Part shown: piece by piece, positions 1 to 64,000 of the stretch
Layout: each line of letters begins with the position of its first letter
Position numbering within the stretch: the first letter of the stretch is position 1
Assembly (NCBI RefSeq): GCF_003795125.1
Contig: NZ_CP027783.1
Location: forward strand, 1,426,001 to 1,490,000
Direction of reading: 5' to 3'
DNA: 64,000 nt
From: Tetragenococcus osmophilus
GTDB taxonomy: Bacteria; Bacillota; Bacilli; Lactobacillales; Enterococcaceae
Program-made: the position numbers and the translations under genes
The notes under the pieces: model-generated
The model's database searches: none
What the model saw: the letters and a program-made list of their open reading frames with translations, nothing else
Told to the model about the DNA's origin: nothing

Positions 1-136
1 GAATCTGTTCTTTCAGCTCCCAGGCACCTTGGGTATCATTGCCATAGGTGTGATTTAACAACACCACCATTTCATCGGTTAAATAACATGTATCTAGTTT
101 TTCTGAGCTAACGTCTATACCTACAAATAATTTCAC
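1..136 (-). CDS. IS110-family transposase (DEDD recombinase), 5' end only
   Basis: The minus strand from 136 opens with a GTG start and reads VKLFVGIDVSSEKLDTCYL and onward to the window edge, 45 codons in all. The GIDVSSEKLD pattern is the N-terminal RuvC-like DEDD motif of IS110/IS1111 recombinases, with the first catalytic aspartate in GID. An AGGAGG site (rev. comp. at 145-150) lies just upstream of the start. Only the N-terminus is visible, so intactness and the IS110 versus IS1111 subgroup cannot be judged. Confidence 0.85.
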   Translation of the reverse strand, partial: MKLFVGIDVSSEKLDTCYLTDEMVVLLNHTYGNDTQGAWELKEQI

Positions 137-360
137 GGGAAGGACCTCCTTTCAAAAAAATTAGGAAAATGCTTCGATACTGTGGGCTTCCCAAGATACA
201 CGTTGTGTAATCACAACCTCGTTTACGAGAATATAATGACAAAGGGCAAGAGCTGCTTTTCCACCTTCTACTCAAGGTAGGCTTGTCCAAATGTCGAAAC
301 AGATAGTGTGTTGGTAATGATAACAACGGTCTGGGTTGCATGCTTAAACGCGTAGACAGA
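137..360 (-). mobile_element. Non-coding 5' region of the IS110-family element; possible bridge RNA
   Basis: This is about 220 bp without a convincing gene, upstream of the transposase start. On the transposase strand it holds three short hairpins: 202-217 (GTTGTG/CACAAC), 218-229 (CTCG/CGAG) and 263-278 (ACCTT/AAGGT). In IS110-group elements the non-coding end next to the recombinase start is known to encode the bridge RNA that pairs with donor and target DNA. Assigning that role here is inference. The outer end of the element is not marked by inverted repeats and 360 is a guess. Confidence 0.35.
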
Positions 361-460
361 ACTACAGGAGGAAATAGCACAATCCCATGTGGATCCTTTC
401 CACTGACTATTATATCTCAGGAACCACACAATATCGAAACAAGATCCCAAACGCCCTCCG

Positions 461-521
461 CTCGTTCAAGAATCACGAGCTGCGCGGAGCTCCGCTCCTT
501 GCCTTGGCGAGCAAAGCTCGC
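461..521. repeat. Cluster of three GC-rich hairpins
   Basis: Three palindromes follow each other: CTCGT/ACGAG (461-465 and 475-479), the perfect 12-mer GCGGAGCTCCGC (484-495), and GCGAGC AAA GCTCGC (507-521). The stretch is clearly more GC-rich than its surroundings. There is no T-run, so it is not an ordinary terminator. It may be a REP-like target next to the IS110 element or part of it. The rest of 522-652 shows no clear feature beyond the coiA ribosome site. Confidence 0.55.
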
Positions 522-652
522 TTTAACAAAAGGGAAACATTGTGTTGCTTAAAGCTTTTATTGATGAATGTTATTTATTTTATTTTCAAAGAACCAGAAT
601 GTTTGTATCAGAGATGATGCTTATAAATATATTTTACGAGGAGGAGATCGAC

Positions 653-1618
653 ATGTTAATTGCAAATTCTAATAGAGGAGATAGATTCGACGCTCGCACA
701 TTTAGACAAGAAGAGACACATGAGACTGATTTATTTTGTCCCAGTTGTCATGAGCCCGTATTTTATAAACAAGGGAAGGTAAAGCTCTCCCATTTTGCAC
801 ATTTTTCTCGCAAAATGTGCAATAGTTTTAGTGAAGGAGAAACGCCTGAGCATTTGGCTGGTAAGGACTTTTTATGTAATTGGTCACAAACAGGAGAGTT
901 AGAAGCTTATCTGCCTAAGCTACAACAACGGCCTGATATTCTTTATGACCATATTGCTATTGAAGTCCAGTGTTCATTTTTACCAATTGAGCGATTTGTA
1001 GAACGAACACAAAACTACTTAAAACATGGTTACTATCCGTGGTGGTTATTTGGTGAAAATTTTAGCCTTAAGAATAAATTTACTAACTTACAAAAAGCAG
1101 GAACTTATTATCATCGAAGAGGAGGGCTTTATTTGTGGTTAAGTAAAGCCTCGGAAAAAGAAATTTGGTTAGTCTATCATATCGGTTGGCACTACCAGCG
1201 AGGATTTTTTTATCGAGTGAAGAAATGGCCTATTTATAGTTTAAAGTTGAACCAACTTTTTACAACCATACCTAGCAAACCACCTTCTTTACAATGGGAT
1301 GCTAAGCAATATCGTTTTTTTATTTATAAAAAGCTGGGACAAAAACAGAGAAAGATAGTTTACCTACAAGAAAAATTATATTTATTAGGGACTACATTTC
1401 AAGATTTACCAGATTGGTGCTATGAACCTAGTAGGTATCACTTTTTCTTTGAAGATGAGTTATTGTTTTTACGCTTTTGCTATTTAAAAAGCCATTCATT
1501 TATCGAATGGGCTCATCAAATTAAACAGTTAAATCATCCTTGGCTTTATCCTTTGATATCACAAAAAGAAATACTACAAGGGATTTATTTAGAGTGTCAG
1601 AAGTTAGTTGGAAAGTAA
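653..1618 (+). CDS. coiA: Competence protein CoiA-like
   Basis: The 321-aa product matches the CoiA family (Bacillus YjbF), proteins tied to natural transformation and recombination of incoming DNA. The N-terminus carries a CPSCHEPVFYKQG segment with a C-x2-C pair followed by KLSHFAHF, typical of the CoiA zinc-ribbon and nuclease-like fold. The conserved AIEVQCS segment, a PD-(D/E)xK-like core, lies near residue 110. The start at 653 was chosen because GAGGAGG sits at 639-645; the frame is open further upstream without a better site. pepF follows on the same strand, as in many Firmicutes. No ComX-type promoter box was recognised. Confidence 0.85.
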   Translation: MLIANSNRGDRFDARTFRQEETHETDLFCPSCHEPVFYKQGKVKLSHFAHFSRKMCNSFSEGETPEHLAGKDFLCNWSQTGELEAYLPKLQQRPDILYDHIAIEVQCSFLPIERFVERTQNYLKHGYYPWWLFGENFSLKNKFTNLQKAGTYYHRRGGLYLWLSKASEKEIWLVYHIGWHYQRGFFYRVKKWPIYSLKLNQLFTTIPSKPPSLQWDAKQYRFFIYKKLGQKQRKIVYLQEKLYLLGTTFQDLPDWCYEPSRYHFFFEDELLFLRFCYLKSHSFIEWAHQIKQLNHPWLYPLISQKEILQGIYLECQKLVGK

Positions 1619-1712
1619 GAGAAGCTTTTGCAGGTAAAAAAAGTTATGGTAAACTTGTATTATAAATAGCAGAAAGAGTGTTTCTTATCTGCCTAGTAAA
1701 GGAGAAGATTAG

Positions 1713-3530
1713 ATGTCTGAGACGAAGAAATTACCTAAACGTGATGAAGTTCCTGAAGAACTGACCTGGGATTTAACAAAAATCTTTTCAGATGACCAAG
1801 CATTTGAAGAAGCGTTTAAAGAACTAGACGAAAAATTAAAATATGCAGATTCTTATAAGGGAACATTAGAAAATGGTCCGGAAGCATTTTTGGCTGCTTT
1901 GGAGTATTTACTAGATGTTTCGCGACAATTGGAAACAGTTTATGTTTATAGTCATTTGAAAAATGATCAAGATACTTCCAATACTACTTACCAAGCTCTT
2001 AATGCACGAGCTGGGGCACTTGCCACTAAAGCAAGCGAAAAATTATCCTTTTTTGAACCAGAATTGTTATCTTTAAGTGACGAAACAATATGGCATTATT
2101 TTGATGAAGAACCACGACTTGAGATTTATCGTCATTTTGTTGAACAAATCCTTTCTAATCGCTCTCATGTATTACCTAAAGAACAAGAAGCACTATTAGC
2201 AGGTGCAGGAGAAATTTTTGAGGCTTCTAGTAATACTTTTTCTATTTTGAATAATGCAGATTTAGTTTTTCCAGTAATTGAAGATGAAAATGGGGAAAAA
2301 GTACAGCTTTCTCATGGTATTTACGGACAATTAATGGAAAGCACCGACCGTTCAGTACGTGAAAATGCTTTTAAGGGGCTATATAGTGTTTATGAACAAT
2401 TCGGCAATACACTTGCCTCTACACTAAATTCTCATATCAAAACACACAATTATCAAGCAAAAGTTCGTAATTATCAATCTGCTAGAGAAGCTGCACTTTC
2501 AAGTAACCATATTCCTGAAAGTGTCTATGATACTTTAGTTGATGTTGTTAATAAGAATTTAAATTTGCTTCATCGCTATATGGCATTAAGAAAACGCCTA
2601 TTGCAAGTAGATCAATTACACATGTATGATGTGTATACACCGCTTTTAGGAGAGGCGCCAATTAGCTTTACTTTTGAACAAGCAAAAGATAAAGCATTTG
2701 AAGCTTTAGCACCATTAGGCGAAGAATATTTAGCTGTTGTGAAAAAGGCTTTTGATGAACGTTGGGTTGACGTTGTAGAAAATCAAGGAAAGCGTAGCGG
2801 GGCTTACTCATCCGGCACTTATGATACGAATCCGTATATGTTACTCAACTGGCATGACACATTAGATCATTTATTTACCTTGGTACATGAGATGGGACAT
2901 AGCGTGCATAGCTATTTCACTCAAAATAATCAGCCTTATGTTTACGGCGATTATTCTATTTTCCTAGCAGAAATAGCATCTACTACAAATGAAAATATTT
3001 TAACAGAACACTTACTCGAAACAGAAAAAGACCCACGTGTCCGCGCTTATGTACTAAATCACTATTTGGATGGCTTTAAAGGGACCATTTTCCGTCAAAC
3101 ACAGTTTGCTGAATTTGAACATTTTATGCATACGGAAGATGCAAAGGGGACCCCATTAACAAGTGAATTCCTAAATAAACACTATGGAGATTTAAACAGA
3201 CGTTATTATGGAGATGAAATGGAAGATGACCCAGAAATTCATATGGAATGGTCACGAATTCCTCATTTTTACTATAACTACTATGTTTTCCAATATGCTA
3301 CGGGGTTTTCGGCTGCTTCTGCTTTAGCACAAAAGATATTAACCAAAGATCCAGATGCTTTAGATCGTTACTTAACTTACCTAAAATCTGGGGATAGCGA
3401 TTATCCAATCGAAGTGATGAAAAAAGCTGGAGTGGATATGACAAAAGCTGATTATATAGAAGACGCGATGCACGTCTTTGAAGAACGGTTAAACGAATTA
3501 GAGTTGTTAGTTGATGAGTTAGAAAAATAA
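1713..3530 (+). CDS. pepF: Oligoendopeptidase F (M3B metallopeptidase)
   Basis: A cytoplasmic zinc peptidase of 605 aa, the normal PepF length, which cleaves short peptides of roughly 7-17 residues. The zinc motif HEMGH is at residues 392-396, with the third ligand Glu420 in FLAEIASTTNE. The N-terminal helical domain (about 1-200) and the thimet-type catalytic domain are both complete. AAAGGAG at 1698-1704 supports the ATG. It follows coiA and ends in a strong terminator. Confidence 0.95.
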   Translation: MSETKKLPKRDEVPEELTWDLTKIFSDDQAFEEAFKELDEKLKYADSYKGTLENGPEAFLAALEYLLDVSRQLETVYVYSHLKNDQDTSNTTYQALNARAGALATKASEKLSFFEPELLSLSDETIWHYFDEEPRLEIYRHFVEQILSNRSHVLPKEQEALLAGAGEIFEASSNTFSILNNADLVFPVIEDENGEKVQLSHGIYGQLMESTDRSVRENAFKGLYSVYEQFGNTLASTLNSHIKTHNYQAKVRNYQSAREAALSSNHIPESVYDTLVDVVNKNLNLLHRYMALRKRLLQVDQLHMYDVYTPLLGEAPISFTFEQAKDKAFEALAPLGEEYLAVVKKAFDERWVDVVENQGKRSGAYSSGTYDTNPYMLLNWHDTLDHLFTLVHEMGHSVHSYFTQNNQPYVYGDYSIFLAEIASTTNENILTEHLLETEKDPRVRAYVLNHYLDGFKGTIFRQTQFAEFEHFMHTEDAKGTPLTSEFLNKHYGDLNRRYYGDEMEDDPEIHMEWSRIPHFYYNYYVFQYATGFSAASALAQKILTKDPDALDRYLTYLKSGDSDYPIEVMKKAGVDMTKADYIEDAMHVFEERLNELELLVDELEK

Positions 3531-3544
3531 CTTGCTAATATGGA

Positions 3545-3584
3545 AACGAGCCAACAGCTAAAATGAACTGTTGGCTCGTTTTTT
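3545..3584 (+). terminator. Intrinsic terminator of pepF
   Basis: A perfect 13-bp stem (AACGAGCCAACAG with CTGTTGGCTCGTT) is followed by a T-run. It lies between pepF and the convergent CYTH gene. Confidence 0.9.
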
Positions 3585-3595
3585 AACGGAAAATA

Positions 3596-4171
3596 CTATT
3601 TTTTTGCTTGGGTAGCACGGACAATTTTGTTTTGTGCTGGTTCATAGGAAATATCAAACTTAGCTAAAAGCTCTTGGAAATTTTGTTTTCCTTGTTCAGA
3701 GTTTTCTACTTCTAACTCTAATTCATAGTCATGCTCTTTTTCATACCAATTTTCATCAAGAGCTAATAGGCCTTCTTCTATGGGGAATTCTGCTCGTTTT
3801 GTTGTTAATTCAGCAAATAAAACTAAATCTTGAGCTTGGACGTTGAAATCATATAATTTGCTTACTACATTACCAGTTGTTAAAATTTGCTGCTGACTAA
3901 TGAGTTTTTTTGTTTGCTCTGAACTTAATTGATCAGTAGTTTCAAGGCGTCCCACCTTTTCTGGTGTTTTTAGCGTAAGTTCACCATAAGTAGCTAACTC
4001 ACGGATACGTAGTCCACAATTGTTAGCAGCTAGTTTATAATCGGGCGTGTCAAAATAACAATTTTTTTGTGTATGAAAATTTTCAGAGGTTAATTGATAA
4101 TACTCGAGAATACGGTTATAATCATTTTTTGTTAGTAAAGTTTTGAATTCAATTTCAGTTTGTTCACTCAT
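3596..4171 (-). CDS. CYTH domain protein (YjbK-like)
   Basis: The 191-aa product starts MSEQTEIEFK, giving the ExExK motif at residues 6-10 that defines the CYTH fold, a tunnel-shaped domain that binds triphosphates and divalent metal. Further basic and acidic strands such as LRIRELA and LELEVENSE fit the family. The inner ATG at 4171 was chosen over a start 30 nt upstream because GGAGCGAG precedes it. It faces relQ-nadK-rluD, the same neighbourhood as yjbK-yjbM-yjbN-yjbO in Bacillus. A triphosphatase activity is likely but not shown. Confidence 0.85.
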   Translation of the reverse strand: MSEQTEIEFKTLLTKNDYNRILEYYQLTSENFHTQKNCYFDTPDYKLAANNCGLRIRELATYGELTLKTPEKVGRLETTDQLSSEQTKKLISQQQILTTGNVVSKLYDFNVQAQDLVLFAELTTKRAEFPIEEGLLALDENWYEKEHDYELELEVENSEQGKQNFQELLAKFDISYEPAQNKIVRATQAKK

Positions 4172-4328
4172 AGCATCTCGCTCCTTTTTTCCTTTGTACA
4201 AAAAATCTTGTTATTCGTCAATCTTTTAAGCTAAAATAATTTTTAGTGATAAAAAAAGTTAGTAAAGCTTTTTCTATAATTATGATAGAATGATAGATGG
4301 ATGTTTGTTTGGAAATGAGGGATTGTAG

Positions 4329-5006
4329 ATGGAAAAAAATTGGGAAAACATATTAGCACCCTACGAACAAGCGGTTAATGAGCTAAAAGTTAAATTACGA
4401 GGGATTCGTAAAGAATTTCGCGAAAAAAATGAACATGTTCCTATCGAATTTGTTACTGGACGTGTCAAACCTGTAGATAGTATTTTAGCTAAATCAAAGC
4501 TACGCAATATCTCTTTTGAAAAATTAGAAACTGAAATGTCTGATATTGCCGGCTTACGAATTATGTGTCAGTTTGTAGAAGATATCTATGAAGTGGTAAA
4601 AATCTTACGTAGTCGTAAAGATATGAAGGTTATTGTAGAAAGAGATTATGTAACAAATAGTAAACAAAGCGGTTATCGCTCCTATCATTTAGTGATTGAG
4701 TATCCAGTCCAATTAGTTGATGGGCCGCGCGATCTTTTAGTTGAGATTCAAATTCGCACATTAGCGATGAACTTTTGGGCGACAATTGAACACTCATTAA
4801 ATTATAAATACCAGGGAGATTTTCCTGAAGAAATTAGCAATCGTTTAATTCGAGCAGCAGAAGCTGCTTACCGTTTAGACGAAGAAATGTCAAATATCCG
4901 TGAAGAAATTCAAGAAGCCCAGCATCTTTTTTCTCACGGTAAAAAAAGCGATCGTACAGTTAATTATTCAAATGAAAAAGCAAGAAAGGAGCATCTTGAT
5001 GACTAA
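4329..5006 (+). CDS. relQ: Small alarmone synthetase RelQ
   Basis: A GTP pyrophosphokinase of 225 aa with only the RelA/SpoT synthetase domain, making (p)ppGpp from ATP and GTP/GDP. Visible motifs are SGYRSYH near residues 114-120 (nucleotide-binding loop), EIQIRTLAMNFWATIEH, and an acidic and basic C-terminal helix that drives tetramer formation in the family. There is no hydrolase or TGS domain. It overlaps the start of nadK by 8 nt, so the two are probably translationally coupled in an operon running to mgtE. Confidence 0.95.
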   Translation: MEKNWENILAPYEQAVNELKVKLRGIRKEFREKNEHVPIEFVTGRVKPVDSILAKSKLRNISFEKLETEMSDIAGLRIMCQFVEDIYEVVKILRSRKDMKVIVERDYVTNSKQSGYRSYHLVIEYPVQLVDGPRDLLVEIQIRTLAMNFWATIEHSLNYKYQGDFPEEISNRLIRAAEAAYRLDEEMSNIREEIQEAQHLFSHGKKSDRTVNYSNEKARKEHLDD

Positions 5007-5805
5007 GGGAAAAGTAGCAATTATGAACAATAAACAAGAGTCTTCTTTTGCGGCAAAAGAAAAGTTAATATCGCTTTTAAAAGAGGCGGATTATGTTATT
5101 GATCAAAATGATCCAGATATTGTGATCTCTATCGGAGGAGACGGCACCTTTCTTTCTGCATTCCATATGTTTGATCATAAGCTAAATCATGTTCGTTTTT
5201 TAGGGATACATACAGGCCATTTAGGCTTTTATACCGACTGGCGGGATTTTGAGCTGGAGGAATTGGTATCAAATTTATCTAATGACGAAAATCCTCCCGT
5301 CAGCTATCCTTTATTGGATGTTCAAGTAAAGTATCGTCATCAGACGCAACCGCAGCACTTTTTAGCACTAAACGAAGCGACAATAAAGCGTGCTACCCGA
5401 ACAATGGTAGCTGATGTTTATATCAAAGATGAAATATTTGAACGTTTTCGAGGCGATGGGCTTTCGGTTTCCACACCAACTGGTTCAACCGCTTATAATA
5501 AAAGTGTGGGCGGAGCTGTTTTGCATCCTAGGATCAATGCCTTTCAATTGGCTGAAATAGCTTCTTTGAATAATCGAGTGTTTCGAACATTGGGTTCACC
5601 GATTATTATTTCAGATAGTGAGTGGTTAACTATTCAATTGGAAGAAAGTAGTGATTATCTAGTAACGATTGATCGATTCACTATCCAGCATGATGAGATT
5701 GAATGGATCTCTTTTAAGATAGCAGATGAACGAGTTCATTTTGCTTCCTATCGACATATGCATTTTTGGCGTCGAGTGAAAGACGCCTTTATTGGAGAAG
5801 TATAA
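4999..5805 (+). CDS. nadK: NAD kinase
   Basis: A 268-aa enzyme that phosphorylates NAD to NADP. The GGDGT motif at residues 46-50 is the diphosphate-binding and catalytic signature, and TPTGSTAYNKS provides the second NAD-binding segment. The ATG at 4999 lies inside the relQ stop region and has AGAAAGGAG upstream; longer in-frame versions would lie inside relQ. Four nucleotides separate it from the pseudouridine synthase gene, supporting one transcript. Confidence 0.95.
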   Translation: MTKGKVAIMNNKQESSFAAKEKLISLLKEADYVIDQNDPDIVISIGGDGTFLSAFHMFDHKLNHVRFLGIHTGHLGFYTDWRDFELEELVSNLSNDENPPVSYPLLDVQVKYRHQTQPQHFLALNEATIKRATRTMVADVYIKDEIFERFRGDGLSVSTPTGSTAYNKSVGGAVLHPRINAFQLAEIASLNNRVFRTLGSPIIISDSEWLTIQLEESSDYLVTIDRFTIQHDEIEWISFKIADERVHFASYRHMHFWRRVKDAFIGEV

Positions 5806-5808
5806 AGC

Positions 5809-6693
5809 ATGGAATTTTCTTATGTTTATCATAAATATGAACCCCAGCAAGTCAAATTTTTCTTAAAAGAACAAGGAATTTCCAAAAGATTACTTGCAAA
5901 AATTAAATTTCAAGGGGGCCAAATTTTTGTTAATGATCAAGTAGAAAATGTGTTATATCCATTAAAAACTAAAGATACTGTAAGAGTTATTATCCCTGAT
6001 GAGGGTAGTCACGAAACTTTGTTGCCAGATGAGACACCAATTGATATTGTTTTTGAAGATGAGCATTTATTAGTCGTTAATAAACCTGCGGGAGTTCCTT
6101 CGATTCCGGCGCAGTATCATCCTAATAAGACAATGGCTAATCGCGTGAAATCCTATTATCAAAAACAAGATTATAAAGATCAAGTCGTTCATGTAGTGAC
6201 ACGCTTGGATCGGGATACTTCAGGGCTCATGCTATTTGCCAAACATGGTTTTTCTCATGCTTTACTGGACAAGCAGTTAGCTAATAAACAATTAGGTAAA
6301 AAATACCAGGCGATTATTAGCGGTGATTTAACAAAGCTTCGCTCTCATGACACGATAGATTTACCAATTTTACGAGATCTGACTTCTATTATTAAACGAC
6401 AAACTGGAGACGGTGGAAAACCAGCGAAAACAGAATACTGGCTTAAACAAGAAAATGAGACGCACGCTTTGGTGGATGTTTGTCTACATACAGGAAGAAC
6501 GCACCAGATTCGTGTACATTTTGCCGCTATAGGGTTTCCTTTGGTTGGCGATGAATTATATGGAGGAACAACATCTTTGTCACTTAAACGACAAGCTTTA
6601 CATTGTAGAGAATTAACCTTTACCCATCCATTTACACAAGAAAAGCTTTGTTTTAAACAAAATCTTCCATCTGATATGAAAAAAATAATGTAA
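5809..6693 (+). CDS. RluA-family pseudouridine synthase (YjbO/RluD-like)
   Basis: The 294-aa protein carries the RLDRDTSG motif with catalytic Asp134, followed by KLGKKYQA-type and GRTHQIRVHF segments typical of RluA/RluD enzymes. The N-terminal 60 residues, including SKRLLAKIKFQGGQ, resemble an S4-like RNA-binding region. The target uridine in rRNA or tRNA cannot be told from sequence. Its position directly after nadK is conserved in Firmicutes. Confidence 0.9.
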   Translation: MEFSYVYHKYEPQQVKFFLKEQGISKRLLAKIKFQGGQIFVNDQVENVLYPLKTKDTVRVIIPDEGSHETLLPDETPIDIVFEDEHLLVVNKPAGVPSIPAQYHPNKTMANRVKSYYQKQDYKDQVVHVVTRLDRDTSGLMLFAKHGFSHALLDKQLANKQLGKKYQAIISGDLTKLRSHDTIDLPILRDLTSIIKRQTGDGGKPAKTEYWLKQENETHALVDVCLHTGRTHQIRVHFAAIGFPLVGDELYGGTTSLSLKRQALHCRELTFTHPFTQEKLCFKQNLPSDMKKIM

Positions 6694-6716
6694 ATAACTG
6701 AAACGAGGTGACAAGA

Positions 6717-8081
6717 TTGGATGAAACACAAGAATTAGAAAATCGTTTTGATCAATTGAAGAAAGACTTAAGGGAAAATAATCTGCAGGATTTCCGTGAG
6801 AATTTTTTAGAGATGCATATTTATGAGCAAAGTCAGTTCTATGAAGATCTAGACGAGGACGAACGCTACCTTGTATATACCTATCTGTCACCTAAAGAAT
6901 TAGCGAATATGTTTGATGTTTTAGAAGAAGATAATGAAAACACGCAAGATTATCTAGGTGAAATGCGAGCAAACTATGCCAGTGCGATGCTAGCCCAAAT
7001 GTATACAGATAACGCTGTAGACTTATTGAATACTTTAGATAAAAAACAAATGGGGAAGTATTTAAGTTTGATGAATCAAGAAGATGCAGCCGAAATCAAA
7101 GAACTGTTGCATTATGAAGATGAAACAGCTGGCGCGATTATGACGACGGAATTTGTTTCCATTGTAGCTAATCAAACGGTGCGTTCGGCTATGTATGTAT
7201 TAAAAAGGGTCGCCAAAGTAGCAGAAACGATTTATTATACTTATGTTGTTGACCAAGAAGAACGTTTGCTAGGCGTTATTTCACTGAGAGATCTTATTGT
7301 AAGTGATGAAGACGAGATGATTGCCGATATTTTAAACGAACGAGTGATTTCAGTTCATGTCGGCGACGATCAAGAAGATGTTGCCCAAACTTTTCGTGAC
7401 TATGATTTCTTAGCTTTACCAGTTACAGATTATGAAGATCATCTACTAGGTATTGTAACGGTTGATGATATTATTGATGTTATTGATGATGAAGCGGCAA
7501 GTGATTACTCTGGTTTAGCTGGGGTTAACGTGGAAGAAGTTTACGAGAACCCTGCTAAAGCAGCTTTCAAGCGTTTGCCTTGGTTGATCACTTTACTTTT
7601 TTTAGGTATGGCAACTGCAAGTTTGATTAATCACTATGAAGAACTTGTTAGTCAAGCGAGTATTTTAGCAGCTTTTATTACACTAATTACGGGGACAGCA
7701 GGAAATGCAGGGACCCAGTCGTTAGCGGTAGCTGTTCGTCGTTTGGCTTTTAACGATGATAAGGCGAAAAATTATCTGCAGACTATATTTAGCGAAATTT
7801 TAACAGGTTTAGTAACTGGCTTAGTGACTGGTTTAACAATTTTTGTTATCGTTTGGATTTGGAAAGGCAATCCGGTATTAGGTTTTATTATTGGGATGGC
7901 AATGATGTGTGCTATTACAGTCGCAAATTTAGCTGGGAGTTTGATTCCAATGCTTATGGAGAAATTGGGTTTTGATCCAGCTGTAGCTAGTGGGCCTTTT
8001 ATTACCACTTTAAGTGATTTAACTAGCGTGTTAATTTACTTTAATATTGCCAGTTTATTTATGAGTTACTTTATTAGTTGA
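6717..8081 (+). CDS. mgtE: Magnesium transporter MgtE
   Basis: A 454-aa channel-type Mg2+ transporter. It has an N-terminal acidic helical domain (about 1-125), two CBS domains (about 130-255) that act as cytosolic Mg2+ sensors, and a C-terminal membrane part with five predicted helices including AFITLITGTAGNAGTQS, the pore signature. The start is best placed at TTG 6717, because GAGGTG at 6705-6710 works as its ribosome site; a GTG at 6708 would overlap that site. It ends the relQ operon. The gap to rluD is only about 20 nt, so no Mg2+ leader is possible. Confidence 0.93.
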   Translation: MDETQELENRFDQLKKDLRENNLQDFRENFLEMHIYEQSQFYEDLDEDERYLVYTYLSPKELANMFDVLEEDNENTQDYLGEMRANYASAMLAQMYTDNAVDLLNTLDKKQMGKYLSLMNQEDAAEIKELLHYEDETAGAIMTTEFVSIVANQTVRSAMYVLKRVAKVAETIYYTYVVDQEERLLGVISLRDLIVSDEDEMIADILNERVISVHVGDDQEDVAQTFRDYDFLALPVTDYEDHLLGIVTVDDIIDVIDDEAASDYSGLAGVNVEEVYENPAKAAFKRLPWLITLLFLGMATASLINHYEELVSQASILAAFITLITGTAGNAGTQSLAVAVRRLAFNDDKAKNYLQTIFSEILTGLVTGLVTGLTIFVIVWIWKGNPVLGFIIGMAMMCAITVANLAGSLIPMLMEKLGFDPAVASGPFITTLSDLTSVLIYFNIASLFMSYFIS

Positions 8082-8101
8082 TAGAAGTTATCTCTATGAA
8101 A

Positions 8102-8152
8102 AAAGCTAAAATATTCCTCAAAAAATTGAAGAATATTTTAGCTTTTTCTTTT
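8102..8152. terminator. Bidirectional terminator between mgtE and cutC
   Basis: A 15-bp stem (AAAGCTAAAATATTC with GAATATTTTAGCTTT) ends in T-rich sequence on the plus strand and has A-rich sequence on the other side. It can serve both convergent genes. Confidence 0.85.
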
Positions 8153-8188
8153 TTAGTAAGAAAGAAAAGCTGATGAATGAATCAAAAT

Positions 8189-8845
8189 TTATTCAGCGTC
8201 TTTTTCTGGTAATGAAATAATTTTTGTACCGTGTACTTCGTTAACACCTAGTTGTTTTGCTAGGTCTTCCGTATTTTCTGCGGTAATACCACCACCAGGT
8301 AAGATAGTAAGACGATGATTAGCATAGTTTATTAATTCTCTGAGATGCTCAAGATTTTCTTGGATTGTTGTACCATTTGGCCCTCCATGGGTTAAAATAC
8401 GAGTTACTCCATGTTCACTTAACCAGTCGATAGCCTCGTATTGTTGAGCTACAGGTATTTGATCAAAAGCCATATGAAAAGTAATCTGTAAACCTTCAGC
8501 TGCTGCAATTAAACGTTCTAAAGCTTCTTCATCTAACCAGTTGTTAGGTGTAAGACAGCCAAAGACTACACCATCTACGCCTAATTTTTTGGCTTCAATA
8601 AGATCTGTCTCCATGATACGTAGTTCAATGTCATTGTAAATAAAGTCACCACCACGTGGTCGTATCATTGTCATAAGAGGTACTTCTTTTTCTCCTGCAT
8701 AAGAAAGGCTTTCTTCAATGACACCAGTACTTGGCGTAGTACCACCTACACTAAGATTATCACATAATTCGATACGACTTGCGCCATTGGCAATAGCTGC
8801 TGGAAGGCAAGTATAGTTTTCCGCACAGTATTCTTTTAGTAACAT
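8189..8845 (-). CDS. cutC: CutC family protein
   Basis: A 218-aa TIM-barrel protein of the CutC family. Visible family segments are GASRIELCDNLSVGGTTPS, MIRPRGGDF, and the C-terminal ILPGGGI loop. It was named for copper homeostasis; enterococcal CutC binds Cu(I), but its true role is unsettled. AAAGGAGAA lies upstream of the ATG. It is transcribed alone, divergent from rlmA, with no obvious copper-regulator site in the short gap. Confidence 0.9.
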   Translation of the reverse strand: MLLKEYCAENYTCLPAAIANGASRIELCDNLSVGGTTPSTGVIEESLSYAGEKEVPLMTMIRPRGGDFIYNDIELRIMETDLIEAKKLGVDGVVFGCLTPNNWLDEEALERLIAAAEGLQITFHMAFDQIPVAQQYEAIDWLSEHGVTRILTHGGPNGTTIQENLEHLRELINYANHRLTILPGGGITAENTEDLAKQLGVNEVHGTKIISLPEKDAE

Positions 8846-8926
8846 ACAAATTCTCCTTTATTTTAGCTTTCATCTAGCATTTTAGCACGAAATTATGCTA
8901 AAGTATTGAAGAATAAGGAGAAGATT

Positions 8927-9769
8927 ATGAAGAAAAAAATACAGCAAAGTCAAGAATTTATTCATGCTTATAGTCATTTATTTCAATGTCCCATCTGCCA
9001 TACCGGGATGTGTGCAAGCCAAAAAAGCTTGTATTGTCAAAATCACCACCAGTTTGATTTATCAAAAAAGGGGACACTTTATTTTCTAAATCATCAAATC
9101 AAAACAGAATACCAAAAAGAAATGTTTGAACATCGTAGAAATATGATCCAAAGTGGTATGTATCAACCGCTTTTGGAATTTTTAACTTCCTATTGTGAAA
9201 AAGAACAAATTTTAGATGTAGGTTGTGGTGAAGGAAGTTTTTTACAAGAGATAGCTAAGGAATGCGCTATTCAACCTAGTATCGGATTTGATATATCTAA
9301 AGAAGGCATTTATCTGGCTACGGAAGATCATCACAACATTTTTTGGTGCATAGCTGATCTAACCAATTTACCTTTTAGCGGGCAATCTTTTTCGACGATT
9401 TTGAATATATTTTCTCCATCAAATTACGCTGAATTTTCACGCGTCTTGAAAAAGGGTGGACAGGCTATTAAGGTCGTCCCACAAAGCGGTTATTTACAAG
9501 AATTAAGACAGTCCTTTTACCCTAATGATGTAAATAAACAAAAGTATTCTAATGAACAAGTGGTAGAAAAATTTCAACAGTCCTTTTCTTCTGTTAAGTA
9601 TAAAAGGTTGACTTATACTTATGAGATCCCAAAAGAAAAACATACTTCCTTGTTAGAAATGTCGCCTTTAGAATGGGGCGTTTCTGCTTTTCAAAAAGAA
9701 AAGGTAAAACAAAATCCTCTAGAAAAAGTAACAATTGATCTGGATGTTCTTATTGGAAAAAATGCGTGA
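8927..9769 (+). CDS. 23S rRNA (guanine-N1)-methyltransferase, RlmA type
   Basis: The 280-aa protein has a zinc site formed by C21, C24, C37 and H41, followed by a Rossmann SAM-binding domain with motif LDVGCGEGSF. This arrangement matches RlmA(I)/RlmA(II), which methylate G745 or G748 in helix 35 of 23S rRNA. Gram-positive members usually modify G748. The start was taken at 8927 because AAGGAGAAG precedes it. Confidence 0.88.
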   Translation: MKKKIQQSQEFIHAYSHLFQCPICHTGMCASQKSLYCQNHHQFDLSKKGTLYFLNHQIKTEYQKEMFEHRRNMIQSGMYQPLLEFLTSYCEKEQILDVGCGEGSFLQEIAKECAIQPSIGFDISKEGIYLATEDHHNIFWCIADLTNLPFSGQSFSTILNIFSPSNYAEFSRVLKKGGQAIKVVPQSGYLQELRQSFYPNDVNKQKYSNEQVVEKFQQSFSSVKYKRLTYTYEIPKEKHTSLLEMSPLEWGVSAFQKEKVKQNPLEKVTIDLDVLIGKNA

Positions 9770-9798
9770 AAAAAATATGAATTTTTTGTATGATTTTC

Positions 9799-9827
9799 TT
9801 GCATTCATGTGAGGACTTTGTTATATT
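9799..9827 (+). promoter_or_regulatory. Promoter of a predicted small RNA
   Basis: TTGCAT (9799-9804) and TATATT (9822-9827) are separated by exactly 17 bp. The expected start is about 9834, just before a run of hairpins with no open reading frame. Confidence 0.7.
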
Positions 9828-9833
9828 AGATGC

Positions 9834-9947
9834 AAGTTGCTTTTCATTGGTTTTTATCAGCATCCTGTTCTGATAAAAGTTAGTGAAAAGAACTTCACTA
9901 ACGTAATGGCTCGCAGTGCTAGACACCGAGTTATTACGTTTTTTTTT
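9834..9947 (+). ncRNA. Predicted three-hairpin small RNA or trmL leader
   Basis: A stretch of about 114 nt between rlmA and trmL folds into three consecutive stems. They are TTTTATCAG/CTGATAAAA (9852-9878), GTTAGTGAA/TTCACTAAC (9879-9902) and a 12-pair GC-containing stem (9902-9938) ending in nine Ts. A consensus-like promoter lies directly upstream. It contains no ORF with a ribosome site. I do not recognise a known riboswitch or RNA family. About 95 nt separate the T-run from trmL, which may have its own start, so both a free sRNA and a transcription attenuator are possible. Confidence 0.6.
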
Positions 9948-10042
9948 ATTTTATTTTAGTAAAAATTTTAGCTGCTAAAATAGTATAAGTGCGTTATTAT
10001 AATAGTATTATCATTTTGATGTAAAATAAGAAAAGAGGAATA

Positions 10043-10549
10043 TTGTTGAACCATGTTGCTTTATTTGAACCACTAATCCCGACAAATACCGGGAATATTT
10101 CTAGAACTTGTGCGGCTACAAATACAGCTTTACATTTGATTGAGCCTTTAGGTTTTTCAACAGATGATAAACACTTAAAACGAGCTGGTTTAGATTATTG
10201 GGATAATGTGGATATTACTTATCATAAAAGTTTGGAAGATTTTTTAGCTGTAGTAGGCGACGAGCCCCTACATTTAATCTCTAAGTTTTCGCATAAAATT
10301 TATAGCGAGGAGAACTTCGATGATGGACGCGATCACTATTTTCTTTTTGGCAAAGAGACGACCGGTTTACCAGAAGAATTTATGCGAGAAAACGAAGAAA
10401 AGTGTCTACGTTTGCCCATGAATGATACGCACGTACGCTCATTAAACTTAGCAAACACTGTAGTTACAGTTGTTTATGAAGCTTTACGCCAACAAGGTTA
10501 TCCTAATTTGGAATTGACGCACCACTATTATAACGATAAATTGGATTGA
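10043..10549 (+). CDS. trmL: tRNA (cytidine(34)-2'-O)-methyltransferase TrmL
   Basis: A SPOUT methyltransferase of 168 aa. The N-terminus [19 protein letters not shown] and the C-terminal knot segment [17 protein letters not shown] are diagnostic for TrmL, which 2'-O-methylates wobble position 34 of tRNA-Leu isoacceptors. The start is one of two adjacent TTG codons (10043 or 10046) behind AAGAGGAA; the second is better spaced. It lies just upstream of a phosphoglycerate-mutase-like gene. Confidence 0.93.
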
Positions 10550-10575
10550 TTGATAAAAAGGGGGGAGTTCGTAAA

Positions 10576-11205
10576 GTGAAGCTATATTTTACTAGACATG
10601 GTAAAACAGAGTGGAATAAGCAGCATCGTTTCCAAGGAATGAATGGAGACTCACCGCTATTACCTTCAAGTTTTGTTCAAATTCGAGCTCTAGGACGACA
10701 CTTACAAGATGTGCCTTTTGCTGCTGTTTATGCTAGTCCTTCTAAGCGGGCAAAGCAAACGGCTCAAGGAATTGTTAGTCAGTGGGAGCAGTCGGTACCT
10801 ATTTTCTATGATGCCAATTTAAAAGAGATGGGATATGGCAAAATAGAAGGAAAAAGTATTAGTAAAATGCATGAACAGTACCCAAAGACGTTAACAAATA
10901 TGCGACACCGCTTGGATCTTTATGATCCAACTCCCTTCAATGGTGAAACAGTGAGTGCGATGCTTGATCGTATGACGCAGACAATTGTTAATGCTTCTTA
11001 CCATTATGATCGTCCCGTGCTTTTTGTAGGTCATGGGGCTTCAATGACGGCGGCGATTCAATTTTTAGCCGGAAAGAGCTATGCTGAACTACGTGAAATG
11101 GGCGGATTGAAAAATAACAGTCTTTCGATTTTAGAAACAAATGAACAAAAGGAACCTTATGAATTAACCTTGTGGAATGACGTGAGTTTTCTTCCTGCTT
11201 TATAA
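10576..11205 (+). CDS. Histidine phosphatase superfamily protein (phosphoglycerate mutase-like)
   Basis: A 209-aa protein with the phosphohistidine motif RHG at residues 7-9 (FTRHGKTEWN) and the second catalytic histidine in VGHGASMTA. The sequence fits the cofactor-dependent mutase/phosphatase branch, but broad-specificity phosphatases look the same, so the substrate is not assigned. GTG at 10576 was chosen because GGGGGAG precedes it; the frame is open further back into trmL. The gene is followed directly by a palindrome array. Confidence 0.85.
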   Translation: MKLYFTRHGKTEWNKQHRFQGMNGDSPLLPSSFVQIRALGRHLQDVPFAAVYASPSKRAKQTAQGIVSQWEQSVPIFYDANLKEMGYGKIEGKSISKMHEQYPKTLTNMRHRLDLYDPTPFNGETVSAMLDRMTQTIVNASYHYDRPVLFVGHGASMTAAIQFLAGKSYAELREMGGLKNNSLSILETNEQKEPYELTLWNDVSFLPAL

Positions 11206-11271
11206 GTTAATTCAGGGAAAAGCTACTTAAAGTCAGTAGAATGCTTTACTAATGTCTTTAGACTACTAAAG

Positions 11272-11476
11272 TTATGTCCTGAAAATAGACTCAGTACATA
11301 AAGTAAGGTGACCTATGTCCTGAAGGTCAGCTCAGAACATAGCTTTAGTGGAGTTATGTCCTGAAAACCAGAATTTAGTTCAAAAAACGGGTAACTTATG
11401 TCCTGAAATCTAATTCAGGACATAAGTCGAACAAAGTGATGTACTGAGAGTTATTTCAGGACATAGGTCTTTTTTA
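11272..11476 (+). repeat. Tandem array 1 of ~31-bp palindromes with 41-bp period
   Basis: Five units occur with ATG cores at 11274, 11315, 11356, 11398 and 11439, giving steps of 41, 41, 42 and 41 bp. The best unit (11395-11426) is a perfect hairpin, CTTATGTCCTGAA with TTCAGGACATAAG around a 6-nt loop. Units 1, 2 and 5 carry one or a few mismatches, and unit 3 keeps only its left arm. The last arm runs into CTTTTTT at 11469-11475, so the array can also end transcription. Nothing else is seen in 11206-11562 apart from AT-rich sequence. The array is closely related to 43889-44126. Confidence 0.9.
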
Positions 11477-11583
11477 TTTAGTCACTTATTAGCTGTAGCA
11501 TTATTTTCAACTAGAAATAATAGGCTCACTTCATAAGCTAATAAGATAACTATTGTTTATACATGAAAGGAGCGACATGTCCG

Positions 11584-14100
11584 TTGCCAGAAGAATGGTA
11601 TATTATTGGTAAAATCGCGGCAGTTTTTTTTAGAAATCCTAATAATTTTTATAAAGTACTCTTAGTTAAAATTTCGGAAACAAATATGGATTCTACTGCT
11701 AAAGAAATCGTTGTTACGGGTAGTTTTGGTGAGATCCAAGAAGAAGAACTGTACCGTTTTTTTGGAGAGCCCGTCGTTCATCCCAAATATGGTGAACAGT
11801 TTAAAGCTAACGCTTACCAAAAAGAACAACCAACTTCAGAAAATGGGCTTATCTATTATCTTTCAAGTGATAATTTTCCAGGTATTGGAGAAAAAACAGC
11901 AGAAAAAATTGTCGATCTTTTGGGCGAAGATGCTATTGATAAGATCTTGGATGAACCAACGTTGTTAGAACAAATTTCTGGGCTAAATAAAAAAAAGCGA
12001 GAAATGTTAGTAGATACGATACGTTTAAATTACGGCATGGACAAAGCGATCGTGGGTTTAAATCGGTATGGTTTTGGAAGTCAATTAGCGTTTGCTATTT
12101 ATCAGACTTATAAAAACGAAACTTTAGAGATCATCGAAGAAAACCCTTATCAATTGGTGGAAGATATTGAGGGTATCGGTTTTAAAAAGGCGGATAACAT
12201 TGCCGAACAATTGGGGATTGATGCTACTTCTGATAAAAGAATTCGTGCTGCTATTTTACATCAAATCTTGCAACAATCGATGGAAACGGGAAATACTTAT
12301 ATTGCGGCTAAAGAGTTATTAGAGCAAGTTTTACATATGTTAGAAGATAGTCGTCCTGTAGAAATTGATCCAGAAAAAGTTGCTAACGGAGTAATCGAAT
12401 TAGTAGAAGAGGGAAAAATTCAACAAGAAGAAACTAACTTGTTCGAAAATAGCCTATATTTTGCTGAATGGGGAATAGCTTCAAGTATCCAACGCTTATT
12501 ACAACAACAAAAGGAAATCAATTATTCCGAAGAGAAGTTAAATAAAAATCTACGTAAATTGGAAAAACGTTTGGATATTGTTTACGGCGATTCCCAAGAG
12601 GAAGCGATAAAAAAAGCGATACGATCTCCGTTGTTTTTATTAACAGGGGGGCCTGGAACAGGGAAGACCACAGTTATCGATGGTATTGTTCAATTATTTG
12701 CTGAATTAAATGATATCTCTTTAGACCCGAGTCAATACTCAGAAGAAACTTTTCCTGTGTTATTAGCGGCACCTACCGGACGCGCTGCCAAACGTATGAA
12801 TGAGACAACGGGCCTACCTAGTAGTACCATTCATCGTTTATTAGGTTTAAATGGGCGGGAAAACAAGGCAAAAAATACTGACCCTAAGGAACTTGAGGGT
12901 GGGCTTTTAATTGTTGATGAAATGTCCATGGTGGATACTTGGTTGGCCAATACTTTGTTTAAAGCTATTCCTGATAGTATGCAGGTTATTTTTGTAGGCG
13001 ATAAGGATCAACTTCCTTCCGTAGGACCAGGGCAAATTTTGCATGATCTATTGAATATCCCAGATATTCCTCAAAAAGAACTAACCGAAATCTATCGTCA
13101 AGGAGACGGTTCTAGTATTATTTCTTTAGCTCATGAAATAAAAAATGGAGCGTTACCTGAGGATTTCACCCAAAACCAAAACGATCGTTCTTATTTTGCT
13201 TGCCAAGCGCAACAAATTGAGCCTTTAATCTCTAAAGTAGCTACAAAAGCGAAACAAAAAGGCTTTACACCGCAAGATATACAGGTTTTAGCTCCTATGT
13301 ATAAAGGGCCAGCCGGTATTAACGCCTTAAATAAAATGATGCAAGAAATCTTCAATCCGAATGTAGATCAGACAAAAAAGGAAGTTTCATTTAATAATGT
13401 GGTTTATCGTATTGGCGATAAGGTTCTTCAGCTGGTTAATGCCCCTGAAGATAATGTATTTAATGGGGACATGGGAGAAATCACGGGGATCATTTATGCG
13501 AAAGATTCCGAAGACAAAGTGGATGAACTAGTTATTGCTTTTGACGCAAATGAAGTGAAATATAAACGTAATGAATGGAATAAGATCACTTTATCTTATT
13601 GCTGCTCGATTCATAAAGCTCAAGGCAATGAGTTTAAGATGGTTATTTTGCCGATGGTTAACCAGTATTCTAGAATGCTTCAGCGCAATTTATTGTATAC
13701 AGCTGTGACGCGAAGTAAAGAAATGCTAATTTTACTAGGGGAATTGTCTGCTTATCAAAGATGTGTAGAGCAAGTGTCGACTTTACGCTTAACTGCGCTT
13801 AAAGAACGAATTAACGGGATTGATTCGATTTCTCAAGCTATGCGATTAAAAATTTCAACTTACGAAAATGAACAGGAAGAAGCTCCCTTTGAAAAAGAAC
13901 ACAAAGCAGTAAAAAATAGTAAACCTAAGATAGAATCCGACTCAGCTAAAGTGGAGTCTTTTGACTTGTTTGCGCAAGAGACGCCAGCTCCTTCTGGGCC
14001 GATTCAATTAACGCCAGAACTGATACAAAATCATGCGATTGATCCAATGATTGGTATGGGGGAAATATCTCCTTATGATTTTCAAGTAACACAAAAATAA
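11584..14100 (+). CDS. recD2: RecD2-type ATP-dependent DNA helicase
   Basis: A long 5'-3' helicase of about 838 aa, the RecD2 class of bacteria without RecBCD. An N-terminal OB-like region is followed by helix-hairpin-helix repeats (FPGIGEKTAEKIV; IEGIGFKKADNIA). Next come the SF1 motor with Walker A GGPGTGKT near residue 355, VDEMSMVD, and the C-terminal SYCCSIHKAQGNEF and YTAVTRSK motifs. An ATG at 11563 is in frame, but AAGGAG lies downstream of it, so TTG at 11584 is the more likely start. The last 80 residues are a low-complexity acidic tail. Confidence 0.93.
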   Translation: MPEEWYIIGKIAAVFFRNPNNFYKVLLVKISETNMDSTAKEIVVTGSFGEIQEEELYRFFGEPVVHPKYGEQFKANAYQKEQPTSENGLIYYLSSDNFPGIGEKTAEKIVDLLGEDAIDKILDEPTLLEQISGLNKKKREMLVDTIRLNYGMDKAIVGLNRYGFGSQLAFAIYQTYKNETLEIIEENPYQLVEDIEGIGFKKADNIAEQLGIDATSDKRIRAAILHQILQQSMETGNTYIAAKELLEQVLHMLEDSRPVEIDPEKVANGVIELVEEGKIQQEETNLFENSLYFAEWGIASSIQRLLQQQKEINYSEEKLNKNLRKLEKRLDIVYGDSQEEAIKKAIRSPLFLLTGGPGTGKTTVIDGIVQLFAELNDISLDPSQYSEETFPVLLAAPTGRAAKRMNETTGLPSSTIHRLLGLNGRENKAKNTDPKELEGGLLIVDEMSMVDTWLANTLFKAIPDSMQVIFVGDKDQLPSVGPGQILHDLLNIPDIPQKELTEIYRQGDGSSIISLAHEIKNGALPEDFTQNQNDRSYFACQAQQIEPLISKVATKAKQKGFTPQDIQVLAPMYKGPAGINALNKMMQEIFNPNVDQTKKEVSFNNVVYRIGDKVLQLVNAPEDNVFNGDMGEITGIIYAKDSEDKVDELVIAFDANEVKYKRNEWNKITLSYCCSIHKAQGNEFKMVILPMVNQYSRMLQRNLLYTAVTRSKEMLILLGELSAYQRCVEQVSTLRLTALKERINGIDSISQAMRLKISTYENEQEEAPFEKEHKAVKNSKPKIESDSAKVESFDLFAQETPAPSGPIQLTPELIQNHAIDPMIGMGEISPYDFQVTQK

Positions 14101-14156
14101 GGGCTAAAAAAAGACATCCATTAAAGTGATTGCTTTATGGATGCTTTTTTTAGCCC
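14101..14156. terminator. Bidirectional terminator between recD2 and the lipid kinase gene
   Basis: GGGCTAAAAAAAG and CATCCAT pair with ATGGATG and CTTTTTTTAGCCC, interrupted by one bulged base. Runs of A and T inside the stem suit both directions. Confidence 0.85.
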
Positions 14157-14163
14157 ATTATAC

Positions 14164-15123
14164 TTAAAACCAAAAAAGCTGTTTAGTAGAAGAAAAGTGG
14201 AAATCACAAGGTGTTTTAGCAAAATCTTCCCCGTCTTGTTGGATAAACTGCTTTGAAGGCGAGTTGATTTGAATTGTACTAGCTTTAAAACGATGAAAAT
14301 GCTTTGAGTGAGCATGTTTTTTTAATGCAAGCAATAATATTAGGTAGAAAATTTTTCCCATCGATAATTTTTCCACCAGAGTTAAATCAACTTGAGGCTC
14401 ATTAATATCTGCCGCAGGTGAAATATTAACACCTCCGCCAAAATAAGGGTGATTTGTTAGGGTACACAAAAAAGCATGCTTGAAATAATAGGTTTCATCT
14501 TCACATTTGACAGTCACAGGAAAATCTTCCTGTTTAAATAGTGTTTGTAAAACGGCAGGGATATAGGAAAGAAACCCTGCTTTGTATTTATATAATCGTT
14601 GTTTTGTTGTCGAATGATTCGTTGCGTGTACGATAGCGGCATCTAAACCTATGCCAACATTATTTATACACACTTTGCTGTCGTTACTTGTTTGTTCAAA
14701 AACCTTTAATATATTAATTTTGCGTGGCCAGGTGGCTTGTAAAATTTGTTCTAATACCTTTACAGATGGTTGTAAAAGGCCAAGACTTCTAGCAAAATCA
14801 TTTCCTGTTCCTGCGGGAATATAAGCAATAGGAATTTGAGCTGTTAACGAATTAAGCACCTGATGAAGTGTGCCATCGCCCCCAATAACTATTAGTAAAG
14901 GAAACGGTTGTTTTGCTTTCAACTGAGGTTTTGGATTCCAATTTAGTAGGGTAGAGGCAAGCAGTTTATATACAAGTTCTTTTTCATGAAAAGGGAACTG
15001 AGTTTCTAAAACTGTAAAGGCTAAGCGCTTGTACTTCATCGTTGCGATGATCTGCTCCCCGCATTTTTTCCCTTTACCGCCGCCAGCTTTTGGATTAATT
15101 AAAAGATAATAATGAAATTCCAT
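14164..15123 (-). CDS. Diacylglycerol/lipid kinase family protein
   Basis: A 319-aa member of the DagK/YegS family. The nucleotide-binding segments LINPKAGGGKG at the N-terminus and IGGDGTLHQVLN near residue 80 are intact, as is the PAGTGNDFARSLG loop. The family phosphorylates diacylglycerol or related lipids; DgkB and YegS/BmrU-like members cannot be separated with confidence here. It is convergent with recD2 and has its own promoter. Confidence 0.85.
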   Translation of the reverse strand: MEFHYYLLINPKAGGGKGKKCGEQIIATMKYKRLAFTVLETQFPFHEKELVYKLLASTLLNWNPKPQLKAKQPFPLLIVIGGDGTLHQVLNSLTAQIPIAYIPAGTGNDFARSLGLLQPSVKVLEQILQATWPRKINILKVFEQTSNDSKVCINNVGIGLDAAIVHATNHSTTKQRLYKYKAGFLSYIPAVLQTLFKQEDFPVTVKCEDETYYFKHAFLCTLTNHPYFGGGVNISPAADINEPQVDLTLVEKLSMGKIFYLILLLALKKHAHSKHFHRFKASTIQINSPSKQFIQQDGEDFAKTPCDFHFSSTKQLFWF

Positions 15124-15140
15124 AATAGTTCGTCCTTCAT

Positions 15141-15169
15141 TTTATAATTACTAGGATATTTTTTGTTAA
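15141..15169 (-). promoter_or_regulatory. Promoter of the lipid kinase gene
   Basis: On the minus strand TTAACA (15164-15169) and TATAAA (15141-15146) are 17 bp apart. This sits between the upstream RNA terminator and the gene, so the kinase does not need read-through. Confidence 0.55.
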
Positions 15170-15175
15170 AAAAGA

Positions 15176-15426
15176 CAAAAAAATAGAATCCGATGAGAAT
15201 GAGTTTTGAAAAGTTTTTCAAAGTTCTTAGTTAATCATTGTAACATAGAATTGAAGGTTCGTATGTCCACTCCAATTTTATGCTCATACCCTCATCGGAT
15301 TCCTATTCAATTAGTAAGGAGTAACTCAAATTCCCACTTCCTTTTTCGTTCATTTAAGATCACAACAATTCTTTTCTCGCAGCTCCTTTTTCGGCTGCTT
15401 TACTGGGAATTCTTATGTCTCCTTAC
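15176..15426 (-). ncRNA. Predicted ~250-nt structured RNA, promoter with cre-like site
   Basis: The minus strand has a promoter, two large folded domains and a terminator but no plausible gene. Domain 1 (15316-15428) closes with TAAGGAG/CTCCTTA and AATTCCCA/TGGGAATT and holds an inner GCAGC/GCTGC hairpin. Domain 2 pairs CTCATCGGATTC at 15290-15301 with GAATCCGATGAG at 15185-15196 and then runs into seven Ts on the minus strand. A short reading frame MSIKLEWTYEPSILCYND is present but has a poorly spaced ribosome site. I recognise no Rfam family. A regulatory RNA is the best guess. Confidence 0.55.
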
Positions 15427-15432
15427 ACTTAT

Positions 15433-15461
15433 TTTATACCATATTTTTAAATAAAAAGCAA
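15433..15461 (-). promoter_or_regulatory. Promoter of the predicted RNA
   Basis: On the minus strand TTGCTT (15456-15461) and TATAAA (15433-15438) are separated by 17 bp, giving a start near 15426. Confidence 0.6.
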
Positions 15462-15470
15462 GCGCTTTCA
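15457..15470 (-). promoter_or_regulatory. cre-like CcpA operator
   Basis: TGAAAGCGCTTGCT on the minus strand fits the catabolite-responsive element consensus TGWAARCGYTWNCW at every position. It covers the -35 box of the minus-strand promoter, a position expected to repress. It is also upstream of the divergent plus-strand gene at 15553, which it could affect instead. Confidence 0.6.
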
Positions 15471-15500
15471 AATGAAAATTGTGCTTTTTTGGGAAAATAG

Positions 15501-15528
15501 TTACTTTTTTTTAAATTTTTGTTATACT
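15501..15528 (+). promoter_or_regulatory. Promoter of the small membrane protein gene
   Basis: TTACTT (15501-15506), a 16-bp T-rich spacer and TATACT (15523-15528) precede the ribosome site at 15540-15546. Confidence 0.5.
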
Positions 15529-15552
15529 TTTATCGTTAAGAGGAGAGTCGTT

Positions 15553-15816
15553 ATGAAGTATTATCATTTAATTGGTTTTTCTATTATGCTAACCGTCCTT
15601 CAGTTTGTTTTGCAGTCAGTTTTTTATTGGGAAGTTCCTTTAATAATTCAAAAGATCTTTTTAGGATTGCAATCGACACTGCTAGTGGGCTATAGTTTAT
15701 TGTTTTTAATATTTTTGGTGAAAAAAAGCAAAAACAAAGGCAAAAGGGAAAAACAAAATGTAGTACCAATCAAAGAGCACCCCAAAGAAGCGTCTTCGTA
15801 TTCGAAAGCTAGTTAA
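15553..15816 (+). CDS. Hypothetical small membrane protein
   Basis: An 87-aa protein starting MKYYHLIGFSIML behind AGGAGAG. Two hydrophobic stretches (about residues 5-23 and 32-55) look like membrane helices, followed by a basic, lysine-rich cytoplasmic tail (KKSKNKGKREK). The in-frame extension to 15472 lacks a ribosome site. No family is recognised. The tail pattern is common among small Lactobacillales membrane proteins and gives no function. Confidence 0.65.
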   Translation: MKYYHLIGFSIMLTVLQFVLQSVFYWEVPLIIQKIFLGLQSTLLVGYSLLFLIFLVKKSKNKGKREKQNVVPIKEHPKEASSYSKAS

Positions 15817-15850
15817 ATAGTCAAAGGTGTTCTTTATTGTTTTAAAATTT

Positions 15851-15888
15851 CGCAGTTCATCAACCATCCTGCGTAATCAAAACTCGGA
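15851..15888 (+). promoter_or_regulatory. preQ1-I-like riboswitch upstream of queT
   Basis: The leader has a 5-bp stem CGCAG/CTGCG around a 13-nt loop starting TTC, followed by an A-rich tail TAATCAAAACTCGG that runs into the ribosome-site region. This is the layout of class I preQ1 aptamers: stem, C-containing loop, and AAAAC tail pairing back to form a pseudoknot. Sitting just before the queT ribosome site, it would act on translation. The assignment rests on pattern and gene context, not on a covariance search. Confidence 0.6.
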
Positions 15889-15903
15889 GAAAGAAGGATT
15901 TAT

Positions 15904-16392
15904 ATGACAAATAGTAGGGTAAGGGTGATTACCGTTAATGCAATTATTGTAGCATTATACGTGGCTTTAAGTTTTGTTTCCCCTTTATCTTCTGGAGCGA
16001 TTCAATTTCGTTTATCAGAAAGTTTGAACCATCTCGTGGTATTTAACAGAAAAATGCTATGGGGCGTTTTTGGCGGAGTGTTAGTTTTTAACCTCTTATT
16101 TGGTGAAGGCCCGTTGGATGTTGTTTTTGGCGGTGCACAAACGCTGTTAGCTTTATTATTAACTGCTGTACTGGAAAAGAAAGTTCCCAACGTCAAAGCA
16201 CGTTTAGTTTTGAATACTTTATTTTTTACTTTCAGTATGTTCTTAATTGCTTTAATGCTTACATTAACTGCAGAATTGCCTTTTTGGTTTACTTATTTAA
16301 CCACAGCTTTAAGCGAATTGATTATTATGAGTATCTCGGCGCCAGTAATGTATTTTATTAATGAAAAATTGCATTTTGCTAAACAAATATAA
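15904..16392 (+). CDS. queT: Queuosine precursor transporter QueT
   Basis: A 162-aa integral membrane protein of the QueT family (COG4708), the substrate-binding S component of an ECF transporter for preQ1 or related queuosine precursors. Five to six hydrophobic helices are visible, and the FRLSESLNHL and FGGVLVFNLLFGEGPLDVVFGGAQT segments are typical. It needs the shared EcfAA'T module, which is not in this window. The preQ1-like leader supports the assignment. Confidence 0.88.
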   Translation: MTNSRVRVITVNAIIVALYVALSFVSPLSSGAIQFRLSESLNHLVVFNRKMLWGVFGGVLVFNLLFGEGPLDVVFGGAQTLLALLLTAVLEKKVPNVKARLVLNTLFFTFSMFLIALMLTLTAELPFWFTYLTTALSELIIMSISAPVMYFINEKLHFAKQI

Positions 16393-16399
16393 AAAAAAG

Positions 16400-16456
16400 A
16401 AATGGTCACATAAGTTCTTTAGATCCAAGACATCCGAACTTATGCGACCACTTTTT
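16400..16456. terminator. Terminator between queT and the CBS/ACT gene
   Basis: TGGTC and CATAAGTTC pair with GAACTTATG and GACCA, with one internal mismatch, followed by CTTTTT. It serves both convergent genes. Confidence 0.8.
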
Positions 16457-17096
16457 AGTTATAATCTATTAAATTTTCGGTTTCGACAACTTTAAAATCT
16501 TTATCTTCTAAACGATTAATAATTGTTTCTAATGTTTGTTTTGTCGTATTTGATGCTAAAGTAATCAACGTACGACGGATAAATTCGTCTTTGTCAATAT
16601 CAAGGGTAATACAACTTGCGATATTGCTATATTTTGAAATGATTTTTGTCATATTTGCTAGATCCCCTTGTTTGCCAGTAGAAGCGATCGTAAGAACATA
16701 GCTTCCCTTATCGACATTCCAAGACTGCGAAAGCATATTTAATAAGGAACTGTGGGTTAGTATTCCGTAAAAATAGTTGTCTTCGTCAAGAACAGCAATG
16801 TATGGTAATTCTTTAATGGTAAAAAAGACCTGGAAAAAGGAAGAATTCACATGAATAAATTTGGTTGCATTCTTTAATAAGTGAGTTACCGGTAAATTCA
16901 TGTCGCCTTCGTTTGCTTTATGTCGATAAATGTGCATTTTATAGATATTGCCTCGGAAGATTTTATTACTTTCATCTAATATAGGGATACAACGAAAACC
17001 TGAACTTTCCAGAATTTGTAATGCTTCTTCTAAGGTATTATTTTCTGTTACGGTAGTTAAATCTTGTTTTTTATATACCATTGTTTTTAATAGCAT
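16455..17096 (-). CDS. CBS-domain protein with ACT-like C-terminus (CbpA-like)
   Basis: The 213-aa product has a tandem CBS pair (about residues 1-130) and a C-terminal region from GSYVLTIASTGKQGDL that resembles an ACT domain. This CBS plus ACT layout matches Listeria CbpA, a c-di-AMP-binding protein, rather than the shorter CBS-only CbpB/DarB. c-di-AMP binding is inference. GGAGG lies upstream of the ATG. A DarA-type c-di-AMP receptor is also encoded in the window (30931-31263). Confidence 0.75.
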   Translation of the reverse strand: MLLKTMVYKKQDLTTVTENNTLEEALQILESSGFRCIPILDESNKIFRGNIYKMHIYRHKANEGDMNLPVTHLLKNATKFIHVNSSFFQVFFTIKELPYIAVLDEDNYFYGILTHSSLLNMLSQSWNVDKGSYVLTIASTGKQGDLANMTKIISKYSNIASCITLDIDKDEFIRRTLITLASNTTKQTLETIINRLEDKDFKVVETENLIDYN

Positions 17097-17255
17097 ATAA
17101 TCGCCTCCTTACTTTTTCTTTATTCTTTCTTATGATACCATAAAATCATAAAAAGCTTAGTTATTTTTCCCTCAATTTACTGAATTGACACCTTAGAGAA
17201 TTCGTGCTAACGTAACCATGTTTAAGAGATGGAATTTTTCTAGGAGGTAGCAAGA

Positions 17256-17408
17256 ATGAGCGGGAAAAAGACAGTACTTGCTTGTTCAGTTTGTGGATCG
17301 CGTAATTATACAAAAACAACGAGTCAAGGAAAAGACCAACAACGTTTAACAACGAATAAATTTTGCAAATATTGTAATAAGCATACTCTACATAAAGAAA
17401 CTAAATGA
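17256..17408 (+). CDS. rpmG: 50S ribosomal protein L33
   Basis: A short gene of 50 codons reading [19 protein letters not shown] and onward. Two CxxC pairs (C10/C13 and C37/C40) form a zinc ribbon, so this is the zinc-binding L33 form. TAGGAGG at 17241-17247 precedes the ATG. rpmG-secE-nusG is the standard order in this order of bacteria. Confidence 0.93.
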
Positions 17409-17434
17409 AGATTGCGTCAATAAGGAGGATATAG

Positions 17435-17605
17435 ATGAAATTTTTACGCAGCGTAAAAGATGAAATGAAGAAGGTAACCTGGCCGACAGGAAAACAATTA
17501 CGTAAAGATACACTTGTAGTCATTGAGATGGCTTTGATTTTCACTGTTATCTTTTATATTATGGATACAGCTATTCAAACAGTTTTTGCTTGGATATTAC
17601 AATAA
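17435..17605 (+). CDS. secE: Preprotein translocase subunit SecE
   Basis: A 56-aa protein with the SecE amphipathic helix segment KDEMKKVTWPTGKQL, followed by one membrane helix (about residues 28-50). This is the usual length for Gram-positive SecE, which clamps SecY. AAGGAGG lies upstream. It sits between rpmG and nusG. Confidence 0.95.
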   Translation: MKFLRSVKDEMKKVTWPTGKQLRKDTLVVIEMALIFTVIFYIMDTAIQTVFAWILQ

Positions 17606-17656
17606 AATTCAGCGGTTTTTAGGTACCAAGTACTGGCGAAACTTTAAGAAGGATGC

Positions 17657-17703
17657 TATAATATGTTAGGAGAAAAACTTCGAGGAAGACTTGAGGTTTT
17701 TTT
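17657..17703 (+). promoter_or_regulatory. nusG promoter and leader hairpin
   Basis: TATAAT (17657-17662) has an upstream TG at 17654-17655, an extended -10 box, and a poor -35. Ten bases on, AAAACTTC (17674-17681) pairs with GAGGTTTT (17693-17700) and leads into a T-run, so a weak terminator lies between promoter and gene. It may attenuate nusG. Confidence 0.5.
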
Positions 17704-17732
17704 ATTTTACAAGAGTAAAAGGAGCCGAAAAA

Positions 17733-18278
17733 ATGGAATCTTTTGAAAAAGGATGGTACGTATTGCATACGTATTCTGGTTATGAAAATAGAGTAAAAAT
17801 TAACCTGGAAACACGTAGACAAAGTATGCAAATGGAAGATTATATCTTTCGCGTAGTTGTTCCTGAAGAAACAGAAAAAGAAGTAAAAAACGGGAAGGAA
17901 AAAGAAGTCGTTCATAAAACATTTCCTGGTTATGTCCTGGTAGAAATGGTAATGACAGATGAGTCTTGGTATATTGTAAGAAATACTCCTGGGGTTACAG
18001 GCTTTGTTGGATCTCACGGAGCGGGAAGTAAACCAGCACCATTACTTCCAGAAGAAATTAATTCAATTTTACATTCATTAGGCATGAGTACAAGAACCGT
18101 CGAATTAAAAGTTGAAAATGGCGAAACAGTCAAGATTATCGAAGGGGCTTTTTCTGGCTTAGAAGGACAAGTTGCAGAAATTGATGAAGAAAAACAAAAA
18201 TTAAAAGTAAATATTGATATGTTTGGTCGGGAAACGAGTACAGAACTTGACTTTGACCAAGTCGATAAAATTGACTAA
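17733..18278 (+). CDS. nusG: Transcription termination/antitermination factor NusG
   Basis: The 181-aa protein starts MESFEKGWYVLHTYSGYENRV, with an N-terminal NGN domain that binds RNA polymerase, the conserved FPGYVLVEM and VRNTPGVTGFVG segments, and a C-terminal KOW motif around ETVKIIEGAFSGLEG. AAAGGAG precedes the ATG at 17733. The longer in-frame version would start inside the leader hairpin and is rejected. Confidence 0.96.
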   Translation: MESFEKGWYVLHTYSGYENRVKINLETRRQSMQMEDYIFRVVVPEETEKEVKNGKEKEVVHKTFPGYVLVEMVMTDESWYIVRNTPGVTGFVGSHGAGSKPAPLLPEEINSILHSLGMSTRTVELKVENGETVKIIEGAFSGLEGQVAEIDEEKQKLKVNIDMFGRETSTELDFDQVDKID

Positions 18279-18289
18279 AACATAGAAAA

Positions 18290-18329
18290 AACAGCACCGT
18301 GAGTAACAAACACGGTGTTGTTTTTTTTT
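18290..18329 (+). terminator. Terminator of nusG and target site of the intron
   Basis: A 12-bp stem (AACAGCACCGTG with CACGGTGTTGTT) is followed by a T-run to 18329. A group II intron begins two bases after the T-run. Confidence 0.92.
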
Positions 18330-18835
18330 ATGTGTGCCAGGCATGGCATTTATCTAGCTGGTGAAAGTCCAGTCGCAGGTAGTTACCGCCAAGCGTAGCG
18401 AGCCACAAGCTGAAATCAGTGATGATGGGGTGAAGGAAGTGGTGTCGCAAATCTTTCAAGCCTACGAACAGGAACTTGATGAGGCTAAATGGTGGATAAG
18501 GCTGCATATCAAGCTGAAGTCCAAAAGGTAAACGTAAAACCAAGACAGTAAATCAAGAGGTTATGGAGAGAAAGATAAATGTCTTACCCTGGGAGCTCTT
18601 ACGGACGTTTGTGAACGAACGGTCGAAAAAGGTTTGTCGTAAGAAGTCAGCTGAGGCCATAGTAGCTACTGTTTAGGTAGTAAAGGGCCGAATGTTTGTA
18701 TAGTGTGAATCGCTAGAAGAAAATGTCCAAGGAGTCCGAAAACGAGGATACCCTAGAACAATAGAACGTAACTATTGATGGGAAAGATAGTGGGGGCGGT
18801 CTTGGATAAATCTACGACTAGAGGAGGAACAGCGC

Positions 18836-20134
18836 ATGAGATTCATTGAAAAGATTACGAGTCATCAAAATATCACGCAAGCCATCGAACAGGTCAAAAA
18901 GAATAAAGGGGCTCCGGGTGTTGATGAGATGACAGTCGATGAACTCGACCATTATTTCTATCAACATGGACATACCCTTGTTCAGGAGATTCGGTCGATG
19001 ACCTACCGACCAAAGGCGGTTAAAAGAGTTTATATCCCTAAATCTGATGGGAAGCAAAGACCTTTAGGGATTCCAAGTGTGGTGGACCGTGTGGTGCAAC
19101 AGGCAACTGCGCAACAATTAAGTCGCATCTTCGATGTCCACTTCAGCGAAACCAGTTATGGTTTCCGCCCGGGTCGAAGTGCTCATCAAGCGATTGAAAA
19201 AGTCCTTGATTACTTGAATGAAGGCTATGAATGGCTCATTGATATGGATATTGAGAAATATTTTGATACAGTTAATCATGATCAATTAATCTCGACCCTT
19301 AGAGAACGGGTCAAAGATAGAGAAACCCTTCATTTAATACGTGTTTTCTTAAAAGCAGGTATTATGGAGAATGGCTTCGTTAGCCCGAACGAAACCGGAG
19401 TTCCGCAAGGAGGTCCGTTAAGCCCAGTTTTAGCGAATATTTATCTGGATAAACTGGATAAAGAATTAGAAGCAAGGGGGCTGCATTTCGTTCGTTACGC
19501 GGATGATACGGATATTTTTGTCAAAAGCGAGATGGCAGCCAATCGAGTGATGAAATCTATTACTGGTTGGATTGAAAGAAAACTATTCTTGCAAATCAAT
19601 GTCACAAAAACTAAGGTCGTACGACCGACACAAAGTCAATTTTTAGGATTTACCTTTTGGAAGAACCAAAAAGGTTGGCAGTGTAAACCGAGTAAAGTCA
19701 GTAAAACAAAACTCTATGACAAAACCAAAGAAGTTCTTAAAAGGAAACATGCCGTGTCGCGACCTTTAGCTGTGACATTTACAAAGCTGAACCAGATTAT
19801 AAGAGGCTGGATCAATTACTACCGTATCGGCAGTATGAAAACCTATCTAGCGAAGTTTGGTCAATGGTTACGACATAAAGTCCGTGTCATTATTATAAAG
19901 CAATGGAAACTTCCGCGACGAATCTATATGAATTTACAACAATTGAATCGACTATTCAATTGTCATTTCAAGAAAGAAGACATTTATAAGGTCGCTAATT
20001 CTAGATTAGGTTGGTATAGGAAATGCGGGATGGACGTTGTCAACTTTACGTTAAGTCCGAAAGTTTTAGCCATAAAGAAAAAGGATCGACCTGGATTGGT
20101 TGATCCTTTATCCTACTATCTAAATAAAGCGTGA
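18836..20134 (+). CDS. ltrA: Group II intron reverse transcriptase/maturase
   Basis: The 432-aa product has the full set of RT blocks, including SYGFRPGRSAHQA, the catalytic YADD at residues 221-224, and LGFTFWK. A maturase domain (IRGWINYYRIGSM) follows. The length and lack of an HNH endonuclease domain fit the class C group. AGAGGAGGAA precedes the ATG. The frame is intact, so splicing and mobility are plausible. Confidence 0.95.
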   Translation: MRFIEKITSHQNITQAIEQVKKNKGAPGVDEMTVDELDHYFYQHGHTLVQEIRSMTYRPKAVKRVYIPKSDGKQRPLGIPSVVDRVVQQATAQQLSRIFDVHFSETSYGFRPGRSAHQAIEKVLDYLNEGYEWLIDMDIEKYFDTVNHDQLISTLRERVKDRETLHLIRVFLKAGIMENGFVSPNETGVPQGGPLSPVLANIYLDKLDKELEARGLHFVRYADDTDIFVKSEMAANRVMKSITGWIERKLFLQINVTKTKVVRPTQSQFLGFTFWKNQKGWQCKPSKVSKTKLYDKTKEVLKRKHAVSRPLAVTFTKLNQIIRGWINYYRIGSMKTYLAKFGQWLRHKVRVIIIKQWKLPRRIYMNLQQLNRLFNCHFKKEDIYKVANSRLGWYRKCGMDVVNFTLSPKVLAIKKKDRPGLVDPLSYYLNKA

Positions 20135-20148
20135 AAACAGTACAAATG

Positions 20149-20181
20149 TAGCGCCGTATACGAGGACCGTACGTACGGTGC
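20149..20181 (+). ncRNA. Intron domain V
   Basis: The hairpin starting at the AGC triad (20149-20151 region) pairs GCGCCGTA with TACGGTGC around GGACCGTACG. This is the expected catalytic domain V layout, about 15 nt after the RT stop codon. Confidence 0.75.
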
Positions 20182-20215
20182 GACGGGAGGGGCGGAAATT
20201 TATTTCCCCTCTACC

Positions 20216-21118
20216 CTATTCCCAAAGAAATTGGGCAATTTGTTCATTTACTTGGTTATTTTCATGAAGCATACTATGTTGAGCGTTTTGTCCGTTTACA
20301 ATAGAATAATCCACATCAAATTCATTTGCTTCTAACAAAGGATAAACCGATAAAGCACTTGTAAGAGGGACCATACCATCAGAAAAATCTGATTCACTTA
20401 ATTGACCTGCGATTAATAAAATTTTCGTATCTTGTGATATTTGTGGTGTTAGTTCTTCAAAGTCTTGATATCTTTCTGAAAGCTCCTCGGGGCCATTATC
20501 TAATAAGTCATCAAGCGATTGATGATCGCTGGTGTTAATAAAGTCATTAAAAGGAGCTCCTAAACCGATAAATTTGTTGATTTCTGGTAAAGATTCTTCT
20601 TGTCCGTAGGTTCCCATATATCTATAAGAACTAACGCCTCCCATCGAATGGCCTACTAAGTTTACTTGGTCGAGTTGATAGTCCTCTTTTAGAGAACTTA
20701 GCGTATTTTGGATCCATTCCGTTTGATTCCACTCGTTATTGACATTATCTTCAAAAATTACTTGGATAATAGGGTTTGTGCGTTCACCACTTAATTCACC
20801 TTCTGTATCCAGGGAACCGTCTGGATGGACAGTTACTACCATTTCACGTTCAGCAATATTTTCTTCTTCCATGTAGTTAATCATTGATCTAAAAGAATTA
20901 ACGGTACCTTGATGTCCATGGACAAACAAGGTAGGTGTTGCTGATTTTTCTATAGTCGTTTCAGATTGCTGGGAAGCTTTAATATCTTCGCTAGCTTGAG
21001 TCGTATTACTCGACTGATTGGATTGGTTATTTTGTTGAGCTTTAGCACTACTTGAACTTTGACATCCTACTAAAAGCAAAGCAAATAATAAACCAAGGGG
21101 AAATAGAAATTTTTTCAT
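20216..21118 (-). CDS. Exported alpha/beta hydrolase lipoprotein (DUF915-like)
   Basis: A 300-aa protein with a lipoprotein signal (MKKFLFPLGLLFALLLVGC; lipobox LVGC, Cys19), then a Ser/Gln/Asn-rich linker to about residue 60. The alpha/beta hydrolase domain has FVHGHQGT and the nucleophile elbow GHSMGG. The family fits DUF915 lipase-like proteins of Lactobacillales; the substrate is unknown. Its TAG stop lies in the last bases of the intron (20216-20218). Without the intron the next bases would give TAA at the same place, so the protein is not truncated. Confidence 0.85.
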   Translation of the reverse strand: MKKFLFPLGLLFALLLVGCQSSSSAKAQQNNQSNQSSNTTQASEDIKASQQSETTIEKSATPTLFVHGHQGTVNSFRSMINYMEEENIAEREMVVTVHPDGSLDTEGELSGERTNPIIQVIFEDNVNNEWNQTEWIQNTLSSLKEDYQLDQVNLVGHSMGGVSSYRYMGTYGQEESLPEINKFIGLGAPFNDFINTSDHQSLDDLLDNGPEELSERYQDFEELTPQISQDTKILLIAGQLSESDFSDGMVPLTSALSVYPLLEANEFDVDYSIVNGQNAQHSMLHENNQVNEQIAQFLWE

Positions 21119-21217
21119 TTTTGTACTCCTTCAGAGTGATTTTTGCTATATTATAATATCCCATTAAAAAAAAGCAAAATAATGTAATCGATTATTTGAA
21201 AAAATTAAGGAAAACTC

Positions 21218-21245
21218 TTGCAATAAAAGCCATTTTTGCTATAAT
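21218..21245 (+). promoter_or_regulatory. Promoter of rplK-rplA
   Basis: TTGCAA (21218-21223), 16 bp, TATAAT (21240-21245). The leader to rplK is roughly 95 nt. Confidence 0.7.
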
Positions 21246-21287
21246 ATTATGAGTGTGCAATATATAAATGTTATTGCATAGCTAAGC

Positions 21288-21321
21288 GTGGGAGGAGAAA
21301 TTTTTATCTCCAACTAACCAC
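21288..21321 (+). promoter_or_regulatory. Candidate L1-binding leader hairpin before rplK
   Basis: GTGGGAGG (21288-21295) and AACCAC (21316-21321) bracket a GGAGA/TCTCC stem. The same GTGGGAGG...AACCAC pattern recurs in front of rplA, as expected if L1 represses its own operon through the leader. The role is inference. Confidence 0.5.
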
Positions 21322-21347
21322 ATCACGGACTTAAGGAGGTATGTCTC

Positions 21348-21773
21348 GTGGCAAAAAAAGTTGAAAATATTGTCAAATTACAAATCCCTGCAGGTAAAGC
21401 AACGCCAGCTCCACCCGTAGGTCCAGCTTTAGGACAAGCAGGTATTAATATTATGGGATTTACCAAGGAATTTAATGCTCGCACAGCTGATCAAGCGGGT
21501 ATGATTATCCCTGTGGTAATTACTGTATATGAAGACCGCTCATTTACTTTTGTTACTAAAACACCACCTGCTCCTGTATTGCTAAAATCAGCTGCGAACT
21601 TGGATAAAGGTTCAGGCGAACCTAATAAAAATAAAGTAGCTAAAGTAACAAGCGATCAAATCAGAGAAATCGCTGAAACAAAAATGGAAGACCTAAACGC
21701 AGCTGACGTTGAATCTGCTATGCGCATGGTTGAAGGAACTGCACGAAGCATGGGGATTTCCATCGAAGGATAA
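21348..21773 (+). CDS. rplK: 50S ribosomal protein L11
   Basis: A 141-aa L11 with the conserved [21 protein letters not shown]-terminal segment and the C-terminal 23S rRNA-binding domain ending [10 protein letters not shown]. The start is GTG at 21348 behind TAAGGAGG. An ATG seven bases earlier is in another frame. First gene of the rplK-rplA unit. Confidence 0.97.
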
Positions 21774-21829
21774 TCATTATCCCTTAAAGTAGCTTCTCAG
21801 TCAGCTCTATATTGAAAGATATAGAACAC

Positions 21830-21855
21830 GTGGGAGGTTCTACCGTTATAACCAC
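21830..21855 (+). promoter_or_regulatory. Candidate L1-binding leader hairpin before rplA
   Basis: GTGGGAGG at 21830-21837 and AACCAC at 21850-21855 repeat the motif seen before rplK. A CTATAT/ATATAG hairpin lies just upstream. The site is about 20 nt before the rplA start. Confidence 0.45.
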
Positions 21856-21876
21856 AATAAGGAGGAAACACATATA

Positions 21877-22566
21877 ATGGCTAAAAAAAGCAGAAAAATG
21901 CAAGAAGCATTAGAAAAAGTTGACACATCAAAAGCTTATTCAGTTGATGATGCTGTTGCATTGGCAAAAGATACAAGTATTGCAAATTTTGACGCAACTT
22001 TAGAAGTTGCTTATCGTTTAAATGTTGACCCCAAAAAAGCAGACCAACAAATTCGTGGAGCAGTTGTTTTACCTAATGGTACTGGAAAAACTCAAACTGT
22101 TTTAGTGTTTGCTAAAGGAGATAAAGCACAAGAAGCTGAAGATGCTGGTGCTGATTATGTAGGTGAAAGTGAATTAGCTGACCGTATCCAACAAGGTTGG
22201 TTTGACTTTGATGTTGTTATCGCAACTCCGGATATGATGGCACAAGTAGGAAAACTTGGTCGTGTTTTAGGCCCTAAAGGTTTAATGCCTAACCCTAAAA
22301 CTGGTACAGTTACAATGGACGTTGCTAAGGCCGTTGAAGAAGTTAAAGCTGGTCGGGTAACTTACCGTGTAGACCGTAACGGAAATATTCATGCACCAAT
22401 TGGAAAAGTTTCATTTGACGATAACCAATTAGTAGAAAATTTCAAAACGGTTCATGATGTTATAGAAAAAGCTAAACCATCAGCAGCTAAAGGTGTTTAC
22501 ATGAAAAATATCACGATAACGCCAACTTTTGGTCCTGGTATTCATGTAGATCCAGCTTCATTTTAA
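21877..22566 (+). CDS. rplA: 50S ribosomal protein L1
   Basis: A 229-aa L1 of normal length, with the signature [15 protein letters not shown] and both halves of the two-domain fold. It forms the L1 stalk and in many bacteria is the translational repressor of the L11-L1 operon. AAGGAGGAAA precedes the ATG. Confidence 0.97.
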
Positions 22567-22632
22567 GAATTATATAAAAAAAGATTGACGCAAACACCTT
22601 TTCTATGATAAGGTGTTTGACGTTAATGATTA

Positions 22633-22737
22633 AGTGTACCGAAGACAGTAGGTGGCGGATGTCGTAAATCCTACCGAGGACTTTTATTGATGATTGTCAA
22701 TAGACCCTCTATGTCTGCGGTGACATAGAGTTTTTTT
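22633..22737 (+). promoter_or_regulatory. Ribosomal protein L10 leader
   Basis: The sequence GTACCGAAGACAGTAGG, the GGCGGATGTC segment and CCTACCGAGG form the conserved core of the L10 leader, which binds the L10(L12)4 complex. It ends in a terminator-like stem CTCTATGTC/GACATAGAG (22707-22730) and seven Ts, so control is probably by attenuation. A separate 10-bp hairpin at 22591-22619 lies between rplA and the leader. Confidence 0.88.
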
Positions 22738-22783
22738 ATTGTAAAAAAACTCTCGCAGTAAAATTAGGAGGTGAAAGAAAAAG

Positions 22784-23287
22784 ATGAGTGAAGCAGCTAT
22801 TGCAAAGAAAGCACAAATCGTTACGGAAGTAGCCCAACAATTCAATGCAGCTGAATCAGTTGTGTTTGTTGACTACCGAGGATTAACGGTGGATGAAGAC
22901 ACTCGTTTACGTAAACAATTACGTGATGAAAATGTTGAAATGCATGTAATCAAAAATTCGATCCTTGTTCGAGCAGCACAAGAAGCTGGTTTAGAAGGTT
23001 TAGAAGAAGTTTTTGTAGGCCCTACAGCTGTTGCCTTTAGTAATGATGATGTGGTTGCTCCGGCAAAAATCATTAATGATTTTTCAAAAGAAGCAAGCGC
23101 ACTAGAAATTAAAGGTGGCGTAATTGAAGATAGAGTTGCTACATTGGACGAAGTCGTAGCTTTGGCAAAACTACCAAATCGCGATGGACTATTGTCTATG
23201 TTGCTATCTGTACTACAAGCCCCTGTACGAAACGTGGCTTACGGACTTAATGCAGTTATTGAAAAAAATGACGAAGATGCTGCTTAA
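22784..23287 (+). CDS. rplJ: 50S ribosomal protein L10
   Basis: A 167-aa L10, base of the L7/L12 stalk. The N-terminus ([26 protein letters not shown]) is typical and the C-terminal helix for L12 dimers is present. TTAGGAGG precedes the ATG. The L10 leader upstream gives autoregulation with rplL. Confidence 0.97.
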
Positions 23288-23331
23288 TTGCAGTTATAAA
23301 AAAATTATTGTATATAATGGAGGAAAATAAA

Positions 23332-23700
23332 ATGGCATTAAATGTTGAAAACATTGTCGAAGAATTAAAAGGTGCGACAATTTTAGAATTAAATGATTTA
23401 GTTAAAGCTATTGAAGATGAATTTGGTGTATCTGCTTCAGCACCAGTTGCTGCTGCAGCTCCAAGCGAAGGCGAAGAAGCTGAAGAACAAACTGAATTCA
23501 CAGTAGAACTTAGTGACGTTGGCGACCAAAAAGTCAAAGTCATCAAAGCTATCCGTGAAGCAACTGGCTTAGGTTTGAAAGAAGCAAAAGCTGTTGCTGA
23601 TGGTGCTCCTGCTCCAGTTAAAGAAAATGTATCTAAAGATGAAGCTGATAGTTTGAAATCTGCTTTAGAGGATGCTGGCGCTAGCGTAGAATTGAAGTAA
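23332..23700 (+). CDS. rplL: 50S ribosomal protein L7/L12
   Basis: A 122-aa protein with an N-terminal dimerisation domain, an Ala/Glu-rich hinge ([15 protein letters not shown]), and the C-terminal factor-binding domain EKTEF-like [20 protein letters not shown]. The ATG at 23332 lies behind GGAGG; the upstream in-frame start at 23308 is not used. Confidence 0.97.
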
Positions 23701-23714
23701 TTCTTTTAGCGATA

Positions 23715-23761
23715 AAGAAGTTAAGAGGTCTAGTTTACTAGATTTCTTAACTTCTTTTTTT
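23715..23761 (+). terminator. Terminator of rplJ-rplL
   Basis: AAGAAGTTAAGA pairs with TCTTAACTTCTT and is followed by a run of Ts. Confidence 0.88.
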
Positions 23762-23891
23762 ATGCGATTTTTTAAATAAAGACGGATTTTGTAAAAAGTG
23801 ATAAAACTTAGCAGTTTATTTCTTTTCCTTTTTTCATAGAATGGTGTAGGATAAATATTGAAAAAAGACAAAATATTAGGAGGAATCGTTG

Positions 23892-24524
23892 ATGAAAATT
23901 GCAGTTGTAGCCGCAAATGGTAGAGCGGGAGAATTAATAACAAATGAAGCTATTAAACGTAACCATGAAGTCACTGCTATTGTACGTCACAAAAATCAAA
24001 CAGAGGCTTCTTATGTTTTGCAAAAGGATCTTTATGATTTGACATATCAAGATTTAAAATCATTTGATATTGTGGTCGATGCCTTTGGCGTTTGGGATCC
24101 GTCAGATATGGATTTACATGATTCTTCATTAATGCATTTAGCAGATTGCCTAAGTGGTACAAATATAAAACTATTTGTTGTTGGCGGGGCAGGTAGTTTA
24201 TATGTCGATCCTGAACATAAAAAACAATTAAAAGATACTCCTGACTTTCCAGAAGAAGCAAAACCTGTGGCTGAAGGAATGGGAAAAGCGTTGGATCATT
24301 TGAAAGAACGTGGAGATGTACAATGGGTATATGTTAGTCCTGCAGCAAGTTTTATAGCTGATGGAGCAAAGACTAATAATTATACCATTGCAGATAATGA
24401 GTACGTAGAAAACAAAGCAGGAGAAAGTAAAATTAGCTATCAAGATTATGCGCTTGGTTTTGTAGATGCTATGGAAGCAGGCAAGTATAATCAAGTACAA
24501 ATATCCATTTATCAAAACGAATAA
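23892..24524 (+). CDS. NAD(P)-binding Rossmann-fold oxidoreductase-like protein
   Basis: A 210-aa SDR-like protein starting MKIAVVAANGRAGELITNEA, a nucleotide-binding motif of the NmrA/atypical-SDR type. A region LFVVGGAGSLYVD and a YVSPAASF strand follow. Related genes are annotated as NAD(P)H-binding or flavin-reductase-like. No catalytic YxxxK is evident. The ATG at 23892 has AGGAGGAA upstream. Confidence 0.8.
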   Translation: MKIAVVAANGRAGELITNEAIKRNHEVTAIVRHKNQTEASYVLQKDLYDLTYQDLKSFDIVVDAFGVWDPSDMDLHDSSLMHLADCLSGTNIKLFVVGGAGSLYVDPEHKKQLKDTPDFPEEAKPVAEGMGKALDHLKERGDVQWVYVSPAASFIADGAKTNNYTIADNEYVENKAGESKISYQDYALGFVDAMEAGKYNQVQISIYQNE

Positions 24525-24536
24525 TGGTTGAAATAG

Positions 24537-24596
24537 AAAAACCCCTTTTAACGGTTTTTGGGCAATAATTGTCCGAACCGTTAAAAGGGGTTTTTG
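24537..24596. terminator. Strong bidirectional terminator
   Basis: A 20-bp perfect stem begins AAAAACCCCTTTTAACGG and closes with the complementary CCGTTAAAAGGGGTTTTT. It separates two convergent genes. Confidence 0.92.
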
Positions 24597-24604
24597 TGTT
24601 GGTT

Positions 24605-25942
24605 TTATTTTTGTTGACTATATAATTTATTATCATACATTTTAAAGAACGGATAATAAATGAGAATCGATATAGCTAGGTTGATGATTGCGATGAATAC
24701 GCCGCGAAAATCTCCTCCAGTTCCTAAAAAGGCCCCCGTACCTACTGGGGAAATCCAAGGGATTCCAGAGATAATTTTATTAACTAAGCCGACTGAAGCA
24801 GCAAAGTAAGAGATTGTTACATTAACAATAGGAGCTAATATAAACGGGATCATTAGGTATGGGTTATAGACAATAGGTGCGCCGAAAATGACAGGTTCGT
24901 TAATATTAAAAAGTCCTGGTAAAATAGCGGCTCTTCCTAATACTTTTAATTGGTCAGATTTTGCATTAAAGACCATTAATAAAACAAGTCCTAATGTGCT
25001 GCCAGCTCCTCCAAGGAAAATATACATGTTAACAAAGTCCCCAGCAAAAATATTGTTGGCACCATTAATATTTTCAGTCAAGGCTACCAGTAAAATAGGG
25101 TTGATAAAACTATTTTTTATAATGGCAGTACCATGCACACCAACCACCCATAATAGATGAATAAGGAGCATGATAACGACAATTCCTAGCCAAGAACCTG
25201 TTAGTCCTTTTACGAATTCGAAAGGCTCCGTTAAGATAGCATGTAAATCTGTATGGAAAAAAGCTAAGATCCCATTGATAATGACCATCGTAATTGCAAT
25301 AAAAATGGCTGGGATTAAAGAAGCAAATGCTTTACTAACGCCATCAGGAACACCTTCGGGCATATGAATTGTCACGTTTTTCACCATACAAAACCGATAA
25401 ATTTGTACAGCTAAAATCGATGTTATAATGGCAATGAAAATACCGACGCCACTAAAACGGGTGACCCAGCTATCTAGCGCTACTCCGTTATAGATAATAG
25501 AATCTTCTGCACTATTTTGTAGTAGTTGTGCTTGGCCATTTTGTATATCCACTTGAATGATGGTTAGCAAAAAAGCAAATAACCCCAAAATTGCGCCAAC
25601 AAAACTACTCATTTGTTTCTCGGATTCTTGTCGGTAACTTTCCGTTAAGTAAAAGGCAGTCGCTAAAGCATAGAATATAGCGATGGAGTCAATGGACATG
25701 GTTGTTACTACACTATAAAGCGGAGAAAGCTTTAGTATTGTTTGCTCAAAAAAAGGCGCTAGCGGAGGGATAATATCTGGTAAATTATTAATAATTAAAA
25801 AAATCGATCCTACAATCGTAAAAGGAACAGTTACCACCCCAGCCTGCATAATTGCTTGTATAACTCGTAGATTTGCGAGTCGATTTAAAGGAGGCATAAG
25901 CCGGTTTTCTAGAAAATTAAATACGACATTCATTTTCTTCAT
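24605..25942 (-). CDS. PTS sugar transporter subunit IIC, cellobiose family
   Basis: A 445-aa membrane EIIC of the lactose/cellobiose (Lac) family with about ten hydrophobic helices. Family segments include FNINEPVIFGAPIVYNP and LPGLFNINEP. It imports beta-glucosides as 6-phosphates together with EIIA and EIIB, which are not encoded nearby. Its start overlaps the GH1 stop by 4 nt (ATGA), indicating a two-gene operon. Confidence 0.93.
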   Translation of the reverse strand: MKKMNVVFNFLENRLMPPLNRLANLRVIQAIMQAGVVTVPFTIVGSIFLIINNLPDIIPPLAPFFEQTILKLSPLYSVVTTMSIDSIAIFYALATAFYLTESYRQESEKQMSSFVGAILGLFAFLLTIIQVDIQNGQAQLLQNSAEDSIIYNGVALDSWVTRFSGVGIFIAIITSILAVQIYRFCMVKNVTIHMPEGVPDGVSKAFASLIPAIFIAITMVIINGILAFFHTDLHAILTEPFEFVKGLTGSWLGIVVIMLLIHLLWVVGVHGTAIIKNSFINPILLVALTENINGANNIFAGDFVNMYIFLGGAGSTLGLVLLMVFNAKSDQLKVLGRAAILPGLFNINEPVIFGAPIVYNPYLMIPFILAPIVNVTISYFAASVGLVNKIISGIPWISPVGTGAFLGTGGDFRGVFIAIINLAISILIYYPFFKMYDNKLYSQQK

Positions 25943-27339
25943 CTTCTTTCTAAAGGAATCTCATTGGTTTGAATAAGTTTTTGATACCAAAAGAAACTGT
26001 CTTTTTTATATCGTTTCAGTTGTTTCAAATCTTTTTCTGTACGGTCTGCGTAAATAAAACCATAACGTTTACTAATACCTTCATGAACGCTGATTAAATC
26101 AATAGCTGACCAAGGACTATACCCAAATAAATCAACCCCAGCCTCAATAGCATTTAAACATTGCTCAAGATGTTGCTTTATATAATCTATACGGTAAGGG
26201 TCATGGATTTTTCCTTCTTCTGTTAATTGGTCTTTTGCGCCTAAGCCATTTTCTGTAATAATAATAGGTAAATGGTAACGATCATAAAGAGTTTGTAAAG
26301 TAGTCTTTAAACCTTCAGGGTCAATTGTCCAATTAAATTGGTTCTTTTTAAGGTAAGGGTTGGTGACCCCTTTATAAAAGCCCCAGTCCATAATATCTTC
26401 GCTTTGTTGGTCGCTGATGCCTTCGCTCATATTATTTTTATCTGTTGGTTTTTCTACAGTCATTGTTGTATAGAAATTCATAGCGATAAAATCAGGAAAA
26501 TGATTTTCCATTAAGTTTTTGTCTTCAGCGGCAAAAGTAATAGAGACTTCCTTTTGGTTTAGGTAATCTTTAAAGACAGTATTATAACGACCGAAGCAAG
26601 AAAAATCGAGATAAGCCCAATTTCTTACACTATTAAAGTATAGTGCTGCTTGGTTATCTAAAGGTTTACTTGTTGCTGGATAAACAAGGGAGATGTTAGG
26701 AACGGGCCCAATTTGACCGTTTTCTACTAATTCATGACAAAGTTTAAAAGCATACTTTTCTGCTATCATCAAATGATGAAATTGTTGGTATTTTTCTTTA
26801 AGTGGAATTTGTTTTCCTAAGATTTTTTTATCTACCAATAACATTACATTAGGTTCGTTAATGGTTAACCAATATTTTACTTGGCTACCATAAGCTTTAA
26901 ATACTGTCTCAGCATAATTTTTAAAGGCATTCACCGTTTCGCGATTGGACCAGCCACCAATATCTTCTAAAGCTTGGGGAAGGTCAAAATGATTAAGTGT
27001 AATCATTGGTTGAATATTATGGCGTAAGCATTCATCAATGACATTTTGATAGTGCTCAATGCCAGATGGGTTCACTTCTCCACTACCTGAGGGGAAAATA
27101 CGAGCCCAAGAAATAGAAAAACGAAAACTTTGTACGCCTAGCTCTGCTAGTAATTGAATATCTTCTTTATAATGATGATAATGGTCGCTTGCCACTGTAA
27201 AATCAGCGATCTCATGATTGTCGCGTGGTCTTGTATCTTGGACAGTTAGGCCCTTACCATCACTTTTATAGGCGCCTTCTGTTTGGTGAGCGCTAATAGA
27301 AGCACCCCATAGAAAGTTTTTAGGAAATTTATGTGACAT
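25939..27339 (-). CDS. 6-phospho-beta-glucosidase (GH1)
   Basis: A 466-aa glycoside hydrolase family 1 enzyme. The acid/base Glu162 lies in TINEPNV and the nucleophile Glu363 in ITENGLG. Pairing with a PTS EIIC points to hydrolysis of phosphorylated cellobiose or aryl-beta-glucosides in the cytoplasm. AAGGAGAA precedes the ATG. No antiterminator (LicT-type) hairpin or clear cre site was seen in the 27340-27545 gap, which it shares with dnaX. Confidence 0.9.
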   Translation of the reverse strand: MSHKFPKNFLWGASISAHQTEGAYKSDGKGLTVQDTRPRDNHEIADFTVASDHYHHYKEDIQLLAELGVQSFRFSISWARIFPSGSGEVNPSGIEHYQNVIDECLRHNIQPMITLNHFDLPQALEDIGGWSNRETVNAFKNYAETVFKAYGSQVKYWLTINEPNVMLLVDKKILGKQIPLKEKYQQFHHLMIAEKYAFKLCHELVENGQIGPVPNISLVYPATSKPLDNQAALYFNSVRNWAYLDFSCFGRYNTVFKDYLNQKEVSITFAAEDKNLMENHFPDFIAMNFYTTMTVEKPTDKNNMSEGISDQQSEDIMDWGFYKGVTNPYLKKNQFNWTIDPEGLKTTLQTLYDRYHLPIIITENGLGAKDQLTEEGKIHDPYRIDYIKQHLEQCLNAIEAGVDLFGYSPWSAIDLISVHEGISKRYGFIYADRTEKDLKQLKRYKKDSFFWYQKLIQTNEIPLERR

Positions 27340-27545
27340 TAGAATTCTCCTTTTTGAAAATAAAAATCTATTATTAAGTATACTAATTTCTAAGCATAAA
27401 TTCGAGGGAAGTTACTTAAAAACTTACATTAAATTAGTCGGGTAAAGATTTAAAAAAGATCCCAATGGATTTTCTCAAATTGTAGTATTTTTAAGAGAAA
27501 TTGCGTATAATAGGAGTTAGCGAATTTTGAAAAGAGGTGGCAAAT

Positions 27546-29276
27546 ATGGTTTATCAAGCACTTTACCGAGTGTGGCGTTCCCAACGATTTGATGATGTTA
27601 TTGGTCAGCAAGCTATTACGCAAACTTTGAAAAACGCGATCATGCAAAATCAAATTTCTCATGCTTATTTATTTACGGGACCACGAGGTACAGGAAAGAC
27701 CAGTGCCGCAAAAATTCTTGCTAAAGCTGTAAATTGTCCGAACAGCAAAGACGGGGAACCTTGCAATGAATGTGAAATATGTCGTTCGATTACAGAAGGA
27801 ACTCAAGAAGATGTTATTGAAATTGATGCTGCTAGTAATAACGGTGTAGAAGAGATCCGCCTCATTCGCGAACGAGCAAATTATGCTCCTACTCAAGCTC
27901 AATATAAGGTTTATATTATTGATGAAGTTCATATGTTATCTACAGGAGCTTTCAATGCCTTATTAAAGACGCTAGAAGAGCCTAAAAAAAATGTAATTTT
28001 TATTTTAGCTACAACAGAACCGCATAAAATTCCAGCGACAATTATTTCTAGAACGCAGCGTTTTGATTTTAAACGAATTGCTACAAGTGACATTGTTGAA
28101 CATTTAGCTTATGTTTTAGAAAAAAGCAACATTGAGTTTTCAGAAGAAGCTTTAAATGTGATTGCACAAGCTGCTGAAGGTGGAATGCGCGACGGATTAA
28201 GTATTTTAGATCAAGCTATCTCTTTTAGTAACGGGGCAATTACCTTAGAAGATGCGCTAGAAGTCACGGGTAGTTTAACTTATGATATGATGGATCGTTT
28301 TATTGTGGCTTGTAAGCAAGAAGAACCTGCCACGTGTTTGGAACTATTAGACGAAATGTTGACTTCAGGCAAAGAGCCAAGACGGTTGTTAGAAAATTTA
28401 TTAGTCTATTGTCGTGATTTATTGATCTATCAAAAAGCACCGCAGCTACTCACTGAAAAAGCTCAGCATTTTACAGAGACATTTAAACAATCTGCTGAAG
28501 GTATTGCTGCTGAGCAAATATATGCTTGGATAGATATTTTAAATGAAGCTCAAAATGAAATACGTTTTTCGACTAACCCTAGAGTTTATCTAGAAGTTGC
28601 TGTGGTAAAATTAGCAGGTAAAGTTTCATCTGAAAAAGTATCAACAGATAGTCAAACTGTAGCTGATAGTCAAGAAGTAGCCCAGCTAAAAGAGCAAATA
28701 ACTGATTTACAAAAAGAAATAGCTCAGCTAAAAGAACAAATCGGACAGCCGCAAACACAGGTACAGCCAGCTCAAAACAAAGAAAAAAAGGCGACAAATA
28801 CGCATTATCGTTTGCCAAAGAAACGTGTATTTAAGGTCTTAAAAGAAGCAACTAAAAAAGAACTGACAAGTGTTAAAGAAATTTGGGAAGATCTTTTAGC
28901 TAGTTTAAGTGTTACACAAAAGGCGATGCTAAGAGCAAGTCAGCCTAAAGCAGCGAGTCCTAATGGTTTGGTCATTGCTTTTGACTATGAAATTATTTGT
29001 AAAAAAGCAGCGAATGATCAAGAATTTATTGCAGCTGTACAAAATAGCATTAGTCGGATGATTTCTGGCTATAAACCGGACTTGGTTTATATTACAGATG
29101 AAAGCTGGCCGCTTTTAAGACAAGAGTTTTTATCTGGACAAGAAGAAATTGCTGACGAAAGCGAATTTACTGAAAATGAAGAAGAAAACGAAGAGACTGA
29201 AGCAAAAGAGGAAGGCTTAGTCGTTTCTAAAGCGCAAGATTTATTTGGTGAATTAACAACAGTTAAAGAAGATTAA
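27546..29276 (+). CDS. dnaX: DNA polymerase III subunits gamma/tau
   Basis: A 576-aa clamp-loader ATPase. Walker A GPRGTGKT is at residues 45-52, a four-cysteine zinc module (CPN...CNECEIC) follows, and then IIDEVHMLS and ATTEPHKIP. The C-terminal third is the tau part, with a Gln/Lys/Glu-rich linker and an acidic tail. ATG 27546 is preferred over GTG 27537 because GAGGTGG is its ribosome site. An A AAA AAG heptamer lies in frame in the linker (28784-28790). Confidence 0.96.
   Translation: MVYQALYRVWRSQRFDDVIGQQAITQTLKNAIMQNQISHAYLFTGPRGTGKTSAAKILAKAVNCPNSKDGEPCNECEICRSITEGTQEDVIEIDAASNNGVEEIRLIRERANYAPTQAQYKVYIIDEVHMLSTGAFNALLKTLEEPKKNVIFILATTEPHKIPATIISRTQRFDFKRIATSDIVEHLAYVLEKSNIEFSEEALNVIAQAAEGGMRDGLSILDQAISFSNGAITLEDALEVTGSLTYDMMDRFIVACKQEEPATCLELLDEMLTSGKEPRRLLENLLVYCRDLLIYQKAPQLLTEKAQHFTETFKQSAEGIAAEQIYAWIDILNEAQNEIRFSTNPRVYLEVAVVKLAGKVSSEKVSTDSQTVADSQEVAQLKEQITDLQKEIAQLKEQIGQPQTQVQPAQNKEKKATNTHYRLPKKRVFKVLKEATKKELTSVKEIWEDLLASLSVTQKAMLRASQPKAASPNGLVIAFDYEIICKKAANDQEFIAAVQNSISRMISGYKPDLVYITDESWPLLRQEFLSGQEEIADESEFTENEEENEETEAKEEGLVVSKAQDLFGELTTVKED
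28784..28790 (+). other. Candidate -1 ribosomal frameshift heptamer in dnaX
   Basis: A AAA AAG is positioned in the X XXY YYZ frame at codons 413-415 (GAA AAA AAG). After a -1 shift the frame ends at TAA 28832-28834, giving a product of about 429 aa that keeps the ATPase domains and loses the tau tail. A weak CGTTT/AAACG hairpin lies downstream. Use in vivo is unproven. Confidence 0.5.
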
Positions 29277-29298
29277 AAAAAAGAAATGAGGGTCTATT

Positions 29299-29610
29299 AT
29301 GAAAGGCATGGGAAACATGCAAGGCATGATGAAGCAAGTACAAAAAATGCAAAAAGACATGGAAAAGGAACAAGAAGAATTAAATAATAAAGAATTTATC
29401 GGAAAAGCAGCTAACGATTATGTGCAAGTAACTGCAACTGGCGATCGTACAATTAAAGATGTACAAATTAAAGAAGAAGTGATTGATCCAGAAGATCCAG
29501 AAATGCTACAAGACCTTGTCGTTACAGCTGTTAATGATTGCTTAGGAAATATTGAAAAAGAAACAAAAGAAACAATGGGAAAATACACTAAAAATATCCC
29601 AGGAATGTAA
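29299..29610 (+). CDS. YbaB/EbfC family nucleoid-associated protein
   Basis: A 103-aa protein of the YbaB/EbfC family, a dimeric DNA-binding protein. [19 protein letters not shown] gives the helical N-terminus, and [12 protein letters not shown] forms the central sheet. It lies between dnaX and recR as in most bacteria. Confidence 0.95.
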
Positions 29611-29652
29611 AGAACAAAACTTTCTGGGGAATGAATAAAGGAGTCTTGAATC

Positions 29653-30249
29653 GTGCAGTATCCAGAACCAATTGCTCGTTTGATAGCAAGTTATATGAAC
29701 TTACCTGGTATTGGCCAAAAAACAGCCACACGATTAGCTTTTTACACAATTGATATGAAAGATGAGACGGTAAACGATTTTGCAAAGTCACTGTTAAGCG
29801 TTAAAAGAGATCTGACATATTGCAGTGTTTGCGGAAATATCACTGAAGATGATCCTTGTGAGATATGTGCAGATACCACACGAGATCGTTCAGTTATCTT
29901 AGTTGTAGAAGAACCTAAGGACGTGATGGCCCTAGAAAAAATGAAAGAGTATCAAGGATTGTATCATGTCTTGCATGGCGTTCTTTCTCCTACAGAAGGC
30001 ACTGGACCAGAAGATATTAATATTCCTAGCTTAATTAAACGTTTAGAAAATGATGAAGCTAAAGAAGTTATCATTGCAACCAATGCTTCTACAGAAGGTG
30101 AAGCTACCGCGATGTATCTTTCTCGTTTAATTAAGCCGGCAGGCATTAAAGTTACACGCTTAGCTCATGGTTTGTCTGTTGGCAGTGATATTGAGTATGC
30201 CGATGAAATTACTTTATCAAAAGCAGTAGAAGGCAGAACAGAAATATGA
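29653..30249 (+). CDS. recR: Recombination mediator RecR
   Basis: A 198-aa protein with an HhH ([15 protein letters not shown]), a four-cysteine zinc finger ([16 protein letters not shown]) and a Toprim domain ([11 protein letters not shown]). It loads RecA together with RecO at gaps. The start is GTG at 29653 with AAAGGAG upstream. Confidence 0.96.
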
Positions 30250-30280
30250 TAAAAATTGAAAGTAAAAGGGGAAAAGTAAG

Positions 30281-31263
<983 letters not shown>

Positions 31264-31292
31264 ATAGGATAAGAAAGTAAGGAGCGACTTCG

Positions 31293-32243
31293 ATGGGAGA
31301 AGAAAATTTTTTAGCCCAAAGTCAGCCTCTTGTTTATGAGCAGATGAAAAGAAATGTAGAGCATGAGCATTTGGCTCATGCTTATATTTTTGAAGGCGAT
31401 AATGGAGGCGGTAAACATGAGATGGCTTTGTGGTTAGCCAAACGTTTATTATGTTTAAACGTCATAGAAAATAACCCATGTGAACAATGTTTGAACTGTA
31501 CTCGGATTAACGAAGGAGAACATCCCAATGTTCAATTGATTGCACCAGAAGGCCAATGGATAAAAGTTCATCAAATTCGCCAACTCCAAGCAGAGCTTTC
31601 TAAGAGTAGTTTTGAAAAAGGAATGCAAATTTTCATTGTGGAACAAGCTGATAAAATGAATCCAAGCGCAGCTAATAGCCTATTAAAACTATTAGAAGAG
31701 CCTGTTGGAAATTCTGTAGCTATTTTGGAAACCAATGTTTTAGGCAAAGTATTGCCCACTATCCAATCACGCTGTCAGATTATTCATTTTCCGCCTTTAG
31801 CAAAAGAACAATTAATAAAACGTTTAGAAGAAAAACAACTACCGGCCAATGAAGCAAAATTGATTGCTAACCTAACGGGCAGCTATGATAAAGCAGTTGA
31901 AATCTCTGAAGATGAATGGTTTAATGAAACTAGAGAAATTGTAACTACATGGTTTGATTATTTGCAAAAAGAAGATCCGCAAGCATTTATTTTTGTACAA
32001 AAAAAGATTGTTGCTCAAGCAAAAGAAAAAGAACAACAACAAATGATTCTTTCTATACTTCTTGTATATTTTCAAAGTGAACGAGATCGAGATTTAGCAA
32101 GTAAAGAAAAAACGAAACAGATCAACCATATACTTGAACTGATTTTGCAAGCGCAGCAAAAGTTAACTGCAAATGTGGCTTTTCAAGGGGTAGCTGAACA
32201 ATTAGTATTGCGAATCATTGGGAACATGTTTACGAAGAATTAA
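31293..32243 (+). CDS. holB: DNA polymerase III subunit delta'
   Basis: A 316-aa clamp-loader AAA+ protein without a functional ATPase, as usual for delta'. The P-loop is degenerate (GDNGGGKHE). A four-cysteine zinc module (CLNVIENNPCEQCLNC) and ADKMNPSAANSLLKLLEEP are clear. It works with dnaX at the start of this run. No ricT/yaaT gene follows, unlike the common order. Confidence 0.93.
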   Translation: MGEENFLAQSQPLVYEQMKRNVEHEHLAHAYIFEGDNGGGKHEMALWLAKRLLCLNVIENNPCEQCLNCTRINEGEHPNVQLIAPEGQWIKVHQIRQLQAELSKSSFEKGMQIFIVEQADKMNPSAANSLLKLLEEPVGNSVAILETNVLGKVLPTIQSRCQIIHFPPLAKEQLIKRLEEKQLPANEAKLIANLTGSYDKAVEISEDEWFNETREIVTTWFDYLQKEDPQAFIFVQKKIVAQAKEKEQQQMILSILLVYFQSERDRDLASKEKTKQINHILELILQAQQKLTANVAFQGVAEQLVLRIIGNMFTKN

Positions 32244-32270
32244 AAGAAACGCTTAAAGTAGGTGATACAT

Positions 32271-32624
32271 ATGGCGATGGATAAACGTTCTTTATACGAT
32301 GGGTTGAACGAATTTGAAGCGGATTTACAAAAATTATCGGAAAATTTAGTAGAGATGAAAGGTTCTTTACAAGAATTAGTTGAAAAAAATACAACTTTGG
32401 AATTAGAAAATCAACGTTTGAGAGAGCGAATTCATGAATTAAGTCGACAAAATTCCGCTCATTCAGAAAAAGATAAGCAGGAACTTTCGCAATCACGAAT
32501 GAATCTTGAAAAAATTTATGAAGAAGGCTTTCATGTTTGCTATGATTTGTATGGTTCTAGGCGCGAACATGATGAGCCTTGTGCTTTTTGTTTGGAAGTT
32601 ATTTATCGAGATAGTGGAAAATAA
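32271..32624 (+). CDS. yabA: Replication initiation control protein YabA
   Basis: A 117-aa protein with an N-terminal coiled coil (about residues 8-65) and a C-terminal zinc-binding segment with FHVC and EPCAFC. YabA bridges DnaA and DnaN and restrains initiation. The ATG at 32271 is favoured; GTG 32262 overlaps the ribosome site. Confidence 0.93.
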
Positions 32625-32633
32625 ATTGCAATG

Positions 32634-32667
32634 GACTGGACCGTGTTTACTGCCCAGTCTTTTTTTA
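32634..32667 (+). terminator. Terminator-like hairpin after yabA
   Basis: GACTGG (32634-32639) pairs with CCAGTC (32654-32659) and is followed by seven Ts. With its short stem it may be only partly effective and let rsmI be co-transcribed. Confidence 0.65.
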
Positions 32668-32687
32668 TTATTTAATGGAGGTAGTCT

Positions 32688-33563
32688 TTGAAAAAACAAA
32701 AGAGTTATAAAGATGAAGCAGGTAAGTTGTATCTAGTCCCGACGCCTATTGGAAATTTAGAAGATATGAGTGTTCGTGGGGTAAAAATATTGGAAGCTGC
32801 GGATCTGATCGCTAGTGAAGATACGCGAAATACGCAAAAGTTATTAAATCATTTTGATATTGCTGCTGAACAAAAAAGTTTGCATGAACATAATTATAAA
32901 CAACGCATCCCAGAACTTTTGGAATTATTAAAACAAGGGAAAGTGGTGGCTCAAGTAAGTGATGCAGGAATGCCTTCAGTTAGTGATCCAGGTCAAGAGT
33001 TGGTCGCTGCTTGTATTCAAGAAGAAATTGCGGTTATTTCTTTGCCAGGACCGACAGCTGGATTGACAGCTTTAATCGCTTCCGGACTAGTAGTTCAACC
33101 TCATTACTTTTACGGCTTTTTGCCACGTAAGAAAAAAGAGCAGCAGACTGAATTGAAAAATTTACTAACAGTGAAGGCAACTTTAATATTTTATGAGTCC
33201 CCTTATCGTTTAAAAACGACAATAGCAAATATGACTGAAGTGTTTAATGAACAAAGACAAGCTGTTATTTGTCGGGAGTTAACAAAAATCCATGAAGAAT
33301 ATTTAAGAGGCACTCTAGCGGAACTAAAAGAATATTTGAATGAAACTTCGGTCAAAGGGGAATGTTGTTTACTGGTTGAAGGGCAGCTAGAACAAGAAAA
33401 AGAAGAAAAGCAAATTTTTCAAGAGCCTTTAAAAGTCCAAGTAGAACAGTTAATGACAGAAGGGCTTAAACCAAATAGCGCAATTAAAGAAGTAGCTAAG
33501 CAAAATGGATTAAAAAAACAAGTAGTTTATAATGACTATCATGATTTAAACGAATCATCATGA
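32688..33563 (+). CDS. rsmI: 16S rRNA (cytidine(1402)-2'-O)-methyltransferase
   Basis: A 291-aa tetrapyrrole-methylase-fold enzyme that 2'-O-methylates C1402 of 16S rRNA. LVPTPIGNLEDMSVRGVK, ASEDTRNTQKLL and SDAGMPSVSDPG are diagnostic. TTG start behind TGGAGG. Its last 60 residues include a helix-turn-helix-like tail. Confidence 0.95.
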   Translation: MKKQKSYKDEAGKLYLVPTPIGNLEDMSVRGVKILEAADLIASEDTRNTQKLLNHFDIAAEQKSLHEHNYKQRIPELLELLKQGKVVAQVSDAGMPSVSDPGQELVAACIQEEIAVISLPGPTAGLTALIASGLVVQPHYFYGFLPRKKKEQQTELKNLLTVKATLIFYESPYRLKTTIANMTEVFNEQRQAVICRELTKIHEEYLRGTLAELKEYLNETSVKGECCLLVEGQLEQEKEEKQIFQEPLKVQVEQLMTEGLKPNSAIKEVAKQNGLKKQVVYNDYHDLNESS

Positions 33564-33612
33564 TTTGCAGGGGAACGTTCGTTTGAGTATAATGGAGTTG
33601 AGGTGGGAAAAG

Positions 33613-34734
33613 ATGACTGGCTTACAATTTCCGTTAAAAAATGATACGTCACGTAAAATTATTCATATTGATATGGATGCTTTTTTTGCTTCAGTCGAAG
33701 AAAGAGATGATCCAAATCTAGCTAAACATCCGCTTGTTATTGCGCGTCATCCTAAAGATACAGGAGGACGTGGCGTTGTTACAACAGCGAATTATAAAGC
33801 GCGTAAATATGGCATTCATTCAGCGATGAGTGCGCAAAAAGCTTATGAATTATGTCCTCATGCTACTTTTTTTCCAGGGAATCACCAAAAATATCGAGCT
33901 ATTTCCCAACAAGTACGAGAAATTTTTCATCGTTACACAGATATTATTGAGCCTGTGTCAATTGACGAGGCATATTTGGACGTAACAGACAATAAAATAA
34001 AGAGCCGTTCTGCGATAAAAATCGCTAGGTTGATCCAACATGATATTTGGCAAGAATTGCATTTAACTTGCTCTGCTGGAGTAAGCTATAACAAGTTTTT
34101 AGCTAAATTAGCTTCTGACTATCAAAAACCAAAAGGTCTAACGGTGGTGACGCCAGACAAAGCGGTTGATTTTTTGCAAGATTTACCTATTGAAAAATTT
34201 CACGGAGTGGGTAAAAAAACAGTTCCTAGAATGCATGAATTAGAGATCTATACAGGAAAAGATCTTTATCAAAAAAGTGAAATGGAATTAATTCAGGAGT
34301 TTGGCAAAATGGGGTATTCTCTTTATCGTAAAGTTCGAGGTATTCATAATTCTCCCGTTCAAGTCACAAGGCAGCGAAAATCGGTAGGTCGCGAGCGAAC
34401 ATATGCCAAGCCTTTAACAAGTGAACAAGAATGCCTCTCAGAGTTAAGAGTGATGGCAGCTGAAGTCATGCAAAGTTTAAAAAAAGAACAAAAGCATGGG
34501 AAAACCGTTGTTTTAAAATTACGCTACTCTGACTTTGAAACAATTACAAAAAGAGTGACAGTACAAGAATATATTTATCAAAAAGATGCTATCTTTTCGC
34601 AAGCAAGTTTAATTTTTGAAGAAGTAGCTCAAGTAGAAAAGGGCGTACGTCTTTTAGGAATTACTTTGACTAATTTGGACCCGTTAACTTATGAAAATAT
34701 TGTACTTCCACTGTGGGAGACAGGTGAATCTTAA
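33613..34734 (+). CDS. dinB: DNA polymerase IV
   Basis: A 373-aa Y-family translesion polymerase. The catalytic residues are in HIDMDAFFASVEERD and SIDEAYLD, the HhH segment is FHGVGKKT, and the little-finger domain is complete. No clear beta-clamp motif such as QLSLF is seen at the end, though the C-terminus LPLWE could serve. The ATG at 33613 was chosen because GAGGTGGG precedes it. An ISL3 element is inserted about 50 nt after the stop. Confidence 0.94.
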   Translation: MTGLQFPLKNDTSRKIIHIDMDAFFASVEERDDPNLAKHPLVIARHPKDTGGRGVVTTANYKARKYGIHSAMSAQKAYELCPHATFFPGNHQKYRAISQQVREIFHRYTDIIEPVSIDEAYLDVTDNKIKSRSAIKIARLIQHDIWQELHLTCSAGVSYNKFLAKLASDYQKPKGLTVVTPDKAVDFLQDLPIEKFHGVGKKTVPRMHELEIYTGKDLYQKSEMELIQEFGKMGYSLYRKVRGIHNSPVQVTRQRKSVGRERTYAKPLTSEQECLSELRVMAAEVMQSLKKEQKHGKTVVLKLRYSDFETITKRVTVQEYIYQKDAIFSQASLIFEEVAQVEKGVRLLGITLTNLDPLTYENIVLPLWETGES

Positions 34735-34774
34735 TCGTGAATTTTTACAAAATAAACGATACAAGAGAAATTAA

Positions 34775-34782
34775 AAAATATC
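34775..34782 (+). repeat. Target-site duplication, left copy
   Basis: AAAATATC directly precedes the element's terminal repeat and is repeated at 36316-36323. Confidence 0.9.
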
Positions 34783-36315
34783 GGCTCTTTGTCAAATCGT
34801 GTTGGTTACCAAAAAACAAAGAATAAAGTCTCAAGCAGTTGGGCTCTCTTAAAGGTCTAACTGCTTTTTCTTTTATGCTTGAGGGAAACTTCTGGAGAAA
34901 CGGATTGAAAATATTTCCCCCGATATAAGAAGATCCTTTCTCGAAAGTTTTGGAAATTACGAAAACCGTAAGCCACGCGTTTAAGGACTTTAATGTGATT
35001 ATTTAACCCTTCGAGCGGCCCATTGGAATAAGGGACAGTAAAAGCCCAAGCAATCTCTTGATGATAGACTTTAAAGGTTTGAATGACGGTTTGAAAAGCT
35101 TTGGGTAAAAAAGCATAATCCTCGGCTAATAATTGATCAAATTTTTGTTGGTTCTTCCCATGAATAGCCGAAAGAAACGCTTGATAGACACGGTACCCTT
35201 GGCGCAATTCCGAACTATAAGCTAACAGACGGTCGACAATATCTTGTTCTGTTAAATGGGCTCGAAAACTAGGACGCCAATGGCGTTGCTCGTAATCCAA
35301 TTCCCAAGCATTTTTTTGAAGTAATTTCCAAAACTTTTTAAGATGTTTATGCGGCCCTGTCTTGGAAGCAAAACTTTTCATTACTTGCGTGCGTTGGTTT
35401 TGGAACGCGCGACCAATATGTTGGCTAATATGAAAACGATCAATAACCAGCTGAGCATTGGGAAAGAAGGTTTTTACTAAAGAAGCGTAAGGACTATAAA
35501 AATCAGAAACGACAAATTGCACATGCTTACGAGCTTGCGAATCATAACGAGCAAAATACCGTTGTAAGTGGGGGAGTTGCCGGTTGGCAACAATATCTAA
35601 CAACTGGTGAGATTGGCCGTCCATCATAATGAAGCTCATAGCCCCTGCGACACGATTCACTGATTGAAATTCGTCAAAACAAAGGACTTCGGGTAAGGAA
35701 TCCTTTGAGGGACGTTGGCTTTTTTCAAAACGGCGGAGTTCTCTTAAAACCGTCGTAGGTGACACGTGTTTCATCCGAGCAATCGTAGCCATAGAGAAGG
35801 GTTCCATTAGTTTTTCGTCAATGGAAAGTTTCACTCGACGGGCAATGGAACAATAACGATCCGCTACGGAAGACGCGGCAATAAAAGTTTTCCCACAAAT
35901 TTTGCATCGAAAACGTTGTTTCTTTATCTTTAAGTAGGTTTTATATTCACTGACATCGTTAAGTAAATACCTGACAGTTTTAAATCCCCATTTAACAAAA
36001 TGCTGGGGATCTTCCACCCCACAATGAAAACAAGACTGGGCTTGGTAGGTTAGCTTACCGTAGAAAACAAAGCTCATTTCTCCAGCAATTTTCTCTTTAC
36101 GAAAACAGTCTTCACTAAATGTCAGATGAAGATCTAGAATATCTAAGATTTCTTTAGTATAATGAGTTATGGACACCTTGAAACACTCCTTTGTTTAGTT
36201 TTAGTCGACTTTATTCTAAAGGATTTCAAGGTGTCTGTTTATTTTTCTGCTCAAAAAATAAGTGCTGGTCCCAAGAAATAGTTTCTCGGTTACCAACACT
36301 AGAAATTATAGAGCC
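34783..36315 (-). mobile_element. Complete ISL3-family insertion sequence
   Basis: The 1533-bp element is bounded by imperfect inverted repeats: both ends start GGCTCT and share GTGTTGGT followed after one base by ACC. It is flanked by perfect 8-bp duplications (AAAATATC), typical of ISL3. One transposase gene fills it. Perfect duplications and an intact gene suggest recent insertion. Confidence 0.95.
34857..36176 (-). CDS. ISL3-family transposase
   Basis: The 439-aa protein has N-terminal zinc-finger cysteines (CFHCG and CKICGKTF), a helix-turn-helix, and a DDE_Tnp_ISL3 catalytic domain with FDEF, FVVSDFYSPYA and a C-terminal SNGPLEGLNNHIK segment carrying the Glu. Length is normal and the frame is intact. 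Confidence 0.95.
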   Translation of the reverse strand: MSITHYTKEILDILDLHLTFSEDCFRKEKIAGEMSFVFYGKLTYQAQSCFHCGVEDPQHFVKWGFKTVRYLLNDVSEYKTYLKIKKQRFRCKICGKTFIAASSVADRYCSIARRVKLSIDEKLMEPFSMATIARMKHVSPTTVLRELRRFEKSQRPSKDSLPEVLCFDEFQSVNRVAGAMSFIMMDGQSHQLLDIVANRQLPHLQRYFARYDSQARKHVQFVVSDFYSPYASLVKTFFPNAQLVIDRFHISQHIGRAFQNQRTQVMKSFASKTGPHKHLKKFWKLLQKNAWELDYEQRHWRPSFRAHLTEQDIVDRLLAYSSELRQGYRVYQAFLSAIHGKNQQKFDQLLAEDYAFLPKAFQTVIQTFKVYHQEIAWAFTVPYSNGPLEGLNNHIKVLKRVAYGFRNFQNFRERIFLYRGKYFQSVSPEVSLKHKRKSS

Positions 36316-36323
36316 AAAATATC
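36316..36323 (+). repeat. Target-site duplication, right copy
   Basis: AAAATATC matches 34775-34782 exactly. It is also the outer part of a 16-bp palindrome arm. Confidence 0.9.
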
Positions 36324-36390
36324 CGAACTATTTAATGAGACTGATTAACCGTTATAATAGGAACCATCTCTTTTATAGTTCGGATATTTT
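36316..36390. terminator. Long palindrome between dinB/IS and nrdG
   Basis: AAAATATCCGAACTAT (36316-36331) and ATAGTTCGGATATTTT (36375-36390) are perfect inverted repeats around a 43-nt loop. Before the IS arrived this was probably the shared terminator of the convergent dinB and nrdG genes. Confidence 0.65.
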
Positions 36391-36410
36391 ATTGCTTAAG
36401 CTATCTATTT

Positions 36411-37013
36411 TTAAATGAGCTTTTGTTTTTTTATCTGTTCATACTGAGTGTTAGCGTCACGACATTTTTCCCAAATAATTGCTTGTCCAGCGGCTAATGA
36501 CTTTTTCACATCAATGATCCGCTGATTGGAACTGCCGCGAAACTGTAAGTTTAAATCTTTTTTGTCTAGTTCAAAACGACCATCGACTAGTATGTCAATT
36601 TTTGCAAGCAATTCTAGTTTATCATCTGTATCTTGTAGTAGCTCTTCAAAAGTATAACCAGACCAGCTCCATATGTCTTTTTTATTGCCATAAGTTTGTC
36701 TTGTGCGGTTAACTACTTGTAAGCAAACTTCAGTATTTAAGAAAGGTTCTCCGCCTAAAAGAGTTAGCCCTTGTACATATTCTGGTGCTAAGTCTTCCAT
36801 AATTTGTTCTTCTAATTCTTGAGTAAAAGGGGTGCCGTAGCGAAAGCTTTGAACGGCTCTATTAAAACAACCTTTACAGGCAAAAAGACAGCCGCTTACA
36901 TAGAGGCTATTTCTTACACCTTCGCCATCGACAAAGTTAAATGGTTTGTAATCTGCGATATAATTTTGGCTATAATCTTTTGCTTGCCATTCTTTAGGTT
37001 TTGGATTGCGCAA
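36411..37013 (-). CDS. nrdG: Anaerobic ribonucleotide reductase activating protein
   Basis: A radical SAM enzyme of about 200 aa that installs the glycyl radical on NrdD. The iron-sulfur motif CLFACKGC supplies cysteines 42, 46 and 49. LLGGEPFLN is the SAM-binding GGE region. TTG at 37013 is preferred because the AGGAGG site lies at codons 2-3 of a version starting at 37028. It is the second gene of nrdDG. Confidence 0.94.
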   Translation of the reverse strand: MRNPKPKEWQAKDYSQNYIADYKPFNFVDGEGVRNSLYVSGCLFACKGCFNRAVQSFRYGTPFTQELEEQIMEDLAPEYVQGLTLLGGEPFLNTEVCLQVVNRTRQTYGNKKDIWSWSGYTFEELLQDTDDKLELLAKIDILVDGRFELDKKDLNLQFRGSSNQRIIDVKKSLAAGQAIIWEKCRDANTQYEQIKKQKLI

Positions 37014-37040
37014 TGTTTGCCTCCTCATATAAAAAATACC

Positions 37041-39230
37041 TTACTCATCTTTAACATGTTTAACTCGAGAAGCGATTTCTCTATGACGTCCATGAACCAT
37101 AGGGCGTGCTTGAGGGTTGCCTAGATAACCACAAGTTCTTTTCACCACATCACAAGTTTTCGCATCATGATTGCCACATTGTGGACATTCAAACCCTCTT
37201 TCAGTAGCTTTAAAATCACCTTCAAATCCACACTCATAGCAATGATCAATCGGAGTATTAGTTCCTAAATAGCCAACTCGGTCGTAAGAATAGTCCCAGA
37301 CAGCTTCAAGTGCTTTAGGGTTTTGTTGTAATACTGGGTATTCACAATAATGGATAAAACCTCCTGAACAATACTTGGGGTAATCTTTTTCAAAATCCAA
37401 TTTCTCAAATGGTGTAGGATCTTTACGGATATCGTAATGGAAACTATTTGTATAATATTCTTTATCTGTAATATTTTCTACAATGCCGAATTTCTCGGTA
37501 TCTAAACGACAGAAACGGTCGGTAAGACTTTCACTTGGCGTGGAATAAACACTAAAATGATAGCCGTATTCGTCTCCCCATTGGTCAGTATTATTTTTTA
37601 ATTCTTTAACAATAGCTAAAGTAAACGCTTTGGCTTTTTCATTGTTTTCCCAGGAGTTTCCGTAAAAAGCGGCTGCTGTTTCGTATAAACCAATATATCC
37701 TAAAGAGACAGTAGCTCGTTTGTTCTTAAATAAAGTATCTACTGATTCATTACGACTTAAACGCTGTCCAAAAGCCCCATACATATAAAGAATGGGAGCA
37801 TTAGCTGGTGTAGCTTCTTTACAACGTTTCACACGATAAACTAAAGCATCTTTAGCGATACTTAGACGTTCGTTAAAAATTTCCCAGAACTTATCTATGT
37901 CTCCTTCAGCTTGCATCGCTATACGTGGTAAATTTACGGTTACAACCCCTAAATTCATCCGTCCTACATTTATTTCTTCTCCTTGTTCATTTTTCCAACC
38001 TTGCAAAAAGGAGCGACACCCCATAGGCACTTTAAAACTTCCTGTTAATTCAACGATCTTATCGTAATTTAAAACATCTGGATACATTCGCTTGGTCGCA
38101 CATTCCAAGGCTAGTTGTTTGATATCGTAATTAGGATCTTCAACATTTAAATTTGTTCCCCGTTTAATGCTAAAAATTAGTTTGGGAAAAATGGCTGTTC
38201 GATGTTCACTACCTAAGCCCTGGATTCTATTTTGTAAAATGGCCCGTTGGATTTCTCTAGCAAACCAATCCGTGCCAAGGCCAAAACCTACCGAAGTAAA
38301 AGGCGTTTGTCCGTTTGAAGTAAATAAAGTATTGATTTCATATTCTAGACTCTGCATAGCGTCAAAAACATCTTTTTTTGTTTTTTGTTTGGCAAAGTTT
38401 TCTTGAGAAGTAGAATCATCTATCCAATATTTTGCGTCTGCAAGGTGTTTTTGATAGTTTAACTTAGCAAAAGGAGCCAAGGTTTCATCTAAACGATCGG
38501 CAGAGCAGCCACCATACTGACTAGAAGCAACATTAGCGATAATTTGTGAAATTTGGGCAGTGGCTGTTTGGATAGATTTAGGTGATTCCACTTCAGCATT
38601 TCCAATCTTAAATCCATCGTTAAGCATACTTTTAAAATCAATCAAACAACAATTTGTCATAGGAGCATAGGGATGATAATCAAGATCGTGATAGTGAATA
38701 TCTCCCTTTTGATGAGCATTAGCCACATGAGTTGGTAACATTTTTAGCCCCATTGATTTTCCAACAATACCGGCAGTTAAGTCTCTTTGCGTATTAAAAA
38801 CATCGCTATCCTTGTTCGCGTTTTCGTTAACTAAGGTCTGTTCTTTGTCCATGAGACGATCGATGCTAAAGTTAATATCTGTAGCTTGGCTTCGTTTGAA
38901 ATCACGTTGGGTACGATAATTAATATATTCTTGAGCTAATTCATATTCATGATTTTCTAAAAGTGTATGTTCGACAATATTTTGAATTTCATAAATTTTA
39001 ATATTGTCTTTAAATCGCCCGAATATTTCATGAGTGATTTGATCTACAATAAGTTTGACGCGTTTATGATCTAGTGAAGTTAATTCATTTTGAATGTGCT
39101 TTTTTGCACTAATTAGAGCATTATAAATTTTTTGGGTATTAAATTCGACTAGACGACCGTCACGTTTAATGACTTGCATGGTTTTAATAGAAGTGGAACT
39201 TTGCGGGTTAGTTTTTTCTTTTGATGTCAT
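37041..39230 (-). CDS. nrdD: Anaerobic ribonucleoside-triphosphate reductase
   Basis: A class III RNR of about 729 aa that makes dNTPs without oxygen. It has an N-terminal ATP-cone (VIKRDGRLVEFNTQKIYNA) for allosteric control, the active-site domain, a zinc site CYECG...CPQCG, and the glycyl-radical loop RTCGYLGNP near the C-terminus. ATG 39230 is the likely start; a longer reading to 39260 overlaps the GAGGAG site. Two NrdR-like boxes lie upstream. Confidence 0.96.
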   Translation of the reverse strand: MTSKEKTNPQSSTSIKTMQVIKRDGRLVEFNTQKIYNALISAKKHIQNELTSLDHKRVKLIVDQITHEIFGRFKDNIKIYEIQNIVEHTLLENHEYELAQEYINYRTQRDFKRSQATDINFSIDRLMDKEQTLVNENANKDSDVFNTQRDLTAGIVGKSMGLKMLPTHVANAHQKGDIHYHDLDYHPYAPMTNCCLIDFKSMLNDGFKIGNAEVESPKSIQTATAQISQIIANVASSQYGGCSADRLDETLAPFAKLNYQKHLADAKYWIDDSTSQENFAKQKTKKDVFDAMQSLEYEINTLFTSNGQTPFTSVGFGLGTDWFAREIQRAILQNRIQGLGSEHRTAIFPKLIFSIKRGTNLNVEDPNYDIKQLALECATKRMYPDVLNYDKIVELTGSFKVPMGCRSFLQGWKNEQGEEINVGRMNLGVVTVNLPRIAMQAEGDIDKFWEIFNERLSIAKDALVYRVKRCKEATPANAPILYMYGAFGQRLSRNESVDTLFKNKRATVSLGYIGLYETAAAFYGNSWENNEKAKAFTLAIVKELKNNTDQWGDEYGYHFSVYSTPSESLTDRFCRLDTEKFGIVENITDKEYYTNSFHYDIRKDPTPFEKLDFEKDYPKYCSGGFIHYCEYPVLQQNPKALEAVWDYSYDRVGYLGTNTPIDHCYECGFEGDFKATERGFECPQCGNHDAKTCDVVKRTCGYLGNPQARPMVHGRHREIASRVKHVKDE

Positions 39231-39293
39231 CAAATTTATCAACTCCTCTTTCTTGTTCAATATTTATCATAAAGGATTTAAGTTTCTTTTTCA

Positions 39294-39338
39294 ACGATAT
39301 ATTGTATTATTTCTCGTTAGAATTACTATATATTGTGT
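39294..39338 (-). promoter_or_regulatory. Tandem NrdR boxes upstream of nrdD
   Basis: Two matches to the NrdR box (ACACAATATATAGT-like) occur on the minus strand, at 39325-39338 and 39294-39307. They are offset by exactly 31 bp, three helical turns, the arrangement expected for cooperative NrdR binding. NrdR itself is not in the window. Confidence 0.75.
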
Positions 39339-39488
39339 TTTGTCCGCTTTGTATTCCAACTATAAATCAAGAAAAAATGGGAGTTTGTGAGTGTTTTTTT
39401 ATGATAACAACGAATTAAAATTTTATTCCTTGCTTTGTTAATAACATGTTATACTTAAAACATAGAAATAATAAAGGAGGAAATTTGC

Positions 39489-40493
39489 ATGATTTATGTA
39501 CCTAATGAAAATAACGATCCACGAGTAAACTTAGCCATTGAAAACTACTTGTTGGATGAAATGAGAACGGACGAGCCCATTCTTTTATTTTATATAAATG
39601 AACCTTCAATTATTATAGGCCGTAATCAAAATACATTTGAAGAAATTAACCAAGAGTATGTCGATGAGCATGGAATTCACGTTGTAAGACGCCTTAGTGG
39701 AGGCGGAGCAGTTTATCATGATTTAGGGAATTTAAATTATAGTTTCATTACACCTGATGATGGGAACTCTTTTAGAAATTTTGCCAAATTTACTGAACCA
39801 GTAATAAAAGCGCTTCACGACATGGGCGTAGAAAATGCGCATCTTAAAGGACGTAATGATTTAGTAATTGATGACATGAAGTTTTCTGGTAATGCCATGT
39901 ACTCTACAAATGGAAGAATGTACGCTCATGGCACTTTAATGCTTGATAGCGATAAAAACGAAGTAACAAATGCTTTAAAAGTACGTAAAGATAAAATTGA
40001 ATCCAAAGGAGTGAAGTCGATTCGTTCACGTGTAACTAATATCAAGCCGTTCTTACCAAAAGAAAACCAAGATATGACAACAGAAGAATTTAGAGAAGAA
40101 ATTTTGCTAAAAATCTTTGGTGTGGATTCTGTCGACGAAGTAAATACTTATGAATTAACTGATGAAGATTGGAAGAATATCCAAGAGTACACAGACAAAT
40201 ATTATGGAAATTGGGATTGGAACTATGGTCACTCTCCAGAATTTAACGTGGAACGTTATAAACGTTTTTCTATTGGTTCGATCGATATTCGTCTGAATGT
40301 TCAAGAAGGAAAAATTGCTAATGCTAAAATTTATGGGGACTTTTTCGGACTAGGAGATATCGCAGATGTAGAAAATAAACTAATAGGTACTCGTTATGAA
40401 AAAGAAGCGTTGAAACAAGTAGTAGATACAATTGATGTTAAAAAATATTTTGGCGATATGGAAAACAAAGAGCTATTTGATTTAATTTATTAA
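39489..40493 (+). CDS. lplA: Lipoate-protein ligase A
   Basis: A 334-aa ligase attaching free lipoate to E2 and GcvH-type proteins. N-terminal catalytic segments include RRLSGGGAVYHDLGN and the lysine segment MKFSGNAMY, and a C-terminal accessory domain starts near residue 250. AAAGGAGG precedes the ATG. It may be co-transcribed with the aldo/keto reductase gene 18 nt downstream. Confidence 0.93.
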   Translation: MIYVPNENNDPRVNLAIENYLLDEMRTDEPILLFYINEPSIIIGRNQNTFEEINQEYVDEHGIHVVRRLSGGGAVYHDLGNLNYSFITPDDGNSFRNFAKFTEPVIKALHDMGVENAHLKGRNDLVIDDMKFSGNAMYSTNGRMYAHGTLMLDSDKNEVTNALKVRKDKIESKGVKSIRSRVTNIKPFLPKENQDMTTEEFREEILLKIFGVDSVDEVNTYELTDEDWKNIQEYTDKYYGNWDWNYGHSPEFNVERYKRFSIGSIDIRLNVQEGKIANAKIYGDFFGLGDIADVENKLIGTRYEKEALKQVVDTIDVKKYFGDMENKELFDLIY

Positions 40494-40511
40494 ATGAAGA
40501 GGAGGAGATGA

Positions 40512-41360
40512 ATGTCTACGCTTAAGATTAACCAAAAAGAGCTTTTTCCTATTGGATTAGGCACTTGGCATATGGGTGAAGATCAAGAAAAAAGAGAGCA
40601 AGAACTACAAGCTTTAAGAACAGGCATTGAACATGGAGCTGTTGTTCTTGATACGGCAGAAATGTATGGCAATGGAGACTCAGAACGTCTAGTAGGAGAA
40701 GCGATTCAACCATTTAACCGGGAAGAATTATTTCTAATCTCTAAAGTATATCCTTGGAATGCTTCGAAAAAACAATTGCCTATTAGTTTAGATAATAGTC
40801 TAAAACGTTTAGAAACAGACTATTTGGATCTCTACTTATTACACTGGACAGGAAATATTCCTATCGAAGAAACAATCGAAGCTTTAGAAGAAGCAAAAGA
40901 AGCTGGAAAGATCAAAGCTTGGGGCGTTTCTAACTTTGATGTGAAAGATTTAAAAGAAATGTATGAAAAAGAAAATAGTCAAAATTGTCAAGTGAATCAA
41001 GTGCTTTATAACTTAGGAGAACGTGGCATTGAGTTTGATCTACTACCTTTTATGCAAGAAAAACAGCTACCTTTGATTGCCTATGCACCGATCGCACAAG
41101 GAGATCGGCTAGGCGGAGACTTGACAAAAAATGCGAAGTTACAAGAAATAGCGAAGAATCATCAGTCGACAATTTTTCAAATCTTGTTAGCTTGGAGTAT
41201 TCGACACGGACAAACACTTGCGATACCTCAATCAGGTAAGGCTGAGCATGTCATCGAAAATATCAAAGCTGCTGAAATTGAATTGACAGATGAGGAAATT
41301 GAAAAATTAGATAAAGAATTTCCACCACCGACAAGTAAACAACCTTTAGCTATTATTTAA
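40512..41360 (+). CDS. Aldo/keto reductase
   Basis: A 282-aa TIM-barrel NADPH oxidoreductase. The catalytic tetrad is suggested by VLDTAEMYGNGDSE (Asp, Tyr), ISKVYPWNAS (Lys) and YLLHWTG (His). AIPQSGKAEHVIENI is the cofactor-binding end. Substrate unknown. Confidence 0.9.
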   Translation: MSTLKINQKELFPIGLGTWHMGEDQEKREQELQALRTGIEHGAVVLDTAEMYGNGDSERLVGEAIQPFNREELFLISKVYPWNASKKQLPISLDNSLKRLETDYLDLYLLHWTGNIPIEETIEALEEAKEAGKIKAWGVSNFDVKDLKEMYEKENSQNCQVNQVLYNLGERGIEFDLLPFMQEKQLPLIAYAPIAQGDRLGGDLTKNAKLQEIAKNHQSTIFQILLAWSIRHGQTLAIPQSGKAEHVIENIKAAEIELTDEEIEKLDKEFPPPTSKQPLAII

Positions 41361-41363
41361 GTT

Positions 41364-41406
41364 AAAAAAGAGGAAGCTAAGACTATTACTTAGCTTCCTC
41401 TTTTTT
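41364..41406. terminator. Bidirectional terminator
   Basis: An 18-bp perfect stem around a 7-nt loop has A-runs and T-runs at its base. It separates the aldo/keto reductase gene and proS. Confidence 0.92.
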
Positions 41407-41419
41407 ATGTGTATAGATA

Positions 41420-42856
41420 TTAGTAAGCACGGGCAATCCAAAGGGTATGCTTTGCTGGCTTGCCGCTAACAATATCGACTTCTTTTTCTATGGGCGCTTC
41501 AAAAGGAATGTTGCGAGTGGTAAATCCTGTTTCTTCTTTTATCGTTTCTTCCGTTTCTTCAGTGCCATCCCAGCCAATTAATACAAAGCCAGGTGTTTTA
41601 TCTTCTTCTTTACATGTTTCAATATGTTCTTTTAGCTCTTGTAAAGTATTGATATGCAAGTATTCATTTTCTTTAACACGTTTTCGCGCTTTTTCTAGTA
41701 GACGTGGTGTCATAGCAGTTAATTCGTCAGCTACAAAAGTATCAATTTCTTCAAATGCTACTTTTTGTTTATCAGCTACATCACGACTTTTAACTATAAT
41801 ATGGCCATTTTCAATATCACGTGGGCCACATTCGATGCGAATACAAGCACCTTTTAGCTCCCACTCATTGAATTTATAACCTGGAGTATTATCACTGTCG
41901 TCTAAACGTACACGATAACCAGCTTCTTTTAGGTTATAGAAAATTTCATCTAATTTTTCCATCACCCCAGGATTTTTCTTCCAAGGCCCTACTGGCATTA
42001 AAACAATTTGAGTAGGCGCTACTGTAGGGGGAAGGACAAGTCCACTTTGATCCCCATGAGACATAATTAAGGCCCCAATCAACCTTGTAGATGCGCCCCA
42101 AGAAGTAGTATAAGCGTGAACATGTTGATTTTCTTTATTCAAATAAGTAATATCAAAAGCTTTAGCAAAATTAGTTCCTAAATAATGTGAAGTTCCCGCT
42201 TGAACAGCTTTGCCATCTTGCATCATTGCTTCGACAGAGTAAGTGTCAACGGCGCCGGCAAATCTTTCTGACGGCGTCTTTTTCCCTTTATATACAGGGA
42301 TAGCTAAGAATTCTTCACAAAGACGTTCGTATTCATCTAAAGCACTCATCGTACGTTCGTACGCTTCCTTTTCAGTTGCGTGAGCAGTGTGACCTTCTTG
42401 CCATAAAAATTCTGAAGTACGTAAGAAAGGCAAAGTCTTCTTTTCCCAACGAAAAACATTAGCCCATTGATTGATTTCATAAGGAAGGTCACGATAGGAA
42501 TTGATCCAATCAGAAAAAGCTTGGCCGATCGTTGTTTCTGAAGTTGGACGTAATCCTAGAGGCTCTTCTAATTTTTCATCACCAACTTCTGTTACCCATG
42601 GAATTTCAGGAGCAAAACCTTCTACATGGTCAGACTCTTTCATGAAAAAGTTTTGCGGAATTAACATAGGAAAATAAGCATTGCGAATTCCTTGTTTTTT
42701 TAAAAACTTATTGAATTCTTCTTGAATATGTTCCCATAATTCATAACCGTCCGGACGGAAGATGATCGACCCTCTAACTGAGGAATAGGCCATTAGTTCA
42801 GATTGTTGCACTGTTTGTAAATACCATTCTGTAAATTCGTTTGTTTGTTCTGACAT
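41420..42856 (-). CDS. proS: Prolyl-tRNA synthetase, archaeal/eukaryotic type
   Basis: A 478-aa class II synthetase charging tRNA-Pro. Motif 2 WEKKTLPFLRTSEFLWQEGH and the C-terminal zinc-like domain, with no editing (INS) insert between motifs 2 and 3, identify the short archaeal-type ProRS. Most Lactobacillales use the longer bacterial form, so this may be a second copy or a replacement. AGGAGG precedes the ATG, and a T-box leader lies upstream. Confidence 0.92.
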   Translation of the reverse strand: MSEQTNEFTEWYLQTVQQSELMAYSSVRGSIIFRPDGYELWEHIQEEFNKFLKKQGIRNAYFPMLIPQNFFMKESDHVEGFAPEIPWVTEVGDEKLEEPLGLRPTSETTIGQAFSDWINSYRDLPYEINQWANVFRWEKKTLPFLRTSEFLWQEGHTAHATEKEAYERTMSALDEYERLCEEFLAIPVYKGKKTPSERFAGAVDTYSVEAMMQDGKAVQAGTSHYLGTNFAKAFDITYLNKENQHVHAYTTSWGASTRLIGALIMSHGDQSGLVLPPTVAPTQIVLMPVGPWKKNPGVMEKLDEIFYNLKEAGYRVRLDDSDNTPGYKFNEWELKGACIRIECGPRDIENGHIIVKSRDVADKQKVAFEEIDTFVADELTAMTPRLLEKARKRVKENEYLHINTLQELKEHIETCKEEDKTPGFVLIGWDGTEETEETIKEETGFTTRNIPFEAPIEKEVDIVSGKPAKHTLWIARAY

Positions 42857-42892
42857 TTATTTTCCTCCTTCAAATAAAAAAGCATCCCATCC

Positions 42893-43066
42893 TAAAAAAA
42901 GGACGAAATGCGTAAATTTCGCGGTACCACCTTTATTGATCACTTTGTGTGATCCAGCTCAAAAAAAGATAAAGGGCTTTAACCCGTTGTTTTTATTGGC
43001 AGGTTCATAAACACAGGGGCACCAAAGTTCCAGCCTAGCTTCGGTTCTCTAAAAGCATGTCTTCAT
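42893..43066 (-). promoter_or_regulatory. T-box leader of proS
   Basis: On the minus strand the leader contains AGAGA near 43045, the antiterminator core AAAGGTGGTACCGCG (about 42921-42935), and a terminator CGAAAT/ATTTCG (42904-42921) followed by seven Ts. A GAA-CCT-G segment (CCT at 43001-43003) is a plausible specifier for proline. Uncharged tRNA-Pro would favour read-through. Confidence 0.9.
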
Positions 43067-43135
43067 TACTAATCCAATTTCTGATTTAAGATTAATAGGA
43101 AATAGGAAAAAAAGCAAGGAAAATCTTAGAAAAGA

Positions 43136-43164
43136 TTGCAGGTTTTTAAAGGAATTCGTATAAT
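43136..43164 (+). promoter_or_regulatory. Promoter of trmR
   Basis: TTGCAG (43136-43141), 17 bp, TATAAT (43159-43164), about 30 nt before the start codon. Confidence 0.75.
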
Positions 43165-43194
43165 AAAAAAAGTGAAAAACAAGGAGAGTCAGAT

Positions 43195-43878
43195 ATGCAA
43201 AATGAAATGATGCACCGACCAGTAGTAAAACCTGAACTGGTTGATTACATGCGTACTGCCCAAAAGCCGTTAACGGGTAAACTACATGAGATCGAAAAAG
43301 ATGCTAATAAACGAGGGGTTCCGATTATTCCACATGAAACCGTGGTATTTATGGAATTTTTATTAGGGCAAGTTAAACCTCAGCAAATTTTAGAAGTTGG
43401 CACAGCGATAGGCTTTTCTGCCAGTTTAATGGCTCAGTTTGTAGGAGACAAGGGGCACGTAACAACAATTGATCGCTTTGACAAAATGATTGAAGAAGCA
43501 AAAGAAACTTTTCGCTATGTAGGTACAGAAGATAAAATTACTTTACTCGAAGGACAGGCAGCTGATGTTTTACCTACTTTACAGGGAAAGTTTGATTTTA
43601 TTTTTATGGACAGCGCAAAATCAAAATATATAGAATTTTTACCAGATTGCTTACGTTTACTAAAAAAAGAAGGAATTTTGATGGTAGATGATATTTTTCA
43701 AGGAGGTACCATTTTACAGTCTGAAAAAGAAATACCGCGCGGCAAACGGGGCATTCATAAGAAATTAAATCAATTTCTAGACGTTATTAATAACCATCCT
43801 GACTTAACCTCTACTCTAATTCCATTAGGAGATGGAGTTGCACTGATTACTAAAGAAGCAGAGCAAGTGAATCTTTAA
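43195..43878 (+). CDS. O-methyltransferase, TrmR/YrrM-like
   Basis: A 227-aa class I SAM methyltransferase with motif I ILEVGTAIGFSASLMA and FIFMDSAKSKYIEFL. The sequence fits the YrrM/TrmR branch, which methylates 5-hydroxyuridine at tRNA position 34; small-molecule O-methyltransferases are close relatives. It is followed at once by palindrome array 2. Confidence 0.85.
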   Translation: MQNEMMHRPVVKPELVDYMRTAQKPLTGKLHEIEKDANKRGVPIIPHETVVFMEFLLGQVKPQQILEVGTAIGFSASLMAQFVGDKGHVTTIDRFDKMIEEAKETFRYVGTEDKITLLEGQAADVLPTLQGKFDFIFMDSAKSKYIEFLPDCLRLLKKEGILMVDDIFQGGTILQSEKEIPRGKRGIHKKLNQFLDVINNHPDLTSTLIPLGDGVALITKEAEQVNL

Positions 43879-43888
43879 TTATTTTAGA

Positions 43889-44126
43889 TTGATGTCCTGA
43901 ATATAATCTCAGGACATTAATCGAGAAGACTTATGACCTGAAATGCAGCTCAGGACATAGATATCTTAGACTTATGACCTGAAATCCGACTCAGGACATA
44001 GATATCTTGGACTTATGTCCTGAAATCCAATTCAGGACATAGATATCTTAGACTTATGTTCCAAAAGCTGAAATTTTATTTAAAAAACAGCTTACTTATG
44101 ATCTGAAACCAATTTCAGGCCATAAG
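43889..44126 (+). repeat. Tandem array 2 of ~31-bp palindromes with 41-bp period
   Basis: Six units occur with ATG cores at 43892, 43933, 43974, 44015, 44056 and 44098, giving steps of 41, 41, 41, 41 and 42 bp. Units 2-4 match CTTATGWCCTGAA...CTCAGGACATAG and are joined by nearly identical 10-bp spacers (ATATCTTAGA). Unit 5 has lost its palindrome but resembles unit 3 of array 1. The last unit is followed by TTTTT at 44127-44131. Nothing coding is seen in 43879-44240. Confidence 0.92.
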
Positions 44127-44240
44127 TTTTTAGTTTTTAACAAAAAAGTAGAAACGCCCAAAAGAAATTGAGAAAACCGTAAAAAGTAATTGACATTACT
44201 AGGAGGTTTTCCTATAATTATCTTTGTTGTCAAATCAATT

Positions 44241-44313
44241 GTCGCAGTAGCTCAGTGGATAGAGCATCCGCCTTCTAAGCGGACGGTCGGGGGTTCAAAT
44301 CCCTCCTGTGACG
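44241..44313 (+). tRNA. tRNA-Arg (anticodon UCU)
   Basis: A 73-nt cloverleaf: acceptor GTCGCAG/CTGTGAC with one G-U pair, D arm GCTCAGTGGATAGAGC, anticodon stem TCCGC/GCGGA with loop CTTCTAA (anticodon TCT), and T loop GTTCAAATC. The 3' CCA is not encoded. Confidence 0.96.
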
Positions 44314-44323
44314 TTATAATTAG

Positions 44324-44362
44324 GCGGGGAATGTTGATTTAAAGACGTTTCCCGCTTTCTTT
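44324..44362 (+). terminator. Terminator after tRNA-Arg
   Basis: GCGGGGAA pairs with TTTCCCGC and is followed by a T-rich stretch. The remaining 44363-44440 carries a repeated TGTGCC but no recognised feature. Confidence 0.65.
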
Positions 44363-44444
44363 GTGCCAAAAATGTGCCGAAATTTTATTTTTTGATAGGT
44401 TTAAATATCTATGTCGGTCTTGAACAATTTCAAGAAACTTTTCG

Positions 44445-44473
44445 TTGACGAATGCCTTACTTTTTGATAAAGT
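44445..44473 (+). promoter_or_regulatory. Promoter of rplU operon
   Basis: TTGACG (44445-44450), 17 bp, TAAAGT (44468-44473). The leader to rplU is about 110 nt. Confidence 0.6.
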
Positions 44474-44479
44474 AAATAC

Positions 44480-44590
44480 GTTGTAATTGTGGGCTTTCCT
44501 GCAGCTACAACCGCTCTGATCAAGTTTTAAGTGCTAATATAGCCGCTTGGGATGGCGAGTCTAAGTTTATTATTAAGGAGGTGCACAAGC
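44480..44590 (+). promoter_or_regulatory. Probable L21 leader
   Basis: A leader of about 110 nt lies between promoter and rplU with no ORF. Its position and length fit the L21 leader described in low-GC Gram-positives. I identify it from context and partial pairing only. Confidence 0.5.
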
Positions 44591-44899
44591 ATGTACGCGA
44601 TTATCAAAACAGGTGGAAAACAATATAAGGTTGAAGAAAACCAACCAATCTACATTGAAAAATTAGATGCAGAAGCTGGTGAAAAAGTAACTTTTGACGA
44701 AGTTGTTTTAGTTGGTGGTGACACGACAAAAGTCGGTAACCCATTGGTTGAAGGAGCAAGTGTTGAAGGTACAGTAGAAAAAAATGGCAAACAAAAGAAA
44801 GTTGTCACTTTTAAATACAAGCCTAAAAAGGATTCACACCGTAAACAAGGACATCGTCAACCTTATACTAAGGTAACGATTAATGTAATCAATGCATAA
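44591..44899 (+). CDS. rplU: 50S ribosomal protein L21
   Basis: A 102-aa L21 starting [16 protein letters not shown], with the [13 protein letters not shown]-terminal motif. ATG 44591 is chosen because AAGGAGGTG precedes it. First of rplU-prp-rpmA. Confidence 0.97.
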
Positions 44900-44922
44900 T
44901 TTAAATAAAGCAGGAGATTACG

Positions 44923-45261
44923 ATGATTAAGGGAACTTTCAAACGTGATGATTCAGGTAGAATCAATTCCTATAAAATAACTGGTCATGCAGATACTGGT
45001 GAATATGGTTATGATATTGTGTGTGCAGCTGTCTCTGTTTTAGCGATTAATGCGGTTAATGGTATTGATTCATTAGCTGGGGTACAACCAACAGTTAATT
45101 CAGATGAGGAAAATGGTGGTTATCTTTATGTTGAACTTCCACCTACTAATACGCAAGAACAATCAAATATCATACAAATCTTATTAGAAAACCTGTTACT
45201 AGGAATGCAATCTATTCAAGAACAGTATAGTGATTATGTACAATTAGAAACAATTCAATAA
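44923..45261 (+). CDS. prp: Ribosomal-processing cysteine protease Prp
   Basis: A 112-aa protein (YsxB). The catalytic pair is in [18 protein letters not shown] (His and Cys). Prp removes the N-terminal extension of L27 in Firmicutes, and that extension is present in the next gene. The placement between rplU and rpmA is conserved. Confidence 0.94.
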
Positions 45262-45274
45262 GGAGGTGCATCGT

Positions 45275-45568
45275 ATGTTGATGAAAATGGATTTACAATT
45301 ATTCGCACATAAAAAAGGTGGCGGTTCAACAGCCAACGGCCGTGACTCTGTATCAAAACGTTTAGGCGCTAAACGTGCTGACGGACAAACAGTTACTGGT
45401 GGTTCCATCCTTTACCGCCAACGCGGCACAAGAATTTACCCTGGTCAAAACGTAGGTAAAGGTGGCGACGATACATTGTTTGCTAAAATTGATGGTACCG
45501 TGCGTTTTGAACGTTTAGGCCGTGATAAAAAAAGAGTTTCAGTTTATCCGGTTGCCCAAGAAGCATAA
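45275..45568 (+). CDS. rpmA: 50S ribosomal protein L27 with cleavable N-terminus
   Basis: A 97-aa L27 starting [17 protein letters not shown]. The LQLF-A sequence is the Prp cleavage site; removal exposes the mature AHKKGGG terminus that reaches the peptidyl-transferase centre. GGAGGTG precedes the ATG at 45275. Confidence 0.97.
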
Positions 45569-45574
45569 GATCGT

Positions 45575-45615
45575 AACAGCTTGATTCCTGTCAAAGGAAA
45601 ATCAAGCTGTTTTTA
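45575..45615 (+). terminator. Terminator of rplU-prp-rpmA
   Basis: AACAGCTTGATT pairs with AATCAAGCTGTT, followed by TTT and an AT-rich tail. Confidence 0.85.
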
Positions 45616-45632
45616 TTTTTTAGGAGGTTTTT

Positions 45633-46196
45633 ATGGCAGTTCCCAAAATTATGATTAGAAAAGCAACTTCAGAAGATGCTCAAGAAATTGTCGCGATTTA
45701 TGCGCCTTATGTAGTCAAAACGACAATTTCTTTTGAACAAAGCGTGCCAGATGTTGCAGAATTTACTAAACGCATAACGTCTACATTACAAAACTACCCG
45801 TATTACATAGCACAAGACGAAGACGAAAATATATTGGGTTATGCCTACGCAGGGGCTTATAATTCACGTACAAGTTATGAACTCACAGCAGAAATTAGTG
45901 TATATGTTAAACAAAATAGTGAGCATGAAGGTATCGGTACTGTTTTATATAAGGCCTTAGAAGATCAACTAAAAGAACAAAATATCGTAAACTTATTATC
46001 AAATATTACGGCAGGAAACCAAAAAAGTGAGAAATTTCATGAAAAGCATGGCTTTAAAAGAGTAGGTTATCTACCTCATGTTGGCTATAAATTTGATAGC
46101 TGGCATGATGTTATTTGGATGCAAAAAGCCTTATATAGTGACCCCACTTATCTGGGGAGGTTTATCCCTTTTTCTAAGTTTTCATATGGAGATTAA
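45633..46196 (+). CDS. GNAT family N-acetyltransferase (PAT-like)
   Basis: A 187-aa acetyltransferase resembling the phosphinothricin/methionine-sulfoximine acetyltransferase group. IRKATSEDAQEIVAIYAPYV starts the fold, EISVYVKQNSEHEGIGTVLY carries the acetyl-CoA loop, and ITAGNQKSEKFHEKHGFKRVG the C-terminal half. The natural substrate is not known. Confidence 0.85.
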   Translation: MAVPKIMIRKATSEDAQEIVAIYAPYVVKTTISFEQSVPDVAEFTKRITSTLQNYPYYIAQDEDENILGYAYAGAYNSRTSYELTAEISVYVKQNSEHEGIGTVLYKALEDQLKEQNIVNLLSNITAGNQKSEKFHEKHGFKRVGYLPHVGYKFDSWHDVIWMQKALYSDPTYLGRFIPFSKFSYGD

Positions 46197-46224
46197 CTTT
46201 AATAAGTTTTTGTTTTTTTATGGA

Positions 46225-46254
46225 TTGGAAATGAAGAAAAAAAGAAGGTATAAT
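46225..46254 (+). promoter_or_regulatory. Promoter of the LevR-type regulator gene
   Basis: TTGGAA (46225-46230), 18 bp, TATAAT (46249-46254). Confidence 0.65.
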
Positions 46255-46272
46255 AGAAAAGAAGAAATTTAT

Positions 46273-46326
46273 ATGTCTATTAATAAAGCGATTACTAAAT
46301 TGTTAAAACGAGGTGAAACGTATTGA
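46273..46326 (+). CDS. Possible 17-aa leader peptide overlapping the regulator start
   Basis: ATG at 46273 opens MSINKAITKLLKRGETY and stops at TGA 46324-46326. This overlaps the TTG start of the regulator as TTGA, a typical coupling arrangement. Only a weak GAAG ribosome site precedes it. It may couple translation or may be chance. Confidence 0.35.
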   Translation: MSINKAITKLLKRGETY

Positions 46327-49136
46327 ATAAGAGAATGGAAAAAATTTATCAATATACAATTCAAAAATCTGACTCTAATTCATATAGCGAAGTAGCTGTT
46401 ACTACAAATGAAATTGCGCAAGCCTTAGCTATCCAACGAAGTAACGCAAGCAAAGACTTAAATCAATTGGTGCGCGCTGGTAAGTTGACTAAAACAGAAA
46501 GCCGGCCGGTAAAGTACCTTTTAAACCAAGATATGCCTGCTGATAAGTATGTTGAAAGTTATAAACAAGAACGTGCGCCACGAAAAAAACAACAACCTCA
46601 ACGTGTGCAAACATCGCTTATCTCCAATCAAGATATTTTTTCTAATATTATTGGGATTAACGGTAGTATGAAAAATGCAGGAGAACAGGCTAAAGCGGCT
46701 ATTTTGTACCCACCCAAAGGGCTAAATTGTTTAATTACTGGTCCTACAGGTTCAGGTAAAACATATTTTGCCCATGCGATGTTTCAGTTTGCAAAAGCAA
46801 ATGACGTTATTGAAAATGATAAAGAACTAATCGTATTTAATTGTGCGGATTATGCGAATAATCCAGAACTTTTGATGAGCCATTTATTTGGCTATGCTAA
46901 GGGTGCTTTTACAGGTGCAGATGCAGAAAAAACAGGGGTTATTGACCAAGCAAACCATAGTATGCTTTTTCTAGATGAAATTCATCGTTTGCCACCTGAA
47001 GGTCAAGAAATGATTTTTTACTTTATGGACCATGGCACTTACAGTCGGTTAGGCGAAACAGGGAAACAACACTCTGCTGAGGTTCGGATTATTGGCGCAA
47101 CAACTGAAGATCCTAGTTCTAGTTTGTTGGATACTTTCGTTCGACGTATACCGATTAATATCCAGTTACCTTCTTTTGCTTCACGTCCAGCCTTTGAAAA
47201 AGTTGATTTAGTAAAAGTAATGGTCTCTCATGAAGCTCATCGTATTCAACGGACGATTTCTTTAACGGAAGATGTGGTAAAAGCGTTAATCGGTAGTGTT
47301 AGTTATGGAAATATTGGTCAGTTAAAATCCAATGTTCAATTAGTTTGTGCTAGAGGATTTTTAAACCATATGCAAGAAGAACAAATTGATATCATGATTG
47401 AGGATGTACCTGAAGGTATTCGCTCTGGTTTAATTCTTTTAGCTGATAATCGGGAAACTTCAACTGAACTTTCCCAAAATCTTGAGTCCAAGTTAGTCAT
47501 TCAACCTAATGAAGATAGCTTGAATATCCAAACTGATTCATACGAATTGCCATATAATTTATATGATATTATCGGAGATAAAGCCGAGTTATTAAAAGCT
47601 GACGGCATTGACCAAGAAACGATTAACCATTTTATTTCGACTGATATTAACGTTCATTTAAAATCATTTTATAAGGACCACGGCTTTTCTTTCTATGCAG
47701 ATAATAAATTAAGTGAGTTTGTGGATCGTAAAATTATTGAACTAACCAACCGAATTTATTCTATGGTGACAAAACAGCTAGGAAGCGAATTTCAATCTAA
47801 TTTTGTGTACGCGATGAGCTTACATATTAGCTCTTTTCTAAAAAAATTACAATTAGGCGAAAAAAGAGAAGTGAACGACAATATAAAAGAGATGGTCACA
47901 GCTTATCCTGAAGAGTTAAAACTAGCTCAAGAAATTCGTGAATATATTGGAGAGTGGTTTAGTCTTTCTATTCCGGAAAGCGAAATCTATTATTTAGCTG
48001 TTTTACTGGTATCTTTGAGAAGTGCTTCGCAAGTCGGTCGAATAGGCGTGGTTGTAGGAGCACACGGAAATAGTACGGCAACTAGTATGGTGGAAGTTGT
48101 CAAACAGTTACTAGATATTGAACAAGTAGCAGCAGTAGATATGCCCCTTGATATGCCGCCTAAGGTTGCTGTTGAAAAATTAAAACAAGGAGTGCTTTCG
48201 GTTAATGAAGGCAGTGGTGTTTTATTATTAGTAGACATGGGTTCTTTAGTCACTTTTAATGAACAGATTCAAAGAGAAACTGGCGTATTTGTGCATACGA
48301 TTGATATGGTAACGACTCCCTTGGTTTTGGAATCTGTACGTAAAGCTTCAGTGTTTGGAACAAGTTTGGATGATCTTTATGAGTCATTAAAAAACTTTCA
48401 TGGCTATAGCACTGTAGATTCACTACCTGCAAGTTTGACTGAAAACCATCTGCCTAAAGCTATTCTTGCGATATGTGCTTCTGGAGAAGGTACAGCTATT
48501 CATATTAAAGAAATGATTCAGTCTACACTTGCTAAAAAACAAATTACTGATATTGAAGTTCTTACGGTTTCAGCAGTTGAGCTAGAACAAAGACTTCCTG
48601 AAATCCAAAAGCAATATAAAGTGATTGCAGCAACCGGCGTGGTGGATCCACAATTAGCTGCTCCATTTATTACGCTAGAAAATTTTATTACACAAAATAC
48701 AGACGAGTTAATTGATAAGCTTCTTTTGGATCATCAAGAATTAACTACAACAGAACCGATCGAATTTAGTGATAGTAAAACAAAAGAAGTTTGTTTGGAC
48801 TATTTGGGAAAGAATTTTACCTTTTTAAATCCGCAAAAACTAATCGATCCTTTACTACAATTTACTGAAGATATTATGGAAAACTGGGAAATTGCCAAAC
48901 AAGAGCAAGGATTTTTCATTAATTTTCTTCTACATGCTGCAGGTATGGTTGAACGTGCTGTGTTACGACAACCACTAACGGCTACTGAGAAGGAAAAAGA
49001 AGATTTAAAAAATGATTCAGCATACGAAGCGTTACATGTTCAGGTATTATCTTTAGGTCGAGTTTTAAACCTTACCTTTTCAAAAGCTGAAGAAGTTTAT
49101 TTACTTGATCTAATTAAACGTCAAATGGAAAAATAA
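46323..49136 (+). CDS. LevR/ManR-type sigma-54-dependent PTS activator
   Basis: A 937-aa activator. In order: N-terminal winged HTH (residues 1-75), AAA+ sigma-54 interaction domain with Walker A GPTGSGKT (140-147) and GAFTGA (194-199), PRD, EIIA-Man-like domain (VGRIGVVVGAHGN), EIIB-like domain, and second PRD. It starts at TTG behind CGAGGTG. It would activate the PTS operon downstream, whose -24/-12 promoter is visible, and be tuned by phosphorylation on PRD histidines. Confidence 0.93.
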   Translation: MNKRMEKIYQYTIQKSDSNSYSEVAVTTNEIAQALAIQRSNASKDLNQLVRAGKLTKTESRPVKYLLNQDMPADKYVESYKQERAPRKKQQPQRVQTSLISNQDIFSNIIGINGSMKNAGEQAKAAILYPPKGLNCLITGPTGSGKTYFAHAMFQFAKANDVIENDKELIVFNCADYANNPELLMSHLFGYAKGAFTGADAEKTGVIDQANHSMLFLDEIHRLPPEGQEMIFYFMDHGTYSRLGETGKQHSAEVRIIGATTEDPSSSLLDTFVRRIPINIQLPSFASRPAFEKVDLVKVMVSHEAHRIQRTISLTEDVVKALIGSVSYGNIGQLKSNVQLVCARGFLNHMQEEQIDIMIEDVPEGIRSGLILLADNRETSTELSQNLESKLVIQPNEDSLNIQTDSYELPYNLYDIIGDKAELLKADGIDQETINHFISTDINVHLKSFYKDHGFSFYADNKLSEFVDRKIIELTNRIYSMVTKQLGSEFQSNFVYAMSLHISSFLKKLQLGEKREVNDNIKEMVTAYPEELKLAQEIREYIGEWFSLSIPESEIYYLAVLLVSLRSASQVGRIGVVVGAHGNSTATSMVEVVKQLLDIEQVAAVDMPLDMPPKVAVEKLKQGVLSVNEGSGVLLLVDMGSLVTFNEQIQRETGVFVHTIDMVTTPLVLESVRKASVFGTSLDDLYESLKNFHGYSTVDSLPASLTENHLPKAILAICASGEGTAIHIKEMIQSTLAKKQITDIEVLTVSAVELEQRLPEIQKQYKVIAATGVVDPQLAAPFITLENFITQNTDELIDKLLLDHQELTTTEPIEFSDSKTKEVCLDYLGKNFTFLNPQKLIDPLLQFTEDIMENWEIAKQEQGFFINFLLHAAGMVERAVLRQPLTATEKEKEDLKNDSAYEALHVQVLSLGRVLNLTFSKAEEVYLLDLIKRQMEK

Positions 49137-49142
49137 AACAGC

Positions 49143-49199
49143 ACAATACACTAAAGGACACACTATACACAGTGTATCCTTTAGTGTATTGTTTTAATT
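49143..49199 (+). terminator. Palindromic terminator before the PTS operon
   Basis: A perfect 16-bp stem (ACAATACACTAAAGGA with TCCTTTAGTGTATTGT, 49143-49158 and 49177-49192) is followed by TTTT. An inner ACACT...AGTGT core could double as an upstream activator site about 75 bp from the -24 box. Confidence 0.75.
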
Positions 49200-49241
49200 T
49201 ATTTTAAAAGGCGCTGTGACAGCAGTGTATTATTTCTTTTT

Positions 49242-49257
49242 TGGCACGTAAATTGCT
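49242..49257 (+). promoter_or_regulatory. Sigma-54 promoter of the mannose PTS operon
   Basis: TGGCAC-N5-TTGCT matches the -24/-12 consensus exactly, with GG and GC at the required spacing. It directly precedes the EIIB gene and follows the sigma-54 activator gene. Confidence 0.92.
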
Positions 49258-49321
49258 ACTAGAATGGAAGAGGAGGTGTATGAGCTAATAAATCAAACAA
49301 AATTAAGGAGGCGATCAAAAC

Positions 49322-49816
49322 TTGGAGATTCGTCTAGCGCGTATTGATGACCGCTTAATTCATGGTCAAGTGACAACATCATGGACCAAACGAACAGACA
49401 TTAATCGTATTATTGTGGTCAGTGATACAGTTGCTTTTGATCATTTAAGTAAATTCCTCTTACAACAAGCAGCTCCACCAGGCATTAACGCAAACGTTAT
49501 CACTGTGGACAGAATGTTGGAAACCTTTAATAGTCAATTGTTCAAAACGCAAAAAGTCATGCTCTTATTTACTAATCCGCAAGATGTAGAAAAGTTGGTA
49601 CGCGGAGGAATTCAATTGAAATCATTAAATATTGGTGGTATGCGTTTTGAAAATGGGAAGCAGATGATTACCAATTTTGTTTCAGTCAATGACAAAGATC
49701 AAGCTTCCTTCCACTTTTTGGCAAAACAAGGAATTGAACTAGAAGTTCGTAAAGTTCCAACTGATCGCAAAATTAATTTGGTTGATTTGTTGGATAAAAA
49801 AGAAAAAGCAAAGTAA
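49322..49816 (+). CDS. PTS mannose-family EIIB
   Basis: A 164-aa EIIB of the mannose/sorbose family with the phosphorylated His14 in RIDDRLIHGQV. TTG start behind AAGGAGG. It is separate from the EIIB domain fused in the next gene, so the operon has two EIIB units. Confidence 0.92.
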   Translation: MEIRLARIDDRLIHGQVTTSWTKRTDINRIIVVSDTVAFDHLSKFLLQQAAPPGINANVITVDRMLETFNSQLFKTQKVMLLFTNPQDVEKLVRGGIQLKSLNIGGMRFENGKQMITNFVSVNDKDQASFHFLAKQGIELEVRKVPTDRKINLVDLLDKKEKAK

Positions 49817-49844
49817 TCAAATATGAAAATTAGGAGGTAGGAAC

Positions 49845-50846
49845 ATGGTAGGTATTGTCTTAGCAAGCCATGGTGATTTTGCTGAAGGAATCTTAGAATC
49901 AGCAACAATGATTTTTGGCGAACAAGAAAATGTTGCAGCTTGTGTGTTAAAACCAAGCGAAGGCCCAGATGACATTAAAAAGAAAATGGACGAGGCGATT
50001 AATTCATTTGATGACCCAGATGAGATCCTTTTTTTGATTGATTTGTGGGGCGGAACGCCATTTAACCAAGCCAATAGTTTGTATGAAGAACATAAAGACA
50101 AATGGGCAATTGTAGCAGGAATGAACTTACCGATGGTCATTGAGGCTTATGCTTCTAGACTTTCAATGGATTCTGCACAACAGATAGCAGCTGCTATTAT
50201 TCCAAGTGGAAAAGATGGCGTTAAAATAAAACCTGAAGAGTTAGCACCCGCTGAAGGTACAGAAGAAGCGGACGAATCAGGAGCTCCAGAAGAACCAAAA
50301 GGCTCATTACCTGAAGGTACAGTCGTTGGGGACGGAAAAATTGATTATGTATTAGCTCGTATTGACTCACGTTTGTTGCATGGTCAAGTGGCTACTAACT
50401 GGGCTAAAGCAACCACCCCTAACCGAATTATCGTTGTTAGTGATGCTGTTGCAAAAGATGACTTGCGTAAGAGCTTGATGGAGCAAGCATCGCCACCTGG
50501 TATTAAAACAAACGTCGTTCCAATTCAAAAAATGATTGAAGTAGATAAGGACCCACGTTTTGGTAAAACAAGAGCTCTGCTTCTTTTTGAAAACCCAGAA
50601 GATATGTTAAAAGCAATCGAAGGTGGCCTTGATGTTCATGAAGTAAATATTGGTTCTATGGCTCATTCCAAAGGAAAAGTTGTTGTAAATAATGTCATTT
50701 CCATGGATGAAACGGACGTTGAAGCTTATGAACGTTTGGAAGAATTAGGCGTGAAATTTGATGTCCGCAAAGTACCAAGCGACTCCAGTGGACGCCTTAA
50801 TGATCTTCTTAAAAAGGCAAAGGCTGGATTACAAAACGCTGGTTAA
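49845..50846 (+). CDS. PTS mannose-family EIIAB fusion
   Basis: A 333-aa fusion. The EIIA domain (1-125) has His9 in ASHGDFAEG, an acidic Pro/Glu linker (about 130-160) follows, and the EIIB domain has His179 in RIDSRLLHGQV. It passes phosphate from HPr to the incoming sugar. Confidence 0.94.
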   Translation: MVGIVLASHGDFAEGILESATMIFGEQENVAACVLKPSEGPDDIKKKMDEAINSFDDPDEILFLIDLWGGTPFNQANSLYEEHKDKWAIVAGMNLPMVIEAYASRLSMDSAQQIAAAIIPSGKDGVKIKPEELAPAEGTEEADESGAPEEPKGSLPEGTVVGDGKIDYVLARIDSRLLHGQVATNWAKATTPNRIIVVSDAVAKDDLRKSLMEQASPPGIKTNVVPIQKMIEVDKDPRFGKTRALLLFENPEDMLKAIEGGLDVHEVNIGSMAHSKGKVVVNNVISMDETDVEAYERLEELGVKFDVRKVPSDSSGRLNDLLKKAKAGLQNAG

Positions 50847-50877
50847 AAAAGAATAGAAATGAATTAGGAGGTTTATT

Positions 50878-51696
50878 ATGTCGGATTTAAATGCAATTCA
50901 GATGATATTGGTCGTAGTTGTTGCATTTTTGGCTGGTATGGATGGAATTTTGGACCAATTCCAGTTTCACCAACCATTAGTTGCGTGTACCTTGATTGGG
51001 CTTGTAACCGGTAATTTGGAAATTTGTGTTATGTTAGGCGGTTCATTACAAATGATCGCTTTAGGTTGGGCGAATGTGGGAGCCGCTGTAGCACCGGACG
51101 CTGCTCTGGCTTCTATAGCTTCTGCTATTATCCTAGTTTTAGGTGGACAACAACAAGGCGGAATTTCAACTTCGATTGCCGTTGCAATTCCTTTAGCTGT
51201 TGCGGGCCTATTTTTAACAATGTTAGTCCGTACAATCGCTGTGCCAGTAGTACATGGGATGGATAAAGCAGCTGAATCAGGGAGTTATCGTAAGATTGAA
51301 TGGCTACATGTTTTTGCTACTTGTTTACAAGGTTTACGTATTGCCATTCCAGCAGGAGCGCTATTATTTATCCCTGCAACGACAGTACGTCAGTTTTTAG
51401 AATCAATGCCTGACTGGTTGACTGAAGGTATGGAAATCGGTGGTGGCATGGTTGTTGCCGTTGGTTATGCAATGGTTATCAATATGATGTCTAGTCGTGA
51501 AGTATGGCCGTTCTTTATCTTAGGCTTTGCTATTGCAGCGATTACTGACTTGACGTTGATCGCAATTGGAGGTATCGGCGTTGCTTTAGCACTTATTTAT
51601 ATTACGCTTTCAAAACAAGGCGGTTCTTCCGAAGGAGGAAGCGGCGGAAACGGTGGTTCCGGCGACCCTCTTGGCGATATACTCAATGACTACTAA
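50878..51696 (+). CDS. PTS mannose-family EIIC
   Basis: A 272-aa membrane protein starting MSDLNAIQMILVVVVAFLAG. Segments such as GNLEICVMLGGSLQMIALGW and AAVAPDAALASI are typical ManY. The last 25 residues are an unusual Gly/Ser-rich tail (GGSSEGGSGGNGGSG). Confidence 0.94.
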   Translation: MSDLNAIQMILVVVVAFLAGMDGILDQFQFHQPLVACTLIGLVTGNLEICVMLGGSLQMIALGWANVGAAVAPDAALASIASAIILVLGGQQQGGISTSIAVAIPLAVAGLFLTMLVRTIAVPVVHGMDKAAESGSYRKIEWLHVFATCLQGLRIAIPAGALLFIPATTVRQFLESMPDWLTEGMEIGGGMVVAVGYAMVINMMSSREVWPFFILGFAIAAITDLTLIAIGGIGVALALIYITLSKQGGSSEGGSGGNGGSGDPLGDILNDY

Positions 51697-51721
51697 AACT
51701 GATAAAAGGAGGAGATAACTC

Positions 51722-52639
51722 ATGGCAGAGGAAAAAGTAAAATTAACAAAAAGAGATCGTTTAAATATTGCATGGCGTAATACCTTTACCCAAGGCTCAT
51801 GGAACTATGAACGTATGCAAAATGGTGGCTTTGTTTATGCGATGATTCCGGCAATTAAGAAATTATACCCAAATAAAGAGGATCGCACACAAGCGTTACA
51901 ACGTCACTTGGAATTTTATAATACGCACCCGTACTTAACTGCACCTGTACTTGGTGTAACTTTGGCGATGGAAGAAGAACGTGCTGGTGGAGCTCCTATT
52001 GACGATGCTGCTATCCAAGGGGTTAAAGTCGGAATGATGGGACCTTTAGCAGGTGTTGGAGATCCGGTATTTTGGTTTACTGTTCGGCCGATGTTAGGTG
52101 CTCTAGGTGCTTCATTAGCGCTTGGTGGTAATGTAATGGGGCCAATTATTTTCTTTGTAGCTTTTAATCTTATTCGTTGGGCCTTCTTATGGTATACTCA
52201 AGAATTTGGGTATAAAGCAGGTTCTGCGATAACAGAAGATATGTCAGGAGGTCTGTTACAAGACGTAACACGAGGGGCTTCCATCTTAGGGATGTTTGTG
52301 TTAGCGTCGCTGGTACAACGATGGGTCGAAATCGATTTTCAGCCAGTCGTTTCTCGAACGCCACTACAAGAAGGTGACTATGTTGACTGGTCTAGTATTC
52401 CGATGACGCAAGAAGGGTTACAATCAGCTTTCCAACAGGTTACCGAAGAGGGTAGATCCTTAACAAGCGTTGACGTAACTACTTTGCAAGATAACTTGGA
52501 TGAATTGATTCCAGGTTTAGCTGGTTTACTGTTGACCTTATTATGTATGTGGCTGTTGAGAAAAAATGTTTCACCAATCGTGATCATTCTCGGCTTGTTT
52601 GCTCTTGGTATCGTTGGTCATGTTATTGGCTTGTTATAA
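51722..52639 (+). CDS. PTS mannose-family EIID
   Basis: A 305-aa ManZ-like protein. FTQGSWNYERMQNGGFVYAM and GPLAGVGDPVFWFTVRP are diagnostic. EIIC and EIID form the sugar channel, and in this bacterial group are also receptors for class IIa bacteriocins. Confidence 0.95.
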   Translation: MAEEKVKLTKRDRLNIAWRNTFTQGSWNYERMQNGGFVYAMIPAIKKLYPNKEDRTQALQRHLEFYNTHPYLTAPVLGVTLAMEEERAGGAPIDDAAIQGVKVGMMGPLAGVGDPVFWFTVRPMLGALGASLALGGNVMGPIIFFVAFNLIRWAFLWYTQEFGYKAGSAITEDMSGGLLQDVTRGASILGMFVLASLVQRWVEIDFQPVVSRTPLQEGDYVDWSSIPMTQEGLQSAFQQVTEEGRSLTSVDVTTLQDNLDELIPGLAGLLLTLLCMWLLRKNVSPIVIILGLFALGIVGHVIGLL

Positions 52640-52654
52640 TATTTGAGCTTAAAG

Positions 52655-52720
52655 AAAGAAGGAGACGAAAAATAGCGACTATACTCTTTGGAAAGAGGCT
52701 GTTTTTGCCTCCTTCTTTTT
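52655..52720 (+). terminator. Terminator or attenuator between EIID and manO
   Basis: AAAGAAGGAG (52655-52664) pairs with CTCCTTCTTT (52709-52718), enclosing a CTCTTT/AAAGAG hairpin. Read-through would supply ManO. Confidence 0.65.
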
Positions 52721-52776
52721 GTACATAGGAAAGGTTTTCATGCTAAAATAAATTTAAAGCTGAGGTGGAAGCATAA

Positions 52777-53160
52777 ATGGTACAATCGTTAAATACAAAA
52801 GTGGACCTGACAATGGATGCGACATCTTTTGTAGGGTTAGCAAAATACGGACAAGTTATCATTGGAGACAAAGCGTTTGAATTTTATAATACAAAAAATG
52901 CACAAGATTATATACAAATTCCTTGGAATGAGGTTGATTATGTCGTTGCTAATGTGATGTTTAAGGGAAAGTGGATTCCGCGTTATGCGATTGAAACAAA
53001 AAAAAATGGCACTTTTAACTTTGCTTCTAAGGATACAAAAAAAGTGTTACGTGCGATGAAGCCCTATGTGTCCTATGACCGTATGGTCGAGGCAAATAGT
53101 TTTTTCAAGGTTATCAAAAGAGGTATTCTTTCTTTTGGAAAAAAGAAAGGGTCAAAGTAG
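52777..53160 (+). CDS. manO: ManO-like DUF956 protein
   Basis: A 127-aa DUF956 protein, found next to mannose PTS operons in lactic acid bacteria. Segments LNTKVDLTMDATSF and IPWNEVDYVVANVMFKGKWI are typical. Its proposed role is modulation of the operon; the mechanism is unknown. Confidence 0.85.
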   Translation: MVQSLNTKVDLTMDATSFVGLAKYGQVIIGDKAFEFYNTKNAQDYIQIPWNEVDYVVANVMFKGKWIPRYAIETKKNGTFNFASKDTKKVLRAMKPYVSYDRMVEANSFFKVIKRGILSFGKKKGSK

Positions 53161-53184
53161 ATAGATTTGAAACGATGAAAAATG

Positions 53185-53222
53185 AACTCGTAAAGCCAAA
53201 ACAAATGACTTTACGAGTTTTT
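53185..53222 (+). terminator. Terminator of the PTS operon
   Basis: AACTCGTAAAG pairs with CTTTACGAGTT, followed by TTT. Confidence 0.85.
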
Positions 53223-53357
53223 GTATATAGATAGTTCTATTAATAACTAGTAGAAACTTACTATAAAAATAGAATACATACTTAGCAAAACATGGTATGA
53301 TGAAGATGTAAGTAGTTGGAAGAAGAGTTTTGTAAATTAAAGGGGGCAAAAGGAGCT

Positions 53358-53984
53358 ATGGAAAGTTTATTGCTAACGATAGGATTCATTGGTTTGGCCT
53401 TAGCTGTTTTAACACCGATTACTAAAGTTGCCTCGCTTGTGACGCTTGCCAGTTTTACTCTTTATTTTTATATTATTGGAATAGAAAATTGGTTGCCTCT
53501 GGCGTTGTTTGTTTTGGGACTTTTGCTCATTGTTTTTGAAATTTTTATTCCCGAGTTTGGTTTAACGGGAATACTAGGCGCAATTTTACTTATCGCAGGT
53601 TTGTATTGGACGTTGGGAGACGTTATGCAAACAGTGCGTGATTTAAGTATAGCCGTGGTGATTACAACTGGTTTGGTTGCTTACCTTGCTAAAAAAGGGT
53701 ACTCGCTGACTAATGTGAACAAACTTGTTTTGCAGACAGATGTGCCTTCAAGTAGTGGTAATAAAACAAAAAGCCGTACTACTAATCTTTACCCAGGCTT
53801 AGTTGGAACCGCTCAAACGCCATTAAGACCTTCAGGTAAAGCAATATTTGAAGAAACAGAAGGTCCAGCGTTTGATGTGTTAAGCACTGAAGAATTTATT
53901 TCTATTGGAGAACCAATTGTTATTGAGCAAATTCAAGGAACAAAAATTTTAGTAAGAAAGAAAAAACAAGAGAACGGGGGATAA
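53358..53984 (+). CDS. NfeD-family membrane protein
   Basis: A 208-aa protein lacking the serine-protease half of long NfeD. Three to four membrane helices (about 1-105, including [19 protein letters not shown]) are followed by a C-terminal OB-fold ([20 protein letters not shown]). It is paired with FloA, as in yqeZ-yqfA. ATG 53358 has AAAGGAG upstream. Confidence 0.9.
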
Positions 53985-53988
53985 AGTT

Positions 53989-54966
53989 ATGAACGAATTT
54001 CAATTTGGAGGCGGATTTATTGGGATAGTTATTGCCGCTGTCCTTATCATTATTTTATTGATAGTCTTTTTAAGGTTTGTGCCTGTAGGCTTGTGGGTGA
54101 CGGCTTACTTTTCAGGAGTCAAAGTCGGTATTGGAACTCTTGTGGGGATGCGTTTGCGTCGAGTAAATCCACATCGAATTATTCGTCCTTTGATTAAAGC
54201 GACAAAAGCTGGTTTAACACTTTCGACAAACCAGTTAGAAGCTCATTTTCTTGCCGGAGGAAATGTGGATAGAGTCATTGATGCATTAATTGCCTCACAG
54301 CGAGCAGAAATTGATTTAGAATTTGAAAAAGCAGCTGCTATTGACCTGGCAGGCCGGGATGTATTTGAAGCGGTCCAAGTTTCCGTTAATCCTAAAGTCA
54401 TTGAAACACCTAAAGTAGCTGCTGTGGCTAAAAATGGAATTGAAATTATTGTAAAAGCCAAAGTAACTGTTCGTGCGAATATTGAACGTTTAGTTGGTGG
54501 TGCAGGTGAAGACACTATTATCGCACGTGTAGGTGAAGGTATTGTTACAACAGTCGGCTCTTCAGAAAAACACGAAGCAGTTCTGGAAAACCCAGACTCA
54601 ATGTCAAAAACAGTGTTGACAAAAGGACTTGATTCAGGAACAGCATTTGAAATTTTATCTATTGATATTGCAGATGTAGATGTTGGGCGTAATATTGGTG
54701 CACAATTACAAACAGATCAGTCTGAAGCAGATAAAAATATCGCTCAAGCAAAAGCTGAGGAACGTCGTTCTATGGCGATTGCCCAAGAACAAGAAATGCG
54801 CGCAGAAGTAGTACAAGCTGAATCGCAAGTTCCACTAGCTATAGCAGAAGCCTTGCGTCAAGGCAACCTTGGTGTGATGGATTATTATAAATTACAAAAT
54901 GTGGATGCCGATACCAATATGAGAAAATCAATCTCTGGGCAAGATCAATCTGACGAAGAAGAGTGA
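53989..54966 (+). CDS. floA: Flotillin-like protein FloA
   Basis: A 325-aa FloA (YqfA). One membrane segment (about 10-32) is followed by the SPFH-like domain ([22 protein letters not shown]) and an Ala/Glu-rich flotillin region. It scaffolds membrane microdomains. Four nucleotides separate it from nfeD. Confidence 0.95.
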
Positions 54967-54970
54967 TTGT

Positions 54971-55540
54971 ATGTATGACCTTTTAGATTCAGTTATTGAC
55001 TTTTTTACCGATTTTATGCCAGCAATATTTGTTTTACTCTTATTTGTTATAAAATCTGTTGGCAAACGTTCTAAGAAAAAACAAAAGAAGTCAAATAATC
55101 GTGAAAAAGAAACTTCGAGTACTTCACAAAGCAGCTTTCCAAAAGATAAGGAGAAAGGAGCTGCATATCAAATGAAAAATGGAGACCGGCAGACAACTCA
55201 AGTAAAGCAAAATGAACAAAAAAGAAATAGGAACAAACAATATCAACAACAAATGAGTGCAAATCAGCAAAATAAGAGAAAGTCAACTCAAAGACAAGCT
55301 CGTCAAGATCGCAACAAAGATTCTCAAAAAGAAACCCCAACTGCTCGTAGTTTGTATGGGAATCGTAATTCCAATCTCTCTAGGCAACAAACGGTAAAGT
55401 CAGGAAATAAAAAAGTCTCTACTACGCGTAAAGCGCAAAGAAAGAAAACAAGGATTGCTTTGAGAAATAATGACCTAAAAAGCGCGATGATTTATAAGGA
55501 GTTATTGGATAAACCAGTCTCTTTACGAGACGAAAAATAA
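54971..55540 (+). CDS. Hypothetical membrane-anchored basic protein after floA
   Basis: A 189-aa protein with one N-terminal membrane segment (MPAIFVLLLFVIKSVG) and a long, highly basic Lys/Arg/Gln/Asn-rich tail that is probably disordered. Only 4 nt after floA and without a strong ribosome site, so translation is probably coupled. It occupies the position of yqfB in Bacillus, but no homology is evident to me. Confidence 0.7.
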   Translation: MYDLLDSVIDFFTDFMPAIFVLLLFVIKSVGKRSKKKQKKSNNREKETSSTSQSSFPKDKEKGAAYQMKNGDRQTTQVKQNEQKRNRNKQYQQQMSANQQNKRKSTQRQARQDRNKDSQKETPTARSLYGNRNSNLSRQQTVKSGNKKVSTTRKAQRKKTRIALRNNDLKSAMIYKELLDKPVSLRDEK

Positions 55541-55549
55541 ATAGAGAAG

Positions 55550-55582
55550 AAAAAAGGTCTGTCTTATGGATAGATCTTTTTT
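55550..55582 (+). terminator. Terminator of nfeD-floA operon
   Basis: AAAAAAGGTC pairs with GATCTTTTTT with one G-U pair. Confidence 0.75.
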
Positions 55583-55633
55583 CATTTGAAAAAATAAATT
55601 GAAGTGTTTGCAGGTTTTAAGAAATTTCATTCG

Positions 55634-55662
55634 TTTAACTTAGCACTGAAGTTTGCTATAAT
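55634..55662 (+). promoter_or_regulatory. Promoter of the Xaa-Pro peptidase gene
   Basis: TTTAAC (55634-55639), 17 bp, TATAAT (55657-55662). Confidence 0.6.
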
Positions 55663-55696
55663 AGAAAAGAACTTACACGGAAAGAAGGAAATAAAT

Positions 55697-56761
55697 ATGT
55701 CGCGCATTGCTCGTTTACGAGAAAAAATGAAACAAGAAGAATTGGATGCTTTTTTAATTACGAGTCCTTATAATTTGCGTTATTTTACTAATTTTACTGG
55801 AACAACTGGATTAGCTGTTATAACAAATGAACAAGCTTTTTTCGTTACAGATTTTCGTTATACGCAACAAGCTGCAAAACAAGCGCAAGGTTTTGAAATT
55901 GTAAAAAATAGCGGGAATATTTTTGCGACAGTAGCCGAACTTGTGCAAAAAACACAAGTGAATACACTTGCTTTTGAAGAAGATTATATTACTTTTTCAG
56001 AATATGGCTTATTAAAAGAATTGATAACAGCTACTGATTTAGTACCAGTTTCCGGACTTTTGGAAGATTTACGTGAAGTAAAAGATGACGGTGAAATTAA
56101 AGCTATTAAACAAGCTTGTAATATCGCTGACCAAGGGTTTGATCATATTTTGAAGATGATACAACCGGGAATGACTGAAATCGAAGTGGCTAACCAACTA
56201 GATTTTTTCATGCGTTCATTGGGAGCTAGTGGGGTTTCTTTTGAGACAATTGTGGCTTCCGGAGCACGCTCAGCTATGCCTCATGGTGTTGCTAGCCAAA
56301 AAAGGATTGAGCAAGGCGACATCATCACACTAGATTTTGGTTGCTATTATGACGGTTATGTGTCAGATATGACTCGGACCTTTGCTATTGGTGATCCTGG
56401 AGAAAAAATGAGAGAAATTTATCAAATTGTGTTAGATGCACAATTAAAAGTAATTGAAGCAGCTAAACCGGGGATAAACGGTATCGAATTAGATGCGATT
56501 GCCCGCGATTATATTAGTTCTTTTGGTTATGGTGAAAATTTTGGTCATTCAACAGGACATGGGATAGGTTTGGATATTCACGAAGGACCTAATGTGTCAA
56601 GACGTGCAGATAAAACGTTTGTCCCAGGAAATGTTATTACAGACGAGCCGGGTATTTATCTACCTGAAATTGGCGGGGTTAGAATTGAAGATGATTTATT
56701 AATTACTTCTATTGGTAATGAAGTACTGACGCATGCTCCTAAAGAATTGATTATCTTATAA
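55697..56761 (+). CDS. Xaa-Pro peptidase (M24B)
   Basis: A 354-aa creatinase-fold dipeptidase or aminopeptidase P. The metal site is visible in LDFGCYYDGYVSDMTRTF (two Asp), GHSTGHGIGLDIHEGP (His), DEPGIYLP and VRIEDD (Glu). ATG 55697 lies behind AAGAAGGAA. No efp gene follows, although pepP-efp-asp23 is common. Confidence 0.92.
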   Translation: MSRIARLREKMKQEELDAFLITSPYNLRYFTNFTGTTGLAVITNEQAFFVTDFRYTQQAAKQAQGFEIVKNSGNIFATVAELVQKTQVNTLAFEEDYITFSEYGLLKELITATDLVPVSGLLEDLREVKDDGEIKAIKQACNIADQGFDHILKMIQPGMTEIEVANQLDFFMRSLGASGVSFETIVASGARSAMPHGVASQKRIEQGDIITLDFGCYYDGYVSDMTRTFAIGDPGEKMREIYQIVLDAQLKVIEAAKPGINGIELDAIARDYISSFGYGENFGHSTGHGIGLDIHEGPNVSRRADKTFVPGNVITDEPGIYLPEIGGVRIEDDLLITSIGNEVLTHAPKELIIL

Positions 56762-56862
56762 TTTTTTCAAGCTTTAGCATTTAATGAGTGTTAGCGTGGC
56801 TTATCTACCAATTAAATGATAGAATAAAGGCTACAAGGTAGTCCTAAAATGGAGGAATCTAA

Positions 56863-57288
56863 ATGGCTGACGAAAAAAATTTTGTTTTGGATGCAAATCA
56901 GGAACTAGGAGAAATTGTGATTGCTCCTGAAGTGATTGAAGTAATCATCGGCATCGCTGCTTCAAAAGTCGAAGGCGTCTATCGTATGCAAGGAAACTTT
57001 GCAAATGGTGTAACAGAGTTACTAGGACGTTCTACTTATGGCAAAGGCGTTTATTTAACTATGGATGAAACTGGAATAAAAGTAGATATTTATACTTATA
57101 TGAAATATGGCGTGTCTGTTCCCAAAGTTGCAATGGACATACAGAATCGAGTGAAACAGCAAGTCTTGTTTATGACAGATGTAGAACTCGCTGAAGTCAA
57201 TATTCATGTAGTTGCAGTGGTTCCGGAAAAGACGGAACAATTGAACTTAGAAGATTTTTTTGAAAATGACGAGGAAGAAAATGAGTAA
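56863..57288 (+). CDS. Asp23/Gls24 family protein (YqhY-like)
   Basis: A 141-aa envelope-stress-related protein. EIVIAPEVIEVIIGIAASKVEGV and VPKVAMDIQNRVKQQV are typical. It is paired with nusB in many Firmicutes. Ends in an acidic tail and overlaps nusB by 8 nt. Confidence 0.92.
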   Translation: MADEKNFVLDANQELGEIVIAPEVIEVIIGIAASKVEGVYRMQGNFANGVTELLGRSTYGKGVYLTMDETGIKVDIYTYMKYGVSVPKVAMDIQNRVKQQVLFMTDVELAEVNIHVVAVVPEKTEQLNLEDFFENDEEENE

Positions 57289-57727
57289 AGAATTAGCAAG
57301 ACATGAAATTAGAAAAAAAGCAGTACAAGCTTTGTTTCCTTTAGATGTGAACCAAGTACTGGAAAAAAAGGACGCAATTGAAGCTGCGTTACATTTAGAA
57401 CAAGACGAAATGGTAGATGATGAACAAGAAAATTTTGTTCCCGAGTATTTAAATACTTTAGTTACCGGTGTCTGTGATAACAAAGCTGTGCTTGATGAAA
57501 AGATTGAAAATCATTTACGTAAAGGATGGCGCTTTGAAAGACTTGCCAAAATTGATGTTATTATTTTACGGATCGGTTTATATGAAATGCTGTATGTAGA
57601 AGACGTACCTAATAAAGTGGCATTAAACGAAGCTGTTGAATTGGCAAAAACATTCAGTGATGAACAATCGCGTAAATTTATTAATGGTATTTTATCAACG
57701 GTTAACACAAAGATTGAAGCTAGCTAA
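57281..57727 (+). CDS. nusB: Transcription antitermination factor NusB
   Basis: A 148-aa all-helical RNA-binding protein that with NusE binds boxA of rRNA operons. The segments ARHEIRKKAVQALF and NKVALNEAVELAKTFSDEQSRKFINGIL are diagnostic. ATG 57281 overlaps the asp23 stop, indicating translational coupling. Confidence 0.95.
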   Translation: MSKELARHEIRKKAVQALFPLDVNQVLEKKDAIEAALHLEQDEMVDDEQENFVPEYLNTLVTGVCDNKAVLDEKIENHLRKGWRFERLAKIDVIILRIGLYEMLYVEDVPNKVALNEAVELAKTFSDEQSRKFINGILSTVNTKIEAS

Positions 57728-57743
57728 ACAGCTAGCTTCTTTT
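57716..57743 (+). terminator. Terminator overlapping the nusB stop
   Basis: GAAGCTAGCT (57716-57725) pairs with AGCTAGCTTC (57730-57739), then TTTT. Its left arm encodes the last residues of nusB. Confidence 0.8.
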
Positions 57744-57770
57744 GTTGAAAAGAAAAAGTTGTGCTAAAAT
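57742..57770 (+). promoter_or_regulatory. Promoter of the folD operon
   Basis: TTGTTG (57742-57747), 17 bp, TAAAAT (57765-57770), directly after the nusB terminator. Confidence 0.6.
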
Positions 57771-57799
57771 AAAAAAATAATATGGGGGAGTGACAATAA

Positions 57800-58651
57800 A
57801 TGGCAAAATTAATTAATGGTAGAGAATTGGCAGATAATATGCAGGAACAGATGCGTTTAGATGTTGATACGTTAAAAAAACAAGAAGTCTATCCTGGGTT
57901 AGTCGTTTTTTTAGTAGGAGACGATCCTGCAAGTAAAACTTATATAAAAAATAAAGAAATTGCAGCGCAAAAAATTGGCATCCAATCAAAATTAGAAAAT
58001 TACCCCTCAGATATCAGTGAAGAAAAATTATTAGCAGAAATAGAAAAATATAATAGTAATCCTAATTACCATGGCATTTTAGTGCAGTTACCATTACCGG
58101 ATCATATCGATGAAGAAAAAGTATTGCTTGCCATTGATCCTAAAAAAGATGTAGATGGTTTTCATCCAATGAATATGGGCAGACTCTTGTTGGGAAACCC
58201 ACAAGCATTACCATGTACACCTTATGGTATTATGAAAATGTTTGAAGCCTACGACATCGACTTAGCAGGAAAAAATGCTATTGTTATTGGCCGTAGTAAT
58301 ATTGTAGGTAAACCCATGGCTCAACTATTGTTAGCAAAAAATACAACTGTGACAATGGCTCATTCCCACACCCAAGATTTACCAACGTTAGCTAAACAAG
58401 CAGATGTGATTGTATCTGCCGTAGGCAAAGGGAATTTTGTCACTAAAGACTTTGTGAAAGAAGGCGCTGTTGTCATTGATGTAGGAATGAACCGTGACGA
58501 AAATGGCAAAAGAATTGGTGATGTAGACTTTGCTGAAGTAGAGCCTATAGCTAGTTTTATTACGCCTGTGCCTAAAGGAGTTGGACCAATGACGATTACT
58601 ATGCTAATGCAACAAACAATTGAAGCTTGTAAACGTCAGGAGTTAAATTAA
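57800..58651 (+). CDS. folD: FolD methylene-THF dehydrogenase/cyclohydrolase
   Basis: A 283-aa bifunctional enzyme of one-carbon metabolism. YIKNKEIAAQKIGI carries the catalytic Tyr and Lys, with QLPLPDHID and GRSNIVGKPMAQLLL (NADP site). Two nucleotides separate it from xseA. Confidence 0.97.
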   Translation: MAKLINGRELADNMQEQMRLDVDTLKKQEVYPGLVVFLVGDDPASKTYIKNKEIAAQKIGIQSKLENYPSDISEEKLLAEIEKYNSNPNYHGILVQLPLPDHIDEEKVLLAIDPKKDVDGFHPMNMGRLLLGNPQALPCTPYGIMKMFEAYDIDLAGKNAIVIGRSNIVGKPMAQLLLAKNTTVTMAHSHTQDLPTLAKQADVIVSAVGKGNFVTKDFVKEGAVVIDVGMNRDENGKRIGDVDFAEVEPIASFITPVPKGVGPMTITMLMQQTIEACKRQELN

Positions 58652-58653
58652 CA

Positions 58654-60000
58654 ATGGAATATTTAACAGTCAGTGCTCTAACTAAATATTTAAAAAGAAA
58701 ATTTGATGTAGACCCTTATTTAGAAAAAGTATTTTTGACAGGAGAAATATCCAATTTTCGTTTACGTCCTAATCACCAATACTTTAATATAAAAGACGAT
58801 CAAGCGAAGATTTCAGCAGTAATGTTCAAAAATGCTTTTCGTAAACTAAACTTTCAGCCAGAAGAAGGAATGAAAGTTATGGTGGTAGGCCGCATCTCCA
58901 TTTATGAAACAACTGGGAATTATCAAATTTATATTGATCAAATGCAGCCTGATGGCATTGGTGCTTTATACCAAGCCTATGAGCAATTGAAAAAAAAGCT
59001 AGAAAATGAAGGCTTATTTCACTTGCCGAAAAAGACACTACCTAAGTTCCCTAAAAGAATTGCTGTTTTAACGAGTCCTAGTGGTGCTGTTATTCGAGAT
59101 ATTATCACGACGACTAAAAGAAGGTATCCTATTGTTCAAATTGTCTTATTTCCAACTGTTGTCCAGGGTGAAAAAGCGGCAGACGATGTTGTTAGAAATA
59201 TTCAACGCGTTGAAAAAGAGGAAAACTTTGATGCCGTAATTATTGGTCGTGGTGGCGGTTCGATCGAAGATTTATGGCCATTTAACGAAGAACGTGTAGC
59301 TAGGGCGATTGTTGCATGTAATATCCCTGTGATTTCTTCTGTTGGACATGAAACAGATACTACTATTGCCGATTTGGTGGCAGATGTTCGTGCTGCAACT
59401 CCAACTGCTGCTGCGGAATTAGCTGTGCCCGTTTTAACAGAAGAAATTATGCGAATTGAAGAAAAACAAGCTCGTTTACAACAAGCTTATACACGACAGA
59501 TTCAACGAAAACAAGAGCGTTTTGAAAGAGTACAAAATTCATATATATTTCGTCAGCCGGAGCGTTTGTATGAAGCCCAATCAATTAAACTGGATCAATT
59601 AAACCAACGAATGAATCAAACGCTACAACGTATAGTATATGAAAAACAAAGAGTCTATACTCAGATAGAATCTCGTTTATACCAATCAGTCCCTACAACA
59701 CAAGTAAAAGAAAAAACACAAGAAGTGCAGTATTTGCAAGAACAATTAAAAAACCAAGTACAACAAATTATGGGCAAGAAACGACAGTCTTTTGAACAAA
59801 TGGTACAAGCCTTAGATTTATTAAGCCCTTTGAAGGTGATGGGCAGAGGTTATAGTTATACAACTAAACAAGAAAAGGTTGTGAAGTCTGTGCAGGAATT
59901 AGCCGAAAACGATACCTTGCAAGTGCACTATCAAGATGGACAGGTACAAACAAAAGTAATGCAAATTAAGGAGGATGAAGATGGCCGAGGCAACATTTGA
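58654..60000 (+). CDS. xseA: Exodeoxyribonuclease VII large subunit
   Basis: A 448-aa nuclease subunit. An N-terminal OB domain ([20 protein letters not shown]) is followed by the catalytic region ([28 protein letters not shown]) and a long coiled coil. It acts with XseB; the two genes overlap. Confidence 0.96.
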
Positions 60001-60202
60001 AGAATCTTTAGAAGAATTGGAAAAAATTGTGACCCGCTTAGAACAAGGAGATGTTCCTTTAGAAGAAGCTTTAGACGCTTTCCAAAAGGGAATGGAATTA
60101 AGTAAGCAATGTAAAGAGACTTTGTCTAAAGCAGAAAAAACACTAACAAAAATGATGACAGAAGAAGACAAAGAAGTGCCATTTGAAGAGGAAGAACAAT
60201 GA
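59981..60202 (+). CDS. xseB: Exodeoxyribonuclease VII small subunit
   Basis: A 73-aa helical protein ([19 protein letters not shown]). ATG 59981 behind AAGGAGG; it overlaps the xseA end by 20 nt and the ispA start by 4 nt. Confidence 0.96.
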
Positions 60203-61095
60203 GTTCTTTATTTGTGTTGCAAGAAAACGAATTACCTAAAGTTGAAGAACAGATCAAAAAATTTATCCATAACAATACTTCTAATGAAGAACTGAAAGAA
60301 AGCATGTTATATTCAGTGAATGCTGGAGGTAAACGGCTTCGCCCCTTACTGGTATTAGCTACTGCTTTTGACTTTGAGCAAAAACTGTCTTTACAGGCTT
60401 ATCAAATTGCAGCGGCTTTAGAGATGGTCCACACTTATTCTCTTATTCATGATGATTTACCAGCGATGGATAATGACGATCTACGACGTGGTCAGCCTAC
60501 AAACCATATGGTTTTTGGAGAAGGGTTGGCCATTTTAGCTGGAGATGCTTTATTAACAGGATCCTTTGAGTTAATAGCAAGCACTGAGTTAGCTTCTAAG
60601 AAAAAAAGTCAAATTTTGCAGTTACTTGCTAGTGCAGCTGGGTCTCATGGAATGGTTGCTGGACAAGTGGATGATATTCAAAGTGAGCAGAAGAGGCTTT
60701 CTTTTGCTGAATTAGCTAAACTTCACCAAAAAAAGACGGGAGCTTTAATCCGTTTTGCTGTAGTCAGTGCAGGGATTCTAACGGACCAAAATGAAACAGT
60801 TTTAGCCCATCTAGAGCAATTCGCTGATCATTTAGGTTTGGCTTTTCAAATCAGAGATGATTTACTTGATGAATTAGCAACTACAGAACAAATGGGCAAA
60901 AAAACGCAAAAAGATAATATTGCAGGAAAAAATACATATCCAGCGTTATTAGGGATAGAAAAGGCAAAATTGGCACTTGAAGAGGAACTAAGGCAAGCGA
61001 AAAATGTTCTGGCAGAAATCTCTAATGAAAATTTTGCGCCTAGCTTGTTACAAGAGGTTATAAAGTTATTTGAACTGAAAAGAGGCAAGGAATGA
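60199..61095 (+). CDS. ispA: Farnesyl diphosphate synthase-type polyprenyl synthetase
   Basis: A 298-aa prenyltransferase. The first Asp-rich motif is [12 protein letters not shown], the second IRDDLLDE, and GGKRLRP binds IPP. It supplies precursors for undecaprenyl and quinone lipids. Overlaps tlyA by 4 nt. Confidence 0.95.
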
Positions 61096-61907
61096 AAAAA
61101 GAACGGGTAGATGTTTTAGCTTTCGAACAAGGACTTTTTGCCACCAGAGAACAAGCCAAAAGAGGGATTATGGCCGGGATGGTTTACACAAAAAAAAATC
61201 AACGGTTAGATAAACCTGGGGAAAAGATTCAGCAAGAAACTGTTCTTAAAATTATTGGAGAGCAGTTGCCTTATGTTTCTCGTGGTGGACTAAAGTTGGA
61301 AAGAGCTTTAAAAGTATTTGATTTTAATGTAAGAGATAAAATTTTACTTGATATCGGGGCTTCTACCGGAGGCTTTACAGATTGTGCGTTACAATATGGA
61401 GCAAAACTAAGTTATGCTCTTGATGTAGGTTATAATCAACTAGCTTGGAAAATAAGACAAGATCCGCGAGTTATTGTAATGGAAAGGACAAATTTTCGTT
61501 ATTGTAAACCATCTGATTTTACACAAGGAGTACCTGAAGTGGCGACGATTGACGTTTCTTTTATTTCTTTAAAAAAAATACTACCTGCTTTGTATTCAAT
61601 ACTTGCAAGTAAGGCAGACGTGATGGCTTTGATTAAACCGCAGTTTGAAGCAGGGAAAGACTCTGTTGGAAAAAAAGGAATTATCCACGACGCTAATATA
61701 CATCAAGAAGTGTTAACAGATATAGTAAACTTTGCTTTAGGTGAAAAATTTGATTTACAAGCGCTAAGCTATTCACCGGTCACAGGCGGCCAAGGAAATA
61801 TTGAATTTATTGCTCATTTTAAAAAAGCAGAGGATCTAGGTGTCAAACGAGAAAATAAAAGTATTGCTGAAGTAGTGAACGAAGCACACGGAGCATTAGA
61901 CAAATAA
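61092..61907 (+). CDS. TlyA family rRNA methyltransferase
   Basis: A 271-aa protein. The N-terminal S4 domain (RVDVLAFEQGLFATREQAKRG) is followed by an FtsJ/RrmJ-like SAM domain (LLDIGASTGGFTDCAL; VSFISLKKI). TlyA enzymes 2'-O-methylate rRNA cytidines; Bacillus YqxC is the close analogue and its target is not certain. It is next to argR-recN as usual. Confidence 0.92.
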   Translation: MKKERVDVLAFEQGLFATREQAKRGIMAGMVYTKKNQRLDKPGEKIQQETVLKIIGEQLPYVSRGGLKLERALKVFDFNVRDKILLDIGASTGGFTDCALQYGAKLSYALDVGYNQLAWKIRQDPRVIVMERTNFRYCKPSDFTQGVPEVATIDVSFISLKKILPALYSILASKADVMALIKPQFEAGKDSVGKKGIIHDANIHQEVLTDIVNFALGEKFDLQALSYSPVTGGQGNIEFIAHFKKAEDLGVKRENKSIAEVVNEAHGALDK

Positions 61908-61981
61908 AAAAGCTGGGCAAAAGAATTCGACAATGCTTATTTACAACCATTGTAGGAATGTGCAATTGCCTCAGCTTTTTT
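61907..61981 (+). terminator. Terminator of folD-tlyA
   Basis: AAAAGCTG and GCAA pair with TTGC and CAGCTTTTT, enclosing a CAATG/CATTG hairpin. Confidence 0.8.
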
Positions 61982-62105
61982 ATTTTGTACTTTTATATAG
62001 AATGAGATTTTTTGTTCTATCTTTCCTTATCTTTTAAAATAGGCTATGATAAACATGAAAACAAGAACATTTGCTTATAAAAAGCAAAGAAAAAGGAGGC
62101 ATAAT

Positions 62106-62555
62106 GTGAAAAAAGAAGAGCGGCATCAACTCATTATCCAATTATTAGAAGAAGAAAATATTCAAAAACAAGAAGAATTGGTAACAGCTTTACAAAATCG
62201 TAATATTGCAGTCACTCAAGCAACAGTATCAAGAGATATCAAAGAATTAAAATTGATTAAAGTTCCTGCTACAGGAGGTGGTTATCGTTATAGTCTTCCT
62301 GTAGAATCAGACGAGGAAATGAATGAAAAATTAACTAAATTAATAAAAAATGCTTTTGTGTCACTGGATCATATGGATAAATTTGTTGTCTTAAAAACTT
62401 TGCCCGGCAACGCTTCTGCCATTGCTAATTTGATTGATAAACGCTTTGCTGAAGAGCTGTTTGCAATTTTAAATGATGACGATAATATTTTGATGATCAC
62501 AAAGACAACTCAAGCCAGAGAACACTTATTTCAAGAGCTGCAAAAGTATATCTAA
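62106..62555 (+). CDS. argR: Arginine repressor family regulator ArgR/AhrC
   Basis: A 149-aa protein. An N-terminal winged HTH (RHQLIIQLLEEENIQ; VTQATVSRDIKEL) is followed by a C-terminal hexamerisation and arginine-binding domain (GNASAIANLIDK). GTG 62106 behind AAAGGAGG is preferred over an ATG at 62046. Located directly upstream of recN, the conserved AhrC position. Confidence 0.94.
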   Translation: MKKEERHQLIIQLLEEENIQKQEELVTALQNRNIAVTQATVSRDIKELKLIKVPATGGGYRYSLPVESDEEMNEKLTKLIKNAFVSLDHMDKFVVLKTLPGNASAIANLIDKRFAEELFAILNDDDNILMITKTTQAREHLFQELQKYI

Positions 62556-62570
62556 TAAGGGGAGTTACAT

Positions 62571-64000
62571 ATGTTATTAGAGTTGTCTATTGAAAATTTT
62601 GCAATTATAGAAGACCTTCACTTAACCTTTCATAAAGGAATGACGGCATTAACAGGAGAAACAGGAGCTGGTAAGTCAATTATTATTGATGCGATGGGCT
62701 TATTAGCAGGTGGAAGAGGTTCTATAGATTATATTCGTCAGGGAAAACAAAAATGTGTATTAGAAGGCTTATTTGAATTACCTAAGTCTATTTCTTTTAG
62801 CACCTTGCTAGAAGAGTTGGGAATTGAACAACAAGATGAATTGTTAATTGTTCAACGTGATATTACCAGTTCTGGCAAGAGTGTTTGTCGTGTGAATGGT
62901 AGAATGGTTACTTTAGGAAACTTAAAGCGGATTGGCAGCTATCTCGTGGACATCCAAGGCCAAAATGAACATCAAGATCTTTTGCAACCAGAAAGACATT
63001 TACAGATGGTGGATAATTTTGGTTCTCAGGATTTTAAAGAACAACTAGCAAACTTTAAAGAAAAGTATAACGAGTTTCGTGAGCTAGAAAAAAGAGTTCG
63101 GGATATCCAAGAAAACGAACAATCTTATATTCAACGAATCGATATGTTGAAATTTCAAAAACAAGAGATTGAAGAAGCTGATTTACAAATAAATGAAGAA
63201 GAGAAACTGGTAGAAGAACGAGATAAGTTAGTAAATTTTCAAAAGATCGTAGATGCATTTGCTAAAAGCCATGAAGCTTTAGCTTCAGAAACAGAAAATA
63301 GTTTAGATGGGATTGGAATTGTGGCTCAAGAACTACAAGAAGTAGCTCATTTAGATAAAGAATATGAACAAATTAATGAAAATGTTCAAAATGCTTACTA
63401 CTTATTACAAGATGCTGCCGGAGAAATTTCTGATACGCTAGATCAACTAGAGTTAGATGAGGGACGTTTGGAAGAAGTGAATGCGCGTTTGGAAGTGATC
63501 CGTCAGTTGAAACGCAAATACGGAGATTCAATCGAGACGGTCTTGAATTACTATGAAGAAATTTCAGCAGAATTAGCTCAAGCAGATGATACTGGAAATC
63601 ATTTAGAAGAACTACAGTTAAAGTTAGATAAACAAAATAATGAGATTTGGAAAATGGCTGAAAATATACATGCTCAACGAAAGAAAATAGCCCGGCAATT
63701 AGAAAAAGATATTCTACAGGAATTAGCAGATTTATATCTTGAAAATACACAGTTTGAAGTTCATTTTTCTGAAGAAAAACATTTAAATCAAACAGGATTT
63801 GATAAAATTGAATTTTATCTAACAACAAATCCAGGTGAACCTGTAAAACCTCTAGCTAAAGTTGCCTCTGGAGGAGAATTGTCACGTATATTACTAGCTT
63901 TAAAATCAATTTTTTCTAGAGCCCAAGAAAAAACAAGTATCGTTTTTGATGAAGTAGATACAGGAGTGAGTGGACGGGTAGCCCAAGCTATCGCAGAAAA
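62571..64000 (+). CDS. recN: DNA repair protein RecN, 3' end outside the window
   Basis: 476 codons are visible without interruption. MLLELSIENFAIIEDLHL and the Walker A GETGAGKS start the SMC-like ATPase, a long coiled coil fills the middle, and the signature ASGGELSRI and Walker B VFDEVDTGVSG are reached near the edge. The family is usually about 550-575 aa, so roughly 80-100 residues are missing past 64000. GGGGAG precedes the ATG. Confidence 0.96.
   Translation, partial: MLLELSIENFAIIEDLHLTFHKGMTALTGETGAGKSIIIDAMGLLAGGRGSIDYIRQGKQKCVLEGLFELPKSISFSTLLEELGIEQQDELLIVQRDITSSGKSVCRVNGRMVTLGNLKRIGSYLVDIQGQNEHQDLLQPERHLQMVDNFGSQDFKEQLANFKEKYNEFRELEKRVRDIQENEQSYIQRIDMLKFQKQEIEEADLQINEEEKLVEERDKLVNFQKIVDAFAKSHEALASETENSLDGIGIVAQELQEVAHLDKEYEQINENVQNAYYLLQDAAGEISDTLDQLELDEGRLEEVNARLEVIRQLKRKYGDSIETVLNYYEEISAELAQADDTGNHLEELQLKLDKQNNEIWKMAENIHAQRKKIARQLEKDILQELADLYLENTQFEVHFSEEKHLNQTGFDKIEFYLTTNPGEPVKPLAKVASGGELSRILLALKSIFSRAQEKTSIVFDEVDTGVSGRVAQAIAE

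Follow-up and report, generated by a model that had tools for sequence, protein, structure and literature searches.

The two palindrome arrays in the analysed stretch of Tetragenococcus osmophilus DNA (hereafter the window; 64,000 bp, G000:C1:1426001-1490000, from a genome of 2.38 Mb) are best explained as members of a dispersed, non-autonomous and modular family of palindromic intergenic repeats of Tetragenococcus, in which the module was copied and the half-sites would be read in trans; we put the probability of this explanation at roughly 0.55. Alignable modules in 11 arrays, the lack of both window arrays in outgroup species and differences in unit number between T. osmophilus and T. muriaticus were observed directly. 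The repeat family is real and modular and was probably mobile in the past, and it is BOX/BIME-like in kind, yet by the features tested it is not a member of BOX or REP.

Anatomy of the window arrays and of the family

Array 1 consists of five units with steps of 41, 41, 42 and 41 bp, and array 2 of six units with steps of 41, 41, 41, 41 and 42 bp, in agreement with the preliminary description (Table 1). Both have the same core pattern, which was matched 18 times in the window (up to 3 mismatches, both strands) compared with a mean of 0.30 in shuffled sequence (sd 0.59, maximum 3, 100 shuffles), and both lie directly 3' of a plus-strand gene, the gap to the ORF being 69 bp for array 1 and 14 bp for array 2. 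In each array the 42-bp step belongs to the altered unit D, where AAAAAAC and the TAACTTATG/TTACTTATG junctions are present as claimed earlier. The altered units (ATGTCCTGAAAACCAGAATTTAGTTCAAAAAACGGGTAACTT in array 1 and ATGTTCCAAAAGCTGAAATTTTATTTAAAAAACAGCTTACTT in array 2) resemble each other, with 69% identity over 42 bp and no gap. The unit described earlier as having lost its right arm represents one version of a special central unit, whose length is 73 bp in one T. osmophilus array and in several arrays of sister species. Two steps past D a recognisable unit is found in array 1 and none in array 2.

Table 1. Positions of the array units and neighbouring genes in the window (U, 41-bp unit; D, altered central unit).
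Feature	Position	Strand	Remark
Histidine phosphatase family gene	10546..11205	+	Upstream of array 1; PF00300, E 5e-44
Array 1, whole (U U D U U)	11269..11469	+	
Array 1, unit 1 core	11274..11299	+	
Array 1, unit 2 core	11315..11340	+	
Array 1, altered central unit D	11356..11397	+	42 bp; aligns with D of array 2
Array 1, unit 4 core	11398..11423	+	
Array 1, unit 5 core	11439..11464	+	After D, where T. muriaticus has one recognised unit less
RecD2-type helicase gene	11563..14100	+	Downstream of array 1; PF14490, E 3.2e-34
O-methyltransferase-like gene	43195..43878	+	Upstream of array 2; Pfam PF01596, E 1.1e-27
Array 2, whole	43887..44128	+	Outermost half-site to outermost half-site; polarity mostly class R
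Array 2, unit 1 core palindrome	43892..43917	+	
Array 2, unit 2 core	43933..43958	+	
Array 2, unit 3 core	43974..43999	+	Part of the two-unit excess over T. muriaticus
Array 2, unit 4 core	44015..44040	+	Part of the two-unit excess over T. muriaticus
Array 2, altered central unit D	44056..44097	+	42 bp; left half-site retained, A-rich stretch in place of right half-site
Array 2, unit 6 core	44098..44123	+	
tRNA-Arg(TCT) gene	44240..44314	+	Downstream of array 2

A TTGACA/TATAAT sequence, read by eye as promoter-like, precedes the tRNA-Arg(TCT) gene and is present too in five aligned outgroup sequences. Elsewhere in the window, group II intron RNA domains (Rfam RF02001, RF01998 and RF00029; 18413-20219) surround a 432-aa ORF (18836-20134), and further Rfam matches are a 23S-methyl RNA motif (9841-9945), an L10 leader (22621-22746) and an L21 leader (44499-44572).

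Each unit has the form ATGTCCTGAA N6 TTCAGGACAT; its outer arms resemble GACTT and AAGTC, the linker measures 5 bp, and dyad centres follow one another at 20.5-bp intervals. The half-sites are inverted, about 15 bp long and of the sequence GACTTATGTCCTGAA in what we call type I; they are conserved, the loop and spacer centres are nearly free and the period shows no drift. The units are also polar: the consensus of an EM alignment is GATCTATGTCCTGAATTTAATTTCAGGACATAAGTC for one orientation, and the window arrays mostly have the other.

Genome-wide, the core (up to 3 mismatches) gave at least 125 forward and at least 127 reverse matches, compared with 4 and 4 for a reversed-pattern control, and the stretches fetched around core matches contained 30 arrays of at least two units. 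Steps were counted in 45 arrays, 30 from T. osmophilus, 14 from T. muriaticus and 1 from the Tetragenococcus genome G008. The 159 steps comprise 130 of 41 bp, 24 of 83 bp (41+42), 2 of 42 bp, 2 of 114 bp (41+73) and 1 of 124 bp, which spans a stretch of Ns in L097 of T. muriaticus. Of the 27 T. osmophilus arrays in which at least three units were recognised, 20 have exactly one off-register step, as do 7 of 13 T. muriaticus arrays (the N-run array left out), and none has two; the counts of the two species are not independent because there are orthologous pairs among them. The 7 of 27 arrays with no such step include the homogeneous arrays 600717, 753489, 1545306 and 2234399; array 286310, also without one, has a D-like unit beyond its last recognised unit.

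None of the 30 arrays overlaps a called ORF (ORFs taken longest first, at least 50 aa). When ORFs of at least 100 aa are considered, 21 arrays lie in co-directional gaps, 7 in convergent and 2 in divergent ones. Comparison of the 150-bp flanks of the 30 arrays with each other revealed no common flanking module; three matches of 19-43 bp (E 2e-4 to 7e-4) were found, each joining two arrays only. Nor was there an excess of target duplications in these arrays, the longest word common to the flanks averaging 4.83 compared with 4.79 after permutation, and inverted repeats in the flanks gave no general signal (5.90 compared with 5.85 permuted, p 0.415). Target duplications of old insertions may have eroded.

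Orthologous sites, unit turnover and species distribution

Empty sites, proposed earlier as a sign of mobility, were found for both arrays. At the array 1 site, 9-17 bp separate the matched flanks in all six outgroup species viewed (G001, G003, G005, G006, G007 and G008; G004 was left out as its upstream match was too poor to view), compared with about 365 bp in T. osmophilus. Array 1 itself makes up some 200 of these ~365 bp, and about 150 bp are extra non-array sequence. Parsimony places the gain of array 1 in the lineage that T. osmophilus and T. muriaticus share. Array 2 is absent from five species (G001, G003, G004, G005 and G007), where the empty-site junction cannot be fixed to the base because the short intergenic stretch aligns poorly; its flanking gene was not found in G008. 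At the array 2 site in G006 about 1.6 kb separates the flanking matches (G006:C3:162873-164489).

Between T. osmophilus and T. muriaticus the arrays differ in unit number. Array 2 has exactly two units (82 bp) fewer in T. muriaticus (four units compared with six in T. osmophilus, D included), the two D units being much alike; array 1 has an alignable D in T. muriaticus and one recognised unit fewer. The near-identical linkers of array 2 units 2-4 (AGATATCTTA/G), which had been counted towards the copied module, are indeed there but belong to this later change in unit number. Sites 2151671 and 235586 carry heterogeneous arrays with D in T. osmophilus and homogeneous ones in T. muriaticus. At sites 1545306 and 753489 there are no clean empty sites; T. 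muriaticus keeps half-site remnants, and these sites therefore look like contractions. Sequence identity between the two species at array loci swings from ~77 to 99% by tract. Large parts appear to have been exchanged between T. osmophilus and T. muriaticus, as these values suggest, and arrays in high-identity tracts are not independent evidence.

EFAR elements of Enterococcus faecalis insert into stem-loop targets, the stems being kept at their ends. An arrangement that might be of this kind was seen at one T. muriaticus site, although the flanks of the 30 arrays gave no general inverted-repeat signal. T. muriaticus site C25 was rejected as a clean gain inside an intrinsic terminator: in G001 the second repeat next to the array is present as well, a remnant of a unit may lie at the corresponding position, and the direction of change is therefore uncertain. 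This second dispersed repeat, of ~130 bp with inverted ends AAATATCCGAACTATA...TATAGTTCGGATATTT, adjoins the C25 array (L089, about 2365-2495), lies between terminator-like stems and has matches in G000, G001, G003, G005, G006, G007 and G008. At another site, L128, and its orthologues L129 (G008), L131 (G003) and L137 (G007), a terminator-like hairpin loop holds short hairpins that differ by species.

Across a genome collection that possibly leaves out T. osmophilus's own records, an exact core pattern had matches in T. muriaticus alone, in 7 stretches. The two-unit covariance model R1, run with stricter filters when more than 40 genomes were covered, had matches in 6 of the 105 genomes of Enterococcaceae covered, and these 6 are all from Tetragenococcus (nine species included); matches were strong in G000, G002 (T. 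muriaticus) and G008 and weak, at a single locus per genome with E 1e-5 to 2e-4, in G003, G005 and G006. The family genomes outside Tetragenococcus, which may not include E. faecalis, gave no match. Other core types occupy the same 41-bp lattice, namely ATGTACTGA and ATGTCCTATT arrays in G008, ATGTCCGATA in G003, ATGTGCTAA in T. muriaticus C77 and ATGTTGTATT in G006 and T. osmophilus (321367). The central unit is exactly 73 bp in L041 (T. osmophilus), in L144, L147 and L148 (G008), in L191 and L192 (G003) and in L196 (T. muriaticus), and 72 bp in L146; the 42-bp D may have arisen from it by shortening.

Array 2 had no match in plasmid and phage records (distant mode, E 1e-5). The one viral-contig match, a single palindrome with no lattice within 320 bases, was set aside. 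Among the publications listed, as far as their titles and the openings of their abstracts go, there was no account of such arrays, and the excerpts of PMC8249745, on T. halophilus strains, do not mention them.

Possible sequence recognition compared with pairing of the arms

Within type I, pairing of the arms overall did not exceed that of independent columns, whether taken across the loop or across the spacer (56 two-unit rows, including 5 of G008; also 186 units of T. osmophilus and T. muriaticus). Here 46 cells changed on both sides, with 60.2 +/- 9.7 expected; in a single-pair test 3 of 35 pairs exceeded shuffles at p<0.02 (z 3.7, 3.5 and 2.3), and G-C at positions 9/16 was rare (3 of 158). 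In the comparison between types, both sides had changed in 83 cells, compared with 43.2 +/- 6.4, a count reached in 0 of 500 shuffles and one that kinship among units can inflate. The cross-type alignment consisted of 51 hand-picked units, with central and poorly matching units left out; 42 came from outer-arm-pattern loci, model matches or the G008 core search and 9 were type I units from T. osmophilus. The outer-arm pattern dictates the outer arms but leaves free the inner positions, where covariation is strongest. We read these data as half-sites matched to a trans factor that is not the same in all types; constrained arms and a single founder palindrome for every type would give a similar picture. 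A small hairpin within the altered unit (e.g. AGCCT-GAAAA-AGGCC) was considered and dropped, since it looked compensatory by eye in some arrays but fails in others.

The same data bear on the possibility that the arrays are binding sites of a host DNA-binding protein, nucleoid-organising or regulatory, with dyads 20.5 bp (about two helical turns) apart on one face and selection keeping both half-sites and lattice. The conserved half-sites beside nearly free centres, the constant period, the lack of arm covariation within type I and the joint change of both half-sites between types would all be expected of such sites. Against this stand the absence of both window arrays from the orthologous outgroup sites viewed, the confinement of model matches to six Tetragenococcus genomes, three of them weakly matched, the variation of unit number between close relatives, and the finding of no shared neighbour class among the six adjacent proteins tested, and we regard binding sites as a rather unlikely origin of the arrays.

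Less probable still is a role as structured RNA, in which transcribed hairpin arrays at gene ends stabilise or terminate mRNA. Array 2 folds far better than shuffled sequence on both strands (z -10.1 and -10.8), though any palindrome array would do so. Array polarity agrees with gene direction in 15 of the 21 co-directional cases (two-sided p 0.078; mixed arrays collapsed by eye), and the palindromes are retained across core types. However, type I pairing is overall no better than that of independent arms, the two genes at the array 1 site are closely packed in six outgroup species, and no Rfam match at gathering score fell on the arrays in the window or at five other array loci. When the search of these five loci was extended to E 1, sub-threshold rows overlapped arrays in L024, L032 and L089 (E 0.05-0.84).

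The proposed copied module and its relation to known repeats

The altered unit was examined in 19 T. osmophilus arrays, 11 of which were chosen and oriented by eye from that unit. In the 11 chosen arrays the altered units align ungapped over 42 bp after reverse-complementing 8; over the middle 30 columns their mean identity is 53.5%, compared with 29.3% for a shuffle that ignores the picking, and arrays 1 and 2 are 67% identical. A test of the 19 altered units that included the arm columns was set aside because it cannot separate homology of the centre from conserved arms. Loop and spacer sequences of the 11 arrays (units scoring under 14 of 20 excluded) agree more at the same position relative to D (0.496, 181 comparisons) than at different positions (0.430, 544 comparisons), with 0 of 1000 permutations reaching this difference. 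The result was retained, at 0 of 1000 permutations each, without array 299242, which resembles 296466 (0.490 compared with 0.436), and without 299242 and both window arrays (0.501 compared with 0.434). The window arrays compared with 8 others of the chosen set gave 0.471 for same and 0.439 for different positions (n=50 and 153).

With all 19 arrays, oriented by unit polarity instead, the values were 0.471 and 0.448 (0 of 300 permutations), and 0.469 and 0.451 when 299242 was removed (1 of 300). The 8 unchosen arrays alone gave no positional signal (0.456 compared with 0.468, reached by 262 of 300 permutations), and their central 42-bp unit has different content. By subset, therefore, a copied module is supported in 11 arrays and not shown in 8. 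The preliminary description had derived both window arrays from one multi-unit module copied whole and had proposed comparing the place of the degenerate unit in other arrays: a multi-unit module is supported for both window arrays and at least nine others, 11 of 19 aligning with same-position units more alike, but is not shown for the remaining 8 of 19 off-register arrays.

Those 8 arrays would fit a history free of module copying, in which slippage enlarged every array independently from one palindrome, as would the homogeneous arrays and the 7 of 27 with no off-register step. Slippage is contradicted in the 11 chosen arrays by the alignable altered units and same-position similarity, and at most one off-register unit per array also speaks against it; we hold it to be very improbable. 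A CRISPR array or a relative of one, suggested by palindromic repeats at regular spacing and by the CRISPR loci that T. halophilus strains carry according to the excerpts of PMC8249745, can practically be dismissed, because the linkers between full palindromes are only 5 bp whereas in CRISPR long and unique spacers separate constant repeats, the CRISPR repeats given in those excerpts are other sequences, and the arrays lie at 30 separate places.

Among described families, BOX of Streptococcus pneumoniae is, in the available text of PMC3049150, a composite repeat in which tandem boxB copies, varying in number, stand between the end modules boxA and boxC. Our arrays resemble it in the variable number of tandem middle units, as in the six and four units of array 2, and likeness extends to the predicted hairpins, over-representation between convergent genes and strain variability described there; they differ in having no common flanking module in place of boxA and boxC and in that the distinct module is central. 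REP/BIME elements, as presented in excerpts of PMC2817692, are regularly spaced, species-specific extragenic palindromes arranged in modules and associated with RAYT transposases, and modified REPs preserve their palindromes. Many regularly spaced extragenic palindromes in a modular arrangement are common to both, but no RAYT was found adjoining the Tetragenococcus arrays, in which the half-sites form a fixed lattice of 41 bp with a special unit at the centre. The GTAG or CGTC tag that the accessible part of PMC3733652 gives as a feature of one end of most REPs appears neither in the column frequencies of 203 units nor in the EM consensus. Presence and absence at orthologous sites, found for both window arrays, is MITE-like, whereas the 30 arrays show no target-site duplication signal. 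EFAR of E. faecalis, reportedly described by Venditti et al. in 2007, is said to comprise modular intergenic stem-loop repeats of variable length. Efa-1 is an intergenic double-hairpin family of the same species (excerpts of PMC2267715). EFAR and Efa-1 share with our arrays the bacterial family and the intergenic stem-loop character, but have a pair of adjacent stem-loops and no 41-bp lattice.

A search for a mobilising enzyme found one Y1 transposase gene in T. osmophilus, one in T. muriaticus and equal-scoring genes in G005, G006 and G007, the last carrying it though no array was detected there; no half-site lies in the stretches of 3.4 kb (T. osmophilus) and 2.6 kb (T. muriaticus) that contain the Y1 genes, whereas a cognate RAYT would be a Y1 transposase with the palindrome at its flanks. 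No transposase was noticed between the closely spaced arrays of L022 or those of L024, the one protein tested in each being ordinary and the other ORFs listed only.

In the explanation that we prefer, the module would be an inverted half-site lattice of two 41-bp units, one special central unit and two more 41-bp units, the central unit being 73 bp (one T. osmophilus array and several in sister species) or 42 bp (most off-register T. osmophilus arrays). The whole module would be copied into intergenic sites, and single units or unit pairs would afterwards be gained and lost in place. Copying would need a protein, probably a transposase or recombinase, that acts in trans and recognises the half-site; we infer such a reader because half-site sequences are kept within a type, whereas between types the two halves change jointly. 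Any influence on adjacent genes, for example through hairpins at mRNA ends, would be secondary. The 8 unchosen arrays, the failure to find an enzyme, target duplications or a flanking module, the ~150 bp extra at array 1, for which copying does not account, and the remnants at 1545306 and 753489 weigh against this explanation.

More tentatively, and with the odds against it, the arrays might represent a genus-wide non-autonomous class in which a dyad lattice surrounds a special central palindrome and the half-site is coupled to a repeatedly changed trans recogniser, hence the 41-41-73-41-41 layout with differing cores across sister species and even in one genome. The genus offers several core types on one lattice together with window arrays that are present or absent at orthologous sites. 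The split arm signal, free within a type and joint between types, points to recognition in trans and makes the search for a recogniser testable, and the differing unit numbers of close relatives might help in strain typing.
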